Shown: in pieces, positions 1-64,000 of the stretch
Numbering within the stretch: position 1 is the first letter of the stretch
Layout of the letters: each line of letters begins with the position of its first letter
Assembly: GCA_004293365.1 (NCBI GenBank)
Contig: RDYN01000024.1
Location: 1 to 64,000 of the forward strand
Origin: Oscillatoriales cyanobacterium
GTDB taxonomy: Bacteria; Cyanobacteriota; Cyanobacteriia; Cyanobacteriales; Microcoleaceae
Length of the DNA stretch: 64,000 nt
Direction: 5' to 3'
The notes under the pieces: generated by a model
The model's database searches: none
What the model was told of the DNA's origin: nothing
What the model saw: only the letters and a program-made list of their open reading frames with translations
Made by a program: the position numbers and the translations under genes

Positions 1-1
1 A

Positions 2-478
2 CTTGACGAACTTCGGGCCCAGCTAGCTGCAGCTCGCGCTCAAATTGAAGAACTTCAACAGGCTAATGACGAGATGCGCGATCGCATTCGCAGTCAGTCC
101 GAGACAATTAATAGAGCCAAGGATATTACGCCTTTTTCTCGCCCGAGTTTTTTTAGGGTGAAGGCTCTTGCCCGGGCTGCTCTCCTCGATTTGTCTAAAG
201 CTCCTGGCGGCGGTTGGCTCCTTAGCATGGGCTCAAGAGTTCGCAAGTTCAAAACGCTGGTTCAGATTTGGGATATTCTTTGTTTGGAGGATTGGAATTT
301 AGAAGATTTGTTGGGGGATTATTTAGTTTCTAAATGCCCTCTCAAAAAAATTGTTCCTGTTTTGACCCAGTTTTGGGATGGGTTTAGAATTGATGTCTAC
401 GGCGATTTAGTTTCTGATGACATCTTGTCTCAGGCTCAGAATTCTTTTGAGATTTGGAATCATTGTCTTTCTGGATAA
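2..478 (+). CDS. Hypothetical coiled-coil protein, C-terminal part (gene starts before the window)
   Basis: The reading frame is open from base 2, upstream of the first ATG at 74, so the gene enters from the left edge. The first ~35 visible codons are rich in Ala, Gln, Glu and Leu with heptad-like spacing (for example LAAARAQIEELQQ), which suggests a coiled coil. The rest is a mixed globular region with several Trp residues and no motif I recognise. It ends 3 bases before the ATG of the next gene, so the two are probably co-transcribed. It lies upstream of an IS110-type transposase and could be element cargo or a disrupted resident gene; function unknown. Confidence 0.6.
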   Translation, partial: LDELRAQLAAARAQIEELQQANDEMRDRIRSQSETINRAKDITPFSRPSFFRVKALARAALLDLSKAPGGGWLLSMGSRVRKFKTLVQIWDILCLEDWNLEDLLGDYLVSKCPLKKIVPVLTQFWDGFRIDVYGDLVSDDILSQAQNSFEIWNHCLSG

Positions 479-481
479 GCT

Positions 482-850
482 ATGAAAACTACAAAGGTTG
501 GGTTTGGTGTTACTAAGAATCTTGGCAATTATGAAAATTTTCGCATTTACATTGAAGCAGACTTAGAGCCTGGCGAAGATTGTACTTTGGCTTTAGACTT
601 CCTTCGCACTCGGGTTGCTGCTGAGGCAGGTTTTCCTCAGGAGTATCTTGATTTGCGTTCCAAGGTTTTTGACGCCAAGTGCGAACTGTCTGTTTTAGTT
701 CGCAAGTTGGAAGAAGTCAAGCTTGATTTGGAAGTTGCAACAAGTAAATGGAGTAATTTGGTTAATTACTTTTCCTCTTCGATGATGGTGATGATGGTGA
801 TGATGGTGATTGTTTTGAGTCAGATTCATTTGAAGGTTAACATTTTTTAA
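482..850 (+). CDS. Small hypothetical protein, possibly frameshifted near its 3' end
   Basis: The 122-codon frame starts with ATG three bases after the preceding stop. Residues 1-95 look like a normal soluble alpha/beta protein with a charged helix (EEVKLDLEVATSKW). The tail is odd: a GATGATGGT microsatellite at about 781-810 is read here as a run of Met and Val (MMVMMVMMV). In another frame the same bases read as an acidic DDGDDGDDGD stretch followed by CFESDSFEG and a stop. One extra T in the TTTT run near 770 would join the two frames. The acidic tail looks the more natural, so I suspect a frameshift or a phase-variable tract. No family recognised. Confidence 0.5.
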   Translation: MKTTKVGFGVTKNLGNYENFRIYIEADLEPGEDCTLALDFLRTRVAAEAGFPQEYLDLRSKVFDAKCELSVLVRKLEEVKLDLEVATSKWSNLVNYFSSSMMVMMVMMVIVLSQIHLKVNIF

Positions 851-1107
851 ATTTTAACGCCTGATGATATCGCTTGTGACTTGGCGATTGAAACTCTCCT
901 TAAAAAGGGGGAGTCGCGGTTTGAGTCTAAATCAACCGTCAATCAATCGATTTTAACTCAGGGCTTTATAAATGAAACAAGCTTTTGTGGCTTTTCGTAC
1001 TTCATAAGCTCGGTTATTATTTGATTGATTGTAATTTTCCCCTGCGATTTATAGCTTTAAGAGTGAATTAGGCTCGTGCGGCCTTTGGGTGATTCATAAG
1101 CTTTGTT
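851..1107 (+). ncRNA. Structured leader of IS110-type transposase; candidate bridge-RNA region
   Basis: This 257-bp stretch has no plausible ORF. CAATCAATC at 940-948 pairs with GATTGATTG at 1023-1031, enclosing about 74 bases that contain smaller hairpins (AAGC...GCTT near 978-990). A near-direct repeat of TTCATAAGCT followed by GTTAT occurs around 1002-1017 and 1093-1109. IS110-group elements are known to carry a bridge RNA in the non-coding left end, so the position fits. The RNA itself is inferred; I cannot fold or align it here. Confidence 0.25.
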
Positions 1108-2346
1108 ATGGGGAGTTGGAAAAATTATCACCTGGAAAAATTGATGCAAATTATTGGACTTGACATTAGCAAGGCCTCGGTTTCTGCTTGCTTGTTAACA
1201 GAGAAACCAACTGAACCCCGACAATTTTATTATGACTGTGATTTTCATAAGTTTGATGCTACAGTTTTTGGAATTGCTGGATTGCTTTCATTGATTGGTG
1301 ATATTCCCACAGTTGCAGTGATGGAGCCCACGGGTGTTAATTATTCTCGGCTTTGGGGAACTCAGCTTGCCCGGGCCGGTGTAGAGGTTCGGCTTGTCGG
1401 TCACAAGGAATTGCGATCGTTTCGAGAGCACCACCTCGGGCTTCCAGATAAAGATGATGATGCGGATGCTTTGGCGCTGGCGATTTATGGGTGGGATTAT
1501 TTTGATGTTCCCCGTCGGTTCGTGCAAGTACGATCGCAAACTGTTGTGGAGATTCGCCGCTTAGTTTTGCGACTTGCTCATCTCAACCGCGTGCAGTCAC
1601 CGATTATCAATCGGGCCCGTCAGGATTTAGCATGGCAATTCCCAGAAGTGGCGTTAGTGCGATCGGTGCGGCTGGGGGAAAAGGTACCGCTGTTGTGGGG
1701 TTGGTTGTGCGGCGAGCGTCAGTCTGTAAAGTATGATTTGATGCTTGAAAAGTCGATCGGCTTGGGTTTGACTGATGAACTTCGCCGTCACGCTGCTCGT
1801 ATTTGTGACCTCCAGCGAGAGGAGATGGCTTTAGAATTTGAACTTTCCAAGCTAGTGAGCGAGCCGCAGTTTCTGCTGTACCGCAAAGTTTTTGCTCGAT
1901 TTGGCTTTGGTCGCAGAGTTGAGGCGCTGCTGCTTTCTCAGATTTATCCTTTTGAGAATTACCTTGGTGTTGATGGTAAACCTGAGGTGAGGATTTGTAA
2001 GGGTCGCAAGTTTGGCAAGCCCACTAAGCGGCATTTATCTCTGCGCCGGTTTATGAAAGCGCTTGGTTATGCGCCGTCTCAAGAGTCCAGTGGTGATTTG
2101 CAAAAATCTAAGGTTAGCGGCGGTAGCGATTTGTGTCGGCGTGCTCTTTGGCAGTGGATTTTTACCCGGATTGAGCCGCAGCGCTGCCGTCTTAAAAATG
2201 ATATTGGCGATCGGTTGGGGGCAATTATTGATGCTGAAAAATTAAATAAGCGGCCGGTGCGTTTAGTGCGATCGCGCGTGGCGGCTAAGGCAGTTAAGTT
2301 ACTGTTCAGGGAGCTAGTGCGCGAGCTTGTTCAATCTAAAATCTAA
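1108..2346 (+). mobile_element. IS110-family (DEDD) transposase
   Basis: The protein is 412 aa from 1108; ATG at 1144 gives the family-like start MQIIGLDISK and may be the true start. The N-terminal RuvC-like DEDD domain is visible: the Asp of GLDISK, the Glu of VMEPTGVNY, and Asp residues in LPDKDDDADALALA. The C-terminal Transposase_20-type half has the expected serine context (YAPSQESSG) followed by a Gly-Gly and LCRRALWQW helix. Elements of this family cut and rejoin DNA through a serine and are guided by a bridge RNA. All key residues appear present, so the enzyme looks intact. No terminal inverted repeats are expected in this family, and I could not define the ends. Confidence 0.8.
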
Positions 2347-2449
2347 TTTTCATTTGGAAAAATAGCCGCAATCCCGTCCGGAAGGGCAACCCACAACTTT
2401 TGTTTAGTTGTTAGAGTGAAGTTCGATCGCTCTACGCACAAATCTCCCT

Positions 2450-3637
2450 ATGCTGGAACAGCCAAAAACTCAATATTCTGTAGCCTGGATTAGCAAAATA
2501 GGCGAAATCCCGCAAGCCTCGTGGGATGCCTTGGCGATGCCGCTAAAAACTCCATTTCTCGAATGGGATTGGCTGAACAATCTCGAAATCTCGGGTAGCG
2601 CGTCAGGTAAAACCGGTTGGCTACCGCATCACTTGACTGTGTGGCGAGACAAACAGTTGATTGCTTGCGCGCCGCTTTATGTCAAAAGCCACAGCTACGG
2701 CGAATTTGTGTTTGACAATCAGTGGGCCGATTTAGCTCAGCGTTTGGGTGTACAATACTATCCAAAGTTGATGGGAATGACGCCGTTTACTCCGGCTGAA
2801 GGCTATCGATTTTTGATTGCGCCGGGGGAAGATGAGGATGAGTTAACGGGAGTAATGGTAAGCGCGATCGACCATTTTTGCGATCGCCACAACATCTCCG
2901 GCTGCAACTTCCTGTATGTCGATCCGGCATGGCGGCAGCGCATGGAAAAACACGGTTTCAGCACTTGGCTGCACCACAGCTATATTTGGCAAAATCAAGG
3001 CTATCAAAATTTTGACGGTTATTTAGGCGCTTTTAATGCCAACCAGCGCCGCAATATCAAACGTGAACGCAAGGCTGTTGACAAAGCGGGTTTGTTGCTA
3101 AAAACGCTGACGGGCGATGAAATTCCCCAACCGATGTTTGGTCAAATGTATGCTTTTTATGAGAATACTTGCGATAAATTCGGCTGGTGGGGAAGCAAGT
3201 ATTTGACTAAGCGGTTTTTTGAACAGTTGCATCACAATTATCGCGATCGCGTTTTGTTTGTCGCCGCCTATGATAAGGAAGATGACAGACAGCCTGTGGG
3301 TATGTCGTTTTGTTTGTATAAGGGCGATCGACTTTACGGGCGTTATTGGGGTAGTTTGCAGGAAATCGACTGCTTGCACTTCGATGCTTGTTATTATACG
3401 CCGATCGAATGGGCGATCGATCGCGGCATCCAAACCTTCGATCCTGGTGCGGGCGGGCGGCACAAAAAACGGCGCGGTTTTCCTGCGATGCCGAACTACA
3501 GTCTGCACAGATTTTACAACAACCGTCTGGCGCAAATTCTTAAGTCTTATATCGGTCAAATCAATGAAAGGGAACAGGAGGAAATTGATTTAGTCAATCA
3601 GAATTTGCCTTTCAATCAGGATGATTCTTCGGATTAG
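2450..3637 (+). CDS. FemAB-like / GNAT-fold protein (peptidogalycan biosynthesis family, DUF482)
   Basis: The 395-aa protein matches the DUF482 / FemAB_like family: N-terminal entry PFLEWDWLNNLE, then HHLTVWRDKQLIACAPLYVK, a central NANQRRNIKRERKAV segment, and C-terminal CYYTPIEWAIDRG with DPGAGGRHKKRRGF. These proteins have a double GNAT fold and are thought to transfer an acyl or aminoacyl group in the cell envelope; no substrate is established. Its length is normal for the family. It stands alone, preceded by about 100 bases after the transposase and followed by a triple repeat, and has no visible operon partner. Confidence 0.85.
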   Translation: MLEQPKTQYSVAWISKIGEIPQASWDALAMPLKTPFLEWDWLNNLEISGSASGKTGWLPHHLTVWRDKQLIACAPLYVKSHSYGEFVFDNQWADLAQRLGVQYYPKLMGMTPFTPAEGYRFLIAPGEDEDELTGVMVSAIDHFCDRHNISGCNFLYVDPAWRQRMEKHGFSTWLHHSYIWQNQGYQNFDGYLGAFNANQRRNIKRERKAVDKAGLLLKTLTGDEIPQPMFGQMYAFYENTCDKFGWWGSKYLTKRFFEQLHHNYRDRVLFVAAYDKEDDRQPVGMSFCLYKGDRLYGRYWGSLQEIDCLHFDACYYTPIEWAIDRGIQTFDPGAGGRHKKRRGFPAMPNYSLHRFYNNRLAQILKSYIGQINEREQEEIDLVNQNLPFNQDDSSD

Positions 3638-3878
3638 TCCGTGTTTGTAGTGAGGACTTCAGTCCTCTCTTGATAGAATGAAGAAAAACTTGTTGCATTC
3701 CTGACTGCGAACCTAAGATTAGTCCGTGTTTGTAGTGAGGACTTCAGTCCTCTCTTGAGAGAGTGAAGAAGGACTTGCATTCCTAACTGCAAACCTAAGA
3801 TTAGTCCGTGTTTGTAGTGAGGACTTCAGTCCTCTCTTGATAGAGTGAAGAAGGACTAAAGTCCTCACTACGAACCTT
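3632..3878. repeat. Three tandem ~83-bp palindromic repeat units (GTAGTGAGGACTTCAGTCC family)
   Basis: Three units begin at about 3632, 3717 and 3800, each with TTAGTCCGTGTTTGTAGTG followed by AGGACTTCAGTCCTCTCTTG. The core is self-complementary, so each unit can form a hairpin. The same core recurs at seven or more other places in this window, always between genes. Confidence 0.9.
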
Positions 3879-3883
3879 TTAAT

Positions 3884-4459
3884 TTAATTCAAAAATACTC
3901 TCCCATCTTCTTGAATTTCCAGCGATTTAGTATCAGCGCCCAAATCAGTTGTCGCGCCAAAACTCACTTGCAACATTCCCGGCGTCGCCGTGGCTTGCGG
4001 CCGAACCAGCATCAATCCGCCGTCTGGGCGCTGGTAAGTAAGGGTGATTGGCACTTTGATGTTTGTGAGCACAATTTCCGATTGTTCGCCCAGAGTTCGC
4101 GGTGGGGTAACGCCTACGACTTGATAATTGATGAGGGCATTGGTAGTATTCACCAGTTTAATTACTACCGTGCCGGATGCCGGCGCAACTCGCGCACTCG
4201 GCATCGGGAAGCGGGGAGGCGCGTCTGTTGTTGCGGGTTTTGAGGGCATCCCGTTGGGGCTGGGGCTGACAGCGGGACTCGGTTCGGAAACGGGCTTTCC
4301 TCTTCCCGGAGTGGCTTCGGGACTCGGTTGGGAAACCGGTTTTCCTTGTTGGGGCGGGGGGCCGCCTGCTTGGGAAAGTGTGGCCAGACTGACGAGTAAG
4401 CCGCCGCAGGTGGCTGCTAGCAAGCTGATTTTGTTCAACGGTAGATTGTGGCGAAACAT
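3884..4459 (-). CDS. Secreted Pro/Ser-rich protein of unknown function
   Basis: The 191-aa product begins with a basic stretch and a hydrophobic segment (ISLLAATCGGLLVSLATLS) ending in an AGG-type cleavage site, so it should be exported. Residues about 32-90 are a Pro/Ser linker with a duplicated unit (QGKPVSQPSPEATPG and RGKPVSEPSPAVSP). The C-terminal ~100 residues look like a small beta domain (GTVVIKLVNTTNALINYQVVG). No family is recognised. It is transcribed alone and ends against the repeat cluster at 3632-3878. Confidence 0.65.
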   Translation of the reverse strand: MFRHNLPLNKISLLAATCGGLLVSLATLSQAGGPPPQQGKPVSQPSPEATPGRGKPVSEPSPAVSPSPNGMPSKPATTDAPPRFPMPSARVAPASGTVVIKLVNTTNALINYQVVGVTPPRTLGEQSEIVLTNIKVPITLTYQRPDGGLMLVRPQATATPGMLQVSFGATTDLGADTKSLEIQEDGRVFLN

Positions 4460-4629
4460 AAATAACTCCTCACAAGTTCGATCGAGATTTCCAACAAAGT
4501 TTATGTTAATCTATGCCCGAATTGAATTTTAATAGCTGAGTTTGGGCGCAAGGTAGAAACATCGGGGTTTGAGGGATAGATTTTTTTTATTAACCGCAGA
4601 GGGCGCAGAGGGCGCAGAGGAAGAGAGGT

Positions 4630-5994
4630 TTAGAGGCGGATTTCTGCTGATTTGTGGGCGGGGATGGTGACGGTAACAGCGGTTCCCCGATCGACTTGGC
4701 TGTCAATGCGGATTTGGCCGCGGTGATTTTCGACAATGGCTTTGGCGATGGCTAATCCTAAGCCGGAACCGGCGGCGCTGCGGTGGGTGCGGGCGGGATC
4801 GGCGCGGTAGAATCGATCGAACAAATGCGGTAGCGCTTCCGGGGAAATCCCGATGCCGGTGTCTGTTACTTTGATTTGCAGTGCAGAATTGATCGCCGAG
4901 GAATTTCTTTTGTTTTTAGCTGGCAACTGCAATTCTACTTCAATTTCGCCGCCAGAGGGCGTGTACTGCACGGCGTTGCTGACAAGATTGGTAAACAGTC
5001 GCGCTAGTTGATCCCAGTCGCCTAAAACTGTAAAGTTATTTTCAGTGTCGGGCGAATCGATGATTTCGAGGGAAAGAGAGAGATTTTGGGTAAGGGCGAT
5101 CGCCAGTTGTTCTTCAATCACCTCCATCAACAAAGCATCCAGAGGAACATCAACCCACTGCTGCTGCACGATTCCGCTGTCTTGTCTGGCCAAAAACAGC
5201 AAATCGTCAACCAACCGCCCCAAACGGCGCGTCAGGCGTTCGATAACCTGTAGCTGTTGGTGTTGCTGCGGTTCGATATCTGGTTCCGCCAAAGCTACTT
5301 GGACGTTTGTTTGAATGGTGGCGATCGGATTTCTGAGTTCGTGGGAAGCATCGGCGGTAAACTGTTTGAGACGACTGTAAGATTCTCGCACAGGTGCGAT
5401 CGCCAATCCCGAAAGCAACCAGCCAATAGCCGCCACGGAAATTAAAGTTAAACCCGCGCCCAAAATCAAATCAAAAATTAATTGTCGGATCGGTTTTGTC
5501 ACCTCAAACCAAGGATGGCTGACTCGCAAATATCCCAAAACTTGCCGGCCGATTTCCACACGCTGCGTAACTTGTCTGAGAGAATAGTTTTGATCCGACT
5601 GCAACTTATTGTTAATTACCCAAACCGTTTCGCCCGTGCGGTTAGCGTGAATCGGAACATTCAGCGGTTCCGACAAAGTAGACCACAGTAACTCCCCCGT
5701 AGGACTGAACCATTCTAAATCAATGTGGTCGTCTTCTACCGCATCGCTGCTGTCTCGAAAACTCGCTTGAATATTAACTTTCAACTTAGTTTTAGATCCG
5801 GTTTTAGGGGAAGTGAGCGGTTCAATTACGAGAGTGCGCTCTACTATTTCTACCACGTGATTGAGAGTGTCGTCAATGCGATCGATCAAAGTATTGCGGA
5901 CGTAGAAATAGAAACCCGTGGCAAATAAAAGTAACAAGACGGCAGTAACAGCAGTGTACCAAATAGCAAGGCGGCGGCGAGTAGCTTGAAACAT
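4630..5994 (-). CDS. Two-component sensor histidine kinase (orphan)
   Basis: The 454-aa protein starts with a transmembrane helix (about residues 12-32). An extracytoplasmic domain of roughly 140 residues follows, then a second transmembrane helix near 170-195. The HisKA box FTADASHELRNPI lies near residue 217. The ATPase domain shows the N box (NLVSNAVQYTPSGG), the G1 box (VTDTGIGI), the F box (LFDRFYRADPAR) and the G2 box (GSGLGLAIAKAIV). It is therefore a complete, active-looking kinase of the OmpR-partner type, resembling cyanobacterial RppB/NrsS kinases. No response regulator lies within this window next to it; downstream is the secreted protein gene and upstream are repeats, so its partner is elsewhere. 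The signal is unknown. Confidence 0.9.
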   Translation of the reverse strand: MFQATRRRLAIWYTAVTAVLLLLFATGFYFYVRNTLIDRIDDTLNHVVEIVERTLVIEPLTSPKTGSKTKLKVNIQASFRDSSDAVEDDHIDLEWFSPTGELLWSTLSEPLNVPIHANRTGETVWVINNKLQSDQNYSLRQVTQRVEIGRQVLGYLRVSHPWFEVTKPIRQLIFDLILGAGLTLISVAAIGWLLSGLAIAPVRESYSRLKQFTADASHELRNPIATIQTNVQVALAEPDIEPQQHQQLQVIERLTRRLGRLVDDLLFLARQDSGIVQQQWVDVPLDALLMEVIEEQLAIALTQNLSLSLEIIDSPDTENNFTVLGDWDQLARLFTNLVSNAVQYTPSGGEIEVELQLPAKNKRNSSAINSALQIKVTDTGIGISPEALPHLFDRFYRADPARTHRSAAGSGLGLAIAKAIVENHRGQIRIDSQVDRGTAVTVTIPAHKSAEIRL

Positions 5995-6003
5995 GGGAAA
6001 TTT

Positions 6004-6032
6004 GGTAATTGGTAATTGGTAATTGGTAATAT
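6004..6032. repeat. Short tandem repeat TTGGTAA x4
   Basis: A 7-bp unit (TTGGTAA) is repeated about four times directly upstream of the sensor kinase start. Copies of the same TAATTGGTAATTG style of repeat recur near 28405-28450 and 28660, so it is a dispersed low-complexity family and not kinase-specific. Confidence 0.85.
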
Positions 6033-6062
6033 TGTGTCTGGTTAATTACCCGCACTCAAAAC

Positions 6063-6347
6063 GGTTCGTAGTGAGGACTTTAGTCCTTCTAATATATGCG
6101 GACTAAAGTCCTCACTACGAACCAATTTTCAAAACAGTTCGTAGTGAGGACTTTAGTCCTCGGGAAAATGCGGACTAAAGTCCTCACTACGAACCAATTT
6201 TCAAAACAGTTGGTAGTGAGGACTTTAGTCCTCGGGAAAATGCGGACTAAAGTCCTCACTACGAACCAATTTTCAAAACGGTTGGTAGTGAGGACTTTAG
6301 TCCTCGGGAAAATGCGGACTAAAGTCCTCACTACGAACCAGTTTTCA
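6063..6347. repeat. Four tandem 72-bp hairpin repeats (GTAGTGAGGACTTTAGTCC family)
   Basis: Units start at 6063, 6136, 6208 and 6280 (period 72). Each holds two arms, GTAGTGAGGACTTTAGTCC and its exact reverse complement, separated by about 12 bases, so each can fold into a hairpin with a stem of over 20 bp. The last three units have the same CGGGAAAATGC loop. The ORFs found here on both strands are by-products of the repeat. With the TTGGTAA repeat it fills most of the 430-bp gap between genes. Confidence 0.95.
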
Positions 6348-6424
6348 TTGTTGATACTTCAGATAGATGTGGAGGTAGCTGTCGGTCTGGTAGCGTACAG
6401 GCTAAACTTTTTAGGTAAACGCCT

Positions 6425-7270
6425 GTGAATAGATTTTTATTCCGATTCGCGATCGGCTTATTAATGGCATTTTTTGGAGCAATCACCTATTTTACCAGCA
6501 GCGTACAAAATCCCGTAACTGGAGAGAAACAGCGGGTGCAGCTTTCTCCCCGCCAAGAGGTTGTTTTGGGATTGCAGGCGCGAGACAAAATGGCCGCTCA
6601 ATACGGCGGGCTTTATCCCAGCCAGAGTATTCAGCAATATGTCGATCGAGTAGGAGAACGTGTTGTCAACGGTTCAGAGGCGAAAAAAGCGGGTTATCCG
6701 TTTGAATTTCACCTGCTGCGAGACTCCAAAACTGTCAATGCTTTTGCTCTCCCCGGGGGACAAGTTTTCATTACCGCCGGACTCATGCGGCGGCTGAATT
6801 CCGAGGCTCAGTTGGCCGCTGTACTGGGGCACGAGGCCGGTCACGTTGTGGGGCGCCACGGCGCGGAACACTTGGCCAAACAGCAGTTGGGTAGGGCTTT
6901 GGTAACGGCGGTTGGGGTGGCGACTACTGACGATCGCGGTGGCGGACAACAAGCAGCATTAATTGCTCAAGCTGTCAATCAAGTTGTCGGTTTGCGCTAC
7001 GGTAGAGCGGATGAACTTGAGAGCGATCGCCTCGGTTTTAGGTTTATGACCGAGGCGGGTTACGATCCTAGAGGTATTGTTGAAGTGATGAAAATTCTCG
7101 GTGCTGCAAGATCGGGCGAAGCGCCGCCGGAGTTTTTGAGCTCTCACCCAAATCCTGAAAATCGAGTTGAAAAGTTGCAAGCTTTAATCGCGCAAAATTT
7201 CCCTAACGGTGTTCCAGCTAATTTAGTTTCTGGACGCGAAGAGTTTGCTAAGAATGTCTCGGGCGGTTAG
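6425..7270 (+). CDS. M48 family metalloprotease
   Basis: A 281-aa zinc protease starting at GTG 6425. An N-terminal signal anchor (FAIGLLMAFFGAITYF) suggests export or membrane attachment. The HEAGH zinc motif is at about residues 136-140, followed by the third ligand region DELESDRLGFRFM and the SSHPNPENRVEKL motif seen in BepA/LoiP/Oma1-like peptidases. Such enzymes degrade or assist misfolded envelope proteins. Length is normal for the short bacterial M48 type. A TspO-like gene follows in the same direction after about 110 bases. Confidence 0.9.
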   Translation: MNRFLFRFAIGLLMAFFGAITYFTSSVQNPVTGEKQRVQLSPRQEVVLGLQARDKMAAQYGGLYPSQSIQQYVDRVGERVVNGSEAKKAGYPFEFHLLRDSKTVNAFALPGGQVFITAGLMRRLNSEAQLAAVLGHEAGHVVGRHGAEHLAKQQLGRALVTAVGVATTDDRGGGQQAALIAQAVNQVVGLRYGRADELESDRLGFRFMTEAGYDPRGIVEVMKILGAARSGEAPPEFLSSHPNPENRVEKLQALIAQNFPNGVPANLVSGREEFAKNVSGG

Positions 7271-7382
7271 CTATTGTTGCGTCTGGATTTACAAAATTTA
7301 TTGCTAAAGGCGGATGGAGGTTCGGGTGTGAGTTGGCACGATCGACTAATTGAGCGATCGACCAATTTGAAAGTTGAGAACC

Positions 7383-7856
7383 ATGATGCAATCTTGGATG
7401 ATTATCGGCGGCGCGACTTTCTCAGTCGCCTTCGGGACTCTGTTTTTCAAACTCCGCGATATTAACTGGGCGGTCAAACTTCAAAGACCGGATTGGATGT
7501 TTTTTGAGCCGGCGATTCCGTTAATTTGGACTGTGATTTTTGCGATGGGGGCCGGGAGTGCTACCCTCGTGTGGGAACGCGATCCGGGAAGTCTCACAAC
7601 TTGGCTGCTGATGGCTTGGTACTTGCTTTTAGAAATTGTCACAGTTGCTTATATTCCCGCGACTCTCCGAGCGAAAAGCCTGAAAGTAGGGACTATTTTG
7701 GGAGGGGCTGGCGAGATTTTGGGAGTTGTGCTGCTGCTGGCTGTTTGGCCGATTTCTCAAACTGCGGCTTTGTTACTCTTACCTTACGCGATTTGGGGTG
7801 CGATCGGCACTTATACTACTTGGGAAATGATTCAGTTAAACCCAGAAGCTGCATAA
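7383..7856 (+). CDS. TspO/MBR-like membrane protein
   Basis: A protein of about 157 aa predicted to have five transmembrane helices. The family hallmarks are visible: PDWMFFEPAIPLIWTVIF near residue 35 (the W-x-P...P...WT motif of TspO) and a Trp-rich C-terminal half (WLLMAWYLLLEIV, WGAIGTYTTWEM). TspO proteins bind tetrapyrroles and are linked to stress and porphyrin regulation. I chose the ATG at 7383 over an upstream TTG at 7374. It is co-directional with the M48 protease gene and may be co-transcribed with it. It is somewhat divergent from classical TspO, so the function is less certain than the fold. Confidence 0.75.
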   Translation: MMQSWMIIGGATFSVAFGTLFFKLRDINWAVKLQRPDWMFFEPAIPLIWTVIFAMGAGSATLVWERDPGSLTTWLLMAWYLLLEIVTVAYIPATLRAKSLKVGTILGGAGEILGVVLLLAVWPISQTAALLLLPYAIWGAIGTYTTWEMIQLNPEAA

Positions 7857-8156
7857 ATATAACCAACCGCGAAGACGCAAAGAACGCGAAGGAATAAAAA
7901 AGCGAGAGAATCTTGAAACGATTCGGAAATAATAACCATTAAGTAACTCTTAACCAAATATTCATAAATATAACGCTCTTCTCTTCTCTTCTCTTCCTTC
8001 GCTTCTTCGCGTCTTCGCGGTTCGTTCTTAATACCAAATAGGTGCAGCCCAGCTAACCGAACCAATCGAGTGAGGAAATCCGCTTGACACGGCGTCGTCA
8101 TTTGATGACAAAATAAATGAATTAAACTGCTTAAAATTAAAGGATGACAGTTATCA
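7857..8156. repeat. Inverted-repeat element between tspO-like gene and ftsH
   Basis: AACCGCGAAGACGCAAAGAA near 7866 and its approximate reverse complement (CTTCGCGTCTTCGCGGTT near 8008-8025) bound a 165-bp AT-rich stretch, giving a MITE-like or long-hairpin element. The remaining ~130 bases before ftsH hold no ORF and should contain its promoter, though I see no clear -35/-10 pair. Confidence 0.6.
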
Positions 8157-10028
8157 ATGGCAATTAAAGACCAGCCCCAACCCCCTCGTTTTAGGCAAAT
8201 TAGCAATATTGTATTATTGCTATCAAGCTTGTTTCTGCTAGCAAACATCTTTTTGCCCAATTTGTTCGGACCGCAAATTCCGCAAGTTCCTTACAGCTTG
8301 TTCGTCCACCAAGTTCAAGAACAAGATGTGGCGCGAGCTTCGGTAGGCCAAAATGAAATTCGCTACCAACTTAAAGGCGAAGGCGACAAGCCCGGTCAAG
8401 TGCTGTCAACTACGCCAATTTTTGACCTGGATCTGCCTAAACTTTTGCAAGAAAAAGGCGTTGAATTTGCGGCAACTCCGCCTTCCAAAAATGGCTGGAT
8501 CGGCAGTGTTTTAAGCTGGGTGGTTCCGCCGCTGATTTTTGTGGCGATTTTTCAATTTTTCGCGAACCGGGGCGGTGGCGGGCCTCAGGGTGCGCTGTCG
8601 ATCGGCAAAAGCAAAGCTAAGGTCTACGTAGAAGGCGAATCTGCGAAAATCACTTTTGCTGACGTAGCCGGAGTTGAAGAGGCTAAAACTGAATTAGTCG
8701 AAGTTGTGGAATTCCTGAAAACTCCCGACAAATTTACCGCAATTGGCGCGCGCATTCCGAAGGGCGTGCTGTTAGTCGGGCCTCCGGGAACTGGCAAAAC
8801 TCTGTTAGCAAAGGCTGTGGCTGGTGAAGCTGGCGTACCGTTTTTTAGCATCTCCGGTTCGGAGTTTGTAGAGTTGTTCGTGGGTGTCGGTTCTGCGAGA
8901 GTCAGGGATTTATTCGAGCAAGCAAAAAAACAGGCTCCTTGTATTGTTTTCATTGATGAATTGGATGCGATCGGCAAATCTCGCAGCACTAATGCTGCAT
9001 TTGGTGGGAATGACGAACGCGAACAAACTCTCAATCAACTGTTAACTGAAATGGACGGTTTTGCTGTGGGTAATACTACGGTAATTGTGCTGGCTGCAAC
9101 TAACCGCCCGGAAAGTTTGGATGCTGCTTTGTTGCGCCCGGGCCGTTTCGATCGCCAAGTTTTGGTCGATCGCCCGGATTTATCTGGCCGCGAAGCAATT
9201 TTGAATATTCACTCTCAAAAAGTCAAGTTGGGCCCGGATATTGACTTGAAGGCGATCGCCACTCGTACCCCCGGTTTTTCGGGCGCAGATTTGGCAAATT
9301 TGGTCAATGAAGCTGCCTTGCTGGCTGCGCGCAACAAGCGCCTCGCCATAGCGCAGGAAGACTTTTATGAGGCATTTGAGCGCGTTGTAGCTGGCTTGGA
9401 AAAGAAGAGCCGGGTGCTCAACGAGAAGGAGAAAAAGATTGTGGCTTACCACGAAGTCGGGCACGCGATGGTTGGGGCTGCGATGACTGGCGGCGGCGAA
9501 GTCGCGAAAATCTCGATCGTGCCGCGCGGTATGGCTGCATTGGGTTACACGTTGCAGGTTCCGACTGAAGACCGTTTCTTGTTGGATGAGGCGGAGTTGC
9601 GCGGTCAGATTGCTACACTGTTGGGCGGGCGATCGGCTGAGGAAGTCGTCTTCGGTAGCATCACCACCGGCGCCTCCAACGACTTGCAAAGGGCGACTGA
9701 TTTAGCTGAAAGAATGGTCACAACTTACGGTATGAGCAAGGTTTTGGGGCCTCTAGCTTACGATCGCGCTCAACAATCTTTCCTCGGCGATGGTATGGGA
9801 AATGCGCGCCGTGCGGTGAGTGCCCAAACTGCTGAGGCGATCGACCAAGAAGTGAAGGAAATTGTCGAAACAGCGCACCAGCAAGCCTTGGATATTCTCA
9901 AGGAAAATCGAGAGTTGTTGGAAACTATTACGTCGCAACTGTTGGAAACTGAGGTAATTGAAGGTGAAAAACTGCACGACTTCCTGACTCAAGTAAAGCC
10001 TGTAGATAAGGTTTCGGCGGTTGTTTAA
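8157..10028 (+). CDS. ftsH: ATP-dependent zinc metalloprotease FtsH
   Basis: A 623-aa membrane AAA+ protease. There is one transmembrane helix near residues 18-38, a lumenal/periplasmic domain, and a second helix near 120-140. The AAA module follows with Walker A GPPGTGKT (~208-215), Walker B CIVFIDELDAIG, and the second region of homology ending in LRPGRFDRQ. The M41 peptidase zinc site HEVGH is at ~432-436. FtsH hexamers remove damaged membrane proteins, in cyanobacteria including photosystem II subunits. The short divergent N-terminus resembles the FtsH1/FtsH4 class more than the FtsH2/3 class, but this is from memory. All catalytic motifs are intact. A hairpin with a T-run follows the stop. 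Confidence 0.95.
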   Translation: MAIKDQPQPPRFRQISNIVLLLSSLFLLANIFLPNLFGPQIPQVPYSLFVHQVQEQDVARASVGQNEIRYQLKGEGDKPGQVLSTTPIFDLDLPKLLQEKGVEFAATPPSKNGWIGSVLSWVVPPLIFVAIFQFFANRGGGGPQGALSIGKSKAKVYVEGESAKITFADVAGVEEAKTELVEVVEFLKTPDKFTAIGARIPKGVLLVGPPGTGKTLLAKAVAGEAGVPFFSISGSEFVELFVGVGSARVRDLFEQAKKQAPCIVFIDELDAIGKSRSTNAAFGGNDEREQTLNQLLTEMDGFAVGNTTVIVLAATNRPESLDAALLRPGRFDRQVLVDRPDLSGREAILNIHSQKVKLGPDIDLKAIATRTPGFSGADLANLVNEAALLAARNKRLAIAQEDFYEAFERVVAGLEKKSRVLNEKEKKIVAYHEVGHAMVGAAMTGGGEVAKISIVPRGMAALGYTLQVPTEDRFLLDEAELRGQIATLLGGRSAEEVVFGSITTGASNDLQRATDLAERMVTTYGMSKVLGPLAYDRAQQSFLGDGMGNARRAVSAQTAEAIDQEVKEIVETAHQQALDILKENRELLETITSQLLETEVIEGEKLHDFLTQVKPVDKVSAVV

Positions 10029-10052
10029 AAGGGTTTGATTTAACCGCAGATG

Positions 10053-10097
10053 AACGCAGATGAACGCAGATTAGTGTAAATCATCTGCGTTTTTTTA
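10053..10097 (+). terminator. Rho-independent terminator after ftsH
   Basis: AACGCAGATGA at 10053-10063 pairs with TCATCTGCGTT at 10081-10091 and is followed by a run of T. The left arm belongs to an AACCGCAGATGAACGCAG repeat (two units in tandem), so a dispersed repeat has supplied the terminator. Confidence 0.75.
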
Positions 10098-10512
10098 TTG
10101 CAAATTAAGCGAGTAATTTTTGATTTTTTTATGATTTCAGCCCTACGATCGAATATGTCGCTGCATCCGGGGCGATCGCAAAAATGCTCGAATTCTTATC
10201 AGAATTATCTGGTGCGGGTGAGTTCAGCCGCTATAGAGGTATTTAGTATTAAAAATAACTTACTATACTTAAGTGACTACCGTACCAACAGACGTGGCGT
10301 TCCGAGGTGATATCGCTCGCCTCATTACTATGATAGAGGTGTCTTTACTCCTGAGAGCAACGCGCCATCCCGTGTTCCGCAGTAACACAGGCTACAAAGA
10401 AGTCAAGCGGGTTACTGTATCACTGATATAAGTAAATTTTGCCTAAAAACTATTGCTAGTGGTACTCAACCTGTGAGATTATTGGGCGAATAAAGTTAAT
10501 TGTCGCTAAGCT
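10098..10512. other. Intergenic region without supported gene
   Basis: About 415 bases between the ftsH terminator and the NERD gene. A 70-codon frame at 10098-10310 has no recognisable motif, no good ribosome site and repetitive HIP1-type bases, so I do not call it. The last ~100 bases are AT-rich and probably carry the promoter of the two-gene unit that starts at 10513; no clear boxes were identified. Confidence 0.6.
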
Positions 10513-13188
10513 ATGACTGTTCGGGTATATAGAACACAGCCTTACGAGACCACCCATGAGAATCGTTTATTCGATGCCTTGCGAAAGGAATTGGCACGGG
10601 CGTGGGGCGATGCAGAAGATTTGATAATTCTGCTAGGAAACTTCTACTGCCACGGCAGCGAAATTGATGCAGCAATTCTGAAGAAAAACAGCATTATCAT
10701 CATCGAGTTCAAAGACTACGGCGGACATATTAGTTTTTCAGAAAATGGGCCGTGGTTTGCAGGTGATGTCGAGGTTAAAGGTGGCAGCAAGCTCAATCCA
10801 TTTATTCAAGTTAAAGATAACAAGTTTGCGCTAATCAACAGATTAAACGAAATTAATTTTCCGTCATACAGACAACAAAAATTAGGACATATCTCTGGGT
10901 TAGTGCTTTTTCACAAACCGATAAATTTTAACGATATACAGATACCACCCAAGATTGACAGGTGGTTTCATGTAGTTGATTTCGATCGCGCTATAGAACG
11001 GTTATCTCAAATTACTAGCCGAGAGATTAATCTTTCTAATCAAGATTTGGAATACATTGTCACGGATATTGCCATTCCTGAGTATGTACCTGTAGAATTG
11101 GGTGTCAGAGCGATTCCTGCTACTTTATCAGCAGTTAACACGACTAAACTTGAGTTGCCTGAGTGTCTAGAATCTGTCGTTTATCGCATTGAGCAATTTT
11201 TAGCTTCCTCAAAGAAGATTTTAATCGTTACTGGAATGATTGGAACAGGTTTAAATATTCTGCAAAAAGCTATTGGAGATATATCCAGATCGTTAGGTCG
11301 AAATTGCTCGGTGCTTGCCCCTAACAGTAAAATTGCGTCTCTTTATCCAGTTGAATCACAAAGTATTTACTCACATATTTTTTCAATAAACTCTAAATTA
11401 GAGAAGGATCTGGTTGTCTATGGATTGAAAAAAAATGAGGATACAGACAAACAAGTTTACATCGTCGGTGATGCCCACCTGATATCGGATTCACTGTTTC
11501 AGACTGATGTTTTTCGTTATGGTAGCGGGCAAGTTCTCACGGATTTTCTGGAATATACCGATATCAAAGAGAGCAAAAGACAGGTAATTTTTATGGGCGA
11601 TCCATTTCAGATAAGCAGAGGTAAAACTGATGAATCAGCACTATGTTATGAACGCTTGCAGGCTGCTATCGGTGGTGAGATAGAGTTAATCAATCTTGAT
11701 TTTATACTTCCAGGCGAAGAGCAAAATTTGTTTGTAAGAAATTGTCAACAACTGGCTAAAAGTATAAGTTGTGGCAGATTTAATCACCTCGCAGCCATAG
11801 CCGATTCCTCGCATTGCATCCAAATAGTCGATAGCTGCGATCAACAAGAGGTATCGAAAGCTGCATTTCTTGAGAATTCCAAATTTACCAAGTTTATAGT
11901 TTTCTCCAACGAATCGGTTAACCGCATCAATAATCATGTTAGGAAAAAGTTTTTTTATCGAGGGAAAGACCTCGTTGCTGGTGATATTGTACATATACAT
12001 AATAGTCCTGTCGAAGTAGATGAACAAAAGTTAGAGCGAACTTACATATCAAGTAACTCTTTTGCTGAAGTCATAGAAGTTGACACAAATATTTCATCAT
12101 TAATACAACCGCTTAAAGGACGCGAACATCCAATTAGGATAGACTTTTTGCGTATTCGAGTGCGGCTACTTCACAACGGTAAAGAGGTCAAGTTTTTATG
12201 CTTAAACGATTATTTGTATGCGGATAAGCCGGAAGTGTCAAAGGACACACTTTTAGCTTTGCGTGTTTCGGCAACAAACAGATTTAATCAACAGTGGAAA
12301 CAGGGGACAGAATCAGAAGAATCGGATAAATCTAGCGAATTAGCCAAGTTTCTACGCAACGATCCATACTTCAATGCAGCCCATCTGAGGTTTGGGTACG
12401 CACTTACCCTGCATCGCGCACAAGGAAATCAGTTTCAAACTGCGATCGCTAATATGGAGACTGAGCAAGGACAAACAAATGCCACTTATTTTCGATGGGT
12501 TTATACCTTATTTTCTGTAGTAACAAACCGACTTCTACTCGTGAACTTCCCCTCAATTACACCATTTTCCAAGGCAACTTGGGACGGCAATCAAGGAAAG
12601 CTAGATTCTGTTGTTTGTAAGAATCTCATTGCATTCGATCCTGATTCAGACTTGAAAGAAGATACAACTATTTCACCTTTCGATATACCGTCAAAACCTT
12701 TAAGAAATCTTTACTTTAATATCGTGCAAAGTCTCCGGACTCACCGTATAAAAGTAAATTCATGCAATCATCATAAGTGGATAGAAGTTTACGATTTTGG
12801 GTCGGAAGACGGTAAAAAAAGCTGTTCTATGCGTTTGCATTATAATGGCAAATTTCATGTGACTGGAATTAAAACTGTGAGTTCTGATCCTATTGAGTTT
12901 TCCGACATAGTTCGTAATGCTATTACATCATCAAATGTGCGATTTGATAATGAATTTCAAGAAACAGTTCACGCTTTAATTAAACCAAAAATGGAGCGAC
13001 ACCAAATAGCGATTCAGGGAATTGAACACCATGATTTTCACGAAATTTACTATCTCTACTCAGAAATTGGCTCGCTCAAAATGCAAGTTTTCTACGCTGG
13101 AGATGGTTTTGTTACAAGAGTTATCCCAATTGGGTACACAAATTTAGAAATCGAAAAATTAGTTCGCAAAGCACTGGAGTTAGAATAA
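10513..13188 (+). CDS. NERD nuclease domain fused to degenerate SF1 helicase
   Basis: An 891-aa protein. Residues ~12-115 form a NERD nuclease-like domain with the PD-(D/E)XK signature: Glu50 and Asp52 (SEIDAAIL), then Glu65-x-Lys67 (IIIIEFKDYGG), and NPFIQVKDNKFAL. Residues ~220-700 have the layout of a superfamily 1 helicase. Motif III (VIFMGDPFQ, ~358-366) and motif V/VI-like segments (FGYALTLHRAQGNQF ~628-642; VVTNRLLLVNF) are present. Walker A reads GMIGTGLN (241-248), lacking the Lys-Thr, and Walker B reads YIVGDAHLI, lacking the acidic partner. It may therefore not hydrolyse ATP. Residues ~743-875 contain two copies of a small alpha/beta unit. Its stop overlaps the next start by one base (TAATG), so the two are translationally coupled. 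A defence or conflict role is inference. Confidence 0.75.
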   Translation: MTVRVYRTQPYETTHENRLFDALRKELARAWGDAEDLIILLGNFYCHGSEIDAAILKKNSIIIIEFKDYGGHISFSENGPWFAGDVEVKGGSKLNPFIQVKDNKFALINRLNEINFPSYRQQKLGHISGLVLFHKPINFNDIQIPPKIDRWFHVVDFDRAIERLSQITSREINLSNQDLEYIVTDIAIPEYVPVELGVRAIPATLSAVNTTKLELPECLESVVYRIEQFLASSKKILIVTGMIGTGLNILQKAIGDISRSLGRNCSVLAPNSKIASLYPVESQSIYSHIFSINSKLEKDLVVYGLKKNEDTDKQVYIVGDAHLISDSLFQTDVFRYGSGQVLTDFLEYTDIKESKRQVIFMGDPFQISRGKTDESALCYERLQAAIGGEIELINLDFILPGEEQNLFVRNCQQLAKSISCGRFNHLAAIADSSHCIQIVDSCDQQEVSKAAFLENSKFTKFIVFSNESVNRINNHVRKKFFYRGKDLVAGDIVHIHNSPVEVDEQKLERTYISSNSFAEVIEVDTNISSLIQPLKGREHPIRIDFLRIRVRLLHNGKEVKFLCLNDYLYADKPEVSKDTLLALRVSATNRFNQQWKQGTESEESDKSSELAKFLRNDPYFNAAHLRFGYALTLHRAQGNQFQTAIANMETEQGQTNATYFRWVYTLFSVVTNRLLLVNFPSITPFSKATWDGNQGKLDSVVCKNLIAFDPDSDLKEDTTISPFDIPSKPLRNLYFNIVQSLRTHRIKVNSCNHHKWIEVYDFGSEDGKKSCSMRLHYNGKFHVTGIKTVSSDPIEFSDIVRNAITSSNVRFDNEFQETVHALIKPKMERHQIAIQGIEHHDFHEIYYLYSEIGSLKMQVFYAGDGFVTRVIPIGYTNLEIEKLVRKALELE

Positions 13189-14615
13189 TGTCGAATTTAA
13201 GCGAAGAAATTACTAATTTGAGAAAAGCTGGACAGATAGATCGAGCCTACTTCAGAGGATACGAACTACTGAAAGAGCATCCAAACGACGAAAGGCTTGC
13301 TAACAGTATTGGTTGGGTTCTCTATGAAAAAGTAAAAAGAAATGTAGAGGCTGCTAAGCAATCTCAATCGATAGAGACAAATATGTCTGTCAGCCAACTC
13401 AGGGAAATATTGGGAGAGTATTACAAACTCAAGCTGCTGCGACGACCTGATTTACTTTTTAGTCTTTTACTATCGCAAACCCTTCGATTTCCACAGGAAC
13501 TCAAGTTTTTACCCAAGTTCATAAAATGGGCTGGTATTGACAGTTTTCGAGCGGAAGATTTTCAGGTTTCTACTGGTAAGGATGGTACAGTTTTTGAGTC
13601 ATTGGTTGAAAAAACAGCAAGAGAAGTGGGAAAGATTGCTTGCGAATTGACAGCCCAAGAGTATCCCGATCAACGAGAATTACAAAATTTTGCAGTTAAA
13701 CTGATCGATGTTGCACTCGATCGCGCCAAAGTTCAAAAACCGGAATGGCTAAATTATCGCAAGGCTTTATTGCTAAATCGTTTGGGGCGATCGCCCGAAG
13801 CTCAAAAACTTCTGGTTTCTTTTGTCAAGCAGAAGCGTAGCGATTACTGGGCGTGGCACGCATTAGCTAAAGTCGTGGAAACTTCCGATCCTCAACTAGC
13901 GTTAGCACTTTGTGCAAAAGCGTGTTTGACTTGCAGGGATGAAAATTTTGGTGTTAGTGTTTTTGAGGATCTCAGCCGACTCGCAGCAAATAGAGGACAA
14001 GAGAAAGTTGCTAAATGGGCTGCCGATCGAGCTTTTACTATTCGTAACAATAACGGATGGAAAGTCCCCCAATCCCTCCGCAATCTCTTGACTGCTAGTT
14101 GGTACAATCGTGCAGGAAATTTGTCTAACGCGGAGGAAGTGTTAGCAAATATAGCTGCTGATGCAGAAAAGGTGATTTGGCAAAATTGCCCGCGATCTCA
14201 TGCTAACTATCTGGAAACCTTTGTGGCAAAATCTGGAACAAGAATGGTCGAATTTGGACGGCTGTATAATGGTGTATCTGAAAAACTTGTTAGTCCTGAG
14301 CGAGGAATGCTGAAGAACTTAAATCTGAGACTGGGCGATCCGGTGACGGTGACTGTTGATGACAGTGGCGATCGCCTAACAGTTGTTGCGGTTGAGAAAC
14401 GTGAATCAGGTAAGCTCTTTGATAGTGTGTCTCATAAAACTGGTCAGTTTCGCTTGTGTCAAGGTCGTGATTTTGGGTTTGTAGATGATGTTTATGTTCC
14501 TTCTGAATTAGCGTGTCAGTTGCAGAACGATCAAAAAGTTAATGTTGCTGTTGTGAAAAAATTTGACAAAAAGAAAGAAAAATGGGGTTTGAGTGCGATC
14601 GCCATACTTAATTAA
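13188..14615 (+). CDS. TPR-like helical protein with C-terminal OB/cold-shock-like region
   Basis: A 475-aa soluble protein coupled to the NERD-helicase gene. Residues ~1-340 are helical with repeat-like segments (for example PEWLNYRKALLLNRLGRSPE and WAWHALAKVVETSDPQLAL), as in tetratricopeptide proteins. From about residue 352 the sequence turns to beta strands: GRLYNGVSEKLVSPERGML, LGDPVTVTVDD and RDFGFVDDVYVPSELA. The last resembles a cold-shock/OB strand pair and could bind nucleic acid. I recall TPR plus OB partners in predicted conflict loci with helicases (possibly DUF7017), but cannot verify that here. It likely works with the upstream protein, as scaffold or RNA/DNA sensor. Confidence 0.65.
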   Translation: MSNLSEEITNLRKAGQIDRAYFRGYELLKEHPNDERLANSIGWVLYEKVKRNVEAAKQSQSIETNMSVSQLREILGEYYKLKLLRRPDLLFSLLLSQTLRFPQELKFLPKFIKWAGIDSFRAEDFQVSTGKDGTVFESLVEKTAREVGKIACELTAQEYPDQRELQNFAVKLIDVALDRAKVQKPEWLNYRKALLLNRLGRSPEAQKLLVSFVKQKRSDYWAWHALAKVVETSDPQLALALCAKACLTCRDENFGVSVFEDLSRLAANRGQEKVAKWAADRAFTIRNNNGWKVPQSLRNLLTASWYNRAGNLSNAEEVLANIAADAEKVIWQNCPRSHANYLETFVAKSGTRMVEFGRLYNGVSEKLVSPERGMLKNLNLRLGDPVTVTVDDSGDRLTVVAVEKRESGKLFDSVSHKTGQFRLCQGRDFGFVDDVYVPSELACQLQNDQKVNVAVVKKFDKKKEKWGLSAIAILN

Positions 14616-14853
14616 ACTGATGTAAGGTGTACCCACAAGCACCCTACAGTCTGTTTTTACACAGTCTGCTTGTTTGCGATCGAATCGCAGCCATCAGCCC
14701 TTTTTGCGGCGGCTGTTGAGCTATTTCGTAGGTGCGGATATGTCTGTTTTTTGATGGATAATGGGGGATTTGTGAGGCGGCGTACCTAACTATTGTGTAG
14801 TGCGGATATATCAGATGTACAATTTTTTGGGGGATTTTTGATGGAGCCGCACC

Positions 14854-15117
14854 CTACCGGGGCTTCGGAGCAGGTGCCCCCCCCCGCAACATTCCTTCTG
14901 TACTGAGGTCTTCATCGATTTCTTCCCAGTGAATGCCATAACCTCCTCCACATACTTCCCATTGTGCCCTTTGCTCGGGAGTTGCATTAAACAATCTTGG
15001 ATACCAAATTAAAGGCACGGTAATGGTTCGTCCATCCATTAAATCAACACTAATTGTTTCTTCGGTAAAATGAATGTGTTTAACTCTCTCGTCCGCTCGA
15101 ATCTCCGAAATACCCAT
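14854..15117 (-). CDS. DUF2442 domain protein
   Basis: An 87-aa protein with the DUF2442 layout: VKHIHFTEETISVDLMDGRTITVPLIWYPRL followed by a short acidic segment (HWEEIDEDLS) typical of the family's C-terminus. DUF2442 proteins often lie beside DUF4160 genes and are suspected toxin-antitoxin components, but no function is proven. Here it follows the Panacea-type pair on the same strand after about 70 bases. The C-terminal GGAPAPKPR tail overlaps a C-rich run (14878-14886) and may be extended by slippage in that run. Confidence 0.8.
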   Translation of the reverse strand: MGISEIRADERVKHIHFTEETISVDLMDGRTITVPLIWYPRLFNATPEQRAQWEVCGGGYGIHWEEIDEDLSTEGMLRGGAPAPKPR

Positions 15118-15188
15118 AAAAATATTGACTCAATAAGTTTTTTATTATACGATCTAATATTGGTTAACTGCTACCAAATTACGATGTT

Positions 15189-15623
15189 TCAACTATAAAG
15201 ATTGTGGTCGGGGTCTAGCCAAACAATATAAAAAATATTTTCACTAAAAAATCCATGCACCCTACCGTATTCATTAGCAGATATTTGAAACTGGTAGGGA
15301 ATATTGACTAGCTCATCTTCATTGGGAATTCCGAAACCATTAGGCTCTGTTGTATCTTGCCATGCTATGCCATGACAGCGCAGGCTTTTACTCTGATTAT
15401 TGATGATTTCTTGAGAATTCAATTGTGATAAATCCCGCAGCCTTCTCAAGAGAGATGCTAGATATCTAGAATCTCGGCCTGCTAGTGAAAATTTATCTTT
15501 GTCATCCTGATAGTACCTGAAAGAAAAACTCACTCCTTCGGGTATTTTTACATCTTGACGCTTGATACTAGATAAGGATGGCTGGCGGCGTATATCTGCC
15601 TTTTTAGGTTTCTTCGATGACAC
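15189..15623 (-). CDS. Probable toxin partner of the Panacea-domain antitoxin
   Basis: A 144-aa protein encoded directly downstream of, and overlapping by 20 bases, the Panacea (DUF4065) gene. It has a basic, probably disordered N-terminus (SSKKPKKADIRRQPSLS), then a compact domain with VSFSFRYYQDDKDKFSLAG and a C-terminal FYIVWLDPDHNLYS. In known PanAT pairs the small gene next to the Panacea protein is the toxin, and toxins vary widely. No known toxin fold is recognised, so the role is inferred from position; the C-terminal phrase VWLDPDHNLY recalls uncharacterised cyanobacterial toxin-like proteins. Confidence 0.6.
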   Translation of the reverse strand: MSSKKPKKADIRRQPSLSSIKRQDVKIPEGVSFSFRYYQDDKDKFSLAGRDSRYLASLLRRLRDLSQLNSQEIINNQSKSLRCHGIAWQDTTEPNGFGIPNEDELVNIPYQFQISANEYGRVHGFFSENIFYIVWLDPDHNLYS

Positions 15624-16080
15624 GGGTTTTGTAAAATTCTTTCATTAATTCCTTGGTAATAATAGCATGAGAAGGTTCATCTTTTGGCAAGTTACCTCTA
15701 GCCTTAATCCAGGGGTCTTCGCGTCGTACCATCAATTCCAGCTCGTAAGCATCGCAAAAAAAATACTCATCGGATAATTCGTCTAAAAACTCTTGTACAT
15801 CTTCGGGAAACTCTGGTTTTTCGACTTCCTTGAGAATTGGCTTAAACCCAAATTCTTCTTTGTATTCGTAAAATAAAGTCGGGATAGTCGGCCCGTGCAC
15901 CCAGGCTTCAAAATCCTCATCAAAAAGCGGTGTATCTTCAAAGGCTAGATACCATGCTTGGGCGTAGTACAAAAGTTTTTGGAGCTTGTGGTTGCTGAGG
16001 TAGGAGCCTACGTCATTGGCAAACCAAATGTAGTAATCTGCTAGTTGGGAGGCTGTTGTTACTGTAGTTATTGTGGTCAT
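15604..16080 (-). CDS. Panacea-domain (DUF4065, SocA-like) antitoxin
   Basis: A 158-aa protein with the full Panacea signature: LADYYIWFANDVG near the start, then SNHKLQKLLYYAQAWYLAF, EDFEAWVHGPTIPTLFYEY and a C-terminal helix ending ITKELMKEFY. These proteins neutralise diverse toxins; the Caulobacter relative SocA acts as a ClpXP adaptor for SocB. It is the upstream gene of an overlapping pair, matching the usual antitoxin-first order. Expression is probably autoregulated or coupled through the overlap, but no operator was identified. Confidence 0.88.
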   Translation of the reverse strand: MTTITTVTTASQLADYYIWFANDVGSYLSNHKLQKLLYYAQAWYLAFEDTPLFDEDFEAWVHGPTIPTLFYEYKEEFGFKPILKEVEKPEFPEDVQEFLDELSDEYFFCDAYELELMVRREDPWIKARGNLPKDEPSHAIITKELMKEFYKTRVIEET

Positions 16081-16403
16081 ATAACTTGAGTCAATATGTT
16101 TTGTATTCTATCATATCATAATTATCTACTATATTAAACTAGATTACCTGCTCTCAAGAGGCAGCAGAGTCGCAATATATCACATTTCCAGGCTCTGCCT
16201 GGAAACAAGATTAATGCACTGATAGCACGCAAAGAAACCGGGTTTTTACCTAATCTCTCGACTCCGACGAAGGATATTCGTAAAAAACCCGGTTTCGGAC
16301 TCACATTGCAAAGAAACCGGGTTTTTAGCTAATCTCTCGACTCCGACGAAAGATATTCGTAAAAAACCCGGTTTCTGATTACCCCTCCAGATGAGTGTAA
16401 ATC
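16081..16403. repeat. Two GAAACCCGGTTTC-type hairpin units between genes
   Basis: Two near-identical units (about 16231-16296 and 16311-16375) each carry GAAACCGGGTTTTT, a ~38-base spacer, and AAAAACCCGGTTTC. Each can form a long hairpin. They lie between the divergently placed Panacea gene and the 3' end of the radical SAM gene, and may serve as its terminator. The remaining bases show no gene. Confidence 0.85.
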
Positions 16404-18002
16404 TTAAACTACTTGCACTTGTTTTTCGGCAAGGGAAGCAATCAGGGCTTTTTGCTGCTGCTGTTGAGCTTCGTCAGCTAAAAACTCGGCTAATTGAGCT
16501 TCGATTTCATCGCGCACAATTTGGCGGTATTCCAGGAAATGCTCGTTGTGGGCGCATACTGTTAAATAGTGATCCCAAACTGCGGGATTCCGTTTGAGAA
16601 TGCTAAATAAATGATGCCAGAACTTCCAGCGAGTTTTGCGCTTGACTCCTTGGCGCCAAACTACGGTTAGCAGCGCTCGCAAGTCGATCCAACTGGGGAT
16701 TCTTGATGGTATATTTGCTGTAGGTGCACCTAACATCAAGAAGTGGCGGTAGGTGCGGTCTAAGTATTTCTCAGCATCGTACACGTCAGAAAATGCTTGG
16801 ACATATTCCCTGGCGATGTCTTCTAGCGGCCGCGTCGGAATAAAGTTCATCAATGTAGTCTGATTCAAGTTCCCCGATTTGTCGCGCAATCTGCCTTCTT
16901 TTGCTAGTCGGTGCGACAATGCAGTGTGCGGTAAAGCTTGGAGCATTCCAAAGGTTGTACTGGGAATTGCTGCTGCTTCGGCGAAGTTGACGATGCGCTG
17001 GCCTGCACCGGGTTTTTCGCCGTCGAATCCGATGATGAATCCGGCCATTACTCGCAAACCGGATTTCGCAATTAGTTCTACTGATTCGATCAGAGAATTG
17101 CGGGTGTTTTGGAATTTCTTGGTCATTTGCAAGCTGTCTTCGTCGGGGGTTTCAATTCCTAGGAATACTGCGTTGAAATGACACTTCACCATCATGTCCA
17201 TCAATTCTTGGTCTTGGGCTAAATCGATGGATGCTTCTGTGTTGAAGTTGAAGGGGAATTTGTGCTCTATTTGCCAAACTTCTAATTCTTTTAGCAACAG
17301 TTTGACGCTGCGTTTGTTGCCGATGAAGTTGTCGTCTACCATGAAGACGCCGCGCCGCCAACCTAGGTTGTAGAGACAGTCTAGTTCTGCTATTAATTGT
17401 TGGGGAGTTTTGGTGCGGGGTTTGCGCCCGTAGAGGACGATGATGTCGCAGAATTCGCACTGGAAGGGACAGCCTCGCGAAAATTGAATCGACATTGAGT
17501 CGTAGGCGTCTAATTCGAGCAGGTCGAAGCGGGGAACTGGGGTTGTGGTAACATCGGGTTTTACGCCGTCCGATCGATAGATTCCACTTTTTTCGCCCCG
17601 CAGTACCGCTTCGACAAACATCGGTAGGGTGATTTCGCCTTCGTCGAGAATCAGGTAATCTATGCCCGCTGCTTGGGGTTCTTCGGGTACGGAAGTCGGG
17701 TAAGGGCCGCCGCAGGCTACTGATTTACCGCGCCGTTTGGCTTCGCGGATGATGTCTAGCAAGTCTTCTTTTTGGACAATCATCGCTGACAGAATAACGA
17801 GCTCTGCCCATTCCCATTCTGCTTCGGTGATTTGTCGGATGTTGCGATCGACTAACTTGAATTCCCATTCTTGGGGTAGAATAGCTGCTACTGTTACCAA
17901 ACCCAGCGGTGGAAGCAGCACTTTGCGATCGACTAATTCTAGGATTTTCTCGTAAGACCAAAATGTTTTCGGGAACAGGGGGTAAACTAGAAGCACTCGC
18001 AT
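16404..18002 (-). CDS. B12-binding radical SAM protein (DUF4070 C-terminus)
   Basis: A 532-aa enzyme. The N-terminal ~150 residues are a cobalamin-binding fold (MRVLLVYPLFPKTFWS, LGLVTVAAILP, VACGGPYPTSVPEE). The radical SAM core starts near residue 175 with the cluster motif CPFQCEFC and continues through MVDDNFIGN and FLGIETPDED. The C-terminal ~170 residues match the DUF4070-type extension found in a large cyanobacterial group, including the RTYRHFLMLG segment. Members may perform B12-dependent methylations or other radical reactions, with some tied to hopanoid methylation; this one cannot be assigned. It is monocistronic in appearance. Confidence 0.88.
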   Translation of the reverse strand: MRVLLVYPLFPKTFWSYEKILELVDRKVLLPPLGLVTVAAILPQEWEFKLVDRNIRQITEAEWEWAELVILSAMIVQKEDLLDIIREAKRRGKSVACGGPYPTSVPEEPQAAGIDYLILDEGEITLPMFVEAVLRGEKSGIYRSDGVKPDVTTTPVPRFDLLELDAYDSMSIQFSRGCPFQCEFCDIIVLYGRKPRTKTPQQLIAELDCLYNLGWRRGVFMVDDNFIGNKRSVKLLLKELEVWQIEHKFPFNFNTEASIDLAQDQELMDMMVKCHFNAVFLGIETPDEDSLQMTKKFQNTRNSLIESVELIAKSGLRVMAGFIIGFDGEKPGAGQRIVNFAEAAAIPSTTFGMLQALPHTALSHRLAKEGRLRDKSGNLNQTTLMNFIPTRPLEDIAREYVQAFSDVYDAEKYLDRTYRHFLMLGAPTANIPSRIPSWIDLRALLTVVWRQGVKRKTRWKFWHHLFSILKRNPAVWDHYLTVCAHNEHFLEYRQIVRDEIEAQLAEFLADEAQQQQQKALIASLAEKQVQVV

Positions 18003-18510
18003 ATTATGTTAAACCTCACATCAGTAAATAACTTGCGATCGGGCTGGCGGGACGTGAGAGTTCGATCGACTCTCAAGACTTAATGTTAAGGCTAAAATTA
18101 CGATCTTGCGCGCGATCGACTATCGAGGGAGGGGCGACACCCCCTAACACAAAGATAATGGGCGCAATTTTTAGCTTGCAGTTCCCTGTTAAAGTTGGCA
18201 AATGCTGATATCTTATCGTATTTGACCCTTGATTGGCGGTAATCCGATTTGAAAAGTGTAGGAATCAGGCAAAAAAGAATTGGAAATAGTAGAGTTTAAT
18301 AGGATAAAGAATTAGGGACGGGCTAGAAGCCCGATTGGTTCGTAGTGCGGACTTTAGTCCGCAACTAAACCAGCGGACTAAAGTCCGCACGTGCGTTCCT
18401 TGCCCGATTGGTTCGTAGTGCGGACTTTAGTCCGCAACTAAACCAGCGGACTAAAGTCCGCACGTGCGTTCCTTGTTTATTGCGGTTAATCGATCGCACA
18501 AAATATCACC
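18003..18510. other. Intergenic region with two 73-bp repeats
   Basis: The region upstream of the radical SAM gene contains several HIP1-like CGATCG sites. Two tandem units lie at about 18331-18403 and 18404-18476, each with GTAGTGCGGACTTTAGTCC and its inverted copy, and the word GTGCGTTCCTTG. The rest holds no ORF. The repeats lie just beyond the 3' end of the SDR gene. Confidence 0.8.
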
Positions 18511-19476
18511 CTACTTTACATTTTTATCGGGAATCCCGCTAGTCCTTAACATATCAGCAACTGTGCCGCAGTAACTGGGCAATCCGATGCTTTCGGGATT
18601 GACCAGATTTTGATAGGTAAAATGGCGGTAGCTGATGCAAAATCTATCCCAAGCAGCCACCTGAATTCGGAACAACCAAATAAAGAAATCGGCCAGCCAA
18701 GGTGATAAAGTAATCCGAAAAAATATCTTTTTATGCAAATACTGGCAAGCTTGTTCGACAACTTCGTTAGCTGTAATCGCCGGATTTCCTAGTACAAAAT
18801 GTCGCGGTTCCTCAGAAATCGGCGGATGTTCGACTAAGTAATTAACTACTGTGGCAATGTCTGCACCGTGGATGAAGTGAAAACTGCCATCTGCTTTCAG
18901 CCAGCGAATCAAACCAATCCATTTGGCGACAAGCGGCAAACCGGATGATAGGTGAGAAACTGGTTTTTCGGCATCTCCTCCTAATACTAAGGTTGGGTAA
19001 AGTGCGGTAATTGGAGGCACGTTTGTTAAGGTAGATAATTGCGTCATGCAATCGTATTTCGAGCGGATATAATCTGTTCCCAGTTCTCCGGCTTCTTTGA
19101 GCAAATTGTTGTCTCTACCGAGAATGCTGGCGGTTGAAAAGTATATTACTTGTTGGCAAGTCTGGGGCGAAAGTAGTTGGATTAGGCGCAGGGTTTTGGT
19201 GACGTTGACATCGAAAACTTCTTGGGTTCCTCCCCAAGCTGTGGCTGCTAAAATTGCTACGTCTATTGTTTGCAGGAGTTCGGCAAATTGCTCGATATCT
19301 TTCATGTCGCCTTGTATGATATTGATGCCCGATCGCGCTTTCCAGTCAAATTTTAGCTTGTCGGGGTTGCGAACTAATAGGTAGAGTTCGTGGTTTGTCT
19401 GTTGAATCAAGGTTTCGGCCATGTAGTGACCGATACAGCCACTTGCACCCGTTATGAAAATTTTTTTGGCGTTCAT
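18511..19476 (-). CDS. NAD(P)-dependent epimerase/dehydratase (extended SDR)
   Basis: A 321-aa extended short-chain dehydrogenase. The Rossmann motif is FITGASGCIGHYMAE (G-x-x-G-x-x-G), followed by INIIQGDMKD, VIYFSTASILG with the catalytic Ser/Thr region, and the YIRSK (Y-x-x-x-K) active site. A C-terminal substrate region with hydrophobic aromatic segments (WLADFFIWLFRIQ) may bring it near membranes. It could act on nucleotide sugars or isoprenoid/sterol-like substrates; nothing in the context settles this. Single gene, convergent with nothing obvious. Confidence 0.85.
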   Translation of the reverse strand: MNAKKIFITGASGCIGHYMAETLIQQTNHELYLLVRNPDKLKFDWKARSGINIIQGDMKDIEQFAELLQTIDVAILAATAWGGTQEVFDVNVTKTLRLIQLLSPQTCQQVIYFSTASILGRDNNLLKEAGELGTDYIRSKYDCMTQLSTLTNVPPITALYPTLVLGGDAEKPVSHLSSGLPLVAKWIGLIRWLKADGSFHFIHGADIATVVNYLVEHPPISEEPRHFVLGNPAITANEVVEQACQYLHKKIFFRITLSPWLADFFIWLFRIQVAAWDRFCISYRHFTYQNLVNPESIGLPSYCGTVADMLRTSGIPDKNVK

Positions 19477-19814
19477 TTTGCCGCAGCGGAAGATGGGAGA
19501 GAGAAAGGAGAGAATTGAGCTGTTTCATTCTCCTGCAATCCGCCAGGGGTTGAAACCCCTGGCTAATAGCAAAAGTCGGTTGAAACCGACTGAAGAGCAC
19601 CATTGTTAATAAAGGGCTTTTTTGTGGGTGGGGGCGGGTTTATTTAGCCTGTTTGCACTTTTTAAGGCTCAAGAGTGAACCCGCCCCTACGGGATGCTTT
19701 ATTCGCAAAGGTGCTCTTCGGTGAGTTAAAACCGACTGAAATATTAATCTTTAGTCCTCTTAAGAGGACTTTAGCTATGAGACAGGGGTTTCAACCCCTG
19801 TCGGATTGTGGGAT
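19477..19814. repeat. Intergenic region with GGGGTTTCAACCCC-type palindromes
   Basis: It contains paired words such as CAGGGGTTGAAACCCCTG near 19548, GTCGGTTGAAACCGAC near 19575, and CAGGGGTTTCAACCCCTG near 19783. All are short palindromes that could form hairpins. A run of GGGGCGGG with an inverted copy lies near 19626-19690. No ORF is supported. The last palindrome could terminate hemE. Confidence 0.75.
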
Positions 19815-20879
19815 TTAAGCAGTAACTGCGAGCAATTTGTCGGCTTGTTTCGCGGTTTCAAAGAAGAAACGCACGTTATCTTCGGGAGTTCCCGGCAATA
19901 CGCCGTGTCCTAAATTGAGGATGTGTCCCCGATCGCCCGCTTTGCGAATTGTATCAAGAATTCGATCGCGAATAAACGGTTGAGAACCAAACAATACGCC
20001 GGGATCGAGATTTCCCTGAACGTTCATATTCGGGCCCAAACGCTTGCGCGCGTCGGCCATATCAACCGTCCAATCGACGCTGACGATATCTGCGCCGGAT
20101 GTTGTCATGCGTTCGAGGAGGCCCGCGCTACCTGTGACTAATAAAATTAGCGGGGTGTCGGGATGGGTTTTTTTGACTTGCTCGAATACTTGTTTTTGGT
20201 ATGGTAGAGCGAAGGTGTCGTAGTCCTGCGGGGACAGTTGGCCGGCCCAGGAATCGAACATTTGCACTACTTGGGCGCCGCAGTCGATTTGATAGCGCAC
20301 GTAAACTGCGATCGCATCGGCGAATTTCGACAGCAACTGATGCAGTAAAGTTGGATCGGAAAACGCCATGTTTTTGATGACGGCATAATCCTTGGAACCT
20401 TTGCCCTCAACGGCGTAGGCTGCTAAAGTCCAGGGCGCGCCGACAAAACCGAGCACGGTGGATTTGTTGCCAACTTCCGCGCGCAGGGATTTGAGGATTG
20501 TTTTGATAAAAGGCAAACTTTCTTCCGGGTTCAGCGGTTGCAAAGCGTCGATTTGCTGCTGAGTGCGGATGGGTGCGTGGATAATCGGGCCTTTACCTTC
20601 GGCGATGTCCATGTCGATGCCCAAACCGGGCATTGGGGTGACAATATCGGAAAATAAAATTACGCCGTCGGGTTGAAACGCGCGCCACGGCTGAAGCGAA
20701 ACTTCGATCGCAACTTCGGGAATTTCGGAACGTTCGCGAAAGGAGGGATACTTTTCTCGCAAATCTCGATAGGCTTTCATGTAGCGACCGGCTTGGCGCA
20801 TCATCCACACGGGCGGGCGGTCTAGGGTTTCGCCGCGGGCTGCCCGCAACAGCAAGGGAACTTCATTTAATGATGACAT
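19815..20879 (-). CDS. hemE: Uroporphyrinogen decarboxylase
   Basis: A 354-aa cytosolic enzyme that removes four carboxyl groups from uroporphyrinogen III to give coproporphyrinogen III, the branch leading to heme and chlorophyll. Hallmarks are the N-terminal [17 protein letters not shown], the [16 protein letters not shown] segment with the catalytic Asp, [12 protein letters not shown], and the C-terminal [15 protein letters not shown]. Its length is standard. The N-terminal [17 protein letters not shown] is the usual start. It is probably monocistronic, with a short AT-rich leader upstream. Confidence 0.97.
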
Positions 20880-21422
20880 CTTAACTTTTCTCGAATTTAG
20901 ATCTTTTAATGTCTTTGGTAGCTTACCACTGTGCGATCGTCCTTTTCGATCGAAAATTCGGCGATCGGCCCGCAGCAGCTATTGTCTGATGTCTGTATGT
21001 GTATTCGGACTGACGCGGGGCTCAGAAACCGGGTTTTGGGCGATAATTCTTCGTCGCAGTCGGCAGATTCGCAAAAAAACCCGGTTTCTTTGGGTTTGAT
21101 GGGTAAATTCCATACTATCTATCATTGCGAGGCACTATCTGTCATTGCGAGGAACGAAGCAATCTCCGCATCTGTTTTTTCAGCGCTTCTGTTTTCTGGA
21201 CTCAATTAATTTGAAAATACGCTGTTTCGTTCTAACCCTCGCAGCATTGCTGGGCAAGGCTTTAAGCGATTTTTGGTACTGGGTTGAAGGAGTTTTGACG
21301 GATAATTTTGGGAGCCCTTGCAAATCTCCCCACTCGCTGGGGAAAATAATTGAATGGAAACTTGACCCAAAAAAATCAATAGGAATATAATTAAATTATA
21401 CGAACTTAAAGAGTAAATAAAG
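20880..21422. other. Intergenic region with hairpin, REP-like words and a CRISPR-like repeat
   Basis: A GAAACCGGG / CCCGGTTTC hairpin lies at about 21025-21088. The words CATTGCGAGG and CATTGCGAGGAACGAAGCAA follow at 21124-21170, typical of dispersed cyanobacterial REP sequences. A 36-bp CRISPR-repeat-like sequence sits at 21326-21361 (listed separately). No ORF is supported. Confidence 0.7.
21326..21361 (-). repeat. Isolated CRISPR-repeat-like sequence, copy 1
   Basis: Read on the minus strand it begins GTTTCCATTCAATTATTTTC and ends CCCAGCGAGTGGGGAG, 36 bases in all, with an internal CCCCA/TGGGG stem. Length, GTTTC start and stem match cyanobacterial CRISPR repeats. There is no second copy at normal spacer distance. 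Confidence 0.5.
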
Positions 21423-21626
21423 ATGTTTGATTGGATTGTCAAAACCGTAGTTGATGCTTCAGGGGTAACTAGCCAGCTAAAAGTAGCTGAATGGGCAAGA
21501 TTGAATCAGACTAATGCTTTTGATATGGGCCCGAAAAACTACCAGAGGTGCTTACATGATTTAGGTTTAGGTGGCAAGTATCATGAACTTGAATACAATG
21601 AAAACGGAAGCCTTAAATATCAATAG
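21423..21626 (+). CDS. Small hypothetical protein
   Basis: A 67-aa soluble protein starting MFDWIVKTVVDASGVTSQ, with a central KNYQRCLHDLGLGGKYHELEY. The start ATG follows an A/G-rich sequence (AAAGAGTAAATAAAG) that could act as a ribosome site. No family is recognised. It lies between two degenerate CRISPR-repeat-like sequences about 100 bases upstream and 85 bases downstream, which may indicate insertion into an old array. Confidence 0.5.
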   Translation: MFDWIVKTVVDASGVTSQLKVAEWARLNQTNAFDMGPKNYQRCLHDLGLGGKYHELEYNENGSLKYQ

Positions 21627-21710
21627 TATCCATTATTTTTGAAACTGAATTAATTGCCTCACAAATTTTAGCTGGTAAGCAGCAACTGACTGTTGAACAA
21701 ATTCAACTAT

Positions 21711-21747
21711 CTCCCCACTCGCGCTTGGAAACTAATTGAATGGAAAC
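21711..21747 (-). repeat. Isolated CRISPR-repeat-like sequence, copy 2 (degenerate)
   Basis: It is 37 bases long. The CTCCCCACTCGC end and the TAATTGAATGGAAAC end are identical to copy 1, but the stem half TGGGG is changed to CTTGG. It sits 385 bases from copy 1. Just downstream are three GAAACCCGGTTTC-type words (21764-21812). Confidence 0.5.
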
Positions 21748-21935
21748 TCGCGACGCCAAGAAACCCGGTTTCTACAAAGAAATTCGGTTTCTACCAAGAA
21801 ACCGGGTTTCTGAACCCGCGCTACAGTCCAAGATATAGAAGCGATGAACCACAAATCCTGCGATTGCTTCGTTCCTCTCTTCGGACAAGAAACAGTCTTC
21901 GCAATAACAATAATCATGGCAGTCTATCGAGGACT
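21748..21935. repeat. AAACCCGGTTTC words upstream of the toxin 3' end
   Basis: GAAACCCGGTTTC (21764), GAAATTCGGTTTC (21779) and GAAACCGGGTTTC (21798) follow each other with short spacers, so alternative hairpins are possible. The rest contains CGATTGCTTCGTTCCTC, a REP-like word. No gene seen. Confidence 0.7.
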
Positions 21936-22205
21936 CTATTTCTGAGCTAATATTGCATCATAATCACCATGAGTCCCTATCCAAAACCAGACAATACCTT
22001 CAGGTTTCTCAACTCCTAGGGCCCGGTAACTATCGCCTACTCGCACCGATTGCAATTGCTTTCGCCTGCCAACTTTTTTAAAATGCAGCGAAGGGTGACA
22101 GGGATCGACTTTGAGTAATTCGTAATTTTTATCGGCTAAAGCTTGTATTTCTTGAGGTAGCTGGTGATAGCAGTTCCAAAAACGCGGTAAAGTCAGATGC
22201 TTCAT
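21936..22205 (-). CDS. ParE/RelE-superfamily toxin
   Basis: An 89-aa protein with the RelE/ParE fold pattern: an N-terminal helix (FWNCYHQLPQEIQALADKNYELL), then LHFKKVGRRKQLQSVRVGDSYRALGV and the ending IVWFWIGTHGDYDAIL. The phrase SVRVGDSYRALG corresponds to the basic RVGDYR-type strand of such toxins. RelE-type members cut mRNA on the ribosome; ParE-type members block gyrase. The sequence does not decide between them. Its ATG overlaps the stop of the antitoxin gene by 4 bases (ATGA). Confidence 0.85.
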   Translation of the reverse strand: MKHLTLPRFWNCYHQLPQEIQALADKNYELLKVDPCHPSLHFKKVGRRKQLQSVRVGDSYRALGVEKPEGIVWFWIGTHGDYDAILAQK

Positions 22206-22399
22206 AACACTTTAGCCAATCCCGCTTCATACTCTGCATCAACTTCATCAAGTAGCGCATCTAACCGCCCATCCTCCAAATCGTCTTCAATTTGTCTATC
22301 CCAAACCTGTTGGCGATACTCTATCAGCCAAGCAGTTAGTTCGGATAGTTCCTTAATTGACAAGTTCATAATTGCTGTTTCAAGTTCTTTAACACTCAT
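22202..22399 (-). CDS. Antitoxin of the ParE/RelE-like pair
   Basis: A 65-aa acidic helical protein starting MSVKELETAIMNLSIKELSELTAWLIEY, followed by QIEDDLEDGRLDALLDEVDAEYEAGLAKVL. The N-terminal part probably dimerises; the acidic C-terminus would wrap the toxin. This layout is common among small cyanobacterial antitoxins beside RelE-like toxins. It is the promoter-proximal gene of the pair. Confidence 0.82.
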   Translation of the reverse strand: MSVKELETAIMNLSIKELSELTAWLIEYRQQVWDRQIEDDLEDGRLDALLDEVDAEYEAGLAKVL

Positions 22400-22535
22400 A
22401 GATTTTGCTACATCATTAATATTATTAATATACCAATAATCCTGAACGCATGGTTAGTGTTTGGGGCGGGTTTTTGAGATGGTTGGTTTGACTCATTGAT
22501 GGTTTGTAAAACCCGCCCCAACGAAACAAACGAAA

Positions 22536-23333
22536 TTACCTTGTCACGCACACTCCGCCTACAGATACGCGGCATTGATCTCGACTTGGATCGAACCTGC
22601 TATTATCATTAGATCGATCGAATCTACCATCATCCAGCCTCGCCGAATCTAAATCCCTAGTCCGCGAATTGTAATAATAATCGCCCGCCGGAACAGCCCT
22701 AGTCGGTACAGCGCAATAAGTCCCGTCCCTGCCGGCATCGTCAAATCTTACTCTTACTATAGAGCGTCGATCGCGACAATCAACAGGCCGCAAGCCAAAA
22801 TCATCTCGCAAAATCCGTTCACCGTCGTAGCTGCGGCTGTCTCGGCCCCTGTCGCTTCTGTCATCCCACCTATTGCTAGCCCGTCTGTCGCCATCAATTC
22901 CCGAAACTTCCACCGTGTAGCTACCGCCCCTCGCAGCATCTTTCGCTAACACCAAAAGCTTGTAATCGCCGCTGCGGGGAATTTGATAATTAAAAGAACG
23001 GTCTTGGGTAAAAGCGACTTGCTTGTTGTTCCCGTAAAACAGTACCATGACGGGAGTAAAACCGCGACTTCTATCCGTATCTAAAAACACTTGAATGTTA
23101 TCGCCTTCCCGAGCGCTGAAAGTATATTCTTGACCGCGCAATTCTTCCGTGGGAGTACCGGGCGTCCACATATTTCGGAAACGGTAAATCGGGGAAGTGC
23201 GGCGGATTACTCCATCTATGCGATCGTTATTTTGTATCTGTTCAGCAATTGCACTTGACGGAATTGCGGTAAGTGCCAATCCGGCAACTAGCACAGCGGC
23301 AGCAATACTGTTTAACAAGTTGTGTGTTTTCAT
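22536..23333 (-). CDS. Secreted protein with PPC-like domain
   Basis: A 265-aa exported protein. The signal peptide covers residues 1-30 (SIAAAVLVAGLALTAIPSSAIA, cleavage after AIA). Residues ~55-150 resemble a bacterial pre-peptidase C-terminal (PPC) beta-sandwich: EYTFSAREGDNIQVFLD, FTPVMVLFYGNN and NYQIPRSGDYKLLVLAKD. The remainder is Arg/Asp/Ser-rich and low in complexity, with Cys residues in CRDRR, TYCAVP and QCRVSVGGVCVTR that may form disulfides. Function unknown; probably periplasmic or extracellular. Confidence 0.75.
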   Translation of the reverse strand: MKTHNLLNSIAAAVLVAGLALTAIPSSAIAEQIQNNDRIDGVIRRTSPIYRFRNMWTPGTPTEELRGQEYTFSAREGDNIQVFLDTDRSRGFTPVMVLFYGNNKQVAFTQDRSFNYQIPRSGDYKLLVLAKDAARGGSYTVEVSGIDGDRRASNRWDDRSDRGRDSRSYDGERILRDDFGLRPVDCRDRRSIVRVRFDDAGRDGTYCAVPTRAVPAGDYYYNSRTRDLDSARLDDGRFDRSNDNSRFDPSRDQCRVSVGGVCVTR

Positions 23334-23830
23334 ATCAACCTCTCAAAAATTTGAAAATCTTTTTGCCTTGTTGGCGCCGACATTTGCATACACACTCTAT
23401 TTTAAATCTAATTTCTGCCAACCGTGTTAACCTCACCCAACTGGACTATTTACCTAGTCGAACTGGGTTCGTAGTGAGGACTTTAGTCCTTCATAGCCTG
23501 TTGAGCAACAAAGGACTGAAATCCTGACTACAAAATAGGTTCGTAGTGAGGACTTTAGTCCTTCGTGAGGACTTTAGTCCTTCATAGCCTGTTGAGTAAG
23601 AAAGGACTGAAGTCCTCACTACAAAATAGGTTCGTAGTGAGGACTTTAGTCCTTCATAGCCTGTTGAGTAAGAAAGGACTGAAGTCCTCACTACAAACCC
23701 AGCAAGAAAGGACTGAAATCCCGACTACAAAATGGGTTCGTAGTGAGGACTTTAGTCCTTCGTAGCCTGTTGAGTAAGAAAGGACTGAAGTCCTCACTAC
23801 AAACCCAGCAAGAAAGGACTGAAGTCCTTA
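23334..23830. repeat. Cluster of GTAGTGAGGACTTTAGTCC-family repeats
   Basis: Between about 23466 and 23840 there are several partial and complete units, each with TTCGTAGTGAGGACTTTAG, the spacer TAGCCTGTTGAGTAAGAAA, and a pairing AGGACTGAAGTCC arm. The unit order is irregular, as if repeats were inserted into or deleted from each other. The final arm runs into the 3' end of the LD-carboxypeptidase gene (stop at 23831). The first 130 bases are the leader of the PPC gene. Confidence 0.9.
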
Positions 23831-24790
23831 CTACGAACCAACTTTTGACGATGTATCCCCACAAATCAGCAATCCCGATTCAGCATCGAGACTCGCCTCA
23901 ATTCCCATCGGTAAAGCAGCGTTAACCCCCTCGTGGCCGAAGGGCAAATCTGAGACAATGGGAATATTCAAGTCAAAGAGCCGATCGCGCAAAACCTCTT
24001 CTATAGTAAAACTAGGAATATCCGGGCCAACCTCGCAGCGGCTGAAGCGCCCCAAAGCAATCCCCCGCACCCCCGCAAAAGCCCCCGCCATCCGCCATTG
24101 AGTTAACATTCGATCGACCCTGTAAGGAGCCTCCGAAACATCCTCAAATGCGAGAATAGCACCAGTTAAATCCGGTTGATAAGGGGTGGAGAGCAAATGA
24201 GTAGCCACCGTCAGATTCGCCGGAAACAACCGCCCTGTGGCTTGTCCACCAGCCCAGCCCTTACCTTGCAAAGATTGTAACGGGCGGCCTTCTACGCAGT
24301 CAAAAAGTCGATCGACAGACCAACCCGGTTCAGCCGCCAAAGTTGTCAGCAGGGGCCCGTGAACGCCCCAAATCCCCAATTTAGCGTCATTCCACAGCAA
24401 AGCCGTAATGTCGGAAAAGCCGATCAACCATTTCGGCGCATGGGAATCGGGAGTCGGAAAACCGGAATTAGCCCCATTTCCCACCTTGCCTTTTTCCAAA
24501 AGTCGAGTGCTGCCGAAACCGCCTCGAACGCACAGAATCCCGCGACAATCCGGGTCACTGAGGGCATCTGCGAGCTGTCGGACGCGGTTTTCGTCGGAAC
24601 CGGCCAAGTAGCCAGCGCGATCGGCAAAACCCGGTGTTAATTCAACTCGATAGCCGCGGGATTTCCAAATTGCCAAACCGCGTTCAAAATTAGTCAATTC
24701 TCGCAGCGCGCCGCTAGGTGCAATTACCCGCAGCAAATCTCCCGGTTGCAGCCATTTCATATTAGTCATTATCGAAGGAAGAAGTAACAA
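23831..24790 (-). CDS. LD-carboxypeptidase (S66 family, LdcA/MccF-like)
   Basis: A protein of 319 aa from the first ATG. MTNMKWLQPGDLLRVIAPSG from the ATG at 24766 (or the next Met) fits the family start better. The S66 serine lies in GFSDITALLW, the Glu in LAFEDVSEAPYRVDRML, and the His in DLPFGHEGVNAALPMG. RGGFGSTRLL corresponds to the usual RGGYG-type motif. Such enzymes cleave the tetrapeptide L,D-bond in recycled murein, or hydrolyse microcin C. A role in murein recycling is the more likely. The C-terminus ends at the border of a repeat cluster. Confidence 0.9.
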   Translation of the reverse strand: MLLLPSIMTNMKWLQPGDLLRVIAPSGALRELTNFERGLAIWKSRGYRVELTPGFADRAGYLAGSDENRVRQLADALSDPDCRGILCVRGGFGSTRLLEKGKVGNGANSGFPTPDSHAPKWLIGFSDITALLWNDAKLGIWGVHGPLLTTLAAEPGWSVDRLFDCVEGRPLQSLQGKGWAGGQATGRLFPANLTVATHLLSTPYQPDLTGAILAFEDVSEAPYRVDRMLTQWRMAGAFAGVRGIALGRFSRCEVGPDIPSFTIEEVLRDRLFDLNIPIVSDLPFGHEGVNAALPMGIEASLDAESGLLICGDTSSKVGS

Positions 24791-25340
24791 TAGTTGTAGG
24801 GTGTGTCGCCACAGAAAATCCCTAACTAAAAATCAACAATCTCATAGCGACGCACCAGTCTCTGCGATTGTTTCGCGGAACAATGACATATTAGTTGTAG
24901 CGTGTGGATACATCAAAAATCCCTAACTAAATACCAACAATCTCATAGCGACGCACCAGACCAAAAAATCCAACACTTCTCTTTAGCCAAACTTCCTCAA
25001 AATCGTGTCCTATCAATTTTCATTAATTTGAAGCAATACTGTAGGGGCGAGTTCACCAACAATCCGTAATTCACATCCAGAGTATTATAAACTCGCCCCC
25101 ACCCAACCTACAAACTCTGATTAGCAAGCAGTTTTGGGGAATTCTGCGATGAATAAGGCATTTTTTGGGGCTTCTGAGATTTGATGTGATACCATTTATA
25201 AAAACTATTAGTATACAATAATTATTGAGTTTATTTCCTTAACTGTGCAAGGTGCGTCGCCATGAGATTGTCGATTGAATTTAGATATTTTTCGTGGCGA
25301 CGCACCCTAGGAATACTACGAATACTAATTACGAAATACT
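24791..25340. repeat. Intergenic region with GCGACGCACC-family repeats
   Basis: Two direct copies of a ~65-bp unit (about 24800-24855 and 24898-24960) share ATCCCTAACTAAA, CAACAATCTCATAG and CGACGCACCAG. A third related hairpin lies at 25248-25312 (GGTGCGTCGCCA ... TGGCGACGCACC). Between them is a GGGGCGAGTT / AACTCGCCCC inverted pair near 25046-25100. No gene is supported in these 550 bases. Confidence 0.8.
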
Positions 25341-26102
25341 TTAAGGTAAAGTCAGAATTTCCACCCCAGAATCAGTCACAGCCAGAGTGTGTTCAAACTG
25401 AGCCGAAAGCTTACCATCCTTAGTGATCGCAGTCCAACCGTCTGCCAAAATTTCCACATCCCAAGTACCCTCATTAATCATCGGCTCGATCGTAAAAACC
25501 ATGCCTTGTCTGAGCTTCTTTCCCGTCCCCCGCTTACCGTAATGCAAAATTTCCGGTTCCGTATGAAAAACGCGGTGCACGCCGTGTCCCGCAAAATTTC
25601 GCACTACCGAAAAACCCTGGGCTTCAGCATATTCTTGAATTGCCGCACCGATGTCACCAGTGCGAGCACCGGGCTTGACTTCCGCAATTCCTCTTCTGAG
25701 ACATTCCTCAGTTACTTCAACTAACCTTTTAGCTACAGGTGAAGGTTCCCCAACAAAAAAAGTTTTAGAAGTATCGCCGTGATAGCCATCAACTAAAGGC
25801 GTTACATCAATGTTCACAATGTCACCTTTTCTGAGAATTTGTTTCGCATTCGGAATTCCGTGACAGACAACTTCATTGACACTAGCGCACAGAGATTTCG
25901 GAAATCCTTTATAACCTAGCGGAGCACTTTTTGCGCCGCGGGCTAAAGTCCAGCGTTCCGCTTCGTCGTTAATTGCCAGAGTGCTGACACCCGGTTTAAT
26001 CATTGGTTCAAGATGCAGAAGAAGCTGAGCTGCTAAGCGGCCGGCTTGACGCATTTTTTCGATTTCTCTGCTCGATAAAAGCACTAAACGTTCAGTTGCC
26101 AT
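25341..26102 (-). CDS. map: Methionine aminopeptidase, type I
   Basis: A 253-aa enzyme that removes the initiator Met from new proteins. The metal ligands are recognisable: two Asp in NIDVTPLVDGYHGDTSKTF, the His in GHGVHRVFHTEP, the Glu in FTIEPMIN and the Glu in SAQFEHTLAV. The start MATERLVLLSSREIEKMRQAG is typical, and the protein lacks the N-terminal zinc finger of eukaryotic forms. Upstream, 43 bases separate it from the glycosyltransferase gene on the same strand, which may be co-transcribed. Cyanobacteria usually carry several map genes; this is one complete copy. Confidence 0.96.
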   Translation of the reverse strand: MATERLVLLSSREIEKMRQAGRLAAQLLLHLEPMIKPGVSTLAINDEAERWTLARGAKSAPLGYKGFPKSLCASVNEVVCHGIPNAKQILRKGDIVNIDVTPLVDGYHGDTSKTFFVGEPSPVAKRLVEVTEECLRRGIAEVKPGARTGDIGAAIQEYAEAQGFSVVRNFAGHGVHRVFHTEPEILHYGKRGTGKKLRQGMVFTIEPMINEGTWDVEILADGWTAITKDGKLSAQFEHTLAVTDSGVEILTLP

Positions 26103-26145
26103 AGTTTTTTTTGTGGTCTTTTGTTGGGGTTAATTAAGAGTTTAT

Positions 26146-27225
26146 TTAACTCAATTTTAGAATAGATTTGAACCAGCGTTCAAAAAGATCGCCCGCAGCT
26201 CCTAAATTGTATTCTACCTCTGCTTGTCGCCGGCAAGCGCTGCGGTCAATTTCGTCTAAACGCCCGATCGCACTTACCAGCCCATTTACACTGTCAGGCT
26301 CAACTAAAAAGCCCGTGTGCCCGTCTCGAACAATTTCCGCAGGCCCCCCGCGTTCGTAGGCAATCACAGGTACACCGCACGCTAAAGCCTCGATCGCCAC
26401 ATTTCCGAAAGCTTCCACGCAGCGCGGCGTCATCAACAATGCTCGGCACTTGCGGACTTGCTCTTGCATTTTGGTTGTGGTCAGAAACCCTAAATATTCT
26501 ACCGGAGCATCCGGGTAATCTGCACAAATTTTTTGCCAATAATCCTCATCCTGCATTTTGCCCATAATTTTCAGGGGAATGCCTGTAATTTTTGCTGCCG
26601 CCACAGCATCTTCTAAGCCTTTTTCCGGGGCGATGCGGCCTAGCCAAGCTAATTTTGGTTCCGGTTGGCTGCAAAATTCGTACAGCGATAAATCGATGCC
26701 GCCACTTCCCACCAACTCACACTCGCTAGCAAAGGCAAAGGTTTGGGCTTGAGTAAGGGTGCAAACTCCCAGCGTACCGGGAAATTTAGTGGCGATTTGT
26801 CCGGCGATGCGATCGAAGGATTGGGAAAGGGAACCCATACTGATAAAATGTGCGATCGGAGTCCTAAAAAATGGCGTCAAATAAAACGGCAGCCAATCGT
26901 AGGCAAAATTAACAATCAGATCCCAATCATCCTGAACTTGGCGAGCGTATTCCCACATATTCGCCAGCACAGAATCGGCAGGCATCACAATCGGATCGTG
27001 GTAATCTTGTGATAGGGCAGTTACTTGCAAATCCCCCGCAATTTCGATGACTGGAATTGACTCTAAGACTGAACCTGTCGGTGCTACAACTGTGATTTTA
27101 TGCCCTCGACGCTGCAATTCTTTAGCAGTGTTGAGCACTGTAAGTTCGACTCCGCCGCCCAACCCCGAACCGAGTTGACCGACAGAAGTTGATAGGAACA
27201 ATAATTTTAAAGAGTTATTAGTCAT
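26146..27225 (-). CDS. Glycosyltransferase family 4 (GT-B)
   Basis: A 359-aa GT-B enzyme. The N-terminal Rossmann fold has a glycine loop (GQLGSGLGGGVELTVLNTAKEL). The donor-binding half includes WLGRIAPEKGLEDAVAAAK and MTPRCVEAFGNVAIEALACGVPVIAYERGG with the EAFG and E-x-x-x-x-G-x-P positions. It probably transfers a sugar from a nucleotide donor to an envelope or small-molecule acceptor; the acceptor is not predictable. It is upstream of map on the same strand. Confidence 0.9.
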   Translation of the reverse strand: MTNNSLKLLFLSTSVGQLGSGLGGGVELTVLNTAKELQRRGHKITVVAPTGSVLESIPVIEIAGDLQVTALSQDYHDPIVMPADSVLANMWEYARQVQDDWDLIVNFAYDWLPFYLTPFFRTPIAHFISMGSLSQSFDRIAGQIATKFPGTLGVCTLTQAQTFAFASECELVGSGGIDLSLYEFCSQPEPKLAWLGRIAPEKGLEDAVAAAKITGIPLKIMGKMQDEDYWQKICADYPDAPVEYLGFLTTTKMQEQVRKCRALLMTPRCVEAFGNVAIEALACGVPVIAYERGGPAEIVRDGHTGFLVEPDSVNGLVSAIGRLDEIDRSACRRQAEVEYNLGAAGDLFERWFKSILKLS

Positions 27226-27926
27226 TAGTCATTGGTCTGTGGTCGTTGGTCATTAATCACTTATTTTAGGATGCGATGTAGAATCATCATGTCTATCTTT
27301 ACCTGAAGATAATAATACCATTTTTGTAAAATAATGCAACTGTCTTTGTAGGTGTGTGTCTCTCTTTCAATCCCTCAATTTAATAGACTTTTCGAGTAAA
27401 GACGCACCTTACACCTCCGGGAGAATCAACAACCCTCCTTCATTCAATTGACAGTTGACCTGTGACAGTTGACAGCAGTTGACCTCGACGAAGAAGGAAG
27501 AGGATTGGAGTAGATGGTAGGGTGCGTCGCTACTAAATCGTTGTCTAGAGCCAGAACCCTTGAGTGGCGACGCACCCTACAGATTATAAATAAAGAGGGT
27601 AGTAAACCCGGATTTGGTATAAGGGGGGGGGACAAGATTCTTCTCTTTCGTCCCCCAACAATCAGGGAGATGCGAGGGGGATCTAGATATGTATGTGCAA
27701 CTTCACATTAAATTGGTATAGCGGTTCTCAAAAAAGTGAGGTATGCCCGCGGAGACCACGGAGGCCTATGTCCCTATGCCCTATGCCCGGCGCAGGCCTA
27801 TGCCCTGTCGTCCGCGAATATGAGAGCTTGAAAGGCTATATTATTCCCGGTTTCTCTTAAAAATTTCAGGTTTAGTAACGAGAAATACAGGAATCAACCA
27901 GGAATCAGCCGCGCGCCAGTCCCAAA
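27226..27926. repeat. Repeat-rich intergenic region
   Basis: About 700 bases with no gene. From the left it holds TTAGTCATTAGTCATTGG tandem words (27220-27260) and a GGTGTGTGTC...GACGCACC hairpin near 27350-27410. Next come TTGACAGTTGACCTGTGAC-type direct repeats (27448-27485) and a GGGTGCGTCGCTA / GGCGACGCACCC pair (27518-27582). A GGGGGG-rich unit ending GGGATCTAGATATG and ATTAAATTGGTATA (27620-27720) closes the series and recurs at 60373-60485. Confidence 0.8.
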
Positions 27927-28400
27927 CTAGCGTTTGATGAACTGTTCTAATTTGTGAGCTATCTTCTCTATAATTCCCTCCGAAGTATGTGTCGCCGATG
28001 CTTCTCCTTCTATACGCTTGACTGCATCTTCTGGAAGATTCAGCAACTGCACTAATTTTTGATAAGCTGCGGCTTCATCAGAGTTAATGTTTGGTTCGTC
28101 GGGAGTTCGAGAACTAGATGCAATCACTTCATAGCCGAGTTGCAAGACTAATTCTTTTTCCTCTTGAGTTTCTAGTTGGTGGATCAACTCATCAAGGGGT
28201 ATATTTTGCATGATGTAATCCCGCAGTTCCTGTTGCATTTGTTGTGCGTCGTCATCTGTAGCAAACAAACTGCAAAAGCGATCGAGCATTAAATTAACTT
28301 CTTCTATCGCGAGTTCGCCATCAGCCCAGGCCATAGAGGAAACGATTCTCAGCAGGTTCATCTGGCGGGGCGTAATTGATGGAGGAGGTGGGGTTTGCAT
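27927..28400 (-). CDS. TerB-family protein
   Basis: A 157-aa helical protein. The TerB-like domain is visible in residues ~10-110: QMNLLRIVSSMAWADGELAIEEVNLMLDRF with the characteristic WADGE (Asp/Glu metal-binding) segment, and a second helix pair QEEKELVLQLGYEVIASS with the later PNINSDEAAAYQKL. TerB proteins were named for tellurite resistance and also form a domain of DjlA-type co-chaperones; the physiological role here is unknown. It has no Ter operon neighbours. Confidence 0.85.
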   Translation of the reverse strand: MQTPPPPSITPRQMNLLRIVSSMAWADGELAIEEVNLMLDRFCSLFATDDDAQQMQQELRDYIMQNIPLDELIHQLETQEEKELVLQLGYEVIASSSRTPDEPNINSDEAAAYQKLVQLLNLPEDAVKRIEGEASATHTSEGIIEKIAHKLEQFIKR

Positions 28401-28731
28401 AATTTAAAATTGGTAATTGCTAATTGGGAATTGAAAATTGGTAATGGGGAATGGGGAATTAGTGTCAACTGAATATCTTATGCAGTACCAGTCTGCTGTT
28501 TGACGATTAAGGCTTCGATCCCCCCTAGCCCCCCTTAAAAAGGGGGGAACCGGAATATCTCAAAGTCCCCCTTGCTTTCGGGGGATGCGAGGGGGATCGA
28601 GACGGCGCTACAAGCGAGATTTCTCTGGGTTTTAGGTGAGTGTTGACACGGCTTTGGGAATGGGGAATTGGTAATTGAGTGTGATTCTTTTTTGTGTTCC
28701 CCGTTCTCCTTTCCCTTTCCCTTTATTTATC
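28401..28731. repeat. Intergenic repeats: TAATTGGGAATTG words and a CCCCC/GGGGG hairpin
   Basis: TTGGTAATTG-like words fill 28405-28460. CGATCCCCCCTAGCCCCCCT at about 28518 pairs with AGGGGGATCGAG near 28590-28602, with an inner CCTTAAAAAGG palindrome, so the region can form a large hairpin. A second TAATTGAGTG word precedes the M61 gene end. No gene supported. Confidence 0.75.
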
Positions 28732-30630
28732 TCACAAATTCGAGAGGGGAACACCCAGCCATCCAGTAAAGTTTTGTTTCTGAATAGTGCTCGGCCGATC
28801 GACTGGTACGATCGAATAACGGCCCGGGCGCGCGGGGGCGAGAGTAACAGAACAAGTCCGCAGTTCGTCTTGGTGAAACACTGTCACCTCTACCGTGTCC
28901 CCAGGCTGATAGTCTTTGAGCCTCTCGGCAGCTTGTTCGGCATTTACTCGAAAACCTGCGATCGCCAGCAACTCGTCCCCAGCGTCAATTCCGGCCAATT
29001 GTGCGGGAGATCCTGCTTCCACAAATTTAACCGTTTGCCGCCCGTTTTCCGCCCCCAGCATCCAACCAATCCGAGGCGTTTGGTCAGTTTCATCTACCAA
29101 AATTTGCAGCCCGAAAGGTTCCAGATATTGGTTGTAAGGCAACTCTTCTGTACCGTCTACATAGCGCGCAAAAAAGTCGCTCAAGTCCATGTCAGCTACA
29201 GACTCGATCGCACTTTGCAACTCTTCGGGAGTAAAGCCTATTTCTGCCCGGAGCGATCGAGCATTTAACTTGCCATTTGATGTCAGATGCGCCTGCTTGG
29301 CCTCTGTTCCCGACTTCTGGTCAAAATCTTCATTTTCAGCAGAACAACCGCCAAACTGCCGCCACATCAAACGCATCACATCGTCGAGCGATCGGGCGTT
29401 GCCGTGTTTAGCTCGAATCAACAAATCGAGCAAAAACGAAACAAGTTCCCCTTTCAAATAATAGGAAATCTGCGAATTGTCGCTATTAGCATCTCTGCGA
29501 TAAAGTTTAATCCAAGCATCCCAACTCGACTCGCTAGCCGGCTGCACGTTCCGCCCCGGAGTCGTCTGCAAGCGAGTGATTTCTTTGGCAAGATTTTGGA
29601 AATAACCTTTGACGCCGTAGATACCGGCTCGAAAAGGAATTAGCAAATCGTAATAACTGGTCGTGCCTTCAGAGAACCATAAAGAAGGAGTATAATTCTC
29701 TTGTTCGTAGTCAAATACTTCAAGAGCTTTCGGTCGAATGCGCTTGACATTCCAGAGGTGAAAAAATTCGTGAGCCACCAATTGAATGAACCGTTCGTAC
29801 TTTTCCTTGGCCCGAAAACCAAAACGCGAATAGTTAAGAGTACAACTATCCTTGTGTTCCAAACCGCCAAAACCAGAGCCAGACAAATGCAGCAAAAATA
29901 CATAGCGGTCGTAAGGCAAACCGCCGAACATTTCTGCTTCAACCTCAATGACTTTCTTGATATCTTTAATTGCCCGTTCTGGTTCTAAATTGCCTTGTCC
30001 CCAAACTACAAGCTGATGGAGTTTTCCCATCACTTCAAAATCGTAGGACTCGTGAGAGCCAATCTCAAAAGGACTATCGACAAGGGTGTCAAAATCCGCA
30101 GCAGCGAAAGTAAGATTATCGCCGGAAACAGGTGGCAAAGTAGTCACGGTGCGCCATTGGGGCTGCGGTGGCACCACTGTCACCCTATAGCAGTTGCGCT
30201 CAAAACCGGGCAAGAAAAAGCACAGAGCTGCTGGATTAAAATAACCGTGAGTCGAGTCTAAATGATTGGTTCGCACTGTCAGTTCGTTGGCAAAAATCCG
30301 GTAAAAAACCGTGACATCTGACACTGAATTTGTGTCGATTTGCCAGTGATTTTTGCTAATCTTGCGCCAAGATAAAGCTCGATCGCCCGATCGCGAGCTA
30401 AAATCTTGCAAGTGGCGGGCGTACTCTCGAACCAAGTAAGAACCGGGAGTCCAAACAGGCATTTTTAAATCCAGCACCGGCTCCGACCAACCTTGCACGC
30501 GCAAAGTCACTTCAAACAGGTGGGATTCAGGATTGGGCATCGCCACCGAATAGTGAATGGTCGGTGCTGTTAGTTGTCCGATCGCGCCGCCGTTCGCGGG
30601 CGAGGTATCCTCATAAGTGACATCGGTCAT
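28732..30630 (-). CDS. M61 glycyl aminopeptidase family protein with PDZ domain
   Basis: A 632-aa peptidase. An N-terminal beta domain (IHYSVAMPNPESHLFEVTLRV) is followed by the gluzincin catalytic domain with VAHEFFHLWNVKRIRPKAL (HEFFH zinc motif) and LWFSEGTTSYYDLL providing the third ligand. A C-terminal PDZ-like domain (SPAQLAGIDAGDELLAIAGFRV) follows near residues 525-600. The family cleaves N-terminal Gly/Ala residues. Its ATG overlaps the stop of the upstream crp-like gene (ATGA), so the two are co-translated. No signal peptide is obvious, which suggests a cytoplasmic location. Confidence 0.93.
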   Translation of the reverse strand: MTDVTYEDTSPANGGAIGQLTAPTIHYSVAMPNPESHLFEVTLRVQGWSEPVLDLKMPVWTPGSYLVREYARHLQDFSSRSGDRALSWRKISKNHWQIDTNSVSDVTVFYRIFANELTVRTNHLDSTHGYFNPAALCFFLPGFERNCYRVTVVPPQPQWRTVTTLPPVSGDNLTFAAADFDTLVDSPFEIGSHESYDFEVMGKLHQLVVWGQGNLEPERAIKDIKKVIEVEAEMFGGLPYDRYVFLLHLSGSGFGGLEHKDSCTLNYSRFGFRAKEKYERFIQLVAHEFFHLWNVKRIRPKALEVFDYEQENYTPSLWFSEGTTSYYDLLIPFRAGIYGVKGYFQNLAKEITRLQTTPGRNVQPASESSWDAWIKLYRRDANSDNSQISYYLKGELVSFLLDLLIRAKHGNARSLDDVMRLMWRQFGGCSAENEDFDQKSGTEAKQAHLTSNGKLNARSLRAEIGFTPEELQSAIESVADMDLSDFFARYVDGTEELPYNQYLEPFGLQILVDETDQTPRIGWMLGAENGRQTVKFVEAGSPAQLAGIDAGDELLAIAGFRVNAEQAAERLKDYQPGDTVEVTVFHQDELRTCSVTLAPARPGRYSIVPVDRPSTIQKQNFTGWLGVPLSNL

Positions 30631-31307
30631 TGACTTGCCAAATTCATCAAGTGCTTGAGGTTGATCAAATGGATAGTTTGGTGCTCTGGATCGATTTTGA
30701 TCCAGCCTTTACTATCTAGTTTTTCCATAATTTTGCTGGTTTCATCTAGGGCGATACCTGTCACGTCAGCTAAATCTTCATAAGGGATATTGAAGATATC
30801 TCTGCCCTCAGCAGTTTTCTGACCGTAGTTTTCTCCCAGCTCGACTAAAGTATTTGCTAGTTTAACCGCTGGCTGGCGGTTCTGCAGTTGAGAGCGGAGA
30901 TTGGTTTGGCGCAGCCGCCGCACCATCAGTTGGAGCATCCGGTGGTGCAATTGCGGATCTTTAAACAGGGTTTGGATAAATCGCTGAGCCGTAACGCTGA
31001 TCAGCCGCACGGGCGATAGAGCAAGTACGTCATTCGATCGGGGAGATTCATCAAGAATGGCCATTTCGCCGAAGAAAGCTCCCCGTCCTAAAATAGCCAT
31101 TGATACAGCTCGATCGTTTGACAGGTGCCGGACTTTGACCCAGCCGGACACAACAAAATAAATCGCGTTACCCCAAGAATCCTCCATCAGCACAGCTCGG
31201 CCTGGGGGATACTCATGCTTAACGGCATTTGATAGCAGCCCTCCCAAGGTTTCTGGGTTAGCACCCTTAAATAGAGGGAACAGCTCACTGAAAGCTTCTG
31301 TCTTCAT
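30627..31307 (-). CDS. Crp/Fnr-family transcription regulator
   Basis: A 226-aa regulator. The cyclic-nucleotide-binding beta roll covers residues ~10-125 (YPPGRAVLMEDSWGNAIYFVVSGWVKV, then FFGEMAILDESPRSND in place of the phosphate-binding cassette). A dimer helix and an HTH_Crp domain follow (PYEDLADVTGIALDETSKIMEKLDSKGWI). The FGE-x-x-...-PRS pattern suggests a cassette close to the cAMP type, but ligand binding is not certain. It is the first gene of an overlapping pair with the M61 peptidase; it may control that gene or itself. Confidence 0.92.
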   Translation of the reverse strand: MKTEAFSELFPLFKGANPETLGGLLSNAVKHEYPPGRAVLMEDSWGNAIYFVVSGWVKVRHLSNDRAVSMAILGRGAFFGEMAILDESPRSNDVLALSPVRLISVTAQRFIQTLFKDPQLHHRMLQLMVRRLRQTNLRSQLQNRQPAVKLANTLVELGENYGQKTAEGRDIFNIPYEDLADVTGIALDETSKIMEKLDSKGWIKIDPEHQTIHLINLKHLMNLASQ

Positions 31308-31538
31308 GCAAACTCGCGGAGGTGGGAAATTAGATTAGGCGACACCCAACAGCTAGGGAACGATCGATGTTTGAGAAAACAAACAATCTGTTGCTGCTAC
31401 ATAAGATTGACACAAAGCGAACGAGACGGACATCTCAGACACAGGGGAAACTTACTTCTTATAGCTCCTGTAATTGATGATAAGGGTACAGGGGCGCGCT
31501 TCACCTAAAATTGGCAGATTCTTTAATCTTAAACGGGT

Positions 31539-32417
31539 TTACAAGCGTCCCACTGCCTGTTGAACTTTGCCCAACAGAGCTTCTATGTAATCCGGCCAGC
31601 CGATCGCGATCGACTGCGTGTGGGCCAAAGACTCCGGCTCGATCGCATCTGGCGTCCACCTCAGCGGTTGACCTTGCAAGTCGCAACAAACCAATCCGGC
31701 GGCCTTTGCTAGGGCCAGAGGGCCGGCGGTATCCCACACTTTAACTCTACCGTTGAAATACAGGTACAAACCGGCTCGGCCTTGTATGATTTCCATAACT
31801 TTTAAGCCAAAGCTTCCCAGCGAGTAAAATTCGGCTCCCGGGATGCTTTGGGCGATCGCCCCGGCATAGTTTTTCTGGTCTCTGTCGCCGAGAATAATTT
31901 TACAATTCAACGGTGTCGGAGCGGAGGGTTTGCTCATAGCGATCGGCTGCGGCGAAGAGGTTCCCACAGTTTGGAACAATCCCCAATCTTTGCCGCCAAA
32001 ATACATTTGGTCAAAAGCCGGAGCGTAGATCCAGCCGGCCACCGGCTCCCCGTCCACCAGCAGCCCCACCATCACAGCGTAGTGCTGTTTTCCCTGAATA
32101 AATCCCTCCGTCCCGTCGAGGGGATCGATGCACCAGAGGCGCTGGTAATTTGCCTGGTAAGCTGCTCTAGACGACGTGTTTTCCTCCGTGATCCTGCCAT
32201 CTTCAGGAAACAAAGCGCTAAATGCTGCTGATAGTTGTCGGTCTAAGTAGCGATCGATACTCGTCACGTAGTCGTCCGGGCCTTTCTCGGAAACTTCAAA
32301 AGGTTCCGCTGCAAGCTTGTGGGCTTCTTGACCGCACTCTCGGATGATGTAGCGAATTTTTTGGTCTTGCTCTGGAGAAATATACATCAGGTTAAACATA
32401 AATGCTTCAACTAACAC
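31539..32417 (-). CDS. Inositol monophosphatase / CysQ-like phosphatase family protein
   Basis: A 292-aa Mg-dependent phosphatase of the IMPase superfamily. Metal-binding motifs are the Glu-Glu of GRITEENTS, CIDPLDGTEGFIQGKQHYAVMVGLL, and the C-terminal VKVWDTAGPLALAKAAG. The PLDGTEGF variant suggests a 3'(2'),5'-bisphosphate nucleotidase (CysQ/SAL1-like) activity, which removes PAP from sulfate assimilation, more than a pure inositol phosphatase. The first Met at 32417 gives MLVEAFMFNLMYISPEQDQ; the second Met (32399) or third may be the true start. Confidence 0.85.
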   Translation of the reverse strand: MLVEAFMFNLMYISPEQDQKIRYIIRECGQEAHKLAAEPFEVSEKGPDDYVTSIDRYLDRQLSAAFSALFPEDGRITEENTSSRAAYQANYQRLWCIDPLDGTEGFIQGKQHYAVMVGLLVDGEPVAGWIYAPAFDQMYFGGKDWGLFQTVGTSSPQPIAMSKPSAPTPLNCKIILGDRDQKNYAGAIAQSIPGAEFYSLGSFGLKVMEIIQGRAGLYLYFNGRVKVWDTAGPLALAKAAGLVCCDLQGQPLRWTPDAIEPESLAHTQSIAIGWPDYIEALLGKVQQAVGRL

Positions 32418-32733
32418 AGCATAAAAGCTTAAGTCCTTGGAATCGAGCGATCGACCCTTATCGCTGTTTTTAATTCCTACAGGATTGGCGCCCTGCTGTC
32501 CTTAAAACCCGGTTTCCCAGCCCAAGATCGGACAGCGGTTTCAACCATCCGGTCTTTTTCTCCCAAGCCTATTGCCGTCTGGTGGGCAGTGCGCACCATA
32601 AATCACATCCTCCGAGTACGCAATCCCCACCATAAATCTGACACACAAATCATCCGTAAGGTGCGCAATGCGCACCCTACAATTGTTTAACTAAAATTGT
32701 TTAACCGTCTCACACAAAAATCAAAAATCCCAA
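32418..32733. other. Intergenic region, one GTGCGCAATGCGCAC palindrome
   Basis: The only notable structure is GGTGCGCAATGCGCACC near 32660-32676, a short palindrome whose relatives form a seven-copy array near 56.2-56.4 kb, and a partner GTGCGCACCATAAATC near 32589. No ORF with support; the region holds the leader of the phosphatase gene and the 3' flank of the amylase gene. Confidence 0.7.
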
Positions 32734-34659
32734 CTAAGACTCCCGTCCGCTCGCCCACTTATCCCGCCATTTCACAGTCCCTTCCGAAGCCAAAACCCAG
32801 CGCCGACAAACCAAATTTTCTCGCAGCGGCGACATTCCATCCCGCAGCAGCGCATACTTGTAAGAAATCAACTTCCCCGCACTTTCATTAAAAGGAATTT
32901 CCCCAAACCAAGTATTAGTATTGATATACTCCAGCGGGTAAGCCTTACTAATATCCCAATTCCCCAACTCAGGACAATCTCCAACCACCACAATTCTTTC
33001 CCCAGGCTGACTTTTCACACTGTTAAGCTGCGCCCGCACAATAGTTTTCCCCTTAACTCGCTCTCCCACGCGGCTAAAAATCATTACTTGTCGCGCATCC
33101 AACTCCAAATTATACAGCATCCCGTCTTTAACTTCAAACTTGCGGCGCGATAAAACCTCCGTATGCTCTCCATCCGGCAACTCCGTATCAACCGCTTCAA
33201 CAGTCACAGAATCGCCCCGATTCATCGCCACAAACACCACAGAATCGCGATAGCGGCGCACGTAACAATAAACATCAGCAGTTAGATATTTTTGCCACTG
33301 ACTCCCCATCGAAATAGCAGGATTCAGCCGCCGCAACCCAGACAGCAAGCGCACATCTCGGTAAATCGGCGAATCAGTATCCCACTTTTCCATCATCGGG
33401 CGGTTGTAAGGGTCATTTCCTCCTTCAGTATCATCGTGCAGGTACTGTTCGGTACCGTAATAAAGGCAAGGAATGCCGCGAGTAGTCATCATCAAACATA
33501 TCGCCAACCGCAGCATTTGTCGATCGGCATTCAACGACTGAAACCTGGGCATATCGTGATTGTCAATAAAAGTAATCAACTCCGTCGCCCCGTAGTAGCG
33601 GCTATCCAAATCCAGAACATCTTGGACTAACTTAAATCCCGCCTCCGCACAAAATCCCAAAGCTTCTCGAACAGCCACGCACAGACCAAAATCTAAAATA
33701 GTCATCCCCGACTCATTAGCAAACTCGACAGAAAGGTCATTTCTCGGGTCGCTGTAAATCCATTCACCAAAAATGAAAACATCAGGTCTGTGCGTTAAAA
33801 TGTCAGCATTAAATTCCTGCCAAAACCAGATCGGCATATGCTTAACAGTATCAACCCGCAAAGCATCAACGCCTCTGTCCAGCCACTGTTTAATTGCTGA
33901 TTTAATGTAACGGCGGTATTCAGTATTATTTTCGTTGAAAGTCGCCAAACCAGACAGTTCGCAGTTTTGGACTTGCCATTCATCTTCCCAGTTTGTAACT
34001 TCCCCGTAGTGGTGATACCAGTTATTTTTATCGTCGTTAAAGTCAGCTATTTTCACGCCATCATCGTAGAGTTCCCCTTTTTTGCCGCTAAAATCCGGGT
34101 TGCTGTGATTGCAGACAATATCTAGCACGAGTTTCATTTTGCGCTGGTGCAACTCGTCTACCAATTTGTCAAATACAGTATCTTTCGTTTCTTGTGTTTG
34201 GTTGATCGAAGGATTGTCACCTTTAGCAATAAACCGGGGATTTAGTCGCTTAAAATCTTTTGTCCAGTAGCCGTGAATCGCAGCTTGTTCGACAAATAAT
34301 GCCTCTACTTGCTCAAAAAGCGGAGTCAACCATAATGCGGTAACACCCATATCTTTTAAGTAATCGAGTTTGTCGATAACTCCCTGCAAGTCGCCGCCCC
34401 AATATTTGCCCCAATTTTTGCCTTCAGGATCGTAAAGTTCAGGGTTTGGGCCTTCGTTGTTTGTGGAGTCGCCGTCGTAAAAGCGATCGACTACAATGAA
34501 ATAAATTGTTTCTTGTCGGAATTCAATGTCTCTGGTGTAGAGGAATTCTAAATCGAGTTCGCTTTCTGGCCTAACTTCTTCTACCAGAGACTCAATTTTT
34601 TCTTCAGGTTTGGTAGTTTCGTATTGAGAGAAAGTTTGATTGGGAGTGACTGGTGTCAT
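32734..34659 (-). CDS. Alpha-amylase family (GH13) enzyme with C-terminal CBM20 starch-binding domain
   Basis: A 641-aa GH13 hydrolase or transglycosylase. Conserved regions in order: IYFIVVDRFYDGD (~52), region I VLDIVCNHSN, region II GVDALRVDTVKHMP with the nucleophile Asp, region III FIFGEWIYSD with the acid/base Glu, and region IV FIDNHDMPRF. The last ~100 residues form a CBM20 module (TIVRAQLNSV, VVVGDCPELGNWD, WFGEIPFN). No signal peptide is visible, so it probably acts on internal glycogen. The domain pairing resembles cyclodextrin glucanotransferases and maltogenic amylases; the exact product specificity is not readable. Confidence 0.93.
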   Translation of the reverse strand: MTPVTPNQTFSQYETTKPEEKIESLVEEVRPESELDLEFLYTRDIEFRQETIYFIVVDRFYDGDSTNNEGPNPELYDPEGKNWGKYWGGDLQGVIDKLDYLKDMGVTALWLTPLFEQVEALFVEQAAIHGYWTKDFKRLNPRFIAKGDNPSINQTQETKDTVFDKLVDELHQRKMKLVLDIVCNHSNPDFSGKKGELYDDGVKIADFNDDKNNWYHHYGEVTNWEDEWQVQNCELSGLATFNENNTEYRRYIKSAIKQWLDRGVDALRVDTVKHMPIWFWQEFNADILTHRPDVFIFGEWIYSDPRNDLSVEFANESGMTILDFGLCVAVREALGFCAEAGFKLVQDVLDLDSRYYGATELITFIDNHDMPRFQSLNADRQMLRLAICLMMTTRGIPCLYYGTEQYLHDDTEGGNDPYNRPMMEKWDTDSPIYRDVRLLSGLRRLNPAISMGSQWQKYLTADVYCYVRRYRDSVVFVAMNRGDSVTVEAVDTELPDGEHTEVLSRRKFEVKDGMLYNLELDARQVMIFSRVGERVKGKTIVRAQLNSVKSQPGERIVVVGDCPELGNWDISKAYPLEYINTNTWFGEIPFNESAGKLISYKYALLRDGMSPLRENLVCRRWVLASEGTVKWRDKWASGRES

Positions 34660-34913
34660 GAGATTTATTTATTTTTACTGTAAGATTGGTCAGTTATGGG
34701 GAGTGAGAGTCGGAGATAGCTTTTCCCTCTGACTGACTTTTACAGCATAATACGTAATTTACTCCTTTAATAAAATCTTCCTTTAGACAGATGGCGAACT
34801 CCTCTATAGGTTCGTAGTGAGGACTTCAGTCCTCATCCAATGAGAGAGGACTGAAGTCCTCACTACAAACCAATTTGATTGTGGTTTGTAGTGAGGACTT
34901 CAGTCCTTCCTTT
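34660..34913. repeat. Paired TAGTGAGGACTTCAGTCC repeats at the Rpn gene 3' end
   Basis: Between 34809 and 34909 two hairpin units (GTTCGTAGTGAGGACTTCAG with its inverted arm, then a single arm) lie directly before the stop of the Rpn gene at 34914. The first 130 bases are the AT-rich leader of the amylase gene. Confidence 0.85.
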
Positions 34914-35819
34914 CTATTCCTCCCGCAAATTTTGGACATCTTCCACACTCAAACCAGTAGTTTGACTAATAGTTTGATTGTCAAGAACATTGAGAAGTTG
35001 CCTAGCAATTTCCAGAGCCTTTTCTCTCATTCCTAGCGCGAGTCCTTCTTCTCTGCCTTCTTCTCGCCCTTCTTCTCGCCCTTGTTCTCGTCCTTGTGCG
35101 AGTCCTTCTTCAATTCCCTTTCGCAAGATTCCCTGCTGATCCATAATATACCTCTCGCGATCTTCTAAATCTTTCAACTCTTCAGGATTCAAGTTAGTTT
35201 CATTAGCAATCGCAAAAGCTTGTTGTATTTCCGAGACATTTTCCATTGTTGACGGTACCACTTCCAAACTGGGGGCATTTTTCATAAAATAAACCCACTT
35301 ATCAGTCAAAGTTTCCAACTGATCCAATTGTTTGTTGAATTTGGGCAATTCAATAAATATCATTTCCATCCCTGGATCTGGATACTCAAATAAACGTTCT
35401 TTCTCCTTGAACAAAAAGTGAGAAATTACTTCTCGGTCATTGTCAAACATTTCAAAATCTGTAATTGTCAAAGCAATTACAGGTTTTAACTTAAAATAAC
35501 CTTCACCGCGAATCAGTTGTGTCGAGTAAGTTTTCGCAGTATTGTAAACCACCCGTTTCGCAAAAGATTCTACATTTAAAACTTGCATCTCGATAATTAC
35601 AGTTGCGCCTCCTGCAAGTCTGGCTTTGACATCCAGGTAAGAGTCTTTGAGATACGGGACTCTCGATGCTAAATACGGATCGATAATTTCTAAGTCGGTG
35701 ATGGTGGGATTGCCATCATAAATCATGGCATTGAGAAAGCTGATTAAGATTGGTTTGCTTTCGTTCCCGCCGAAGATTTTTTTGAAGGCAAAATCGGTTT
35801 TGGGGTTAATGAATCTCAT
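34914..35819 (-). CDS. Rpn-family PD-(D/E)XK nuclease / putative transposase
   Basis: The family start MRFINPKTDFAFKKIFG is at 35819; the frame stays open to 35876 but the extra 19 residues are unlikely. The nuclease core shows DFAFKKIFGGNESK, then DLEIIDPY, the DVKAR stretch and VIIEMQVLN, giving the D...E-x-Q variant of PD-(D/E)XK. Rpn (PF12784-like) proteins promote recombination in E. coli and are suspected in defence. The C-terminus contains an exact GREEG repeat (QGREQGREEGREEGREEG), probably grown by DNA slippage, then a helix ALEIARQLLN and the TTGLSVEDVQNLREE tail. Confidence 0.9.
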   Translation of the reverse strand: MRFINPKTDFAFKKIFGGNESKPILISFLNAMIYDGNPTITDLEIIDPYLASRVPYLKDSYLDVKARLAGGATVIIEMQVLNVESFAKRVVYNTAKTYSTQLIRGEGYFKLKPVIALTITDFEMFDNDREVISHFLFKEKERLFEYPDPGMEMIFIELPKFNKQLDQLETLTDKWVYFMKNAPSLEVVPSTMENVSEIQQAFAIANETNLNPEELKDLEDRERYIMDQQGILRKGIEEGLAQGREQGREEGREEGREEGLALGMREKALEIARQLLNVLDNQTISQTTGLSVEDVQNLREE

Positions 35820-36010
35820 TGTTGGTTTCCACTCTCTTTTAGGGATTTGACGACTCAATCTATCGAGCAATGACAATCAAAACATTTTAAAATTTGCTGG
35901 CGGCTGTGGGTATAGCTATATTTTACTATATGGCGATCGCTGAACATCAAGATGTCTTGAATAATTAAAATTATAACTTATACCCTAACAATGCAGCACC
36001 ACATAAAATT

Positions 36011-36066
36011 GGTTTGTAGTGAGGACTTTAGTCCTCATAGTCTGAGGACTAAAGTCCTCACTACAA
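36011..36066. repeat. Single GTAGTGAGGACTTTAGTCC hairpin
   Basis: GGTTTGTAGTGAGGACTTTA and its inverted copy are separated by a short loop (CTCATAGTCTGA). It stands between the Rpn gene start and the 3' end of the HTH protein gene, on which it may act as a terminator. Confidence 0.9.
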
Positions 36067-36087
36067 GCACTGTTAACATGACTACTT

Positions 36088-36582
36088 CTATTCGGTCAAA
36101 TCGACTTGTCGAATCTCTTCTAGCGTCAGATCCAAACATTGCGCGATTTGCTCGTCGCTCAATCCTATTGCTTGCAAGCGATCGATCGCCTCAATTTTCG
36201 CCTGCTGCTTTCCCCGCAAAAACTCAGGCGACTCTTCCTGTGACGTGCAGATATTTAAAGAGCCAATTACATGACCGCGAGCGACATGATTCCCACTAAT
36301 GACGCCGCCAGTAACATTGCTAATCATCGACTTGCGAATCAGTGCCGATCGCAAATTTAACTTATTAACCTCTTCTCCAAAAGAATCAGAGAACAACGGC
36401 CATAGCTCGTAGCCCACATCTTTAGCATAACCCTCAGTACAATTCAGCGTTTGAGCAATATCGCCGTACTTTTGCCGCTTCAAAACGCCCTCAATCACAC
36501 CAACTTGCATATCATCTAAATGCTTGCCAGTTTTCGCAAAGACCACTTCATCAGCAAAAGCCAGTGCTTCCTTAACGTTCAT
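36088..36582 (-). CDS. Small HTH protein of the vMAP/NLR-associated type with RHIM-like stretch
   Basis: A 164-aa protein. Residues 1-80 match the HTH domain found at the N-terminus of many cyanobacterial NACHT/NB-ARC, CHAT or vWA-associated proteins (MNVKEALAFADEVVFAKTGKHL, then QKYGDIAQTLNCTEGYAKDVGYELW). Residues 88-112 are Gly/Asn/Val-rich (SNVTGGVISGNHVARGHVIG, then SLN); HVIGSLNI resembles a RHIM-like amyloid core (h-h-G-x-x-N). Residues ~126-160 (AIDRLQAIGLSDEQIAQCLD) resemble the tail of Rpn nucleases such as the neighbouring one. No effector domain is fused. It may be an adaptor or a truncated remnant. Function unproven. Confidence 0.65.
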   Translation of the reverse strand: MNVKEALAFADEVVFAKTGKHLDDMQVGVIEGVLKRQKYGDIAQTLNCTEGYAKDVGYELWPLFSDSFGEEVNKLNLRSALIRKSMISNVTGGVISGNHVARGHVIGSLNICTSQEESPEFLRGKQQAKIEAIDRLQAIGLSDEQIAQCLDLTLEEIRQVDLTE

Positions 36583-36780
36583 CAGATTTCCCCACCAGAG
36601 CGCAACGATCGAACTAAAACCGTCTAGATCCGACTATTTTCGCCTTGAATACAAAAACGATTAAAGCTTTATCAAAACTTTTTATATTATACGACTTTAT
36701 CCGACCTTTTTCGACTATACAAATTAATTGGCAAGCTGTAGCATTGTGAATGTAAAACGATCGCTCAAAGAAACTAACTT
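36583..36780 (+). promoter_or_regulatory. Leader of the precursor gene pair
   Basis: The region has CGACTTTATCCGACC and TTCGACTATAC words, and then AATGTAAAAC (36749-36758) with CTCAAAGAAACTAACTT before the ATG. AATGTAAAAC recurs at 37131-37140 at the same place before the second precursor gene, so the duplicated unit includes its 5' flank. No convincing Shine-Dalgarno site is visible for either precursor. Confidence 0.5.
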
Positions 36781-36999
36781 ATGACGACTACCCAACTCGC
36801 TCTCGACAAAAAAGCAAATCCTTTGATGATGCACCTGAGCATCTTGCCCAAGTACAGCATCTCGCAAGAGCAAGCTAGCTACGATCCCAGCACCCAGACC
36901 TCCAACATCACCTCCATGAGTGGCTCCTGGTCTACTCGTGCTGGCTCCAGTATTTTTCAGTTTGAACCTAGTGATGACGACCAGCAAGAGGACGACTAG
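36781..36999 (+). CDS. Graspetide-type precursor peptide, copy 1
   Basis: A 72-aa peptide directly upstream, on the same strand, of a second copy and an MvdC/MvdD-type ATP-grasp ligase. A leader of about 30 residues (MTTTQLALDKKANPLMMHLS) is followed by a Ser/Thr-rich core (QASYDPSTQTSNITSMSGSW, residues 31-50) and a very acidic tail (SDDDQQEDD, 64-72). Side-chain hydroxyls and carboxylates for omega-ester bonds are therefore abundant. The microviridin core T-x-K-Y-P-S-D is absent. Identity to copy 2 is highest in the leader and tail. Assignment as a RiPP precursor is inferred from size, duplication and context. Confidence 0.75.
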   Translation: MTTTQLALDKKANPLMMHLSILPKYSISQEQASYDPSTQTSNITSMSGSWSTRAGSSIFQFEPSDDDQQEDD

Positions 37000-37044
37000 A
37001 ATTTTGAATTACTAAGAAATAATTCGATCGCCCTTTATGTTCTT

Positions 37045-37081
37045 GAAAGACCTGTATGAATTTTTGCATGACAGGTCTTTC
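37045..37081 (+). terminator. Conserved hairpin after precursor 1
   Basis: GAAAGACCTGT at 37045-37055 pairs with ACAGGTCTTTC at 37071-37081 (11-bp perfect stem, loop of 15 bases). There is no T-run after the stem, so it could be a partial terminator, an RNA-stability element or a processing site. Confidence 0.7.
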
Positions 37082-37162
37082 ACTATCAACATTATTTCAA
37101 TTAGTTTGATTGCGATACCAGTTTCACAAAAATGTAAAACCATAACTCAAAAAAACTAATGT

Positions 37163-37387
37163 ATGACGACTACCCAACTCGCTCTTGACAAAAAAGCGCA
37201 TCCTTTGATGATGCACCTGAGCATCTCGCCCAAGTACGGCATCTCCCAAGAGCAGTCTAGCTACGATCCCACCACCCAGACTTCCAACATCTCCTCCATG
37301 AGTGGCTCCTGGTGTGCTCGCAGTAGCTCCACTGGAGATATTATTTTCAGACCTCCTACTGATGACGACCAGCAAGAGGACGACTAG
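37163..37387 (+). CDS. Graspetide-type precursor peptide, copy 2
   Basis: A 74-aa paralogue of the upstream precursor; the ATG-to-ATG distance is 382 bases, and the whole unit including the downstream hairpin is duplicated. The N-terminal TTTQLALDKKA and PLMMHLSI are kept, as are SYDP, TQTSNI, SSMSGSW and the acidic DDDQQEDD end. Differences cluster in residues 51-65 (CARSSSTGDIIFRPP versus STRAGSSIFQFEP), so this part may form a variable loop or face a target. A Cys appears at 51. The pattern, with constant leader and tail and a variable middle, fits paired RiPP precursors handled by one ligase. Confidence 0.75.
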   Translation: MTTTQLALDKKAHPLMMHLSISPKYGISQEQSSYDPTTQTSNISSMSGSWCARSSSTGDIIFRPPTDDDQQEDD

Positions 37388-37432
37388 AATTTTGAATTAC
37401 TAACAAATAATTCGATCGCTCTTTCTTTTCTT

Positions 37433-37469
37433 GAAAGACCTGTCTGAATTTTTGCATGACAGGTCTTTC
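37433..37469 (+). terminator. Conserved hairpin between precursor 2 and ligase
   Basis: The same 11-bp stem as at 37045-37081 (GAAAGACCTGT at 37433-37443, ACAGGTCTTTC at 37459-37469), with one base changed at the loop edge. It lies 31 bases before the ligase ATG at 37500. Its position suggests control of precursor-to-enzyme ratio by partial termination or mRNA protection. Confidence 0.7.
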
Positions 37470-37499
37470 ATTGTCAACATTACTTCAATTAATTTAGTT

Positions 37500-38504
37500 A
37501 TGACTGACCTTTTAATCGTGACTTCCGAGACAGACATTCATGCAGATATCGTTATCAACGAATTGCAAAAATCAAATATTCGAGCAATTAGATTGAATTC
37601 CGAAAATTTTATTCAAAAAAGCAAATATGCTTACTCGTGGCAAGCTTCTGGCAATCCCAGTCAAAGTTTTTTGTTTTTTGAAGACTCCTTGAAAGAAGCT
37701 CAAGATATTGGCGTGATTTGGTGGCGAAAACCACAAAATTATCAAGTATTTCCGGAAGTTGATGATGCTTGGGCAATCAAGTATTGTCAAGAAGAAACAG
37801 AATCTTTAATGTACTCTCTGTCTGGCTTATATCCCAAAGCGAGGTGGGTTAATAACTACTACAAGATTAGATTGCCATCCCATCGCATCAACCAAATCCC
37901 CATTGCTCAAAAACTGGGAATTACTATCCCTCCCACACTCGTCACAAATTCCTACGACGCTGCTTGCAACTTTGTGACACAACAGGGAAAGTGCATTGTC
38001 AAACCGATGCGATACTCGGGATTCCTACATGATGACAAGCAGTACGCTTGCTATACTCGTCCCATTGATGTTGAAACACTTGAAGCATTTCGAGAGAGCA
38101 TTCGACTGGCACCTGTTTTCATTCAAAAACGCATTCAAAAGAAAGCAGAATATCGCGTTACATTAATCGGTAAGCATCATTTTGTTTGCCGCATTGATGC
38201 CGAACATACCAACGATGCAGACGTGACCTTAGATTGGCGCGTTACCGAACCAGACAAACTCGTTCATGTTCCAGATAGACTGCCGATAGATTACCTCAAC
38301 AAACTCCATCAAATGCTTGACGAGTTAGGCTTAAATTTTGGTGCATTCGACATCATTCGCGACGCTGACGATACGCTTTATTTTATCGAACTCAATCCCA
38401 ACGGACAGTGGTATTGGATCGAAATTCTCACTAAAATGCCTATGGTTCGCGCAATGGTTGAACTCATCGAAGATTTAGCGCTTCAATATCAACAGGATTG
38501 CTGA
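37500..38504 (+). CDS. ATP-grasp peptide ligase, MvdC/MvdD-type (graspetide maturase)
   Basis: A 334-aa enzyme from the ATG at 37500; the open frame extends to 37431 but that part lies in the hairpin. The N-terminal pre-grasp domain begins MTDLLIVTSETDIHADIV. ATP-grasp features are CIVKPMRYSG (Lys168), PVFIQKRIQKKAEYRVTLIG (205-224), and GAFDIIRD with FIELNPNGQWYWIE (Glu297, Asn299, Asn301 for Mg-ATP). The ELNPNGQWYWIE ending is typical of MvdC/MvdD enzymes. These join Ser/Thr hydroxyls or Lys amines to Asp/Glu carboxyls in a precursor peptide. It is the only ligase here, and no acetyltransferase, protease or ABC exporter gene is close by. Confidence 0.88.
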   Translation: MTDLLIVTSETDIHADIVINELQKSNIRAIRLNSENFIQKSKYAYSWQASGNPSQSFLFFEDSLKEAQDIGVIWWRKPQNYQVFPEVDDAWAIKYCQEETESLMYSLSGLYPKARWVNNYYKIRLPSHRINQIPIAQKLGITIPPTLVTNSYDAACNFVTQQGKCIVKPMRYSGFLHDDKQYACYTRPIDVETLEAFRESIRLAPVFIQKRIQKKAEYRVTLIGKHHFVCRIDAEHTNDADVTLDWRVTEPDKLVHVPDRLPIDYLNKLHQMLDELGLNFGAFDIIRDADDTLYFIELNPNGQWYWIEILTKMPMVRAMVELIEDLALQYQQDC

Positions 38505-38540
38505 ATTTTATCAAGAATTTATCGTCGCCCGCCTAGGAAA

Positions 38541-38687
38541 GAAACCGGGTTTTTTGCTGAGATTAAAAGTTGTGATGGGATAGTTGACTAAAAAACCCGG
38601 TTTCTGGTGCCCCGCCTGGGAAAGAAACCGGGTTTTTTGCTGAGATTAAAAGTTGTGATGGGATAGTTGACTAAAAAACCCGGTTTC
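38541..38687. repeat. Two tandem GAAACCGGG hairpin units after the ligase
   Basis: Two 83-bp units, hairpins at 38541-38604 and 38624-38687, pair GAAACCGGGTTTTTT with AAAAAACCCGGTTTC around an identical TGCTGAGATTAAAAGTTGTG loop. They end the precursor/ligase unit and the opposing HD-domain gene, and probably work as a bidirectional terminator. Confidence 0.9.
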
Positions 38688-38717
38688 TGGTGCCCCGCCT
38701 GGGAAAGAAACTAAACC

Positions 38718-39599
38718 CTAACGAACAGCAGCCACCTCCTCAACTCCCGCCTCAGAATGCTCCACCCGAAACACATTTGCACTTAAATTAGCAACAATTT
38801 GTTTCCCCTGCTGCGTCAGTTCCAAATAGCCGATCGCATCCTTGACATACCGATAAACCACATTCCAATAAAACTTAGGATACCCCTCCCGCAAATCCGC
38901 CGGATTGCGATACCCCAAAATCTGATTTTGACCAGTCTCTTCAAACTCATAAAACAGCCCAGTCACCTTTTGCAAATATCGCGGATCGCTCAACTGACCG
39001 ATTAAATCCGCCGCCCGCACCAAACCCGGATAATTCACAGTATCTTGATAGTCTTCATCCCGAGGAACCGGGAAACGAGTTAACTCAATATTCTGCTTAA
39101 CCAAGTCCGCATCAATCAGTCTGTGACCCCCAAAGCGCTCCTCAACAAACATCTTTCCCCGATCGACATGATAAGGGGTCAAACTCGCATCAGTCGCCCC
39201 CCTAGGTAGCGTTAATTTCATGTCACCTATTCCCGTCGCATACACTCCTAAATCTGTTCTATCTTGGCGGCAAACGCCCTTGACATACCCGATATCGTGA
39301 CACAGCAAAGCAATGTGAAAATGCAGCCAATGTTCGCAGGAAACACCGCCCTCGCGGATGTGCTTCCCGCGCAGAATTTCTTGTCCCACCAATGTCACTA
39401 AAATAGTGTGTTCCACATTGTGGTAAAGAGCATCGCTATTAGCAATATTTTCCAAAGCCATATCGGCTACCCAAGCAATAATTTCGCCATAGTCAGATTT
39501 GAAGCCACCGTAGGTGTGGCGGTAGCCTTCAATTAGCCGATTTACAAAATCGTTAATTAGCAGTTCAGTTGCGTTAAACATATTCACTTCCATGAGCAA
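38718..39599 (-). CDS. HD-domain metalloprotein (Npun_R2479-type)
   Basis: A 293-aa HD-superfamily protein typical of cyanobacteria. The metal motifs are ALYHNVEHTILVTLVG (H...H) and FHIALLCHDIGYVKGV (HD), with later CRQDRTDLG and YHVDRG. The start MLMEVNMFNATELLIND may begin at the third Met, which is the more conserved family start (MFNATEL). HD proteins are phosphohydrolases, often acting on nucleotides; the substrate of this group is not known. It is convergent with the graspetide ligase, with the hairpin pair in between. Confidence 0.88.
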   Translation of the reverse strand: MLMEVNMFNATELLINDFVNRLIEGYRHTYGGFKSDYGEIIAWVADMALENIANSDALYHNVEHTILVTLVGQEILRGKHIREGGVSCEHWLHFHIALLCHDIGYVKGVCRQDRTDLGVYATGIGDMKLTLPRGATDASLTPYHVDRGKMFVEERFGGHRLIDADLVKQNIELTRFPVPRDEDYQDTVNYPGLVRAADLIGQLSDPRYLQKVTGLFYEFEETGQNQILGYRNPADLREGYPKFYWNVVYRYVKDAIGYLELTQQGKQIVANLSANVFRVEHSEAGVEEVAAVR

Positions 39600-40586
39600 A
39601 AGTAGCTTATTAAATTATTTTTATAGTTATTGTTTTTGCTGTTACCGTTTGATCTTATTTTTGACTTGACCGCCCGGATGGATGCCCGCTCCTATCTAGA
39701 GGCATCCACTGATATTATCAACGATCGCGGCCTAAATGGGCGATCGCACAACTAGCAGGTTGACGCACCCCATAAATAATTGATCTCAATGGGCGATCGC
39801 GGTATGAGACCCCTCAATCAGCAGTACGGCGTTACATCTTCCCCGCATACATCAGTCGATTTTAGATTTTAGATTTTAGATTTTAGATTTACTTGCTGCA
39901 TTGAATCACCCGAACCCGAACTAGAGTCTAAAATTTTGGGCGGCTCACGACTCCTGTCGGAAAGCAAGTATCCGTTTTTGGCTGACCCCGCCCAAAAACG
40001 AGAGCGAGCGAAAACGCAACCCCACTAATTCTTCATATACAGGATTTAGCTTGCACATCGGCGGTATGTGGAAAAAATGGTGCCCGAATAACTGGATATC
40101 TCTCTCAAAAGAACACCGTGCTGGTATAAGCTGGCACAACCACCTAGCTATCTGTCGATCGCCCACTGCAATGGCCCAAGAGCCACTGTTGCACTGGTTG
40201 AACGAGGCGATCGCGAAAACTTAAGTATTGACACCGATTTTTAGAAAAAATACTTGTAGTCGAGTTCATAATTGACCTCAGTAATCCTGAGTAACAAAAA
40301 GTTATAAATTACCCTGATTACATCATCAACCAAACCCACCGTTACCCCAGTGACGTGAATAATTATTTCCTGTGACACTTGCGGCCCCAAAATGTGATAT
40401 ATAAAGTTCATAGTTGTGATGGCAAGTCCGCAAAAGTGTGAGACAGATCACCGCCTTTACCCGCTAACTGCTGTATCCTTAGAGGTATATAAAAAGATTA
40501 TATAAGTGGTAAATGCCGGCCTCTACTTTACCGTACTTCCCTGGGATATATTACCCGCTCAATTAACTAATACAAGGTTTCAGGCA
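39600..40586. other. Long intergenic region, short tandem repeat only
   Basis: Nearly 1 kb without a supported gene. A TTTTAGA-type tandem repeat (about four units) lies at 39860-39890, and several GCGATCGC palindromes occur. A 52-codon frame starting MWKKWCPNNW near 40067 and a reverse 73-codon frame have no recognised motif and are not called. The part from about 40370 to 40586 is AT-rich and probably carries the promoter of the next gene. Confidence 0.6.
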
Positions 40587-41402
40587 ATGATTAAACAAAA
40601 ATATAAATATGCCGACCTTTCTCAACGCCCCCACACAGATACCGTGCTGGAAAAACTCCCTGTAGAAGTTAAGGAGTGGGCCGAAAGCTTGCCTTGGAAC
40701 CAGCGGCGCTACGTCTTGTCCCTCTCCTACATATTGTGCGCCTCTACTCCCGAGTTGCAAGCAGAATTTTTAGATGACTACACCGCCGACGGCCTAGTCT
40801 CAAAAATGTTTGAAGATGTAGACACTCTACACCGAGTCAAAGAGTATTTAATCAGATTCCGAGTCAAAAAAGAATTAAACGAATCTGATTTAAGAAGCTA
40901 CATCAAACAATTTTATATCCACTCAGCTCAACAAGCCCGACGGGAAACTGACCAATATTTAGAATCGGCGCTCCGCTTCGTCTTGAGTACAGAAGAACGC
41001 AATAATGTTTTTAACTACATTTTGGGTTTTGAATTTATTAAAATTGTGTTTCAAATGAGCTGGTTGCAACACGAAAGATTAGCCAGACTGCAACAAAATC
41101 AGTCGCAGTTTATTGAAAGCTATATCAAGCCGATTCAACACGCACACAAAATTAATGCCATAATTGTACCCAAAGATGAGAGAATCTTTTTTGCCAGACG
41201 CGCTTATTACGTTCAACAGCCTAACGTTTCTTACAGAAAACTCATCGAGTTAGTCATGGCTACTTTTACTACAGAAATGGTGACTCACTGCGGATTTTCC
41301 ATCAGCCGCCACTCTCAAGCTATGCGCTTTGACTGCGATTACATTTACGATCCCGAACCAGAAGAAGCAAGATTTCCTACTGACTTGCAATTTATTAATT
41401 GA
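40587..41402 (+). CDS. Conserved cyanobacterial hypothetical protein
   Basis: A 271-aa soluble, helix-rich protein starting MIKQKYKYADLSQRPHTDTV at 40587; the frame is open from 40506 but the upstream segment is unlikely. Distinct segments are LPVEVKEWAESLPWNQRRYV, DDYTADGLVSKMFED, and a C-terminal VTHCGFSISRHSQAMRFDCD. I recall close relatives across cyanobacteria, but no function or fold name that I would trust. It has a long 5' region and no co-directional neighbour within 1 kb. Confidence 0.75.
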   Translation: MIKQKYKYADLSQRPHTDTVLEKLPVEVKEWAESLPWNQRRYVLSLSYILCASTPELQAEFLDDYTADGLVSKMFEDVDTLHRVKEYLIRFRVKKELNESDLRSYIKQFYIHSAQQARRETDQYLESALRFVLSTEERNNVFNYILGFEFIKIVFQMSWLQHERLARLQQNQSQFIESYIKPIQHAHKINAIIVPKDERIFFARRAYYVQQPNVSYRKLIELVMATFTTEMVTHCGFSISRHSQAMRFDCDYIYDPEPEEARFPTDLQFIN

Positions 41403-41712
41403 CTCTAGGCCGTCAGGTGTGCGCGGAGCGGTACACCCTAGGTTGCTTTTTTTCTCTTTATATCAATTCCGATTGTATCGGAATGATGTAACCGCAGAGA
41501 ACGCAGAGGACGCAGAGGGAGAGAAGAGAGAGATGAATAATTCCGATGCTGACGGAATTGATATTACTTTTAGTTGCGCGTTGCGGCCTGGAGAGTTTTT
41601 GAAGCATCGGGCTTCTAACCGGCAGGTTAAAACCGGGTTTTTAAGCCGGATTTGATATAAAATAGGAGGGCTGTATCAATTAACTTTCCGCTTGCATTTC
41701 TTCAATTTCAAA
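41403..41712. other. Intergenic region with CGCAGAGAACGCAGAGG repeat
   Basis: AACCGCAGAGAACGCAGAGG (41491-41510) is a copy of a dispersed word also seen near 4593 and, in a changed form, near 10043 and 49859. ATTCCGATTGTATCGGAAT (41467-41485) is a short palindrome. No gene supported. The bases at 41680-41713 carry the possible continuation of the AI-2E transporter gene past its stop. Confidence 0.65.
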
Positions 41713-42723
41713 CTAGCTAACTATCACTCCCGCTAGCGGAATAGCCAGAAATATTCCTAAAAGTCCTGCTGCTCTCGCGCCTACTAACAGTGCAAAAAAT
41801 ACGACTACCGGATTGAGGTTAAGCGAATTTTGCATGAGTCTCGGATGAATAAAGTTGTCTTGAATTTGCTGCAAAACAATGCAAGCTGCTAATACTTTTA
41901 AAGCTAGCCACACATTTTGAGACAATACAATAAAACAAACTAAGCTAATTCCCAGGGTCGCTCCTATCCCCGGAACTAAATCAAACAATCCGATTATAAA
42001 TGCTAAAATTAAAGGAAATCTCACACCTAGCAGCACGAAAACGACAAAACTTGCTGTGGTCAAAAATAACATTAACAGAAATTGTGCCTGGAAAAATCCT
42101 AAAAAGTTTCGCTCTATTGTTAAACTTAAACGCCTGTGCAGGTGTCGGGGTATAAATTTGAGAACTAACAGCCACAGCCTCTCTCCATCAAGTAACATGA
42201 AAGAAGCCACCACCATAATTAATATTAAATTCAATAGATTGGTTAGAAATACTTGTAAAAAAGCAATACTCGAAACAACTCCAGCTAAAGCTTGATTTCG
42301 CAGTTGTTCCTCAATAACTCGCAGGTTGACTTGCAGGTTTCTTGCTCGCAGGAATGCTTCGAGGCGCTCTGACAGAGGCGCTAGAGCATTCACAAATTCA
42401 GTCATGCTGTCAATTAATTGCTGTCCTTGAGATAAAAGAGTGACGCCTACGGTGACGGTGAGTCCGCCAAAAACTAAAATGGTGAGCAAGACAACTAAGG
42501 CGACAGCTAAACTTCTGGGTAACACTCGCTGGAGAGTTCGCACTGGATAGTTGAGCAAAAAAGCTACGAGTGCAGCAATTGTGAAAACTGCGACGGCGGT
42601 TTCAAAGTAAGCTAAAAGTTGCACTCCAGCCCAACCTGAAGCAAATAAAAGCAAAAACCTGACTAAGGCTAAATTGCTTAGCATATTCCAAAAATTGGGA
42701 GGGTTTCTTTCTTGCTCTTTCAC
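41713..42723 (-). CDS. AI-2E family transporter (PerM/YhhT-like), stop slightly early
   Basis: A 336-aa membrane protein with about eight helices. The family pattern is visible: an N-terminal pair (LLLFASGWAGVQLLAYFETA, AALVAFLLNYPVRTLQRVLP), a central soluble segment (LSERLEAFLRARNLQVNLR), and FDLVPGIGATLGISLVCFIV with the PGIG motif. It ends abruptly at LAIPLAGVIVS. The next codons after the TAG read FEIEEMQAES and then a stop, which looks like a natural tail, so a sense codon probably mutated to TAG. Ten residues lost would be tolerable. Members may export small molecules or act as antiporters. Confidence 0.88.
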   Translation of the reverse strand: MKEQERNPPNFWNMLSNLALVRFLLLFASGWAGVQLLAYFETAVAVFTIAALVAFLLNYPVRTLQRVLPRSLAVALVVLLTILVFGGLTVTVGVTLLSQGQQLIDSMTEFVNALAPLSERLEAFLRARNLQVNLRVIEEQLRNQALAGVVSSIAFLQVFLTNLLNLILIMVVASFMLLDGERLWLLVLKFIPRHLHRRLSLTIERNFLGFFQAQFLLMLFLTTASFVVFVLLGVRFPLILAFIIGLFDLVPGIGATLGISLVCFIVLSQNVWLALKVLAACIVLQQIQDNFIHPRLMQNSLNLNPVVVFFALLVGARAAGLLGIFLAIPLAGVIVS

Positions 42724-43322
42724 AGGAGTTTCCAGGGATTAATAATTGCTCAAAAATATGGCTTTTTCTTATTTGAGCATCGCACCTAAGATATATCTGC
42801 GGCTATCCCCCTCAAGGCAGAAAATAGATGGGAGAAGGAAGAGGGAAGTTCGGCAACGGATTGCGTAACGGATGTAACGGATAGAAGGAAGTTCGGCAAC
42901 GGATTGTATAGTGGATAGAAGGAAGAAGGATCTCTTCGGCGAAGCCTTTCGGGTAAAAATAAGGATGAAGCCACAGGGGGAGAAAGATGAAAACAGTTCT
43001 TTCTCACTGCTGTCTGGGGCAAGGGTGGGTTCTTTTCACCATAAGTACGATCGCGCCGCGAATCCCGAATCAAACACGCAAACGCGATCGCACAAACAGC
43101 CTTTGGGACTCAAAAACCGCCTCGGAAACTCTTTGCGGTGCGGTGCATAAGCCGCCGCTTCAGCCGCAACTAACACGCAAACGCTCAAACAAGCTGGCGC
43201 CCAAAAATCCGGTTTCAGTGCCCTGGATCGAAAAATTTCAACTCTGCCTTGTGGCAGATAGTACGAACAGCTCAATTTTTGGGATACTAGAAACTAGCAC
43301 TCAACTTAGCTGAGGAACAAAC
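42724..43322. other. Intergenic region with AAGTTCGGCAACGGATT repeats
   Basis: GAAGTTCGGCAACGGATTG occurs twice (about 42846 and 42887), with GTAACGGATGTAACGGAT in between; a third copy lies at 62588, before cheR. ORFs of 79-108 codons here overlap one another and show no motif. The region near 43240-43320 is the gshA leader. Confidence 0.65.
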
Positions 43323-44474
43323 GTGCTGCTATCAAAAGGCTTTGAAGTAGAAATGTATACCGGCACGCCCGAAGGTGAGGTTGTCGGTCTCTCCGATCGC
43401 ATAGTCGCCGATCTAGAGGGATTTGTGCGGGAGCCTGATAGCCGCAATGTGGAGTACACGACCGCCCCGCTGTGCAGCTACGATCGCCTGCTGTGCGCCT
43501 TAGTCAAGCCGCGAGTCCGGCTGCGCGAGTATCTCAAACAATTGGGCGACTATACCTTGCTGCCGGGAAGTACCCTGTCTCTCGGGGGGAGCGATCGATT
43601 TTACCGATCGGATCCCAACAACCCCTACCACACCTACATCGAGCAAACCTACGGCACCAAAGTCGTCACCGCCAGCATTCACATCAACATCGGCATTTCC
43701 CAACCAGAAATGCTGATGCGCGCCATCCGCCTCGCCCGCGTCGAAGCACCGCTTTACCTGGCATTGAGCGCCTCTTCCCCGTTCCTTGACGGCAAAGCCA
43801 CCGGCTATCATTCGACTCGCTGGGGCTTGTTTCCCAAAACTCCCGCCGTCGTGCCCCTGTTTGAAAGTCACAGACATTACATCCAGTGGACTGAAGAACA
43901 GCTAGAACTCGGCACCATGCAAAATGTGCGCCATTTGTGGTCTGCCGTGCGCCCCAACGGCGATCGTCGCCCCTACTGTCTCAACCGCCTAGAACTGAGA
44001 ATTTGCGATCTCGAAGTCAATCCTCTGGCTTTGTTGGCCATCACTGCCTTGCTAGAAGCTCGCATTTGGCAGATGATGGAAGACCCCAGCTTAGACCCTT
44101 TAGAACTCAGTACCCTGCCCGCAGCCACCCGCAACCAAGACTTAGTTGCCCTCACCGACGCCAACGAAATTTCTGCATCCCGGCACAGTTTGGATGCCGA
44201 ACTAACGCACTGGCAAGATGGCCGAAAGATTTTGGCGCGAGATTGGATTGAGGAAATTTACCAGGAAGTCTGGCCTTTTGCTAAAAAACGCGGCTTTAGT
44301 TGCTTTCTCTCGCCGCTCAAAAAGATTCTGCGGGAAGGCAACACCGCCCAGCAGTGGTTGAAACTTCACGATCGCGGTTTGGACACCCGCAGTATTATTC
44401 TCCAAGGGATTGATGGCATGGTTCACCAAGAATTTGAGCTCGAAGATAACTTGTGCGCCCAGTTAGTTGCCTAA
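43323..44474 (+). CDS. gshA: Glutamate-cysteine ligase, cyanobacterial type
   Basis: A 383-aa enzyme starting with GTG at 43323. The sequence MLLSKGFEVEMYTGTPEGEV, VEYTTAPLCSYDRLLCALV, LLPGSTLSLGGSDRFYRSDP and TASIHINIGI is the signature of the cyanobacterial GshA family. It makes gamma-glutamylcysteine from Glu and Cys with ATP, the first step to glutathione. Its length is standard. A GGGGGCT/AGCCCCC hairpin follows the stop. Glutathione ties it functionally to the peroxiredoxins further along, but they are not in one operon. Confidence 0.95.
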   Translation: MLLSKGFEVEMYTGTPEGEVVGLSDRIVADLEGFVREPDSRNVEYTTAPLCSYDRLLCALVKPRVRLREYLKQLGDYTLLPGSTLSLGGSDRFYRSDPNNPYHTYIEQTYGTKVVTASIHINIGISQPEMLMRAIRLARVEAPLYLALSASSPFLDGKATGYHSTRWGLFPKTPAVVPLFESHRHYIQWTEEQLELGTMQNVRHLWSAVRPNGDRRPYCLNRLELRICDLEVNPLALLAITALLEARIWQMMEDPSLDPLELSTLPAATRNQDLVALTDANEISASRHSLDAELTHWQDGRKILARDWIEEIYQEVWPFAKKRGFSCFLSPLKKILREGNTAQQWLKLHDRGLDTRSIILQGIDGMVHQEFELEDNLCAQLVA

Positions 44475-44495
44475 ACTACTCGCCATTCTCCTCGC

Positions 44496-44515
44496 GGGGG
44501 CTTTCCGCAGCCCCC
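44496..44515 (+). terminator. Hairpin after gshA
   Basis: GGGGGCT (44496-44502) pairs with AGCCCCC (44509-44515) across a 6-base loop, 22 bases after the gshA stop. No T-run follows, so it may be an inefficient terminator or a repeat. Confidence 0.5.
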
Positions 44516-44715
44516 TGGCGCGTGCGTACTCAGCCAATGCTCCCCATAGCCCCAACTTCTCGCGGAAAAGTGGAAAAGCGGCCCCAAAAACAAATCAGAA
44601 TATTTAATCAATGGAACTAGACAAGCGTTATAAATAAAAGCTATAAGTTGTATCTACCTTTCGGTAGATTTGTACATGGCCCAATGGCTGTATTTTAAGT
44701 TTTTATCTTAGCTTC

Positions 44716-45177
44716 ATGCCCCAACTTGTCTTAATTCACCCGCAAATTCCCCCGAATACTGGCAATATCGCCCGCACTTGCGCTGCCACAGGCACGGAAC
44801 TCCATTTAGTCGGCCCGCTGGGGTTTGAAATTAGCGATCGCTACCTGAAACGGGCAGGCTTAGATTATTGGCCCTATGTCAATCTCCACTGTCACGAAGA
44901 CTTAGCGGCTTTTGAGATATGTCAGCAGGAGCGAGGAGGGCGAAGGATCGGATTCAGCACTGGCGGGCGATGCAGTTATACCCAATTCCAATTTCAGCCC
45001 AGCGACTGGTTGATGTTTGGCTCGGAAACTGTCGGCATTCCTAAATTGGTCTTGGATGCCTGCGATGCCACTGTTTTTATTCCCATGAGCCAGCCTGGAG
45101 TCAGGAGTTTGAATCTCTCTGTCAGCGCCGCTGTAGGTTTATTTGAGGCTAAACGACAGTTGGGCGAACTCGGATAA
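44716..45177 (+). CDS. trmL: tRNA (cytidine/uridine-34-2'-O)-methyltransferase TrmL
   Basis: A 153-aa SPOUT methyltransferase. Motifs are IPPNTGNIARTCAATGTELH, MFGSETVGIPK and PGVRSLNLSVSAAVGLFEAK, which form the trefoil-knot SAM site. TrmL methylates the wobble ribose of tRNA-Leu species, supporting accurate decoding. Start MPQLVLIHPQIPPNTG is the usual one. It is flanked by long non-coding stretches and appears monocistronic. Confidence 0.93.
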   Translation: MPQLVLIHPQIPPNTGNIARTCAATGTELHLVGPLGFEISDRYLKRAGLDYWPYVNLHCHEDLAAFEICQQERGGRRIGFSTGGRCSYTQFQFQPSDWLMFGSETVGIPKLVLDACDATVFIPMSQPGVRSLNLSVSAAVGLFEAKRQLGELG

Positions 45178-45777
45178 ATGGCGATCGACAGATACATACA
45201 CATATAGATATTTAATAGCTGTCGGGTACAGCCAAATCTCGCTTTAAATATAAGAAATTTGTATCAAAGCGGTGAAAATCTAGATAGCGGAGATTAATAT
45301 ATTTTATTCATCCAAAAACAGATTGTTATCAGTAATACCAAAAATACCAAATTAGTCGCTGCGATGATGCAGCCACAAAAACAGAGGATTTCAGCGATTT
45401 AAGGCGTCAGGGATCGCCTGATTGTGCCTGAAGGCTATTGATATCTAGTAAATATACGGTTGTAGGTTGTCCGGAAATTAGCATAGAGTCGGACAATAGG
45501 TGAGAGTCTTAGCCCGTGGGGGAACGGATATTTTATGTATTCGTTCCACCTATTGCGGTGTAAGGCTTGTGGGGTGTAATTGCAGCGGGTTTGACCGAGA
45601 ATTAAAAAAAATATTACGGTTCGAGCTTGTCTAAATTAAAAAAGCAAGGTAATCTTGCCTAAGCACGATCGCTGTCAACAATCAGAATATTTTTGGTTGT
45701 TGATTTAAATTCAGTGTCATGCAATCCCTTGAGTGTTTCCAAGGACAGTTAGCGCTTCTCAGTAGGAGGTCGTTTTT
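45178..45777. other. Long leader region of the LysM/M23 gene
   Basis: No gene is supported in these 600 bases. The DNA is AT-rich and does not show the repeat families seen elsewhere. GTAGGAGGTCG at about 45763 is a strong Shine-Dalgarno sequence, placed correctly for the TTG start at 45778. A long 5' UTR is possible. Confidence 0.6.
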
Positions 45778-48201
45778 TTGAAACGAACATATCCCCAAAA
45801 AAATCAGCCTGTTCAGGCTAGTGAAATCGACAGAGACGGTTCTGCGGAACCGTCCAAGCAGACAACGCTCAGCACAGGCTCCTTTCGCTCTCTCGCCACG
45901 CTCGGGCTGGCAATATCCGTAGGTGCTTCTGGCATCCTGCTGCCGAGAAACGGAGACAGCGCTCGCGCGTCTGAACTCACACCGACAGCAGAATCGACCG
46001 CTGAAGTACAGCCAGTATCGACCACCGGAGCGGCTACCACCGCACAAGTTGATGGTTCCCCAGCCGAACAGGCAGGGGTTAAGGTTCAGCAGGGACAAAC
46101 CCTTTGGGAGCAGTCTCGGGACTATGAAATTGAACCGAAGGCACTAGCAACTGCCAACGGCATCCAACCCGATACCGCACTCGGAGCCGGCCAAGAACTC
46201 AGAATTCCGCAGGCTCTAGAAGCTGCGCCACAAGAGAACCCTGGCAATACTGCCGCAGTCAATCCCGAACAAAAATTAAATCTAACTGGCTCCGAGTCGT
46301 TGGATAGTGCAGCCCTGTACGGGCAGCCAACGGCAACGCCAGAGATGGCGGCGACGGTACCGGCACAAAGCTCGATCGACAGCCCGAACGCAGACGGGGC
46401 GATCGACAGTTTGAAAAAACAGGAAAACCGCACTACAGCATCAGGTCGGCCCCTGTTGGACTCTGAGGTGGGAGCAAATTCATCTACACCTGCTGTACCG
46501 ACGCTGGCATCCCCGGAATATGCCACCTCGCCAGCAATTCCTGACCTCAGGGCCACACCTGTAATTCCCAATGCCTCGGTGGGTCAAGCAGCATCGCCCG
46601 ATCGATCGTTGGAGTCCATTGAACAGTCTCTCGCAACACCTAGTTTGCCCTCCGCTGTGGTAGTGTCCCCAGCAGGCAGTAGCGCAGGGCCAGCCCAGGG
46701 GCTCTACAACGTGCGCCCGGGAGATACGTTAGATGCGATCGCCTCTAATTACCGGGTATCGCCCAAAGAGCTGATCGCCGTCAACAAGCTGGGCAATCCC
46801 AACTTGCTGAATGTCAATCAACGGCTGAAAATTCCCAACGTTCGGTCAAATAATCCAGCGGTGCAGGCGGCAGCATCAGATTCTGCCTCTAACTCTACAT
46901 CTGTCTGGTCGGCGACTTCGGTTCCCGCATCTTTGAACCCCAGTTCGTCTACCTCGGAAATAACCAGTGCTGGCGTTGCAGCACCCGCCCCAAAAGTGGC
47001 CGTTGTCTCTCCCTTGGCGAACTTGGAAGGTCTGAACAATATTTCAGCGCCGATGGTTCCTAAAATTAACAGCATTCCGCTAACTCAAGTTTCTCAAACC
47101 ATTAGCGACACCAGAAAGCTGGAACTTCAAGGCGAACCAACATTTACAGGTGCCGTTGATACCAGCGCCCTGCCCCAGCCAGCAAGTGCAACAGCTACCA
47201 ACCTCGCTGCTGCATACCCGCAGCCGATCGGCTTGCAAAATGTTAGCGCCCAGGGTTTAAATGCTGCTCCCACGAACGCTGTACTTGAGTCGAATGCGGA
47301 GGATCTACCCACCGCTACCGCTCTCAACCCTTATTCAGAACGCTTGAGAGCAGAAGTTGTCAGACTGCGAGAGGAATATCGCGCCGAGCGCAATTCGATC
47401 GGGGCAAATGCCGTTTCCCTCGCTCCAACTGAGGGCCCAGAAGCGCAACTCGCCTCCAACCCGTCTGAAGAACTCCCAAGCGTCAATCCCGACCTCTACA
47501 CCCCCGAATACGCTGGGGCGGTGCAGAATGAAATCAGCAGACCGCCGTCGAGAGGGTGGTCCCAGGAAGTTCAGAAACAGCAGCAAGAGCGTTTCGATCC
47601 CGCTCGTGCAGCCGAACTGCAACCGATCAACCTAACGCCTACCTCTACTCAGGAACGGCCAGTGGTGGCAACTGCTCCTTTGGGTTCCGAGGGTTATGAC
47701 CCCCTGAGCAACCCGTCTTTGGGACGCATGGTTTCTCCAGAACTGCCTCCACTTTCGGGCGCTGATACTTATCTGCCTAACGGCGGCGGCAAACAGCAGT
47801 CGGCTAACGGATTGATTTGGCCGGCTAAGGGCGTTCTCACTTCTGGCTACGGCTGGCGCTGGGGACGGATGCACAAGGGAATTGATATTGCAGGGCCGAT
47901 CGGCACGCCAATTGTGGCCGCCGACAGCGGGGTGGTTACCTATGCAGATTGGAATGACGGAGGGTACGGCTATCTGGTGGAAATTACCCATCCAGACGGA
48001 TCAGAAACGATCTACGCCCACAACAACCGAATTTTGGTTAAAAAGGGTCAGCAGGTCGATCGCGGCGAACAGATTTCAGAAATGGGCAGCACCGGCTTCA
48101 GTACCGGGCCGCACTTGCACTTTGAAATCCATCCCGCTGGACAGGGTGCTGTCAATCCAATGGCTTTTCTGCCTAACGATACCTCCAGCGCTTCTCGATA
48201 A
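45778..48201 (+). CDS. LysM-domain M23 peptidase (EnvC/NlpD-like murein hydrolase)
   Basis: An 807-aa envelope protein. The TTG start is supported by a strong AGGAGG site 8 bases upstream. A hydrophobic segment (LATLGLAISVGASGILL, ~40-57) is a signal anchor. LysM 1 (VQQGQTLWEQSRDYEIEPKA, ~100-143) and LysM 2 (YNVRPGDTLDAIASNYRVSP, ~311-354) bind glycan. The long middle part is low in complexity, Ser/Pro/Ala-rich. The C-terminal M23 domain (~685-800) has MHKGIDIAGPIGTPIVAADSG and the HLHFEIHP zinc motif. It likely trims peptidoglycan during cell division or filament growth. All zinc-binding residues are visible. Confidence 0.93.
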   Translation: MKRTYPQKNQPVQASEIDRDGSAEPSKQTTLSTGSFRSLATLGLAISVGASGILLPRNGDSARASELTPTAESTAEVQPVSTTGAATTAQVDGSPAEQAGVKVQQGQTLWEQSRDYEIEPKALATANGIQPDTALGAGQELRIPQALEAAPQENPGNTAAVNPEQKLNLTGSESLDSAALYGQPTATPEMAATVPAQSSIDSPNADGAIDSLKKQENRTTASGRPLLDSEVGANSSTPAVPTLASPEYATSPAIPDLRATPVIPNASVGQAASPDRSLESIEQSLATPSLPSAVVVSPAGSSAGPAQGLYNVRPGDTLDAIASNYRVSPKELIAVNKLGNPNLLNVNQRLKIPNVRSNNPAVQAAASDSASNSTSVWSATSVPASLNPSSSTSEITSAGVAAPAPKVAVVSPLANLEGLNNISAPMVPKINSIPLTQVSQTISDTRKLELQGEPTFTGAVDTSALPQPASATATNLAAAYPQPIGLQNVSAQGLNAAPTNAVLESNAEDLPTATALNPYSERLRAEVVRLREEYRAERNSIGANAVSLAPTEGPEAQLASNPSEELPSVNPDLYTPEYAGAVQNEISRPPSRGWSQEVQKQQQERFDPARAAELQPINLTPTSTQERPVVATAPLGSEGYDPLSNPSLGRMVSPELPPLSGADTYLPNGGGKQQSANGLIWPAKGVLTSGYGWRWGRMHKGIDIAGPIGTPIVAADSGVVTYADWNDGGYGYLVEITHPDGSETIYAHNNRILVKKGQQVDRGEQISEMGSTGFSTGPHLHFEIHPAGQGAVNPMAFLPNDTSSASR

Positions 48202-48339
48202 CGACTGGTCTGAAGTTATGGGTTTTGAATCATTACCAAAACTCATAACTTAGATCGGAAGGTATTAGAAATTCGGTTGTTGGGAATACAGACATACTTC
48301 CACCTACCGTGCTACGATGGTAAATCGTGAAGTAAGTTT

Positions 48340-48412
48340 GGCTCAGTGGCGCAGTGGTTAGCGCAGGGGACTCATAAGCCCAAGGTCGCAGGTTCAAATC
48401 CCGCCTGAGCCA
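48340..48412 (+). tRNA. tRNA with CAU anticodon (Met or lysidine-Ile)
   Basis: The acceptor arms GGCTCAG (48340-48346) and CTGAGCC (48405-48411) pair perfectly, with A as discriminator and no encoded CCA. The D stem is GCGC/GCGC with AGTGGTTA. The anticodon loop is CTCATAA. The T loop is TTCAAAT. Oddities: the anticodon stem GGGGA/GCCCA pairs only in its three middle positions, and the T stem GCAGG/CCCGC has one A-C mismatch. Met elongator is the simplest assignment; a CAU tRNA modified to read AUA is also possible. Confidence 0.85.
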
Positions 48413-48423
48413 TGATTTAATAG

Positions 48424-48461
48424 AAAAAATCACGCTATCTATTTTGAGAGCGTGATTTTTT
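48424..48461 (+). terminator. Terminator after the tRNA
   Basis: AAAAAATCACGCT (48424-48436) pairs exactly with AGCGTGATTTTTT (48449-48461), giving a 13-bp stem and a T-run, 12 bases after the tRNA. Strong intrinsic terminator, possibly working both ways. Confidence 0.88.
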
Positions 48462-48539
48462 AGACTTGCCGAGAACATACTTGTAGTCGTTATGAGTATG
48501 ATATATTTGTAACAGTTCGTAAAAAAGGAAACAAAATCT

Positions 48540-49139
48540 ATGACAAGTGAATGCCTCCGGGTTGGTCAAGCTGCACCCGATTTCGCAGCAACAGCCGTAG
48601 TGGATCAGGAATTCAAGACAGTTAAACTGTCAGACTATAAAGGCAAAAAGTATGTAGTCCTGTTCTTCTACCCCTTGGACTTCACCTTTGTGTGCCCCAC
48701 AGAGATTACAGCATTTAGCGATCGCCATGAGGACTTCAAAAAAATCGATACCGAAATCCTCGGCGTCTCCGTTGACAGCGAATTCTCTCACCTTGCTTGG
48801 ATACAATCAGACCGCAAATCCGGCGGTGTCGGCGACCTCAACTATCCTTTAGTTGCTGACCTCAAAAAAACCATCAGTTCCGACTACAACGTCCTCGACC
48901 CAGAAGCAGGTATTGCCCTCAGAGGTCTGTTCATCATCGACAAAGAAGGCATCATCCAACACTCTACTATCAACAACCTTGCCTTCGGCCGCAACGTAGA
49001 CGAAACTCTCCGCACTCTGCAAGCTATCCAACACGTTCAGTCTCACCCCGATGAAGTTTGTCCCGCTGGCTGGCAGCCCGGTGACAAAACCATGACACCC
49101 GATCCAGTTAAGTCGAAAGTATTCTTTGCTGCTGTCTAA
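48540..49139 (+). CDS. Typical 2-Cys peroxiredoxin
   Basis: A 199-aa thiol peroxidase that reduces H2O2 and organic peroxides with thioredoxin. The peroxidatic Cys is in [15 protein letters not shown]; the resolving Cys is in [12 protein letters not shown]. The C-terminal region has the extension typical of chloroplast/cyanobacterial 2-Cys Prx, and [13 protein letters not shown] carries the GG-like segment linked to sensitivity to over-oxidation. It is preceded by a G/A-rich ribosome site (AAAAAAGGAAAC) and stands next to a second Prx-like gene on the same strand. Confidence 0.96.
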
Positions 49140-49270
49140 CTCGATCGTTTTGAGTTGTAGGGCGGCGCCTGTGAGTGCCCGCCCTCGAAACTTTCGGTGC
49201 AATGCCCAATCCCTCCGCTTCGCTTCGCCCATTGCCCAATGCTCAATTCCCCATTCCCAAATTAGCAAAT

Positions 49271-49810
49271 ATGCTGACTTCTACTGATTTTAGCGGCTTG
49301 TTAAATCAGCGGTTTTTCCAAAATTTATTGCCTGTTCCCGCGACTAATGTTCTGAAGCTGGGACAGAGGACACCAGATTTTGAATTGCCGGATATTAATA
49401 ATGGCAAATTAGTGCGGCTGTCGAATTATCGGGGCGATAAGCCGGTAGTTCTGGCTTTTACGCGGATTTTTACTGAAAAGCAATATTGCCCTTTCTGTTT
49501 TCCTCACATTAAAGCTTTGAATGAAAAGTGGGAACAGTTTGCCGATCGCAATATAGAATTATTGATGGTAACCAGCACCGACGACAGGCAAAGCCAAATA
49601 GTTGTGAGAGATTTAGGCTTGAAAATGCCTCTGCTGTCCGATCCAACCGTAAGAGTGTTTCGGGCCTATAAAACCGGTCAGGCTTTGGGTGCTCCTTTGC
49701 CGGCTCAGTTTGTTTTGGATGCAGAGGGCAAACTCCTATTTAAACATTTGTTTTCGTTCATAGACCACAATGCTAGTGTGGAAACTTTGCTGAAATCTAT
49801 CAATAAGTAA
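49271..49810 (+). CDS. Peroxiredoxin-like (AhpC/TSA, redoxin) protein
   Basis: A 179-aa protein from ATG 49271; the open frame starts earlier at 49175, but those residues are repeat-derived. The thioredoxin fold is clear: LKLGQRTPDFELPDINNGKL, VVLAFTRIFTEKQYCPFCFP and LGAPLPAQFVLDAEGKLLFKH. The CPFC motif sits where peroxiredoxins have TxxC, so it could act as a peroxidase or a disulfide reductase. Its place 130 bases after the 2-Cys Prx gene suggests a shared oxidative-stress role, but it probably has its own leader. Confidence 0.85.
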   Translation: MLTSTDFSGLLNQRFFQNLLPVPATNVLKLGQRTPDFELPDINNGKLVRLSNYRGDKPVVLAFTRIFTEKQYCPFCFPHIKALNEKWEQFADRNIELLMVTSTDDRQSQIVVRDLGLKMPLLSDPTVRVFRAYKTGQALGAPLPAQFVLDAEGKLLFKHLFSFIDHNASVETLLKSINK

Positions 49811-50005
49811 GAACACGGCAATTCTGGCTCCAATGCTGTCTCCTAATTTGGAGTTTTTAACCGCAGATACACGCAGATGTACGCGGTTATTTTTGGGTTT
49901 TGCGATCGATACTTATTGTGCCAATTTTCAGGGCGGAATACTCGGATGTTCGATCGGCAGAAATCTAGGCTATAGCTGGAATGTAGCTAGTAGCAGTTTA
50001 AGCCG

Positions 50006-53000
50006 ATGTCGTCTCCTAAAGGTCGATCGAGCAAAATAGAATTCAGCATCTTAGCCTCGCATCCTGAGTTGCTGACAGGTTTGGATGCGTGGCTGCGCCT
50101 GGGTTTGATTTCGCCCGCTGAGGTTGAGCAATTGTGCAGCCAGCATTTAGTCTGCCCGCTGCCCGATCGCGCTGTAGCCGTTTCTGAAATTGACGATCGC
50201 CCCCTCGCTCCTATTCCCGAACCCAAAGTACCTGCTCTAGCAACACAAAAAGCATTACCCAGCACCACAAAAAACGTTCCCAAGCGCGCAGAAACCCCTC
50301 AAACCCCAACTTTTGCCTCTCAGATTTTGCAGTCGCTCATCGCCGAAATAAGCGTCGTGTGGCTGCTATTTTTAGGAGTGTTCATGGTAGTTGTCTCCTC
50401 AGGAGTCTTAGCTGCCAGTCAGTGGGAAAAATTTCCGGCTGCCGGACAATATGGAGTTTTGTTAGCTTATACTTTAACATTTTGGGCGATCGGCAGTTGG
50501 GCAAAAAAACAGGCTAATTTGCAATTGACTGCTCAAACTTTGCAAGAAGTTACCCTGTTGCTAGTGCCGATAAATTTTTGGGCGATGGATACTTTTGGAT
50601 TGTGGCGATATCCTTGGGATTGGGCAGTTGCCATCGTCGCCGCATTTATTTTGACTTGGATAACTGGCGGGATTATCAAATATCAGTATCAAACTTTGTC
50701 GGGAAAAAATGTAACTTGCGCGATCGCCCTAAATCACTTGGGATTGAGTTATTTACACTGGGGTTGGGTATTTCCCGGCTTTTCCCTAGCAGCGGTTTAT
50801 TTGGGTACCGTGGGAACTACTGCTGCTACAGTTTATCAAGTTCAGCAACAACGCCTAAAATCTATCACACGCGGGGGAAACACTGAAACTTTTCCCGCTG
50901 ATTTCAGTTCCAGCCGACATTTTCTGACTTACAAAAAAGCTGCTTTAGTAGCTTATTCTTTAGGAATTTTACTGGGTCGGGCAATATTTGTCAAGGATGT
51001 AAACATCCATGAAATGGGTTTAGCCTTGGGAATTTGCGGCGTGCTTTTAGCGTGGCTGGATTGGCAGCAACCCCTCGCATCTGGAACTATTAGAAACAAT
51101 ATATCGAATATATCGAACGAGCAAAATCCCGGAAACTTTTTTAACTGGCAATTAGCCGGAGGGGCTTTGTTGGGTTTGGGATGGCTGGTTTGTTTTCGCG
51201 AAATTCCCCTACAGGCGATCGCAATTAGCGCCTTGGCTGTTTGGTTTTTTTATAACCGCTTAGTGCGGTTTTGGCAAAAGCTTGATTTGCTAATGCTTTT
51301 CGCCGTGGGACTTCAAAGCATTTGGCTGGTTTGGCGAGTGCTTCCTCTAGAGATTCAAGCACAATTTGTGGCATTTTTAACTCAACTTACCAACTCTCAG
51401 GAAACTCCTTGGGCTTTTTGGGGTGTTTTGCTGTTGCCTTATTTAATTTTAACCGTAAGTGGGGCGCAGTGGCTCTACCGATCGCGAAAGTTTCAACTTG
51501 CCCATTTTGGCGAAAATCTTGCTCTCGGCTTGGGCAGTGTTTTAACTGTTATTAGTGCAGTCAATCCGTTTTGGCGATCGGTCAATTTATTAATTTCTAC
51601 TGTAACTTTAGGTTGGATTACTTGGAAATACCTAATTCCCGATAACTCCCGGCAAGTTGTGACACCTGCTTCTGCTGTCGATCCGCATCCAAATCCGGCA
51701 TTTTGGGTTTCCCTCACTCACATTATTGGTTTGTGCGCGATCTCTTCGGGAATTGACTTGTTTTTGCCAAACCAGACAGCAAATATTTGGGCGGCAATTT
51801 TATTAATCTTCATGGTGGCTGAATGGGGATTTTTTGTCTGGATGAAGGCAGCCAACGCCCGAGAAAATTCTGCATTTTTTCGCTGGCATCCTTCGGGCTG
51901 GCAAAGTGGATGGTATTTAGGATTGGTGTTGGCAGGATTGAGCTTTATCTTGCTGTACAGTAATCTGCACTCTCCGTGGGGTTTGATGTGGCTGGCGGCG
52001 CCTTTGGCTTTAACTGCTGTTGCTAAATATAGTGAAACTTCGTACAAACAACTTGCTAGTACCTTAAGTTCGATCGCCCTAATAGTCGCACAATTTCTGA
52101 TTTTTGACTTTCCTGTATATAGGTTGATGGGTTTGGGTTTGGCGGCGCTGTTGATGTTAGTCAATACTTACTATTTAATTGAACTACCAGCGGCTGCAAT
52201 TGGAGTCGGGTTTGGCTTAAGTTTCACTGCCGCATCTCTTCTAAAATTAGGTTTTGTGTCTGGTTGGGCTTGGGCAATTGCTGGGGCGATCGCACTTTTG
52301 TGTCTCTGGTTGCTTCGCAGCACGATAGTTCGTTATTCTAGCACGTTGCCTGAACCTTCGACCTTAGCTCAAATTTACGATCGAGCTTTGGATGGTTGGG
52401 CTATCTTAGTCACCAGCTTGCTGTTGACAAACATCACTCTTTATTCCTTTCAACTCTACGATGCAGGAAGTACCTTTAGTTTACCAGCCTCTACTCAAGT
52501 ATTGGCTGCTACTTTGGTAATCGCGGCTGCGATCGTTTTCCGAAGTTTGGGCCAACTTTCCCCTCTGGCAATTTATGCCTTGGCTTGGAGTTTGGAGTTG
52601 CTGACAGCAGTCGGTTTGAGCTTTATTGGACGCAATACGATTAATTTAGCAGTGGCGAATATTGCCTTGGGCTTATTTACGCAATTGTTGGGCGATTGGT
52701 GGCGGCGGCGCAACCCCGATTATCGCCAAATTTTACCCAGCATTCACGTTATACCTTTGATTTACGGGTTGTTGGGTTTGATGTTGCGATCGCACACTTT
52801 TACCAACAGCACCGGTTTAATCTCGTTGGGTGCGTCTTTAATTGCGATCGGCATTGGTAGGCGGCAGCAAGAATTTAAACCTTTGGTTTATTTAGGATTA
52901 ATCGGCGTGTCAGCATCCGCTTACGAATCGCTACTATATCAACTTTCTCAAACACCAAGAGGAGCTTTTGGCGACGGCTTAATTGTGCTAGCAACTCTCG

Positions 53001-54052
53001 GCACAACTTTAACATACATCTATCGCATTCTATCTCCTTGGCTGAGCAGCTATTTACATTTAACCAATGCCGAAGTAAAAATATTTGCTCACCTGCACTG
53101 GGTTTTAAGCAGCGTACTCCTGATTTCAGCTTCTACCCACGAGATTAAATCCGGGCTAAATTTAGGATTAGTCACTGGTGCTCTATTAGTGCAATACGCT
53201 GTCTTGCAAGGGCGAAACAATCTCGATCGCCAATGGGCGCAAATTTGGATTTACTTAGGATGGCTAGAAGCCTTTGGCGTCCGGCTTTACTGGATAAATA
53301 CGCCTTTAGTCAAGTACATTTCCGGGCCGCTGGCGCCGTGGAAAGTTGCCTTTGCTTCTCTATTTGCCTATTTCATTTACATCTTACCTTGGGATAACTG
53401 GGGTTGGTCAAAAAAACCTTGGCAGATAATCGCTTCCCTGATTCCAATCATCGCTATTGTGGAATCTCCCGCTAAGTTTTATCCGATTAGCTTGCTGATA
53501 GCTGCCGCCTTCTATGTTTTCCTAGCTTGGGAAAAGCGCGAAGTCCGTTTTACCTACGCGAGTGTGGCCATAATTGACTGGATCTTGCTGCGCTGGTTTG
53601 GACAAATCGGATTGACTCAACCCGAATGGTATTTTACTCCTTTAGGGCTTTCTTTCCTTTACGTTGCTCAGTGCGATCGCGCTTTGCAACTACCAGCCCA
53701 AAAAACCCTGCGCCACAATCTGCGAATGCTAGCCACAGCGATGATTTGCGGCATACCTCTTTTGACTCAGCACAACCACGGTTTAGTTGCAGGATTTTTT
53801 AGCTTAGTGGCGATAGCAGCGGGTTTGGGGCTGCGAGTGCGGGCGTTTTTGTTTGTGGGGACAGGAATTTTCTTAATCAATGTTTTCTATCAGTTGGTGG
53901 TGCTGATTTTTGACTATCCCCTGATTAAATGGGCGATCGGCTTGGCTTTTGGGATTGTGTTTATCTGGGTTGCTGCTACTTTTGAGACGCGGCGCGATCG
54001 CATTTCGGCATTTGTCCAGCATTGGGTTGTACAATTGCAATCGTGGGATTGA
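50006..54052 (+). CDS. Giant DUF2157-like multi-pass membrane protein
   Basis: A 1348-aa protein. The N-terminal ~120 residues are soluble and include TGLDAWLRLGLISPAEVEQL, followed by about 30 or more transmembrane helices to the end, separated by very short loops. The first membrane part (WLLFLGVFMVVVSSGVLAAS) matches the DUF2157 family style. Proteins of this kind are common in filamentous cyanobacteria; the function is unknown. Trp residues are very frequent. ATG 50006 is consistent with the initial soluble region. No operon partner. Confidence 0.82.
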   Translation: MSSPKGRSSKIEFSILASHPELLTGLDAWLRLGLISPAEVEQLCSQHLVCPLPDRAVAVSEIDDRPLAPIPEPKVPALATQKALPSTTKNVPKRAETPQTPTFASQILQSLIAEISVVWLLFLGVFMVVVSSGVLAASQWEKFPAAGQYGVLLAYTLTFWAIGSWAKKQANLQLTAQTLQEVTLLLVPINFWAMDTFGLWRYPWDWAVAIVAAFILTWITGGIIKYQYQTLSGKNVTCAIALNHLGLSYLHWGWVFPGFSLAAVYLGTVGTTAATVYQVQQQRLKSITRGGNTETFPADFSSSRHFLTYKKAALVAYSLGILLGRAIFVKDVNIHEMGLALGICGVLLAWLDWQQPLASGTIRNNISNISNEQNPGNFFNWQLAGGALLGLGWLVCFREIPLQAIAISALAVWFFYNRLVRFWQKLDLLMLFAVGLQSIWLVWRVLPLEIQAQFVAFLTQLTNSQETPWAFWGVLLLPYLILTVSGAQWLYRSRKFQLAHFGENLALGLGSVLTVISAVNPFWRSVNLLISTVTLGWITWKYLIPDNSRQVVTPASAVDPHPNPAFWVSLTHIIGLCAISSGIDLFLPNQTANIWAAILLIFMVAEWGFFVWMKAANARENSAFFRWHPSGWQSGWYLGLVLAGLSFILLYSNLHSPWGLMWLAAPLALTAVAKYSETSYKQLASTLSSIALIVAQFLIFDFPVYRLMGLGLAALLMLVNTYYLIELPAAAIGVGFGLSFTAASLLKLGFVSGWAWAIAGAIALLCLWLLRSTIVRYSSTLPEPSTLAQIYDRALDGWAILVTSLLLTNITLYSFQLYDAGSTFSLPASTQVLAATLVIAAAIVFRSLGQLSPLAIYALAWSLELLTAVGLSFIGRNTINLAVANIALGLFTQLLGDWWRRRNPDYRQILPSIHVIPLIYGLLGLMLRSHTFTNSTGLISLGASLIAIGIGRRQQEFKPLVYLGLIGVSASAYESLLYQLSQTPRGAFGDGLIVLATLGTTLTYIYRILSPWLSSYLHLTNAEVKIFAHLHWVLSSVLLISASTHEIKSGLNLGLVTGALLVQYAVLQGRNNLDRQWAQIWIYLGWLEAFGVRLYWINTPLVKYISGPLAPWKVAFASLFAYFIYILPWDNWGWSKKPWQIIASLIPIIAIVESPAKFYPISLLIAAAFYVFLAWEKREVRFTYASVAIIDWILLRWFGQIGLTQPEWYFTPLGLSFLYVAQCDRALQLPAQKTLRHNLRMLATAMICGIPLLTQHNHGLVAGFFSLVAIAAGLGLRVRAFLFVGTGIFLINVFYQLVVLIFDYPLIKWAIGLAFGIVFIWVAATFETRRDRISAFVQHWVVQLQSWD

Positions 54053-54368
54053 ATTTTCTCCATCAAATCCTATCGCACGCGGAAGCCCGGTTTACCAAAA
54101 CAATATTTTTTTGTGATAACATCTAAAAAAAACGCCCTTTTTTTTCGGGTCAAAAGCTTGACAGGCCCGGCTTAAAAAGGTATTATATGATAATGGGAGT
54201 GGTGGCAATTTTCAAATTAAAGCTACCACTCCCATTATCTAAAATATACCTTAAAACTCAACCAAAATCAATAGGTAAAAATTCCTTTTTTTGCGCCGCG
54301 ATTTGAGATTGTGAAAGCAGCAAAAGCGATGGAACAGAAAAAGGGCAACTAAAAGGAGCGCAAAATAA
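54053..54368. other. Intergenic region with a large hairpin
   Basis: ATAATGGGAGTGGT near 54189-54202 pairs exactly with ACCACTCCCATTAT near 54225-54238, and the outer AAGGTAT (54178) pairs with ATACCTT (54246). The whole element spans about 54177-54253. It follows an A/T-rich CGCCCTTTTTTTTCGGGT segment. The remaining bases form the leader of the Uma2 gene, with AAAAGGAGCG as ribosome site. Confidence 0.75.
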
Positions 54369-54932
54369 ATGATGACAACTCAGTTAATCAAGCGCCTGTT
54401 CACAGTAAAAGAATATCATCTGATGATTGAATCTGGCATCTTTACCAAAGATGACCGAGTTGAATTGATTCGAGGAGAAATTGTTCAAACGGCCGCCGTC
54501 GGTAGAAGGCACACATCCCATGTCAAGCGTCTGACAGAGTTATTCTATATCCGCTTATTATCAAGAGCAACCATTGGAGTCCAAGATCCGGTAGAATTGG
54601 ACGATCGCTCCGAACCTGAACCGGATATTTCCTTACTGCGGCGGCGCGATGATTTTTATGAATTGGGACATCCTCAGTCGGAGGATATTTTACTAATTGT
54701 GGAAGTAGCGGATACAACCGCTGAAACTGACAGAAATATCAAAATTCCTCTTTATGCCGAAGCTGGTATTGCAGAAGTTTGGCTGGTAGATATTAACGAG
54801 CAATGTGTCGTAGTTTATCGCGAACCTGCTCCCTCGGGATACCAAAATATTCAAAGATTCCAGCGGGGTCAGACTTTATCTATTCTAGCTTTTCCAGATA
54901 TAGAAATTGCTGTAGTTGATGTATTGGGATAA
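54369..54932 (+). CDS. Uma2 family endonuclease
   Basis: A 187-aa PD-(D/E)XK protein. The conserved sequence is KDDRVELIRGEIVQ (start of the core), DRSEPEPDISLLRR (the Asp), ILLIVEVADTTAETDRNIKI (Glu-x-Val variant), and YAEAGIAEVWLVDI. The family is widely expanded in filamentous cyanobacteria; its role (restriction, repair or mobile) is uncertain. A Shine-Dalgarno sequence lies 5-10 bases upstream. Single gene. Confidence 0.93.
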   Translation: MMTTQLIKRLFTVKEYHLMIESGIFTKDDRVELIRGEIVQTAAVGRRHTSHVKRLTELFYIRLLSRATIGVQDPVELDDRSEPEPDISLLRRRDDFYELGHPQSEDILLIVEVADTTAETDRNIKIPLYAEAGIAEVWLVDINEQCVVVYREPAPSGYQNIQRFQRGQTLSILAFPDIEIAVVDVLG

Positions 54933-55235
54933 AAAGCTGGACTTATACTATTTTTTTTGTGGCGCGACTTGAGAGTCTAAATGAACAAGAATTAGCTAAG
55001 CTTTTGAGTTATTTTTCCTCTGACTGCATCCGATGGGCATCGAAATCCCTGTCGGAGTTGTCGTCATGTGCAGGACTTCTGCAAAAACCCTGAATTGCCT
55101 CCTTTATTGAGAATTTGTAAGATTGCGGGCGATCGGCTCTTGACATCTACCTCTCAAAATGAGAGAATAAAGACATACGCAAAACAAATGGACGCAAATC
55201 GATGATAAAAATTCAACAAAAAATATTAAAAATCC
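54933..55235. other. Intergenic region without recognisable elements
   Basis: About 300 bases between the Uma2 gene and the higB start. I see no repeat family, no hairpin with a T-run and no ORF. The last 60 bases are AT-rich and probably carry the higBA promoter. Confidence 0.55.
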
Positions 55236-55535
55236 ATGCACCTAATTTCAATTTGCACTCTCCGTGACGACGCTGCCATGTATCCCGATGTCCAAAAACA
55301 AATTGATAGCTGGTATGCGACTGTCAAGAAAGTAGAATGGCAGAACTTGGAGGATGTTCGCAAGATTTACCGGGATGCCGAAGCAGTGGGAAATTTCACT
55401 GTCTTTAATATCAAAGGTAACGAATATCGCCTGATTGTCGGCATAGACTACGAAACCCAAACTGTTTATTACAAATATTTCCTAACCCACGCTGAATACG
55501 ATAAAGACAAATGGAAAAATGACCCTTATTTTTGA
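55236..55535 (+). CDS. higB: HigB-type mRNA interferase toxin
   Basis: A 99-aa RelE-superfamily toxin of the HigB type (MHLISICTLRDDAAMYPDVQ, DSWYATVKKVEWQNL, NFTVFNIKGNEYRLIVGIDY, and YYKYFLTHAEYDKDKWKNDP). The YRLIV...YFLTHAEYDK pattern is diagnostic for the HigB_toxin family, which cuts mRNA on ribosomes. The toxin gene comes first, as usual for higBA. It overlaps the antitoxin by 17 bases. Confidence 0.93.
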   Translation: MHLISICTLRDDAAMYPDVQKQIDSWYATVKKVEWQNLEDVRKIYRDAEAVGNFTVFNIKGNEYRLIVGIDYETQTVYYKYFLTHAEYDKDKWKNDPYF

Positions 55536-55917
55536 TCGAGCTAATTATAGCAATTTGCTGGCAGAAGTCGCTCCACGGGCGATCGAAACCGAGGCAGAAT
55601 ACGATCGCCTCCTAGCAGTCGCAGAGGGGCTGACGTTCGCCAACAACCGCACTCCCGAAGAAAAAGCTTTACACAAGTTACTGGTAACGCTCATTGAAGT
55701 GTACGAGGCCGAAAATTATGCGATCGACAAATCCGAACCTCACGAGATTTTGCAACACATCATGGAAGCCAGCGGCACCCGTCAAGCTGACTTAGTTGGC
55801 ATCATTGGATCGAGTGGCGTAGTGTCTGAGGTTGTCAATGGCAAGCGGGCAATTAGCAAAGCACAAGCTAAGGCACTCGGCGATTATTTTAAAGTGTCGC
55901 CTAGTTTGTTCATTTAA
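55519..55917 (+). CDS. higA: HigA-type antitoxin with XRE-like HTH
   Basis: A 132-aa antitoxin. Residues 1-75 are acidic helices (EAEYDRLLAVAEGLTF, PEEKALHKLLVTLIEVYEAE), and the C-terminal HTH_3 domain is PHEILQHIMEASGTRQADLV, IGSSGVVSEVVNGKR and QAKALGDYFKVSPSLFI. It should neutralise HigB and repress the operon. This cyanobacterial HigA form is longer than the E. coli one. ATG 55519 lies inside the higB 3' end. Confidence 0.93.
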   Translation: MTLIFDRANYSNLLAEVAPRAIETEAEYDRLLAVAEGLTFANNRTPEEKALHKLLVTLIEVYEAENYAIDKSEPHEILQHIMEASGTRQADLVGIIGSSGVVSEVVNGKRAISKAQAKALGDYFKVSPSLFI

Positions 55918-56531
55918 TATGATGTAAATGCCAATTTACAACACTCATGCAGCAGGCTTCCGTAGGGTGTGTCGCTATCCACCATTTTTAAGAAAGACGG
56001 ATAATTTAAATGGCGACGCACCTGGGAGGTTCAATGAATCTATCAGGAAGCCCAATATGTTTCTGATAGTAAGCTTTTTTATAAATTGGCATCAAATGTT
56101 GGATTTGTTTGCTCACTTATTGAAAAGAATCAGGTGCGTCGCTACATTTACTGGCATTTTTTAGGTAAGGTGCGCATTGCGCACCCTACAAACTGGTATT
56201 TTTTAGGTAGGGTGCGCATTGCGCACCTTACATTTACTGGCATTTTTTAGGTAAGGTGCGCATTGCGCACCCTACAAACTGGTATTTTTTAGGTAGGGTG
56301 CGCATTGCGCACTCGACAAACTGGCATTTTTTACGTAAGGTGCGCAATGCGCACCCTATAAACTGGCATTTTTTAGGTAAGGTGCGCATTGCGCACCCGA
56401 CAAACTGGTATTTTTTAGGTAAGGTGCGCATTGCGCACCCGACAAACTGGTATTTTTTAATAATTAAAAACCCGGTTCCTCCAAGAAACCGGGTTTTTAA
56501 TCAGACGTTATTTATCCGCGTGTCATCGCAC
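55918..56531. repeat. GCGACGCACC repeats and seven-copy GTGCGCATTGCGCAC array
   Basis: A GTGTGTCGCTA / GGCGACGCACC hairpin lies at 55964-56022. From about 56160 to 56455 seven units of ~42 bp follow, each with GGTAAGGTGCGCATTGCGCA and ACAAACTGGTATTTTTTAG. The GTGCGCATTGCGCAC core is a near-perfect palindrome. An AAAAACCCGGTT / AACCGGGTTTTT hairpin (about 56467-56501) follows and lies 31 bases from the clpC stop. Confidence 0.92.
56467..56501 (-). terminator. Likely clpC terminator made of an AAACCCGGTTT repeat
   Basis: AAAAACCCGGTT and AACCGGGTTTTT pair across a CCTCCAAG-containing loop, and the arms give T-runs on both strands. It is the first hairpin beyond the clpC stop at 56532. Confidence 0.7.
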
Positions 56532-59003
56532 TTAATGGCTGAATGCGAATTCGGGTAATCTCGGTTCAGATTCGCCACCTGGCAATACCTTAACCTGACC
56601 GTTTTCATCCACATCTACGATCGCACTTTGGCCTTCTTTCAGCTTCCCAGATAGCATTTCCTCAGCCAGTACATCCTCCAACAACCGCATGATGGCGCGG
56701 CGCAAAGGCCTGGCACCGTAGCTGGGATTGTAGCCTTCTGTAACTAACAAATCCTTGAACTTGTCTGTCACCGACAAAGTAATACCCTGTTCGGTTAAGC
56801 GGCCGAAGACTTGCTGCAACATGATGTCTGCAATCTGCTTCACTTCTGGCTTGTTCAACTGGCGGAAGACGATAATCTCATCCAAGCGGTTGATAAATTC
56901 GGGACGGAAGAACTGTTTCAATTCTTCGTTTACCAAGCTGCGAACGCGGTTGTACTGCCCGTCTGCGGCACTTTCGGCAAACTCGAAGCCTAAACCGCCG
57001 CCGCCTTTTTCTATCACTCGCGAACCGATGTTTGATGTCATGATCAGCAGTGTATTCTTAAAGTCTACTGTCCGACCTTTGGCATCGGTCAAACGGCCGT
57101 CTTCCAAGATTTGCAGCATCATGTTGAAGACATCCGGGTGAGCTTTTTCGATTTCGTCGAACAAGACTACTGTGTAAGGACGGCGCCGGACTGCTTCTGT
57201 TAGTTGGCCGCCTTCGTCGTAGCCGACGTAACCCGGAGGCGAACCGATGAGTTTAGAAACAGTGTGGCGTTCCATAAACTCGGACATATCTAACCGAATC
57301 ATCGCTTCTTCAGAACCGAAGAAATATGTTGCTAAGGCTTTTGTCAGTTCTGTTTTGCCGACGCCTGTGGGGCCGGAAAAGATGAAGCTGGCGATCGGGC
57401 GATCGGGATTTTTCAAGCCTACCCGCGCGCGGCGGATCGCCCGAGAAACTGCGCTGACAGCTTCTTCCTGGCCGATCAAGCGCTGGTGCAAGGTATCTTC
57501 CATGTGCAGCAGCAATTCCGATTCCGATTCTGTCAGCTTGCTAACAGGTACTCCCGTCCAATTTGCCACGATGTGGGCGATGTCTTCTTCGGTGACAATA
57601 GGAGAGGCTTTGACTTGGCTTTTGTTGATCGTTGCTTCCGCGATTTCGGCTTCGATTTCTAATTCGCGATCGCGCAATTTTCCAGCTTTGTCGAAGTCTT
57701 GCTCGCGCACTGCTGCATCTTTTTCTTTGGTAACAGCCGGCAGTTGTTTCTTGAGCTCTTTAACTTCGGGCGGGGTTTGCGAGTTCATCACGCGGACGCG
57801 GGAACCTGCTTCGTCAATTAAGTCGATCGCCTTGTCTGGCAAAAATCGATCGTTAATGTACCTGTCTGACAGTGTAGCCGCTGCTTCTAAAGCTGCATCG
57901 GAAATTGTCAGTCGGTGGTGCTGTTCGTAGGCCGATCGCAAACCGTACAATATTTCTATTGTTTCAGCCACACTCGGTTCGCCAACTTTAATCGGTTGGA
58001 AACGGCGTTCTAGGGCTGCATCGCGCTCGATGTGCTTGCGGTATTCGTCCAAAGTCGTCGCGCCGACACACTGCAATTCGCCTCGGGCGAGGGCTGGTTT
58101 GAGCATATTGGAAGCATCCATGCTGCCTTGAATCGCGCCTGCACCGACTAAGGTGTGAATTTCATCAATTACCAGAATGATGTTGCCTGCTGCGCGAATT
58201 TCTGCCATGATTTTCGTCAGCCGTTCCTCAAATTCGCCGCGGAATTTTGTACCGGCAATCAGCGAACCCATATCGAGGCTGATTACTTGTTTGTCTTCTA
58301 AAATTTCCGGGACGTTTCTGTTAATAATTCGCTGAGCGAGGCCTTCGGCGAGGGCTGTTTTGCCTACTCCCGGTTCGCCTACTAACACTGGATTGTTCTT
58401 CGTGCGGCGCCCCAGCACTTGGATCACGCGCTCGATTTCATTTTCGCGGCCCACGACTGGATCGAGTTTGCCGGCGGCTGCTAGCTTGGTTAAGTTAGTG
58501 CCGAATTCTTCTAAAGTCGGGATTTTGCGATCGCCACCGCTATCTCCTCGGCCTCCGGGTACTGCCGCCACTTCTCCCACGGCACGAATTACCTGCGTGC
58601 GAACTCTCTGGCGATCGATTCCCAGGTTTTGCAGCACCTTCGCCGCCACACCTTCATCGTCTTGAATCAAGCCAAGCAGAATGTGCTCGGTGCCGATGTA
58701 ATTGTGACCCAACTGCCGCGCTTCATTCAGCGCCGTCTCAAAAATGCGCTTGACGCGGGGTGTAAACGGAATTTCTGGCGGGAGAAACCCGGAACCTCTA
58801 CCGATGATATTTTCGATTTCATTGCGCGCCTCTTTCAAATTGAGGCCCATATCCAGTAATACTTTTGCAGCGATGCCAGTACCTTCGCCCACGAGTCCCA
58901 GAAGGATTTGCTCGGTGCCTACAAAATTGTGACCGAGGCGCCGCGCTTCCTCTTGGGCTAGCATGATTGCTTTAATGGCTTGTTCTGTAAAGCGTTCAAA
59001 CAT
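56532..59003 (-). CDS. clpC: ATP-dependent Clp protease ATP-binding subunit ClpC
   Basis: An 823-aa Hsp100 unfoldase. Two Clp_N repeats occupy residues 1-145 ([42 protein letters not shown]). AAA-1 has Walker [14 protein letters not shown] (~207). The UVR/middle domain has [16 protein letters not shown] (~430), and AAA-2 has Walker [15 protein letters not shown] (~550) with the later [12 protein letters not shown]. The C-terminus includes LPEFAFSH. It feeds substrates to ClpP and is essential in cyanobacteria. No missing residues. Confidence 0.97.
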
Positions 59004-59665
59004 ATTTTTTCCTTCCTACTGTCTTGGCGAGGGCTGTATCGCTGCTGGTGAGGAGCGATTTGGAACACTACACAAATTATATATGTAAATTTTTGTGTAT
59101 TTCCTTCTTTAACAATGTATCGCTAGTAATTGGGGGGCGGACAGTGGGGAGAGCCGAATAGCAGGGGTGTGGTTGCCGTCTCGCAGTACGCTCTACAATA
59201 CGAGCTACAAGTGGCAATGCAAATTAAGGCTAAGAATGTTGTACCTCACTCTACTTGGCGGCTGCCACCCTGTCAAGCATTTTCTCAAAGAAAGCAAGCA
59301 AAAGTGCCTTAAGGATAAGCCGGGAATGCTTTTGTTGGAAATGACGCGCTTTGGGGAAAAGTATTTCACCCCAAAGCAATTTTATTTTAACTGGTTAAGG
59401 GACTGCTGCGGACGTGCGATCGCAATTGCCAAATCGGCAGCGTTTTTTAATTCCTATTAGTCGCCTACTTCCAGAATTAATTAGGATGGCTTGAGACTCA
59501 GCATTTTTTGCGGCGATTTTGCCTTTTAGATTATGACAATTTACCTCATTTTACCATAAAGAATTGGTTTAAAGCCGGAACCCCGATCGGGAGAAATTAA
59601 AATTCGACTATTCATTACTCCAATCCTCTTCCTTATAGGTAGAAGTCGCACTCATCTGTCAACTG
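59004..59665. other. Intergenic region upstream of clpC with one hairpin
   Basis: A 97-codon frame at 59167-59460 has no domain, an odd composition and no good ribosome site; I do not call it. GCTTTGGGG (59348-59356) pairs with CCCCAAAGC (59369-59377) and is followed by AATTTTATTTT, a possible terminator on the plus strand. The first 100 bases contain the clpC leader. Confidence 0.55.
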
Positions 59666-60304
59666 TCAACTGAATGAAAGCCATTGTGCCAGCAACTGTT
59701 CAATAACTTTCACGAAGCCGATCGCAATTTGAATCAGCGGCCAACCCACAAAACAAATTAACACCGCCCAGCGAGTTTGAATATCCAAACCTTGGCGAAC
59801 CGCCACAATTACAGCCAGCAAACTCCACACAGCTAATATCCGCTCTATTCCTTCTCCCAGCAACGGAATTAACGTTAAGAAGTTCAGCACTTGGGGAGCG
59901 TAGGCAAATCCGATCGGCACCAGCAACTCCCCATAAGTGACGTGACCCGGTTTCAGCCACTCCCCGATTTTAAAGATAGTAAAAGTCCAAAAATAATAAC
60001 CCCCCACGATTGCCAAAGCATCTATCCAAAGTGCTAAAAACAACACCGATAGTTCAGTTCGATTGATTAACAAAATAACGGCATTGCCCAAAACCCGGGA
60101 CACCGCTGCTAAAATTACGATCGTTAAAGCTATCCGCTTAGTTCTGCGAGTGTAGGGAGTTTTTTCGTAAAAATTTGCGTTCAAAGAAAGTGCGTTCCAA
60201 AGCGTTGCCCGCAAACCTGTAATTGAATCTTCTCCTTTCACCTTTAATCCCTGCTCCTCTAGATAGTTGACAACTTTAACAAAATAAGCTCTAATACAGC
60301 ACAA
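59666..60304 (-). CDS. Yip1-family-like membrane protein
   Basis: A 212-aa protein with a ~55-residue soluble N-terminus (KVVNYLEEQGLKVKGEDSI) and five transmembrane helices. The motifs FWTFTIFKIGEWLKPGHVTY and GELLVPIGFAYAPQVLNFLT are typical of Yip1-like proteins in bacteria, where the second helix pair has F-x-x-A-P. The function is unknown. The first codons MCCIRAYFV are atypical and the true start may be an internal codon near residue 10. Confidence 0.75.
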   Translation of the reverse strand: MCCIRAYFVKVVNYLEEQGLKVKGEDSITGLRATLWNALSLNANFYEKTPYTRRTKRIALTIVILAAVSRVLGNAVILLINRTELSVLFLALWIDALAIVGGYYFWTFTIFKIGEWLKPGHVTYGELLVPIGFAYAPQVLNFLTLIPLLGEGIERILAVWSLLAVIVAVRQGLDIQTRWAVLICFVGWPLIQIAIGFVKVIEQLLAQWLSFS

Positions 60305-60512
60305 TCACCGAAATATTTCTACGTAATTAGGTAATTAATATCAATTTTTTATGAGGCTGCTCCCGAATCTGATCTCCCTGATACCCCCCTTAATAAGGGG
60401 GGGGACAAGATTCCTATCAAAGTCCCCTTATTAAGGGGGATGCGAGGGGGATCGGAATATGTGCAACGCCCCATTAAATTGGTATAACAGGCATTCTACC
60501 AGATTTTATTAA
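60305..60512. repeat. Intergenic copy of the GGGGGATCGGAATATG element
   Basis: A CCCCCCTTAATAAGGGGGG palindrome (60384-60403) and its second copy CCCCTTATTAAGGGGG (60423-60438), followed by GATGCGAGGGGGATC and ATTAAATTGGTATAA, match the element at 27620-27720. No gene. Confidence 0.8.
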
Positions 60513-61535
60513 ATGCTAAGATTGATTTTGCAGGTACTTGCGTGGCTGCGCGGGGGAAGTTTAAATTTGTTGAGCATCGCAGGTGTAATCCTGATAATTT
60601 GGGGCATTCTTTCGCCGGTGGGAACTGTGATCTGGTGGCTGGGTCAAAGTGCCGAAACTTTGGGTATCAAGAAAAATCCGCCGGAGATATTGCCCTCAAA
60701 CAACGGCAATCTAGAAGCGCGCAAGTCTTCGCAGCTCAATTGTTATATCATTTTTTTACCGGGAGTTGGCGATTTTTCGGGGGACGAATTAACGCCGGGA
60801 GAAGAGTTTTTTCTCAAGCGTTTAGTTAAATTTCACCCGCAGTGCGTAGCAGTGGGCGATATTTTTCCTTATTCAGCTTCTAACAAAAGTTTGGGAGGAG
60901 AGCGGTTGCTAGCTCCTTTTTGGCGGTTTGCAGAACAGGAAAAATTCGGGCCAATTGCGGGAGACATATTCATCAAAATTCGCAATCTCTGGAGGTTTGC
61001 AATTTCTCTAGATTATCGCTACGGTTTTGCATACAATCAGGGAATTGCTAATGCAATTATCGATCGCATGAATGCTAAATCTCCCATTTCAGCTAATCCT
61101 CAAAAACCTGTGAAAGTTATTTTAATTGGCACTAGCGGCGGCGCTCAAGTTGCTTTGGGTGCTACTCGCTATCTTAAGGAATGGCTGAATGCAGAAGTTA
61201 CTGTTGTTTCAGTTGGGGGCGTGTTTTCGGGAGAAAATGGTTTTGGAGAAGCCGATCGCATTTTTCATCTTCGCGGGACTCGCGATGCAATTGAGGATAT
61301 TGGCGGCATAGTTTTTCCCACTCGCTGGTACTGGTACGCGACTTCACCTTTCAATCAAGCGCGTTCGCAAGGCCGCTATGCAGAAGCTGTCAGCGGCCCT
61401 CACAAGCACGACGGCGATGATGGATATTTTGGGGAAAATGTGGCGGAGAACGGTCAAAAGTATGTAGATATCACGCTGAATAAGATTAATCAATTGCCTG
61501 TTTGGTCTGAGGGCGCGGCCCAAAGAGAGGACTGA
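60513..61535 (+). CDS. Alpha/beta-hydrolase-like protein with N-terminal membrane anchor
   Basis: A 340-aa protein. Residues ~15-50 form a transmembrane helix pair (NLLSIAGVILIIWGILSPVG). The rest resembles a serine hydrolase: the first strand CYIIFLPGVGDFSGDELTPG, a nucleophile-elbow-like VILIGTSGGAQVALGATRYL (G-T-S-G-G), then VTVVSVGGVFSG and a C-terminal His (GPHKHDGDDGYF). I recall homologues only as cyanobacterial hypotheticals. The stop codon at 61533 lies inside an AGGACTGAAGTCC repeat, so the last four residues (QRED) come from the repeat. Confidence 0.7.
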   Translation: MLRLILQVLAWLRGGSLNLLSIAGVILIIWGILSPVGTVIWWLGQSAETLGIKKNPPEILPSNNGNLEARKSSQLNCYIIFLPGVGDFSGDELTPGEEFFLKRLVKFHPQCVAVGDIFPYSASNKSLGGERLLAPFWRFAEQEKFGPIAGDIFIKIRNLWRFAISLDYRYGFAYNQGIANAIIDRMNAKSPISANPQKPVKVILIGTSGGAQVALGATRYLKEWLNAEVTVVSVGGVFSGENGFGEADRIFHLRGTRDAIEDIGGIVFPTRWYWYATSPFNQARSQGRYAEAVSGPHKHDGDDGYFGENVAENGQKYVDITLNKINQLPVWSEGAAQRED

Positions 61536-61726
61536 AGTCCTCACTACAAACCTATAATTAGGTTCGTAGTGAGGACTTTAGTCCTTCTTAATTCCTAAAG
61601 ATTAGACTTGAATTGCAAAAATAATTAGGATGGGCTTTGAGCAGCGTCCTAAATTTTGATTAAAAAGACTTTGGCAATTCAAGTCTATTAATCAAGAGAG
61701 GACTGAAGTCCTCACTACTAACCTAT
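61524..61726. repeat. Split pair of AGGACTGAAGTCC-family repeats
   Basis: A left arm pair at 61524-61590 (AGAGAGGACTGAAGTCCTCA, then GTTCGTAGTGAGGACTTTAG) and a second arm at 61695-61726 (AAGAGAGGACTGAAGTCCTC) flank ~100 bases containing GATTAGACTTGAATTGC and its inverted partner GCAATTCAAGTCTATTAATC. The whole can form nested hairpins. Confidence 0.8.
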
Positions 61727-61751
61727 TTTTTTATGGTCGATCGATCGCAGA

Positions 61752-62579
61752 TCATCTCAATCGATAACATATACCTTTGTCAAATTGCACCAATTCAAAA
61801 GCAGGGTCAAGATTTACAGTTGTTTCTCCTCCGCCTAGGAATAAGTAGCCCTTGGGACGCAACACCCGCCGCGCTCTTGCTAAAATCGATTGCTTTGTCT
61901 GAACATCAAAATATATTAAGACATTTCGCAGAAAAATAATATCCATTTGAGGCATCGATCCAAAGGGTTCTGTCAAGTTAATTTGGCGAAATTCGATCGC
62001 CTTGCGGAGGTCTTCTTTAATCTGCCATTCCTTGCCGCACGGCTGGAAGTATTTGTGTAATAATGCTGTTGGTAAGCCGCGCACTACTTCGTGCTGGGCG
62101 TAGCATCCAGAAGTTGCTCGCTTCAGCATGGCTGTAGAAATATCGCTACCAAGTATCTGCACTTGATTTCTCGCTAACTGCGGAAAGTATTCGCGCAGCA
62201 GCATCGCAATACTGTAGGGTTCTTGGCCGCTGGAACAAGCAGCACACCAAATATTCAAATTACCCTCGCCCTGGATCTGTTTTAACAATTCCGGTAATAC
62301 TGATATTTTTAATATCTCAAAGGGGTTGATATCTCGGAAAAAAAATGTCTCGTTTGTCATCATTGCTTCGACAGTCGATTCGTAAAGTTGGTTAAAACGC
62401 TGTTGTTTGATTTGTTTTAACTCTGCAACTAATCCGCTGATGGAGTTTGCTCCGGCTTCTTTAGCTACCATCCCTAAACGCGATTCAACGAGGTACATTT
62501 TCTCTTCGGATAGGAATACACCTGTGCGATCGTATACAAGTTTTCGGATGTAATCAAAATCTGCAATATTTATCGGCAT
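61752..62579 (-). CDS. cheR: Chemotaxis protein methyltransferase CheR
   Basis: A protein of about 275 aa from ATG 62579 (MPINIADFDYIRKLVYDRTG). The open frame extends 26 codons upstream, but those codons come from a dispersed repeat. The CheR N-domain is followed by the SAM-binding fold: IWCAACSSGQEPYSIAMLLR, QVQILGSDISTAMLKRA, and MDIIFLRNVLIYFDVQTK. It methylates Glu residues of chemoreceptors. It lies downstream of cheW and cheA on the same strand, as part of a phototaxis/pilus motility or other Che cluster. Confidence 0.93.
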   Translation of the reverse strand: MPINIADFDYIRKLVYDRTGVFLSEEKMYLVESRLGMVAKEAGANSISGLVAELKQIKQQRFNQLYESTVEAMMTNETFFFRDINPFEILKISVLPELLKQIQGEGNLNIWCAACSSGQEPYSIAMLLREYFPQLARNQVQILGSDISTAMLKRATSGCYAQHEVVRGLPTALLHKYFQPCGKEWQIKEDLRKAIEFRQINLTEPFGSMPQMDIIFLRNVLIYFDVQTKQSILARARRVLRPKGYLFLGGGETTVNLDPAFELVQFDKGICYRLR

Positions 62580-62742
62580 GGTAGTTGAAGGAAGTTCGGC
62601 AACGGATTTTTTAACGGATGTAACGGATGGATTTAAGGGATGGACGCTCAGGTTCAAGGGAAGAGAAAAGAAATAAAAATAGTTATTTCTGCATCTGTGA
62701 CTAATGACTGATGACTAATGACTAATGACTAATGACTGTTGA
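62580..62742. other. cheW-cheR spacer with repeats
   Basis: GGAAGTTCGGCAACGGATTT (62589) is a copy of the repeat near 42846 and 42887. TGACTAATGACTAATGACTA tandem words occupy 62698-62750 and run up to the cheW stop. No gene. Confidence 0.8.
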
Positions 62743-63183
62743 CTAATGACTGCTAAAATCTACAACTTTATCAACATCTAAAAATAGCAGTAACTGCCCT
62801 TGTAGCTTGTACGCTCCTCGAATTAGCGGGCGTATTTTGCTGGTAAAAGTATCTGGAGGAGTTTCAAAATCAGCTTGAGATACTTCTAGGACATCTCCAA
62901 TATCGTCTACTAACCAACTGACTGTTTCATCCCCGGTTCTCACTATTACATTTAATGGCAATTGTTCCACAGGCCGATCGCACAAATCCAACCGCCTCCG
63001 CAAATCGATCGCGGTGACAATTTGTCCCCTCAAGTTTATCAATCCACCGACTACTGCGGGCGCTAGCGGCACTCGCGTCATCTCCTGATAGCGGATGATT
63101 TCTTGCACTTTCTCAACTTCTATGCCAAAAAATAGGCTGTCAACGAAAAAGGTACAAAGTAGAGTTTCTTCAGGCATTTTCAA
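62743..63183 (-). CDS. cheW: Chemotaxis coupling protein CheW
   Basis: A 146-aa CheW-domain protein: LLCTFFVDSLFFGIEVEKVQ, YQEMTRVPLAPAVVGGLINL, RGQIVTAIDLRRRL and VSWLVDDIGDVLEVSQADFE, ending FLDVDKVVDFS. It links receptors to the CheA kinase. The gene starts 17 bases after the cheA stop, so they are co-transcribed. A Shine-Dalgarno-like AAGGAATAG precedes the ATG. Confidence 0.95.
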   Translation of the reverse strand: MKMPEETLLCTFFVDSLFFGIEVEKVQEIIRYQEMTRVPLAPAVVGGLINLRGQIVTAIDLRRRLDLCDRPVEQLPLNVIVRTGDETVSWLVDDIGDVLEVSQADFETPPDTFTSKIRPLIRGAYKLQGQLLLFLDVDKVVDFSSH

Positions 63184-63200
63184 CTATTCCTTTAAGGGCA

Positions 63201-64000
63201 TTATCTTGCGCTTGCCAACATCTGCTCGATTCCGAATAAATTGTTGTTAATTACTGCATCGACATCGAGGATTTCAGTAACTTGACCCTGAATCACAGCA
63301 CAATATGAAATTCCTGCTTGAGTAGCTGCACCTTTAATGTCGATCGCCTGTTCTACAATATCCAGGATGCGATCGACTACCAGACCGACTTGATGCTGCT
63401 CGCCGATCGATACCACGACTAACGGCAGTTTATCATCTCCTGCGCGCGATCGCCCGTCAAGACCGTTCAACTCGGAATTACGCGCATCTGCGCCGCCACC
63501 AAACACCGCCGACAAATAAATCACCGGCATAATTTGGTTGCGATACTGCACCACATTCTGCTTCCCGACACGTTCCAAAAGATGGCGGGGAAACTCTTCC
63601 AAGCGGCACACTCGCGATAGATGAATCGCCATCCGCCGACAGTCTGGGCCTTGAAATACTAGCAACTGTTGCGGAGGTTCTGAAGATTCCCGGCGGCTGT
63701 TTTCGTCAGCTAAAATCGCCTTTTCCTGAGCCTCCGTCATGTGGGTTTTCTGAGCTATCCCGTGCACGTCCAAAATCAAAGCAACTTTACCATCGCCCAT
63801 GATAGTTGCTCCCGCAAAACAAGCTAGAGATTTTAGTTGTTTTCCTAAAGGCTTAACCACAATTTCTTGCGTGTCGTTGATGGCATCTACCACCAATCCA
63901 AAAGGTTTGTCTGTCGCTTGCACTACTACAATATTCAAAGCCTCATCTGTGTCGAATTGAGATTTTTTGCCGTTTTCTACAATTCCTGTTTCTAACTGCA
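63201..64000 (-). CDS. cheA: Hybrid/CheA-type histidine kinase, C-terminal part (runs off the window)
   Basis: The frame stays open to the window edge (reading ...QLETGIVENGKKSQFDTDEA upstream of the first possible TTG start), so only the 3' end of the gene is seen. It contains two CheW-like regulatory domains: one split at the edge (VVVQATDKPFGLVVDAINDT, KVALILDVHGIA), and a second from about visible residue 90 (QQLLVFQGPDCRRMAIHLSR, NQIMPVIYLSAVFG, HQVGLVVDRILDIVE). Tandem CheW-like domains occur in cyanobacterial PixL/PilL-type CheA proteins. Kinase and phosphotransfer domains must lie beyond base 64000. Confidence 0.88.
   Translation of the reverse strand, partial: QLETGIVENGKKSQFDTDEALNIVVVQATDKPFGLVVDAINDTQEIVVKPLGKQLKSLACFAGATIMGDGKVALILDVHGIAQKTHMTEAQEKAILADENSRRESSEPPQQLLVFQGPDCRRMAIHLSRVCRLEEFPRHLLERVGKQNVVQYRNQIMPVIYLSAVFGGGADARNSELNGLDGRSRAGDDKLPLVVVSIGEQHQVGLVVDRILDIVEQAIDIKGAATQAGISYCAVIQGQVTEILDVDAVINNNLFGIEQMLASAR

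Follow-up and report, generated by a model that had tools for sequence, protein, structure and literature searches.

What is a helicase fold for once its ATPase residues are gone, if it stays fused to a nuclease? Helicase and nuclease pairings are common in defence systems, in which the motor's role is often unclear. The question is raised by a locus in a 64,000-nucleotide stretch of DNA from an Oscillatoriales cyanobacterium (contig RDYN01000024.1; hereafter, the window), where an 891-aa ORF fuses a NERD nuclease to an SF1B helicase fold and a 475-aa ORF starts on its last base (Table 1). A sequence-only reading had proposed such a NERD-helicase fusion with a one-base-overlapping TPR-OB partner gene, and the ORFs and Pfam matches agree with it: the larger protein matches UvrD_C_2 (E=1.2e-6) in addition to NERD, and the partner matches DUF7017 (E=4.5e-40) and S1CSD-TOTE-2 (E=4.4e-14), with a sub-threshold match to TPR_14. 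To this we add a feature absent from that reading, a pair of TBP-TOTE domains at the C terminus of the larger protein (PF22721, E=8.8e-21).

Table 1. Positions in the window of the gene pair, its domains and motifs, and the interval that holds it.
Feature	Position	Strand	Evidence or remark
Variable interval between ftsH and a DUF4070 radical-SAM gene	10040..16400		Pair here in 4 congeners, different cargo in others
PDC-M16A / TOTE protein, NERD + SF1B pseudo-helicase + 2x TBP-like	10513..13188	+	PADLOC PDLC04469, 1247 bits, residues 1-890; Pfam NERD, UvrD_C_2, TBP-TOTE
NERD nuclease domain, residues 16-133	10558..10911	+	Pfam PF08378, E=6.6e-9, above cut-off
SF1B (Dda/RecD2-like) helicase core, residues ~214-700, ATPase motifs lost	11152..12612	+	Alignments; Foldseek
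Degenerate Walker A, GMIGTGLN, residues 241-248; L247, N248 replace K, T of active relatives	11233..11256	+	Sequence
Degenerate Walker B, IVGDAH, residues 317-322; G319, D320 replace D, E of active relatives	11461..11478	+	Sequence, alignment
Motif III, FMGDPFQ, GD and Q kept (GDPFQ, residues 362-366)	11590..11610	+	Sequence, alignment
Motif IV region, Arg400 to Pro	11695..11715	+	Alignment
Motif V, GYALTLHRAQG, mostly kept (YALTLHRAQG, residues 629-638)	12394..12426	+	Sequence, alignment
Motif VI region, Arg669 to Val	12487..12519	+	Alignment
First TBP-TOTE lobe	12694..12918	+	PF22721, E=9.5e-9, over cut-off
Second TBP-TOTE lobe	12952..13161	+	PF22721, E=3.1e-11, over cut-off
PDC-M16B / TOTE partner, TPR-like helical repeat + S1/CSD (OB) domain	13188..14615	+	PADLOC PDLC04483, 719 bits

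This TBP-like pair leads to the identification of the two genes, by domain and profile matches, as a TOTE conflict system and as the PADLOC phage-defence candidate PDC-M16A/B. Such systems are named for their TPR, OB, TBP, and Effector components (Aravind, Iyer et al. 2022, as cited in PMC12458937), and the window pair likewise has a TPR-like repeat protein, an OB (S1/CSD) domain, TBP-like domains, and a nuclease effector, here NERD; its pseudo-enzyme helicase and NERD effector set it apart from TOTE as cited in that paper. The system is hence of a kind already catalogued, and its novelty as a system is not supported: Pfam names its domains TOTE, and PADLOC models both adjacent genes, each of which scores very highly, with M16A aligned along its entire length. 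The profile matched by M16A, PDLC04469, itself represents the cyanobacterial branch, and there is no difference at the family level; what is new here is a split of the profiles into ATPase-dead and active ones. A literature search found no paper testing PDC-M16. TALON systems, in which a helicase of the YprA family works alongside a NERD nuclease and the TBP genes are separate (PMC12458937), resemble the window pair in joining NERD to TPR-CSD and TBP proteins, whereas in the window NERD, the SF1B helicase fold, and TBP form a single protein. Identity with Mokosh (MkoA) was rejected, as the match is confined to the NERD part (profile positions 14-133 of 1607) and there is no similarity over the whole length.

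The helicase is predicted to be ATPase-dead from its motifs, as claimed earlier: Walker A and Walker B are degenerate with GDPFQ and YALTLHRAQG present, and the window protein has none of the marks of an active SF1 helicase (Walker A GxxxxGK[T/S], Walker B DE, and the motif VI Arg). Five residues invariant in relatives with DUF4145 or with no added domain (K247, T248, D319, R400, and R669) are all gone in nine of nine aligned proteins of the clade with dead helicases, where residue 669 is V or I throughout. These aligned proteins have kept G241, G244-G246, D363, Q366 (the Gln of GDxxQ), T632, Q637, and Y664-T665, and have newly fixed H322, F365, R369, P400, and F641. Position 320, that of the catalytic Glu, is always acidic (D or E). 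Together with the invariant frame GxxGTG (G241, G244, T245, and G246), this acidic residue could indicate a P-loop that binds nucleotide in an unorthodox way, in which case the protein would be a slow or nucleotide-gated switch and not ATP-independent. However, the Lys, the Thr/Ser, the Walker B Asp, and both Arg are missing from every aligned member, the operon offers no second motor source, and we consider such a switch unlikely.

The altered P-loop is a property of the branch. Fourteen cyanobacterial relatives of this architecture were found, two of them lacking NERD, and in every one the P-loop reads GTG[LI] (ATGL in one); ten dead-helicase proteins were taken into the tree, where they form one clade (support 100/99). 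In relatives from Proteobacteria, Bacteroidota, and Rhodothermota, all ATPase motifs are intact, and HEPN-like DUF4145, or no domain at all, stands where NERD would be. As read from these sequences, the ATPase residues were lost in the common ancestor of a whole cyanobacterial branch. A NERD-bearing cyanobacterial sister, G703, has Walker A, Walker B, and motif VI intact, which indicates that NERD preceded the ATPase loss; a strict rule by which NERD occurs only with a dead ATPase was rejected on this account. Broken cyanobacterial copies do exist, one truncated by an early stop on a Leptolyngbya plasmid and one (G797) split by a transposase-bearing insertion, and could suggest that the window copy is likewise decaying. 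The window copy, however, is full length, and its inactivating changes are common to the clade; a survey of Walker A in homologues found intact motifs exclusively outside it. Because the loss is clade-fixed and dN/dS in the dead helicase 1A domain is well under 1 (~0.19-0.39, diverged pairs), the inactivation is not the decay of one copy, a reading that these data contradict and that we regard as highly implausible. The dead state is maintained by purifying selection.

The same split is visible in the PADLOC profiles. Putting active residues into the window fragment lowered its score against the cyanobacterial profiles (04469, 04471) and raised its score against 04472, 04475, and 04476 by 5.6-10.8 bits; by this scoring, the former two describe ATPase-dead proteins and the latter three active ones. 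For the NERD-bearing PDLC04470 and PDLC04474, this indirect probe suggests mixed motifs. Non-cyanobacterial sequences for these two profiles were not found, and scans of viral sequences gave no matches to the window protein or to NERD-clade patterns. One viral scan (A2) yielded mostly generic SF1B helicases and was left out, while the long matches of another were kept; also left out, as not M16, were stand-alone NERD-like proteins (L007, L022-L024) and a RecD-like fragment (L014).

The nuclease residues had been described as looking intact, and this assessment is upheld. Within its Pfam match, the window NERD has D52, E65, and K67, the D...[DE]xK arrangement expected of a nuclease. D52 and K67 are identical across all aligned NERD-bearing members and are favored by all three NERD-bearing PADLOC profiles in the scoring probe; residue 65 is D or E, and NERD dN/dS is 0.13-0.34 (diverged pairs). 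Two congeners, G002 and G007, have a clean in-frame deletion of NERD that leaves the remainder of the ORF open. Their mutual dN/dS is raised, at 0.68, and relaxed selection after NERD loss has a one-sided binomial p=0.025, but a Fisher test against the background does not reach significance (p=0.26). Either NERD is not always required, or both of these copies are functionless.

The pair behaves as mobile conflict cargo and is patchily distributed. All four copies in the genus adjoin ftsH, which could point to a host housekeeping role linked to FtsH or membrane proteolysis. The pair is absent from that site in the 18 other congeners examined, however, which argues strongly against such a role. 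A check of housekeeping placement found adjacency to ftsH conserved only within the genus, with the pair in unrelated neighborhoods in other genera, and we hold this explanation to be very unlikely. The defence-island setting suggested by the sequence-only reading holds in part: DUF2442 and a SocA/Panacea antitoxin-like gene lie downstream of the pair (Pfam), but the wider surroundings do not amount to a classical defence island, as the genes scanned outside the interval between ftsH and the radical-SAM gene are mostly ordinary (FtsH, M48 peptidase, URO-D, and histidine kinase). Elsewhere, the pair is carried by a nifH interruption element that has a tyrosine recombinase of its own, active relatives lie on plasmids beside stbA, and in E. 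coli island copies occur with a tyrosine recombinase. Mobile elements might thus carry the pair for their own benefit, through addiction, maintenance, or competition between elements, and not for host phage defence. Defence systems are typically carried in the same manner, however, and one chromosomal E. coli copy is near the anti-phage gene hhe; we judge element benefit to be improbable. The pair, a candidate anti-phage system, would most likely be directed against invaders.

Predicted structures bear on the fold. The AlphaFold2 model of M16B (mean pLDDT 79) shows a helical repeat followed by a beta end and matched TPR structures. The M16A model, covering NERD, helicase, and TBP, is of low confidence (mean pLDDT 51), so that no inter-domain contact can be argued from it. 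Its top Foldseek match is T4 Dda (E=1.2e-10), but in a second PDB comparison Dda rows tie with ordinary AAA+ rows; the matches of this model support an SF1B/P-loop core only. T4 Dda and RecD2, both SF1B helicases, are among the nearest solved folds or sequences to the M16A helicase core; they retain ATPase motifs and lack NERD and TBP. A weak match of the M16A model to the anti-phage RNase RnlA, not localized to a region, is compatible with the TBP lobes.

RecC in RecBCD and AddB in AddAB have inactive helicase folds, with which they read Chi. M16A may be a functional analog, keeping a helicase fold without ATPase in a nuclease-bearing complex; the analogy is one of design, with no sequence membership claimed. 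The TBP lobes are a double-stranded nucleic acid–binding module, found also in RnlA (PMC7221094 and PMC3710099). We infer that the dead helicase probably serves not as a motor but as the sensor or clamp feeding the nuclease that had been suggested earlier. Its fold would have been retained for binding that needs no ATP; together with the TBP lobes and the TPR-OB partner, it may recognize invading nucleic acid (ssDNA, forks, or DNA-RNA hybrids, for example), and recognition could position or license NERD to cut it. That the pair is a cyanobacterial PDC-M16 subtype of TOTE type, in which an SF1B pseudo-enzyme recognizes invading nucleic acid and directs a NERD (PD-(D/E)xK-type) DNase effector, seems to us evenly poised between right and wrong. 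Counted against it are G002 and G007, which dropped NERD yet keep the dead helicase, and G703, in which the ATPase is kept, so that a dead helicase is no prerequisite for NERD. More tentatively, and with doubt outweighing confidence, the branch may be a motor-free defence lineage, with a clade-fixed dead helicase as ATP-independent nucleic acid sensor gating the fused NERD, a RecC-like solution evolved independently within TOTE.

The family holds a natural control set: active helicase with HEPN-like domain, NERD with ATPase, NERD without ATPase, and dead helicase without NERD. These four natural forms make the need for a motor, in sensing versus processing, directly testable. If a motor-free sensor does gate NERD, then the natural alleles with NERD deleted would be a ready-made separation of sensing from cutting.

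The pair is the phage-defence candidate PDC-M16, already modelled in PADLOC: profile PDLC04469, that of the window's own branch, matches the first protein (M16A) over residues 1–890 at 1247 bits, and the PDC-M16B profile matches the partner (M16B) at 719 bits. The sequence-only reading of a NERD nuclease fused to an ATPase-dead helicase was real and well read, and its placement of the two ORFs with a one-base overlap holds; the candidate system itself is catalogued. What is new is that a whole cyanobacterial branch retains a dead helicase, one without the ATP-hydrolysis residues, beside a NERD nuclease intact by motif.

Pfam assigns NERD (residues 16–133, E=6.6e-9), UvrD_C_2 (E=1.2e-6) and TBP-TOTE (E=8.8e-21), the last overlooked in that reading, to M16A, and DUF7017 (E=4.5e-40) and S1CSD-TOTE-2 (E=4.4e-14) to M16B. 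These domain names link the pair to the TOTE conflict systems, expanded as "TPR, OB, TBP, Effector" in PMC12458937. The helicase motifs had been correctly identified (GMIGTGLN at 241, IVGDAH at 317, GDPFQ at 362, YALTLHRAQG at 629), as had NERD residues D52, E65 and K67. The structure model of M16A is poor (mean pLDDT 51); that of M16B (mean pLDDT 79) shows a helical repeat ending in beta structure, and matched TPR proteins.

Features of the M16 locus in the window
Feature	Position	Strand	Basis
M16A	10513–13188	+	ORF
M16B	13188–14615	+	ORF
First TBP lobe	12694–12918		genome search, separate from second lobe
Second TBP lobe	12952–13161		genome search, separate from first lobe
Variable interval, ftsH to DUF4070 radical-SAM gene	10040–16400		
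SocA/Panacea antitoxin-like gene overlapping MAG6450-like gene	15189–16080	-	MAG6450-like match below cut-off

Genome searches and one contig scan yielded 14 close-branch cyanobacterial copies with a P-loop region (the window, its congeners G002 and G007, G021, Calothrix, a Prochloraceae MAG, Pseudanabaena, Lyngbya, G378, G642, G442, G049, G797 and a Leptolyngbya plasmid pseudogene), all of which carry GTGL or GTGI except the pseudogene, which reads IATGL. NERD is absent from 2 of the 14, G002 and G007. An insert with coding sequence for a transposase-like protein splits the M16A gene of G797 (L199). GxAGTGKT, DEAS, RQ and YTxxTR are intact in all relatives found in Proteobacteria, Campylobacterota, Bacteroidota and Rhodothermota, which came from plasmid, phage-record and viral-contig sequences. 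The alignment has 74 positions at which ten active proteins are invariant. The nine aligned dead-clade proteins all retain 27 of these and all depart from another 24, including K247, T248, D319, R400 and R669; motif III Q366 and motif V T632/Q637 are retained. Several altered sites are newly invariant in the dead clade (H322, F365, R369, P400 and F641), and dN/dS of the 1A helicase domain is 0.19–0.39 between diverged pairs. The dead-clade protein is a different, conserved protein and not an eroding one.

In a maximum-likelihood tree of the helicase region, ten dead proteins form one group (support 100/99), sharing one side of a 100/100 branch with the divergent cyanobacterial protein of G703, which lies on a long branch and whose exact place is less sure. 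This protein lacks motif IV RQ. Because it combines NERD (IDFKNFGG) with Walker A (GTTNSGKS), Walker B (VDEA) and the motif VI Arg, ATPase loss came after NERD acquisition, probably once. As an indirect test of families represented by profiles, fragments of the window were given the active residues and then scored with the PADLOC profiles. The substitution scores are suggestive at most of mixed or partly degenerate ATPase motifs in the other NERD-bearing profiles; NERD D52 and K67 are preferred by all three NERD-bearing profiles.

Score change on placing active residues into window fragments, by PADLOC profile (PDLC)
Change	04469	04471	04474	04470	04475	04472	04476
Walker A	-4.0	-2.5	+5.8	+5.2	+9.6	+9.6	+9.7
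Walker B	-6.3	-5.2	+1.3	+1.3	+7.8	+7.8	+7.9
Motif VI	-2.8	-2.5	+0.5	-3.1	+5.7	+5.6	+5.6

Active proteobacterial forms begin with DUF4145 (E=4.8e-6 in a Klebsiella protein), a HEPN-family domain (PMC3710099), and an N-terminal domain is missing from the forms in Chryseobacterium, Rhodothermus and the phage records. With DUF4145, NERD or nothing at this position, the N-terminal domain can be exchanged, as an effector would be. In G002 and G007, the sequence ahead of the gene and its start codon run straight on into residue 211, an in-frame absence of NERD with the rest of the ORF open; since G021, the sister of G007, has NERD, this is a loss. Relaxed selection after the deletion is not established (dN/dS 0.68 for G002 vs G007, background 0.37; binomial p=0.025, Fisher p=0.26). 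A stand-alone NERD protein, ~32% identical to the window NERD and without the helicase part, is widespread on Acinetobacter plasmids (L042:6001–6837).

M16A combines a NERD domain that is nuclease-competent by motif with two TBP lobes and a helicase fold that lacks the hydrolysis residues and is under purifying selection; the TPR-OB partner is encoded in the same operon. TBP lobes are described as a module for binding double-stranded nucleic acid that is also present in the anti-phage RNase RnlA (PMC7221094, PMC3710099). We infer that the helicase fold would join the TBP lobes and the OB partner in recognising an invader's nucleic-acid structure, and that NERD would then cut. RecC and AddB provide an analogy for such a candidate nucleic-acid-recognising helicase fold.

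The pair is distributed in the manner of a mobile conflict system. In the window's genus, the pair occupies the ftsH/DUF4070 interval of four genomes and is absent from all 18 further congeners examined, most of which retain both flanks with other cargo (including SocA/Panacea genes, PIN-domain proteins, NB-ARC ATPases, a NACHT-associated helical protein, a transposase). DUF6932 with an HTH-like neighbour also occurs there (L173–L190), and the SocA/Panacea and MAG6450-like stretch recurs in several congeners without M16. Other genera carry the pair in unrelated neighbourhoods. The active-type pair occurs in 53 of 5426 E. coli genomes, 29 times on the chromosome and 24 times on a plasmid, always with at least 99% identity; one chromosomal copy lies in an island beside clpA with the anti-phage gene hhe nearby (L191:1–28361). 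In G378, the pair sits inside nifH, between the N- and C-terminal NifH halves (L141:9358–18683; G378:C1, 62001–82000), in an element that is bounded on each side by the 15-bp direct repeat CCGTGAAGGTAAAGC and contains a tyrosine recombinase, an arrangement shared with the nif interruption elements that PMC4874684 surveys. This ~8.4 kb nifH interruption element, whose cargo is a candidate defence system, would be excised on heterocyst formation.

Follow-up and report, generated by a model that had tools for sequence, protein, structure and literature searches.

The window, i.e., the whole 64,000-nucleotide stretch of Oscillatoriales cyanobacterial DNA analysed here (contig RDYN01000024.1), probably carries a graspetide cassette of a distinct cyanobacterial clade, in which hairpins would keep precursor output above that of the ligase and a divergent HTH protein would act through iterons as a switch. 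Every feature that can be tested in sequence places the predicted chemistry of the cassette in the graspetide class: a macrocyclase-type ATP-grasp enzyme retains the conserved catalytic residues, an adjacent precursor bears a Phh-type leader helix, and conserved Ser/Thr/Lys residues stand N-terminal to conserved Asp/Glu residues (SxSW...S[ST], then DxDxQEDD), the ESFC-1 homologue being without this tail. This agrees with an earlier sequence-only reading, which had proposed a graspetide-type, non-microviridin cassette with a single ligase.

Organization of the cassette

The genes for two precursors, of 72 aa (36781..36999) and 74 aa (37163..37387), and for a 334-aa ATP-grasp graspetide synthetase (37500..38504) follow one another on the plus strand, which confirms the order read earlier, i.e., two paralogues with DDDQQEDD tails ahead of a ligase. 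In precursor 1, the leader segments PLMMHLSI and YDPSTQTSN precede the core ITSMSGSWSTRAGSSIFQFEPSDDDQQEDD, and the same leader is followed by the core ISSMSGSWCARSSSTGDIIFRPPTDDDQQEDD in precursor 2. A further part of the cassette, which the sequence-only reading did not mention, is a divergent gene on the minus strand (36088..36582) that encodes a 164-aa candidate regulator with HTH-like segments at both ends. Acetyltransferase and exporter genes are, as had been claimed, absent among the genes adjoining the cassette. An adjacent exporter or protease that could explain maturation was looked for beside the cassette and not found, and none of the four C39 peptidase genes elsewhere in the genome is linked to it; the export of the product and its biological role are presumed.

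Just 3' of the ligase, a tandem direct repeat of ~95 bp (window 38530-38710) contains AAAGAAACCGGGTTTTTTGCTGAG...AAAAAACCCGGTTTCT. The genome also holds a second, unrelated graspetide-type ATP-grasp gene (G000:C86:8470-9405; L095, L043), which is preceded by a small ORF with the double-glycine motif EQAAQVGGG.

Each precursor gene is followed by a hairpin on the plus strand: TGAAAGACCTGT...ACAGGTCTTTCA lies between the two precursors (37044..37082; z -3.5 for the spacer), and a second lies in the spacer between precursor 2 and the ligase (37432..37470; z -5.0). Hairpins occupy the matching place in the other close loci, including that of Limnothrix, where the sequence is wholly different and ~12 pairs are kept, and, again with a different sequence, in two other graspetide subfamilies, with z between -2.1 and -5.5 in all of these regions except L022b. 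The hairpin is best read as a putative partial terminator or RNA-stabilising element that sets the precursor above the ligase.

Precursor peptides

Alignment of 13 close precursors resolves the peptides into the segments PLMMHLSI, Y[DN]PxxQTSN and [IFV][ST]xMSGSW[CS], a loop, and the tail DxDxQEDD, with PLMMH invariant in the close family. The frame of both precursors is kept in relatives, which marks them as coding. Within Microcoleus, pN/pS amounts to 0.36 in the leader, 0.09 in the YDP motif, 0.30 in the SGSW segment, 0.06 in the tail and 1.48 in the loop, and the same pattern is found in a Phormidium pair (loop 2.1) and more weakly in a Limnothrix pair (loop 0.6), the loop values hinging on the alignment because the loop is gapped. 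Judging by these ratios, purifying selection acts on the SxSW segment and on the acidic tail, and what separates the two is fast-evolving; residues 51-65, noted earlier as differing between the two copies, are indeed a hypervariable stretch between constant segments.

The earlier placement of the acceptors in the acidic tail is supported as probable. The donors had been placed in TQTSNI-S/T-SMSGSW, and this proposal has to be divided: the Ser/Thr residues of MSGSW stand as candidates, whereas TQTSNI most likely belongs to the leader, given that YDPxTQTSNI is found again ahead of cores that are unrelated. It precedes entirely different cores in L053, L074 and L115, whose ligases are 27-28% identical; as YDPKTQTSNI, it stands ahead of TSLTYRDTLSGFLNASTDDAEQSDT in L053 and ahead of another core in L115. 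Y[DN]PxxQ hardly varies from one subfamily to the next, and all that follows the motif changes. As donors, the conserved Ser/Thr residues of MSGSW and the (S)S-T just ahead of the loop are more plausible; for the links themselves, the best candidates are the hydroxyls that stay constant in SxSW and S[ST] before the loop, together with the acids that follow it. The pattern of conservation and selection fits a peptide closed by predicted side-chain links around a hypervariable loop. Residue 51 (36931-36933; 37313-37315), next to the SGSW motif, is Cys in 11 of the 13 close precursors, with copy 1 and L003 carrying Ser instead; for this Cys/Ser swap, a thioester, a nucleophile or a spectator role is possible.

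The family model TIGR04186 matches the precursors weakly over residues 28-52, at 15.1 bits against a cut-off of 25 bits. Exceptions to the precursor pattern are the ESFC-1 precursor (L025), which has no acidic tail, the degenerate L005 and the damaged L010.

Divergent HTH gene and iterons

Wherever upstream sequence is available in the close family, the HTH gene lies divergent to the precursor (49-96% identity). Profile searches in Pfam gave no hit for the HTH of the candidate regulator in the window, which may be of the vMAP type; in relatives, HTH_23 matches both halves of the protein weakly. At Arthrospira-type and L053/L074-type loci, the equivalent divergent position is occupied by a protein that begins with the same HTH and, in complete cases, is ~440-470 aa long; all three of these larger proteins that were scanned have an NB-ARC domain. 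The 164-aa protein of the window has its HTH part in common with the HTH-NB-ARC regulators of its genome and has no NB-ARC domain. At the L053-type locus L115, a protein with a LuxR-type HTH, an NTPase and TPRs (6988-9378) replaces the divergent HTH-NB-ARC gene. A search for the HTH gene found none at 23 MvdC/D loci (~1.5 kb of flank each) or at 16 shorter single ATP-grasp loci with longer flanks (L079-L092, L094, L095).

The shared intergenic region contains two arrays of half-sites. Array A comprises three CGNCY half-sites on the plus strand (36621..36645; at 36621, 36631 and 36641), whose 10-bp spacing is kept in Microcoleus and Phormidium loci. Array B, ~70 bp 5' of the first precursor ATG, comprises three CGACY half-sites on the plus strand (36692..36716; at 36692, 36702 and 36712; CGACTTTATCCGACCTTTTTCGACT) and is conserved down to ESFC-1 and Limnothrix. 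The overall spacing of 10-10-51-10-10 recurs in Microcoleus relatives. Against dinucleotide shuffles, 10 graspetide regions score a combined lag-10 Z of 13.0 and 13 paralogue regions one of 9.9, lag 20 being raised as well, compared with -0.3 for 12 control divergent regions; these values are relative, since lags 9 and 11 reach Z ~4 in the controls and the repeat statistic is therefore imperfectly calibrated. By eye, the half-site words are CGAC in the window type, CCCA[CT] in the Arthrospira type, and CCGTC, CCTAC and CCAAC in paralogue groups, so that the word seems to vary with the HTH subfamily. A clear iteron array is lacking in the paralogues L105, L111 and L112.

The divergent gene might instead be an old neighbour or a mobile-element relic rather than a regulator of the cassette, given that an Rpn-type gene is located beside it (34914-35876) and that the C-terminal 40 aa of the HTH protein match the C-terminus of Rpn proteins (TIGR01784) and resemble Rpn transposases. 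We consider this unlikely, since the pair of HTH gene and cassette persists while the outer flanks differ among Microcoleus, Phormidium, Limnothrix and ESFC-1, HTH-NB-ARC relatives occupy the same place in other graspetide subfamilies, the 10-bp iterons are conserved in the intergenic region, and 14 of the 15 further HTH paralogues in the window genome are divergent to a gene 141-319 bp away. The preferred assignment of the gene is that of a cassette regulator.

Fourteen divergent paralogues of HTH or HTH-plus-NTPase size, most with 10-bp-phased repeats, have the appearance of lineage-expanded local regulators (L099-L112, on contigs G000:C1, C10, C204, C8, C80, C181, C92, C195, C194, C174, C46, C35, C152 and C5).

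Distribution and decay in relatives

Its relatives suggest that the window comes from a Microcoleus-like cyanobacterium. A precursor homologue is present in 9 of 30 genomes of the genus, and the distribution of the cassette is patchy, with a close ligase in only 5 of 386 sampled cyanobacterial genomes. The sequence-only reading had named precursors without an ATP-grasp neighbour as evidence that would speak against it; these were searched for in the genus, Phormidium, Limnothrix and ESFC-1, and no orphan was found, every precursor homologue adjoining a homologue of the ligase. The tandem precursor pair is not unique to the window, as the L009 contig opens with the tail of copy 1. The contig of L019 (DMHA01000062.1, labelled Flavobacterium sp. 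UBA8409) is near-identical to the cyanobacterial L017 and was probably misbinned.

Ligase fragments alone are retained in five related strains (L021, L026, L028, L030, L048), and the precursors of L005 and L010 are broken, which could indicate that the cassette is a decaying relic in the window genome as well. There is little probability of this, as no part is damaged in the window, the ligase retains its catalytic columns and selection follows the pattern of a functional gene; a working cassette is the favoured reading for the window. In L021 (5826-6294) and L048 (1304-2166), deletions whose end points differ between the two strains have removed the precursors and the shared promoter, leaving the C-terminal portion of the HTH gene fused to a middle portion of the ligase.

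The ATP-grasp ligase

The ligase starts at the ATG at 37500, as in relatives, and resembles PDB 5ig8/7m4s/7mgv in both sequence and predicted fold. It matches TIGR04187 at 3.4e-62 (210.5 bits, below the curated cut-off of 350 bits), the MvdC model at 5.9e-52 and the MvdD model at 4e-46, the latter two likewise below their curated cut-offs, while the match to PF21068, the graspetide-type N-terminal domain, lies above the cut-off. The PDB folds nearest to its AlphaFold model (pLDDT 91) are those of CdnC in complex with leader and core, of AMdnB, MdnC, PruB (the prunipeptin ligase) and MdnB, then of PsnB, with RimK clearly more distant than the macrocyclases. Residues D284, E297 and N299 are invariant among 25 aligned ligases. 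In a maximum-likelihood tree, the window ligase falls in a 16-member clade, whose nearest cyanobacterial relatives are the Arthrospira-type ligases, the join being only moderately supported.

The end of the ligase, ELNPNGQWYWIE, had been called typical of MvdC/MvdD. Alignment A1 contradicts this: the MvdC/D pair ends in EVNPTGEWGMLE and EVNPVGEFFWLE, i.e., EVNPTGEW or EVNPVGEF, and the NPNGQWYWIE ending marks the branch containing the window ligase.

Addition of amino acids to the acidic tail by a RimK-style ATP-grasp enzyme, so that small proteins would be tagged instead of ringed, would suit an acidic C-terminal tail like those of RimK/LysX substrates and the matches to RimK and ArgX/LysX folds; it is nevertheless very improbable, as the macrocyclases are far closer in fold and sequence (E 1e-28 vs 2e-15), PF21068 is present, and the conserved upstream Ser/Thr would be left unexplained. 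A divergent microviridin pathway, building the same tricyclic cage with one ligase, shares the fold and gene order and is favoured by an MvdC-model E value of 5.9e-52 (below the curated cut-off), but we reject it as scarcely credible on the tree and the motifs, since the PFFARFL leader is absent, the TxKYPSD core is missing from both precursors as already noted in the earlier reading, a single ligase takes the place of the MvdC and MvdD pair, and the window clade (support 100/100) stands apart from the separate group of 44 cyanobacterial MvdC/MvdD ligases (100/99).

Proposed mechanism

Under the graspetide assignment, the ligase would bind the leader through the helix PLMMHLSI and then the YDPxTQT motif, and would phosphorylate Asp/Glu carboxylates of the DxDxQEDD tail. 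The activated carboxylates would be joined to hydroxyls, and possibly to Cys51, of the constant SxSW...S[ST] segment by presumed ester or amide links, and the predicted rings would enclose a hypervariable loop, some 5-14 residues long, that would carry the specificity. The probable effect of the hairpin 3' of each precursor gene is to limit transcription or to protect the mRNA, so that precursor would be made in excess of ligase. Switching of the cassette is probably the task of the divergent HTH protein, through putative binding to the two half-site triplets, in each of which the half-sites lie one helical turn (10 bp) apart.

A wider reading, which we advance tentatively and rate a little below even, is that filamentous cyanobacteria use an expanded family of small local switches, built from the HTH either by itself or in fusion with an NB-ARC STAND-type NTPase, that each switch would read its own 10-bp-phased iterons in a divergent promoter, and that a number of unrelated graspetide cassettes have come under this control by recruitment. 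Graspetide production would then be an NTPase-gated response and not constitutive secondary metabolism.

The literature searched held nothing relevant on a cyanobacterial graspetide regulator, on graspetides in Oscillatoriales or on divergent NB-ARC regulators, and the link between graspetide cassettes of three subfamilies and a divergent HTH/NB-ARC regulator candidate with helically phased putative operators is undescribed there. Such a regulator would offer a direct handle for switching on silent cassettes, and the compact scaffold of this cyanobacterial graspetide, its loop hypervariable by nature, could serve as a ready template for ring engineering and inhibitor discovery.

Comparison with known systems

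The catalogue of Makarova et al. lists 174 graspetide families (PMC8939145), and Carter et al. define RODEO groups 1-43, several of which consist of ligase and precursor only (PMC13097080); it is possible that the window clade is already within their member lists. Makarova et al. counted only co-directional neighbours in the same directon, a criterion that by its nature overlooks a divergent regulator (PMC8939145).

The cassette resembles the microviridin systems (MdnA/B/C, MvdA/C/D) in its predicted leader-guided ATP-grasp ligase, the ligase fold (5ig8, 5ig9, 7m4s) and the predicted placement of Ser/Thr donors before acidic acceptors, but differs in leader and core motifs, ligase number and ligase clade, and is without a nearby acetyltransferase or exporter. 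The actinobacterial GRASP_targ/GRASP_SAV_5884 graspetides (TIGR04186/TIGR04187; prunipeptin PruB, fuscimiditide ThfB) share with it the best family match of the ligase, TIGR04187, the weak TIGR04186 match and the presumed tail acceptors, and its variable loop bounded by constant segments recalls the stem-loop of fuscimiditide (PMC12291112). However, the window cassette is cyanobacterial, has a different core and falls under both curated cut-offs; the PIMT-type methyltransferase, hallmark of the graspimiditides (fuscimiditide group), was not found among its immediate neighbours. Two other types of cyanobacterial cassette with a single ligase, the Arthrospira/Okeania/Roseofilum type (L017, L018, L022, L029) and the L053/L074/L115 type, have in common with the window a Phh plus Y[DN]PxxQ leader, an acidic tail, an intergenic hairpin and a divergent HTH-bearing gene. 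They differ in their ligases, 27-35% identical to that of the window, in their cores (TSTSxKxST... or TSLTY...) and in their regulators, which are HTH-NB-ARC proteins in the Arthrospira/Okeania/Roseofilum and L053/L074 types and a LuxR-NTPase-TPR protein in L115.
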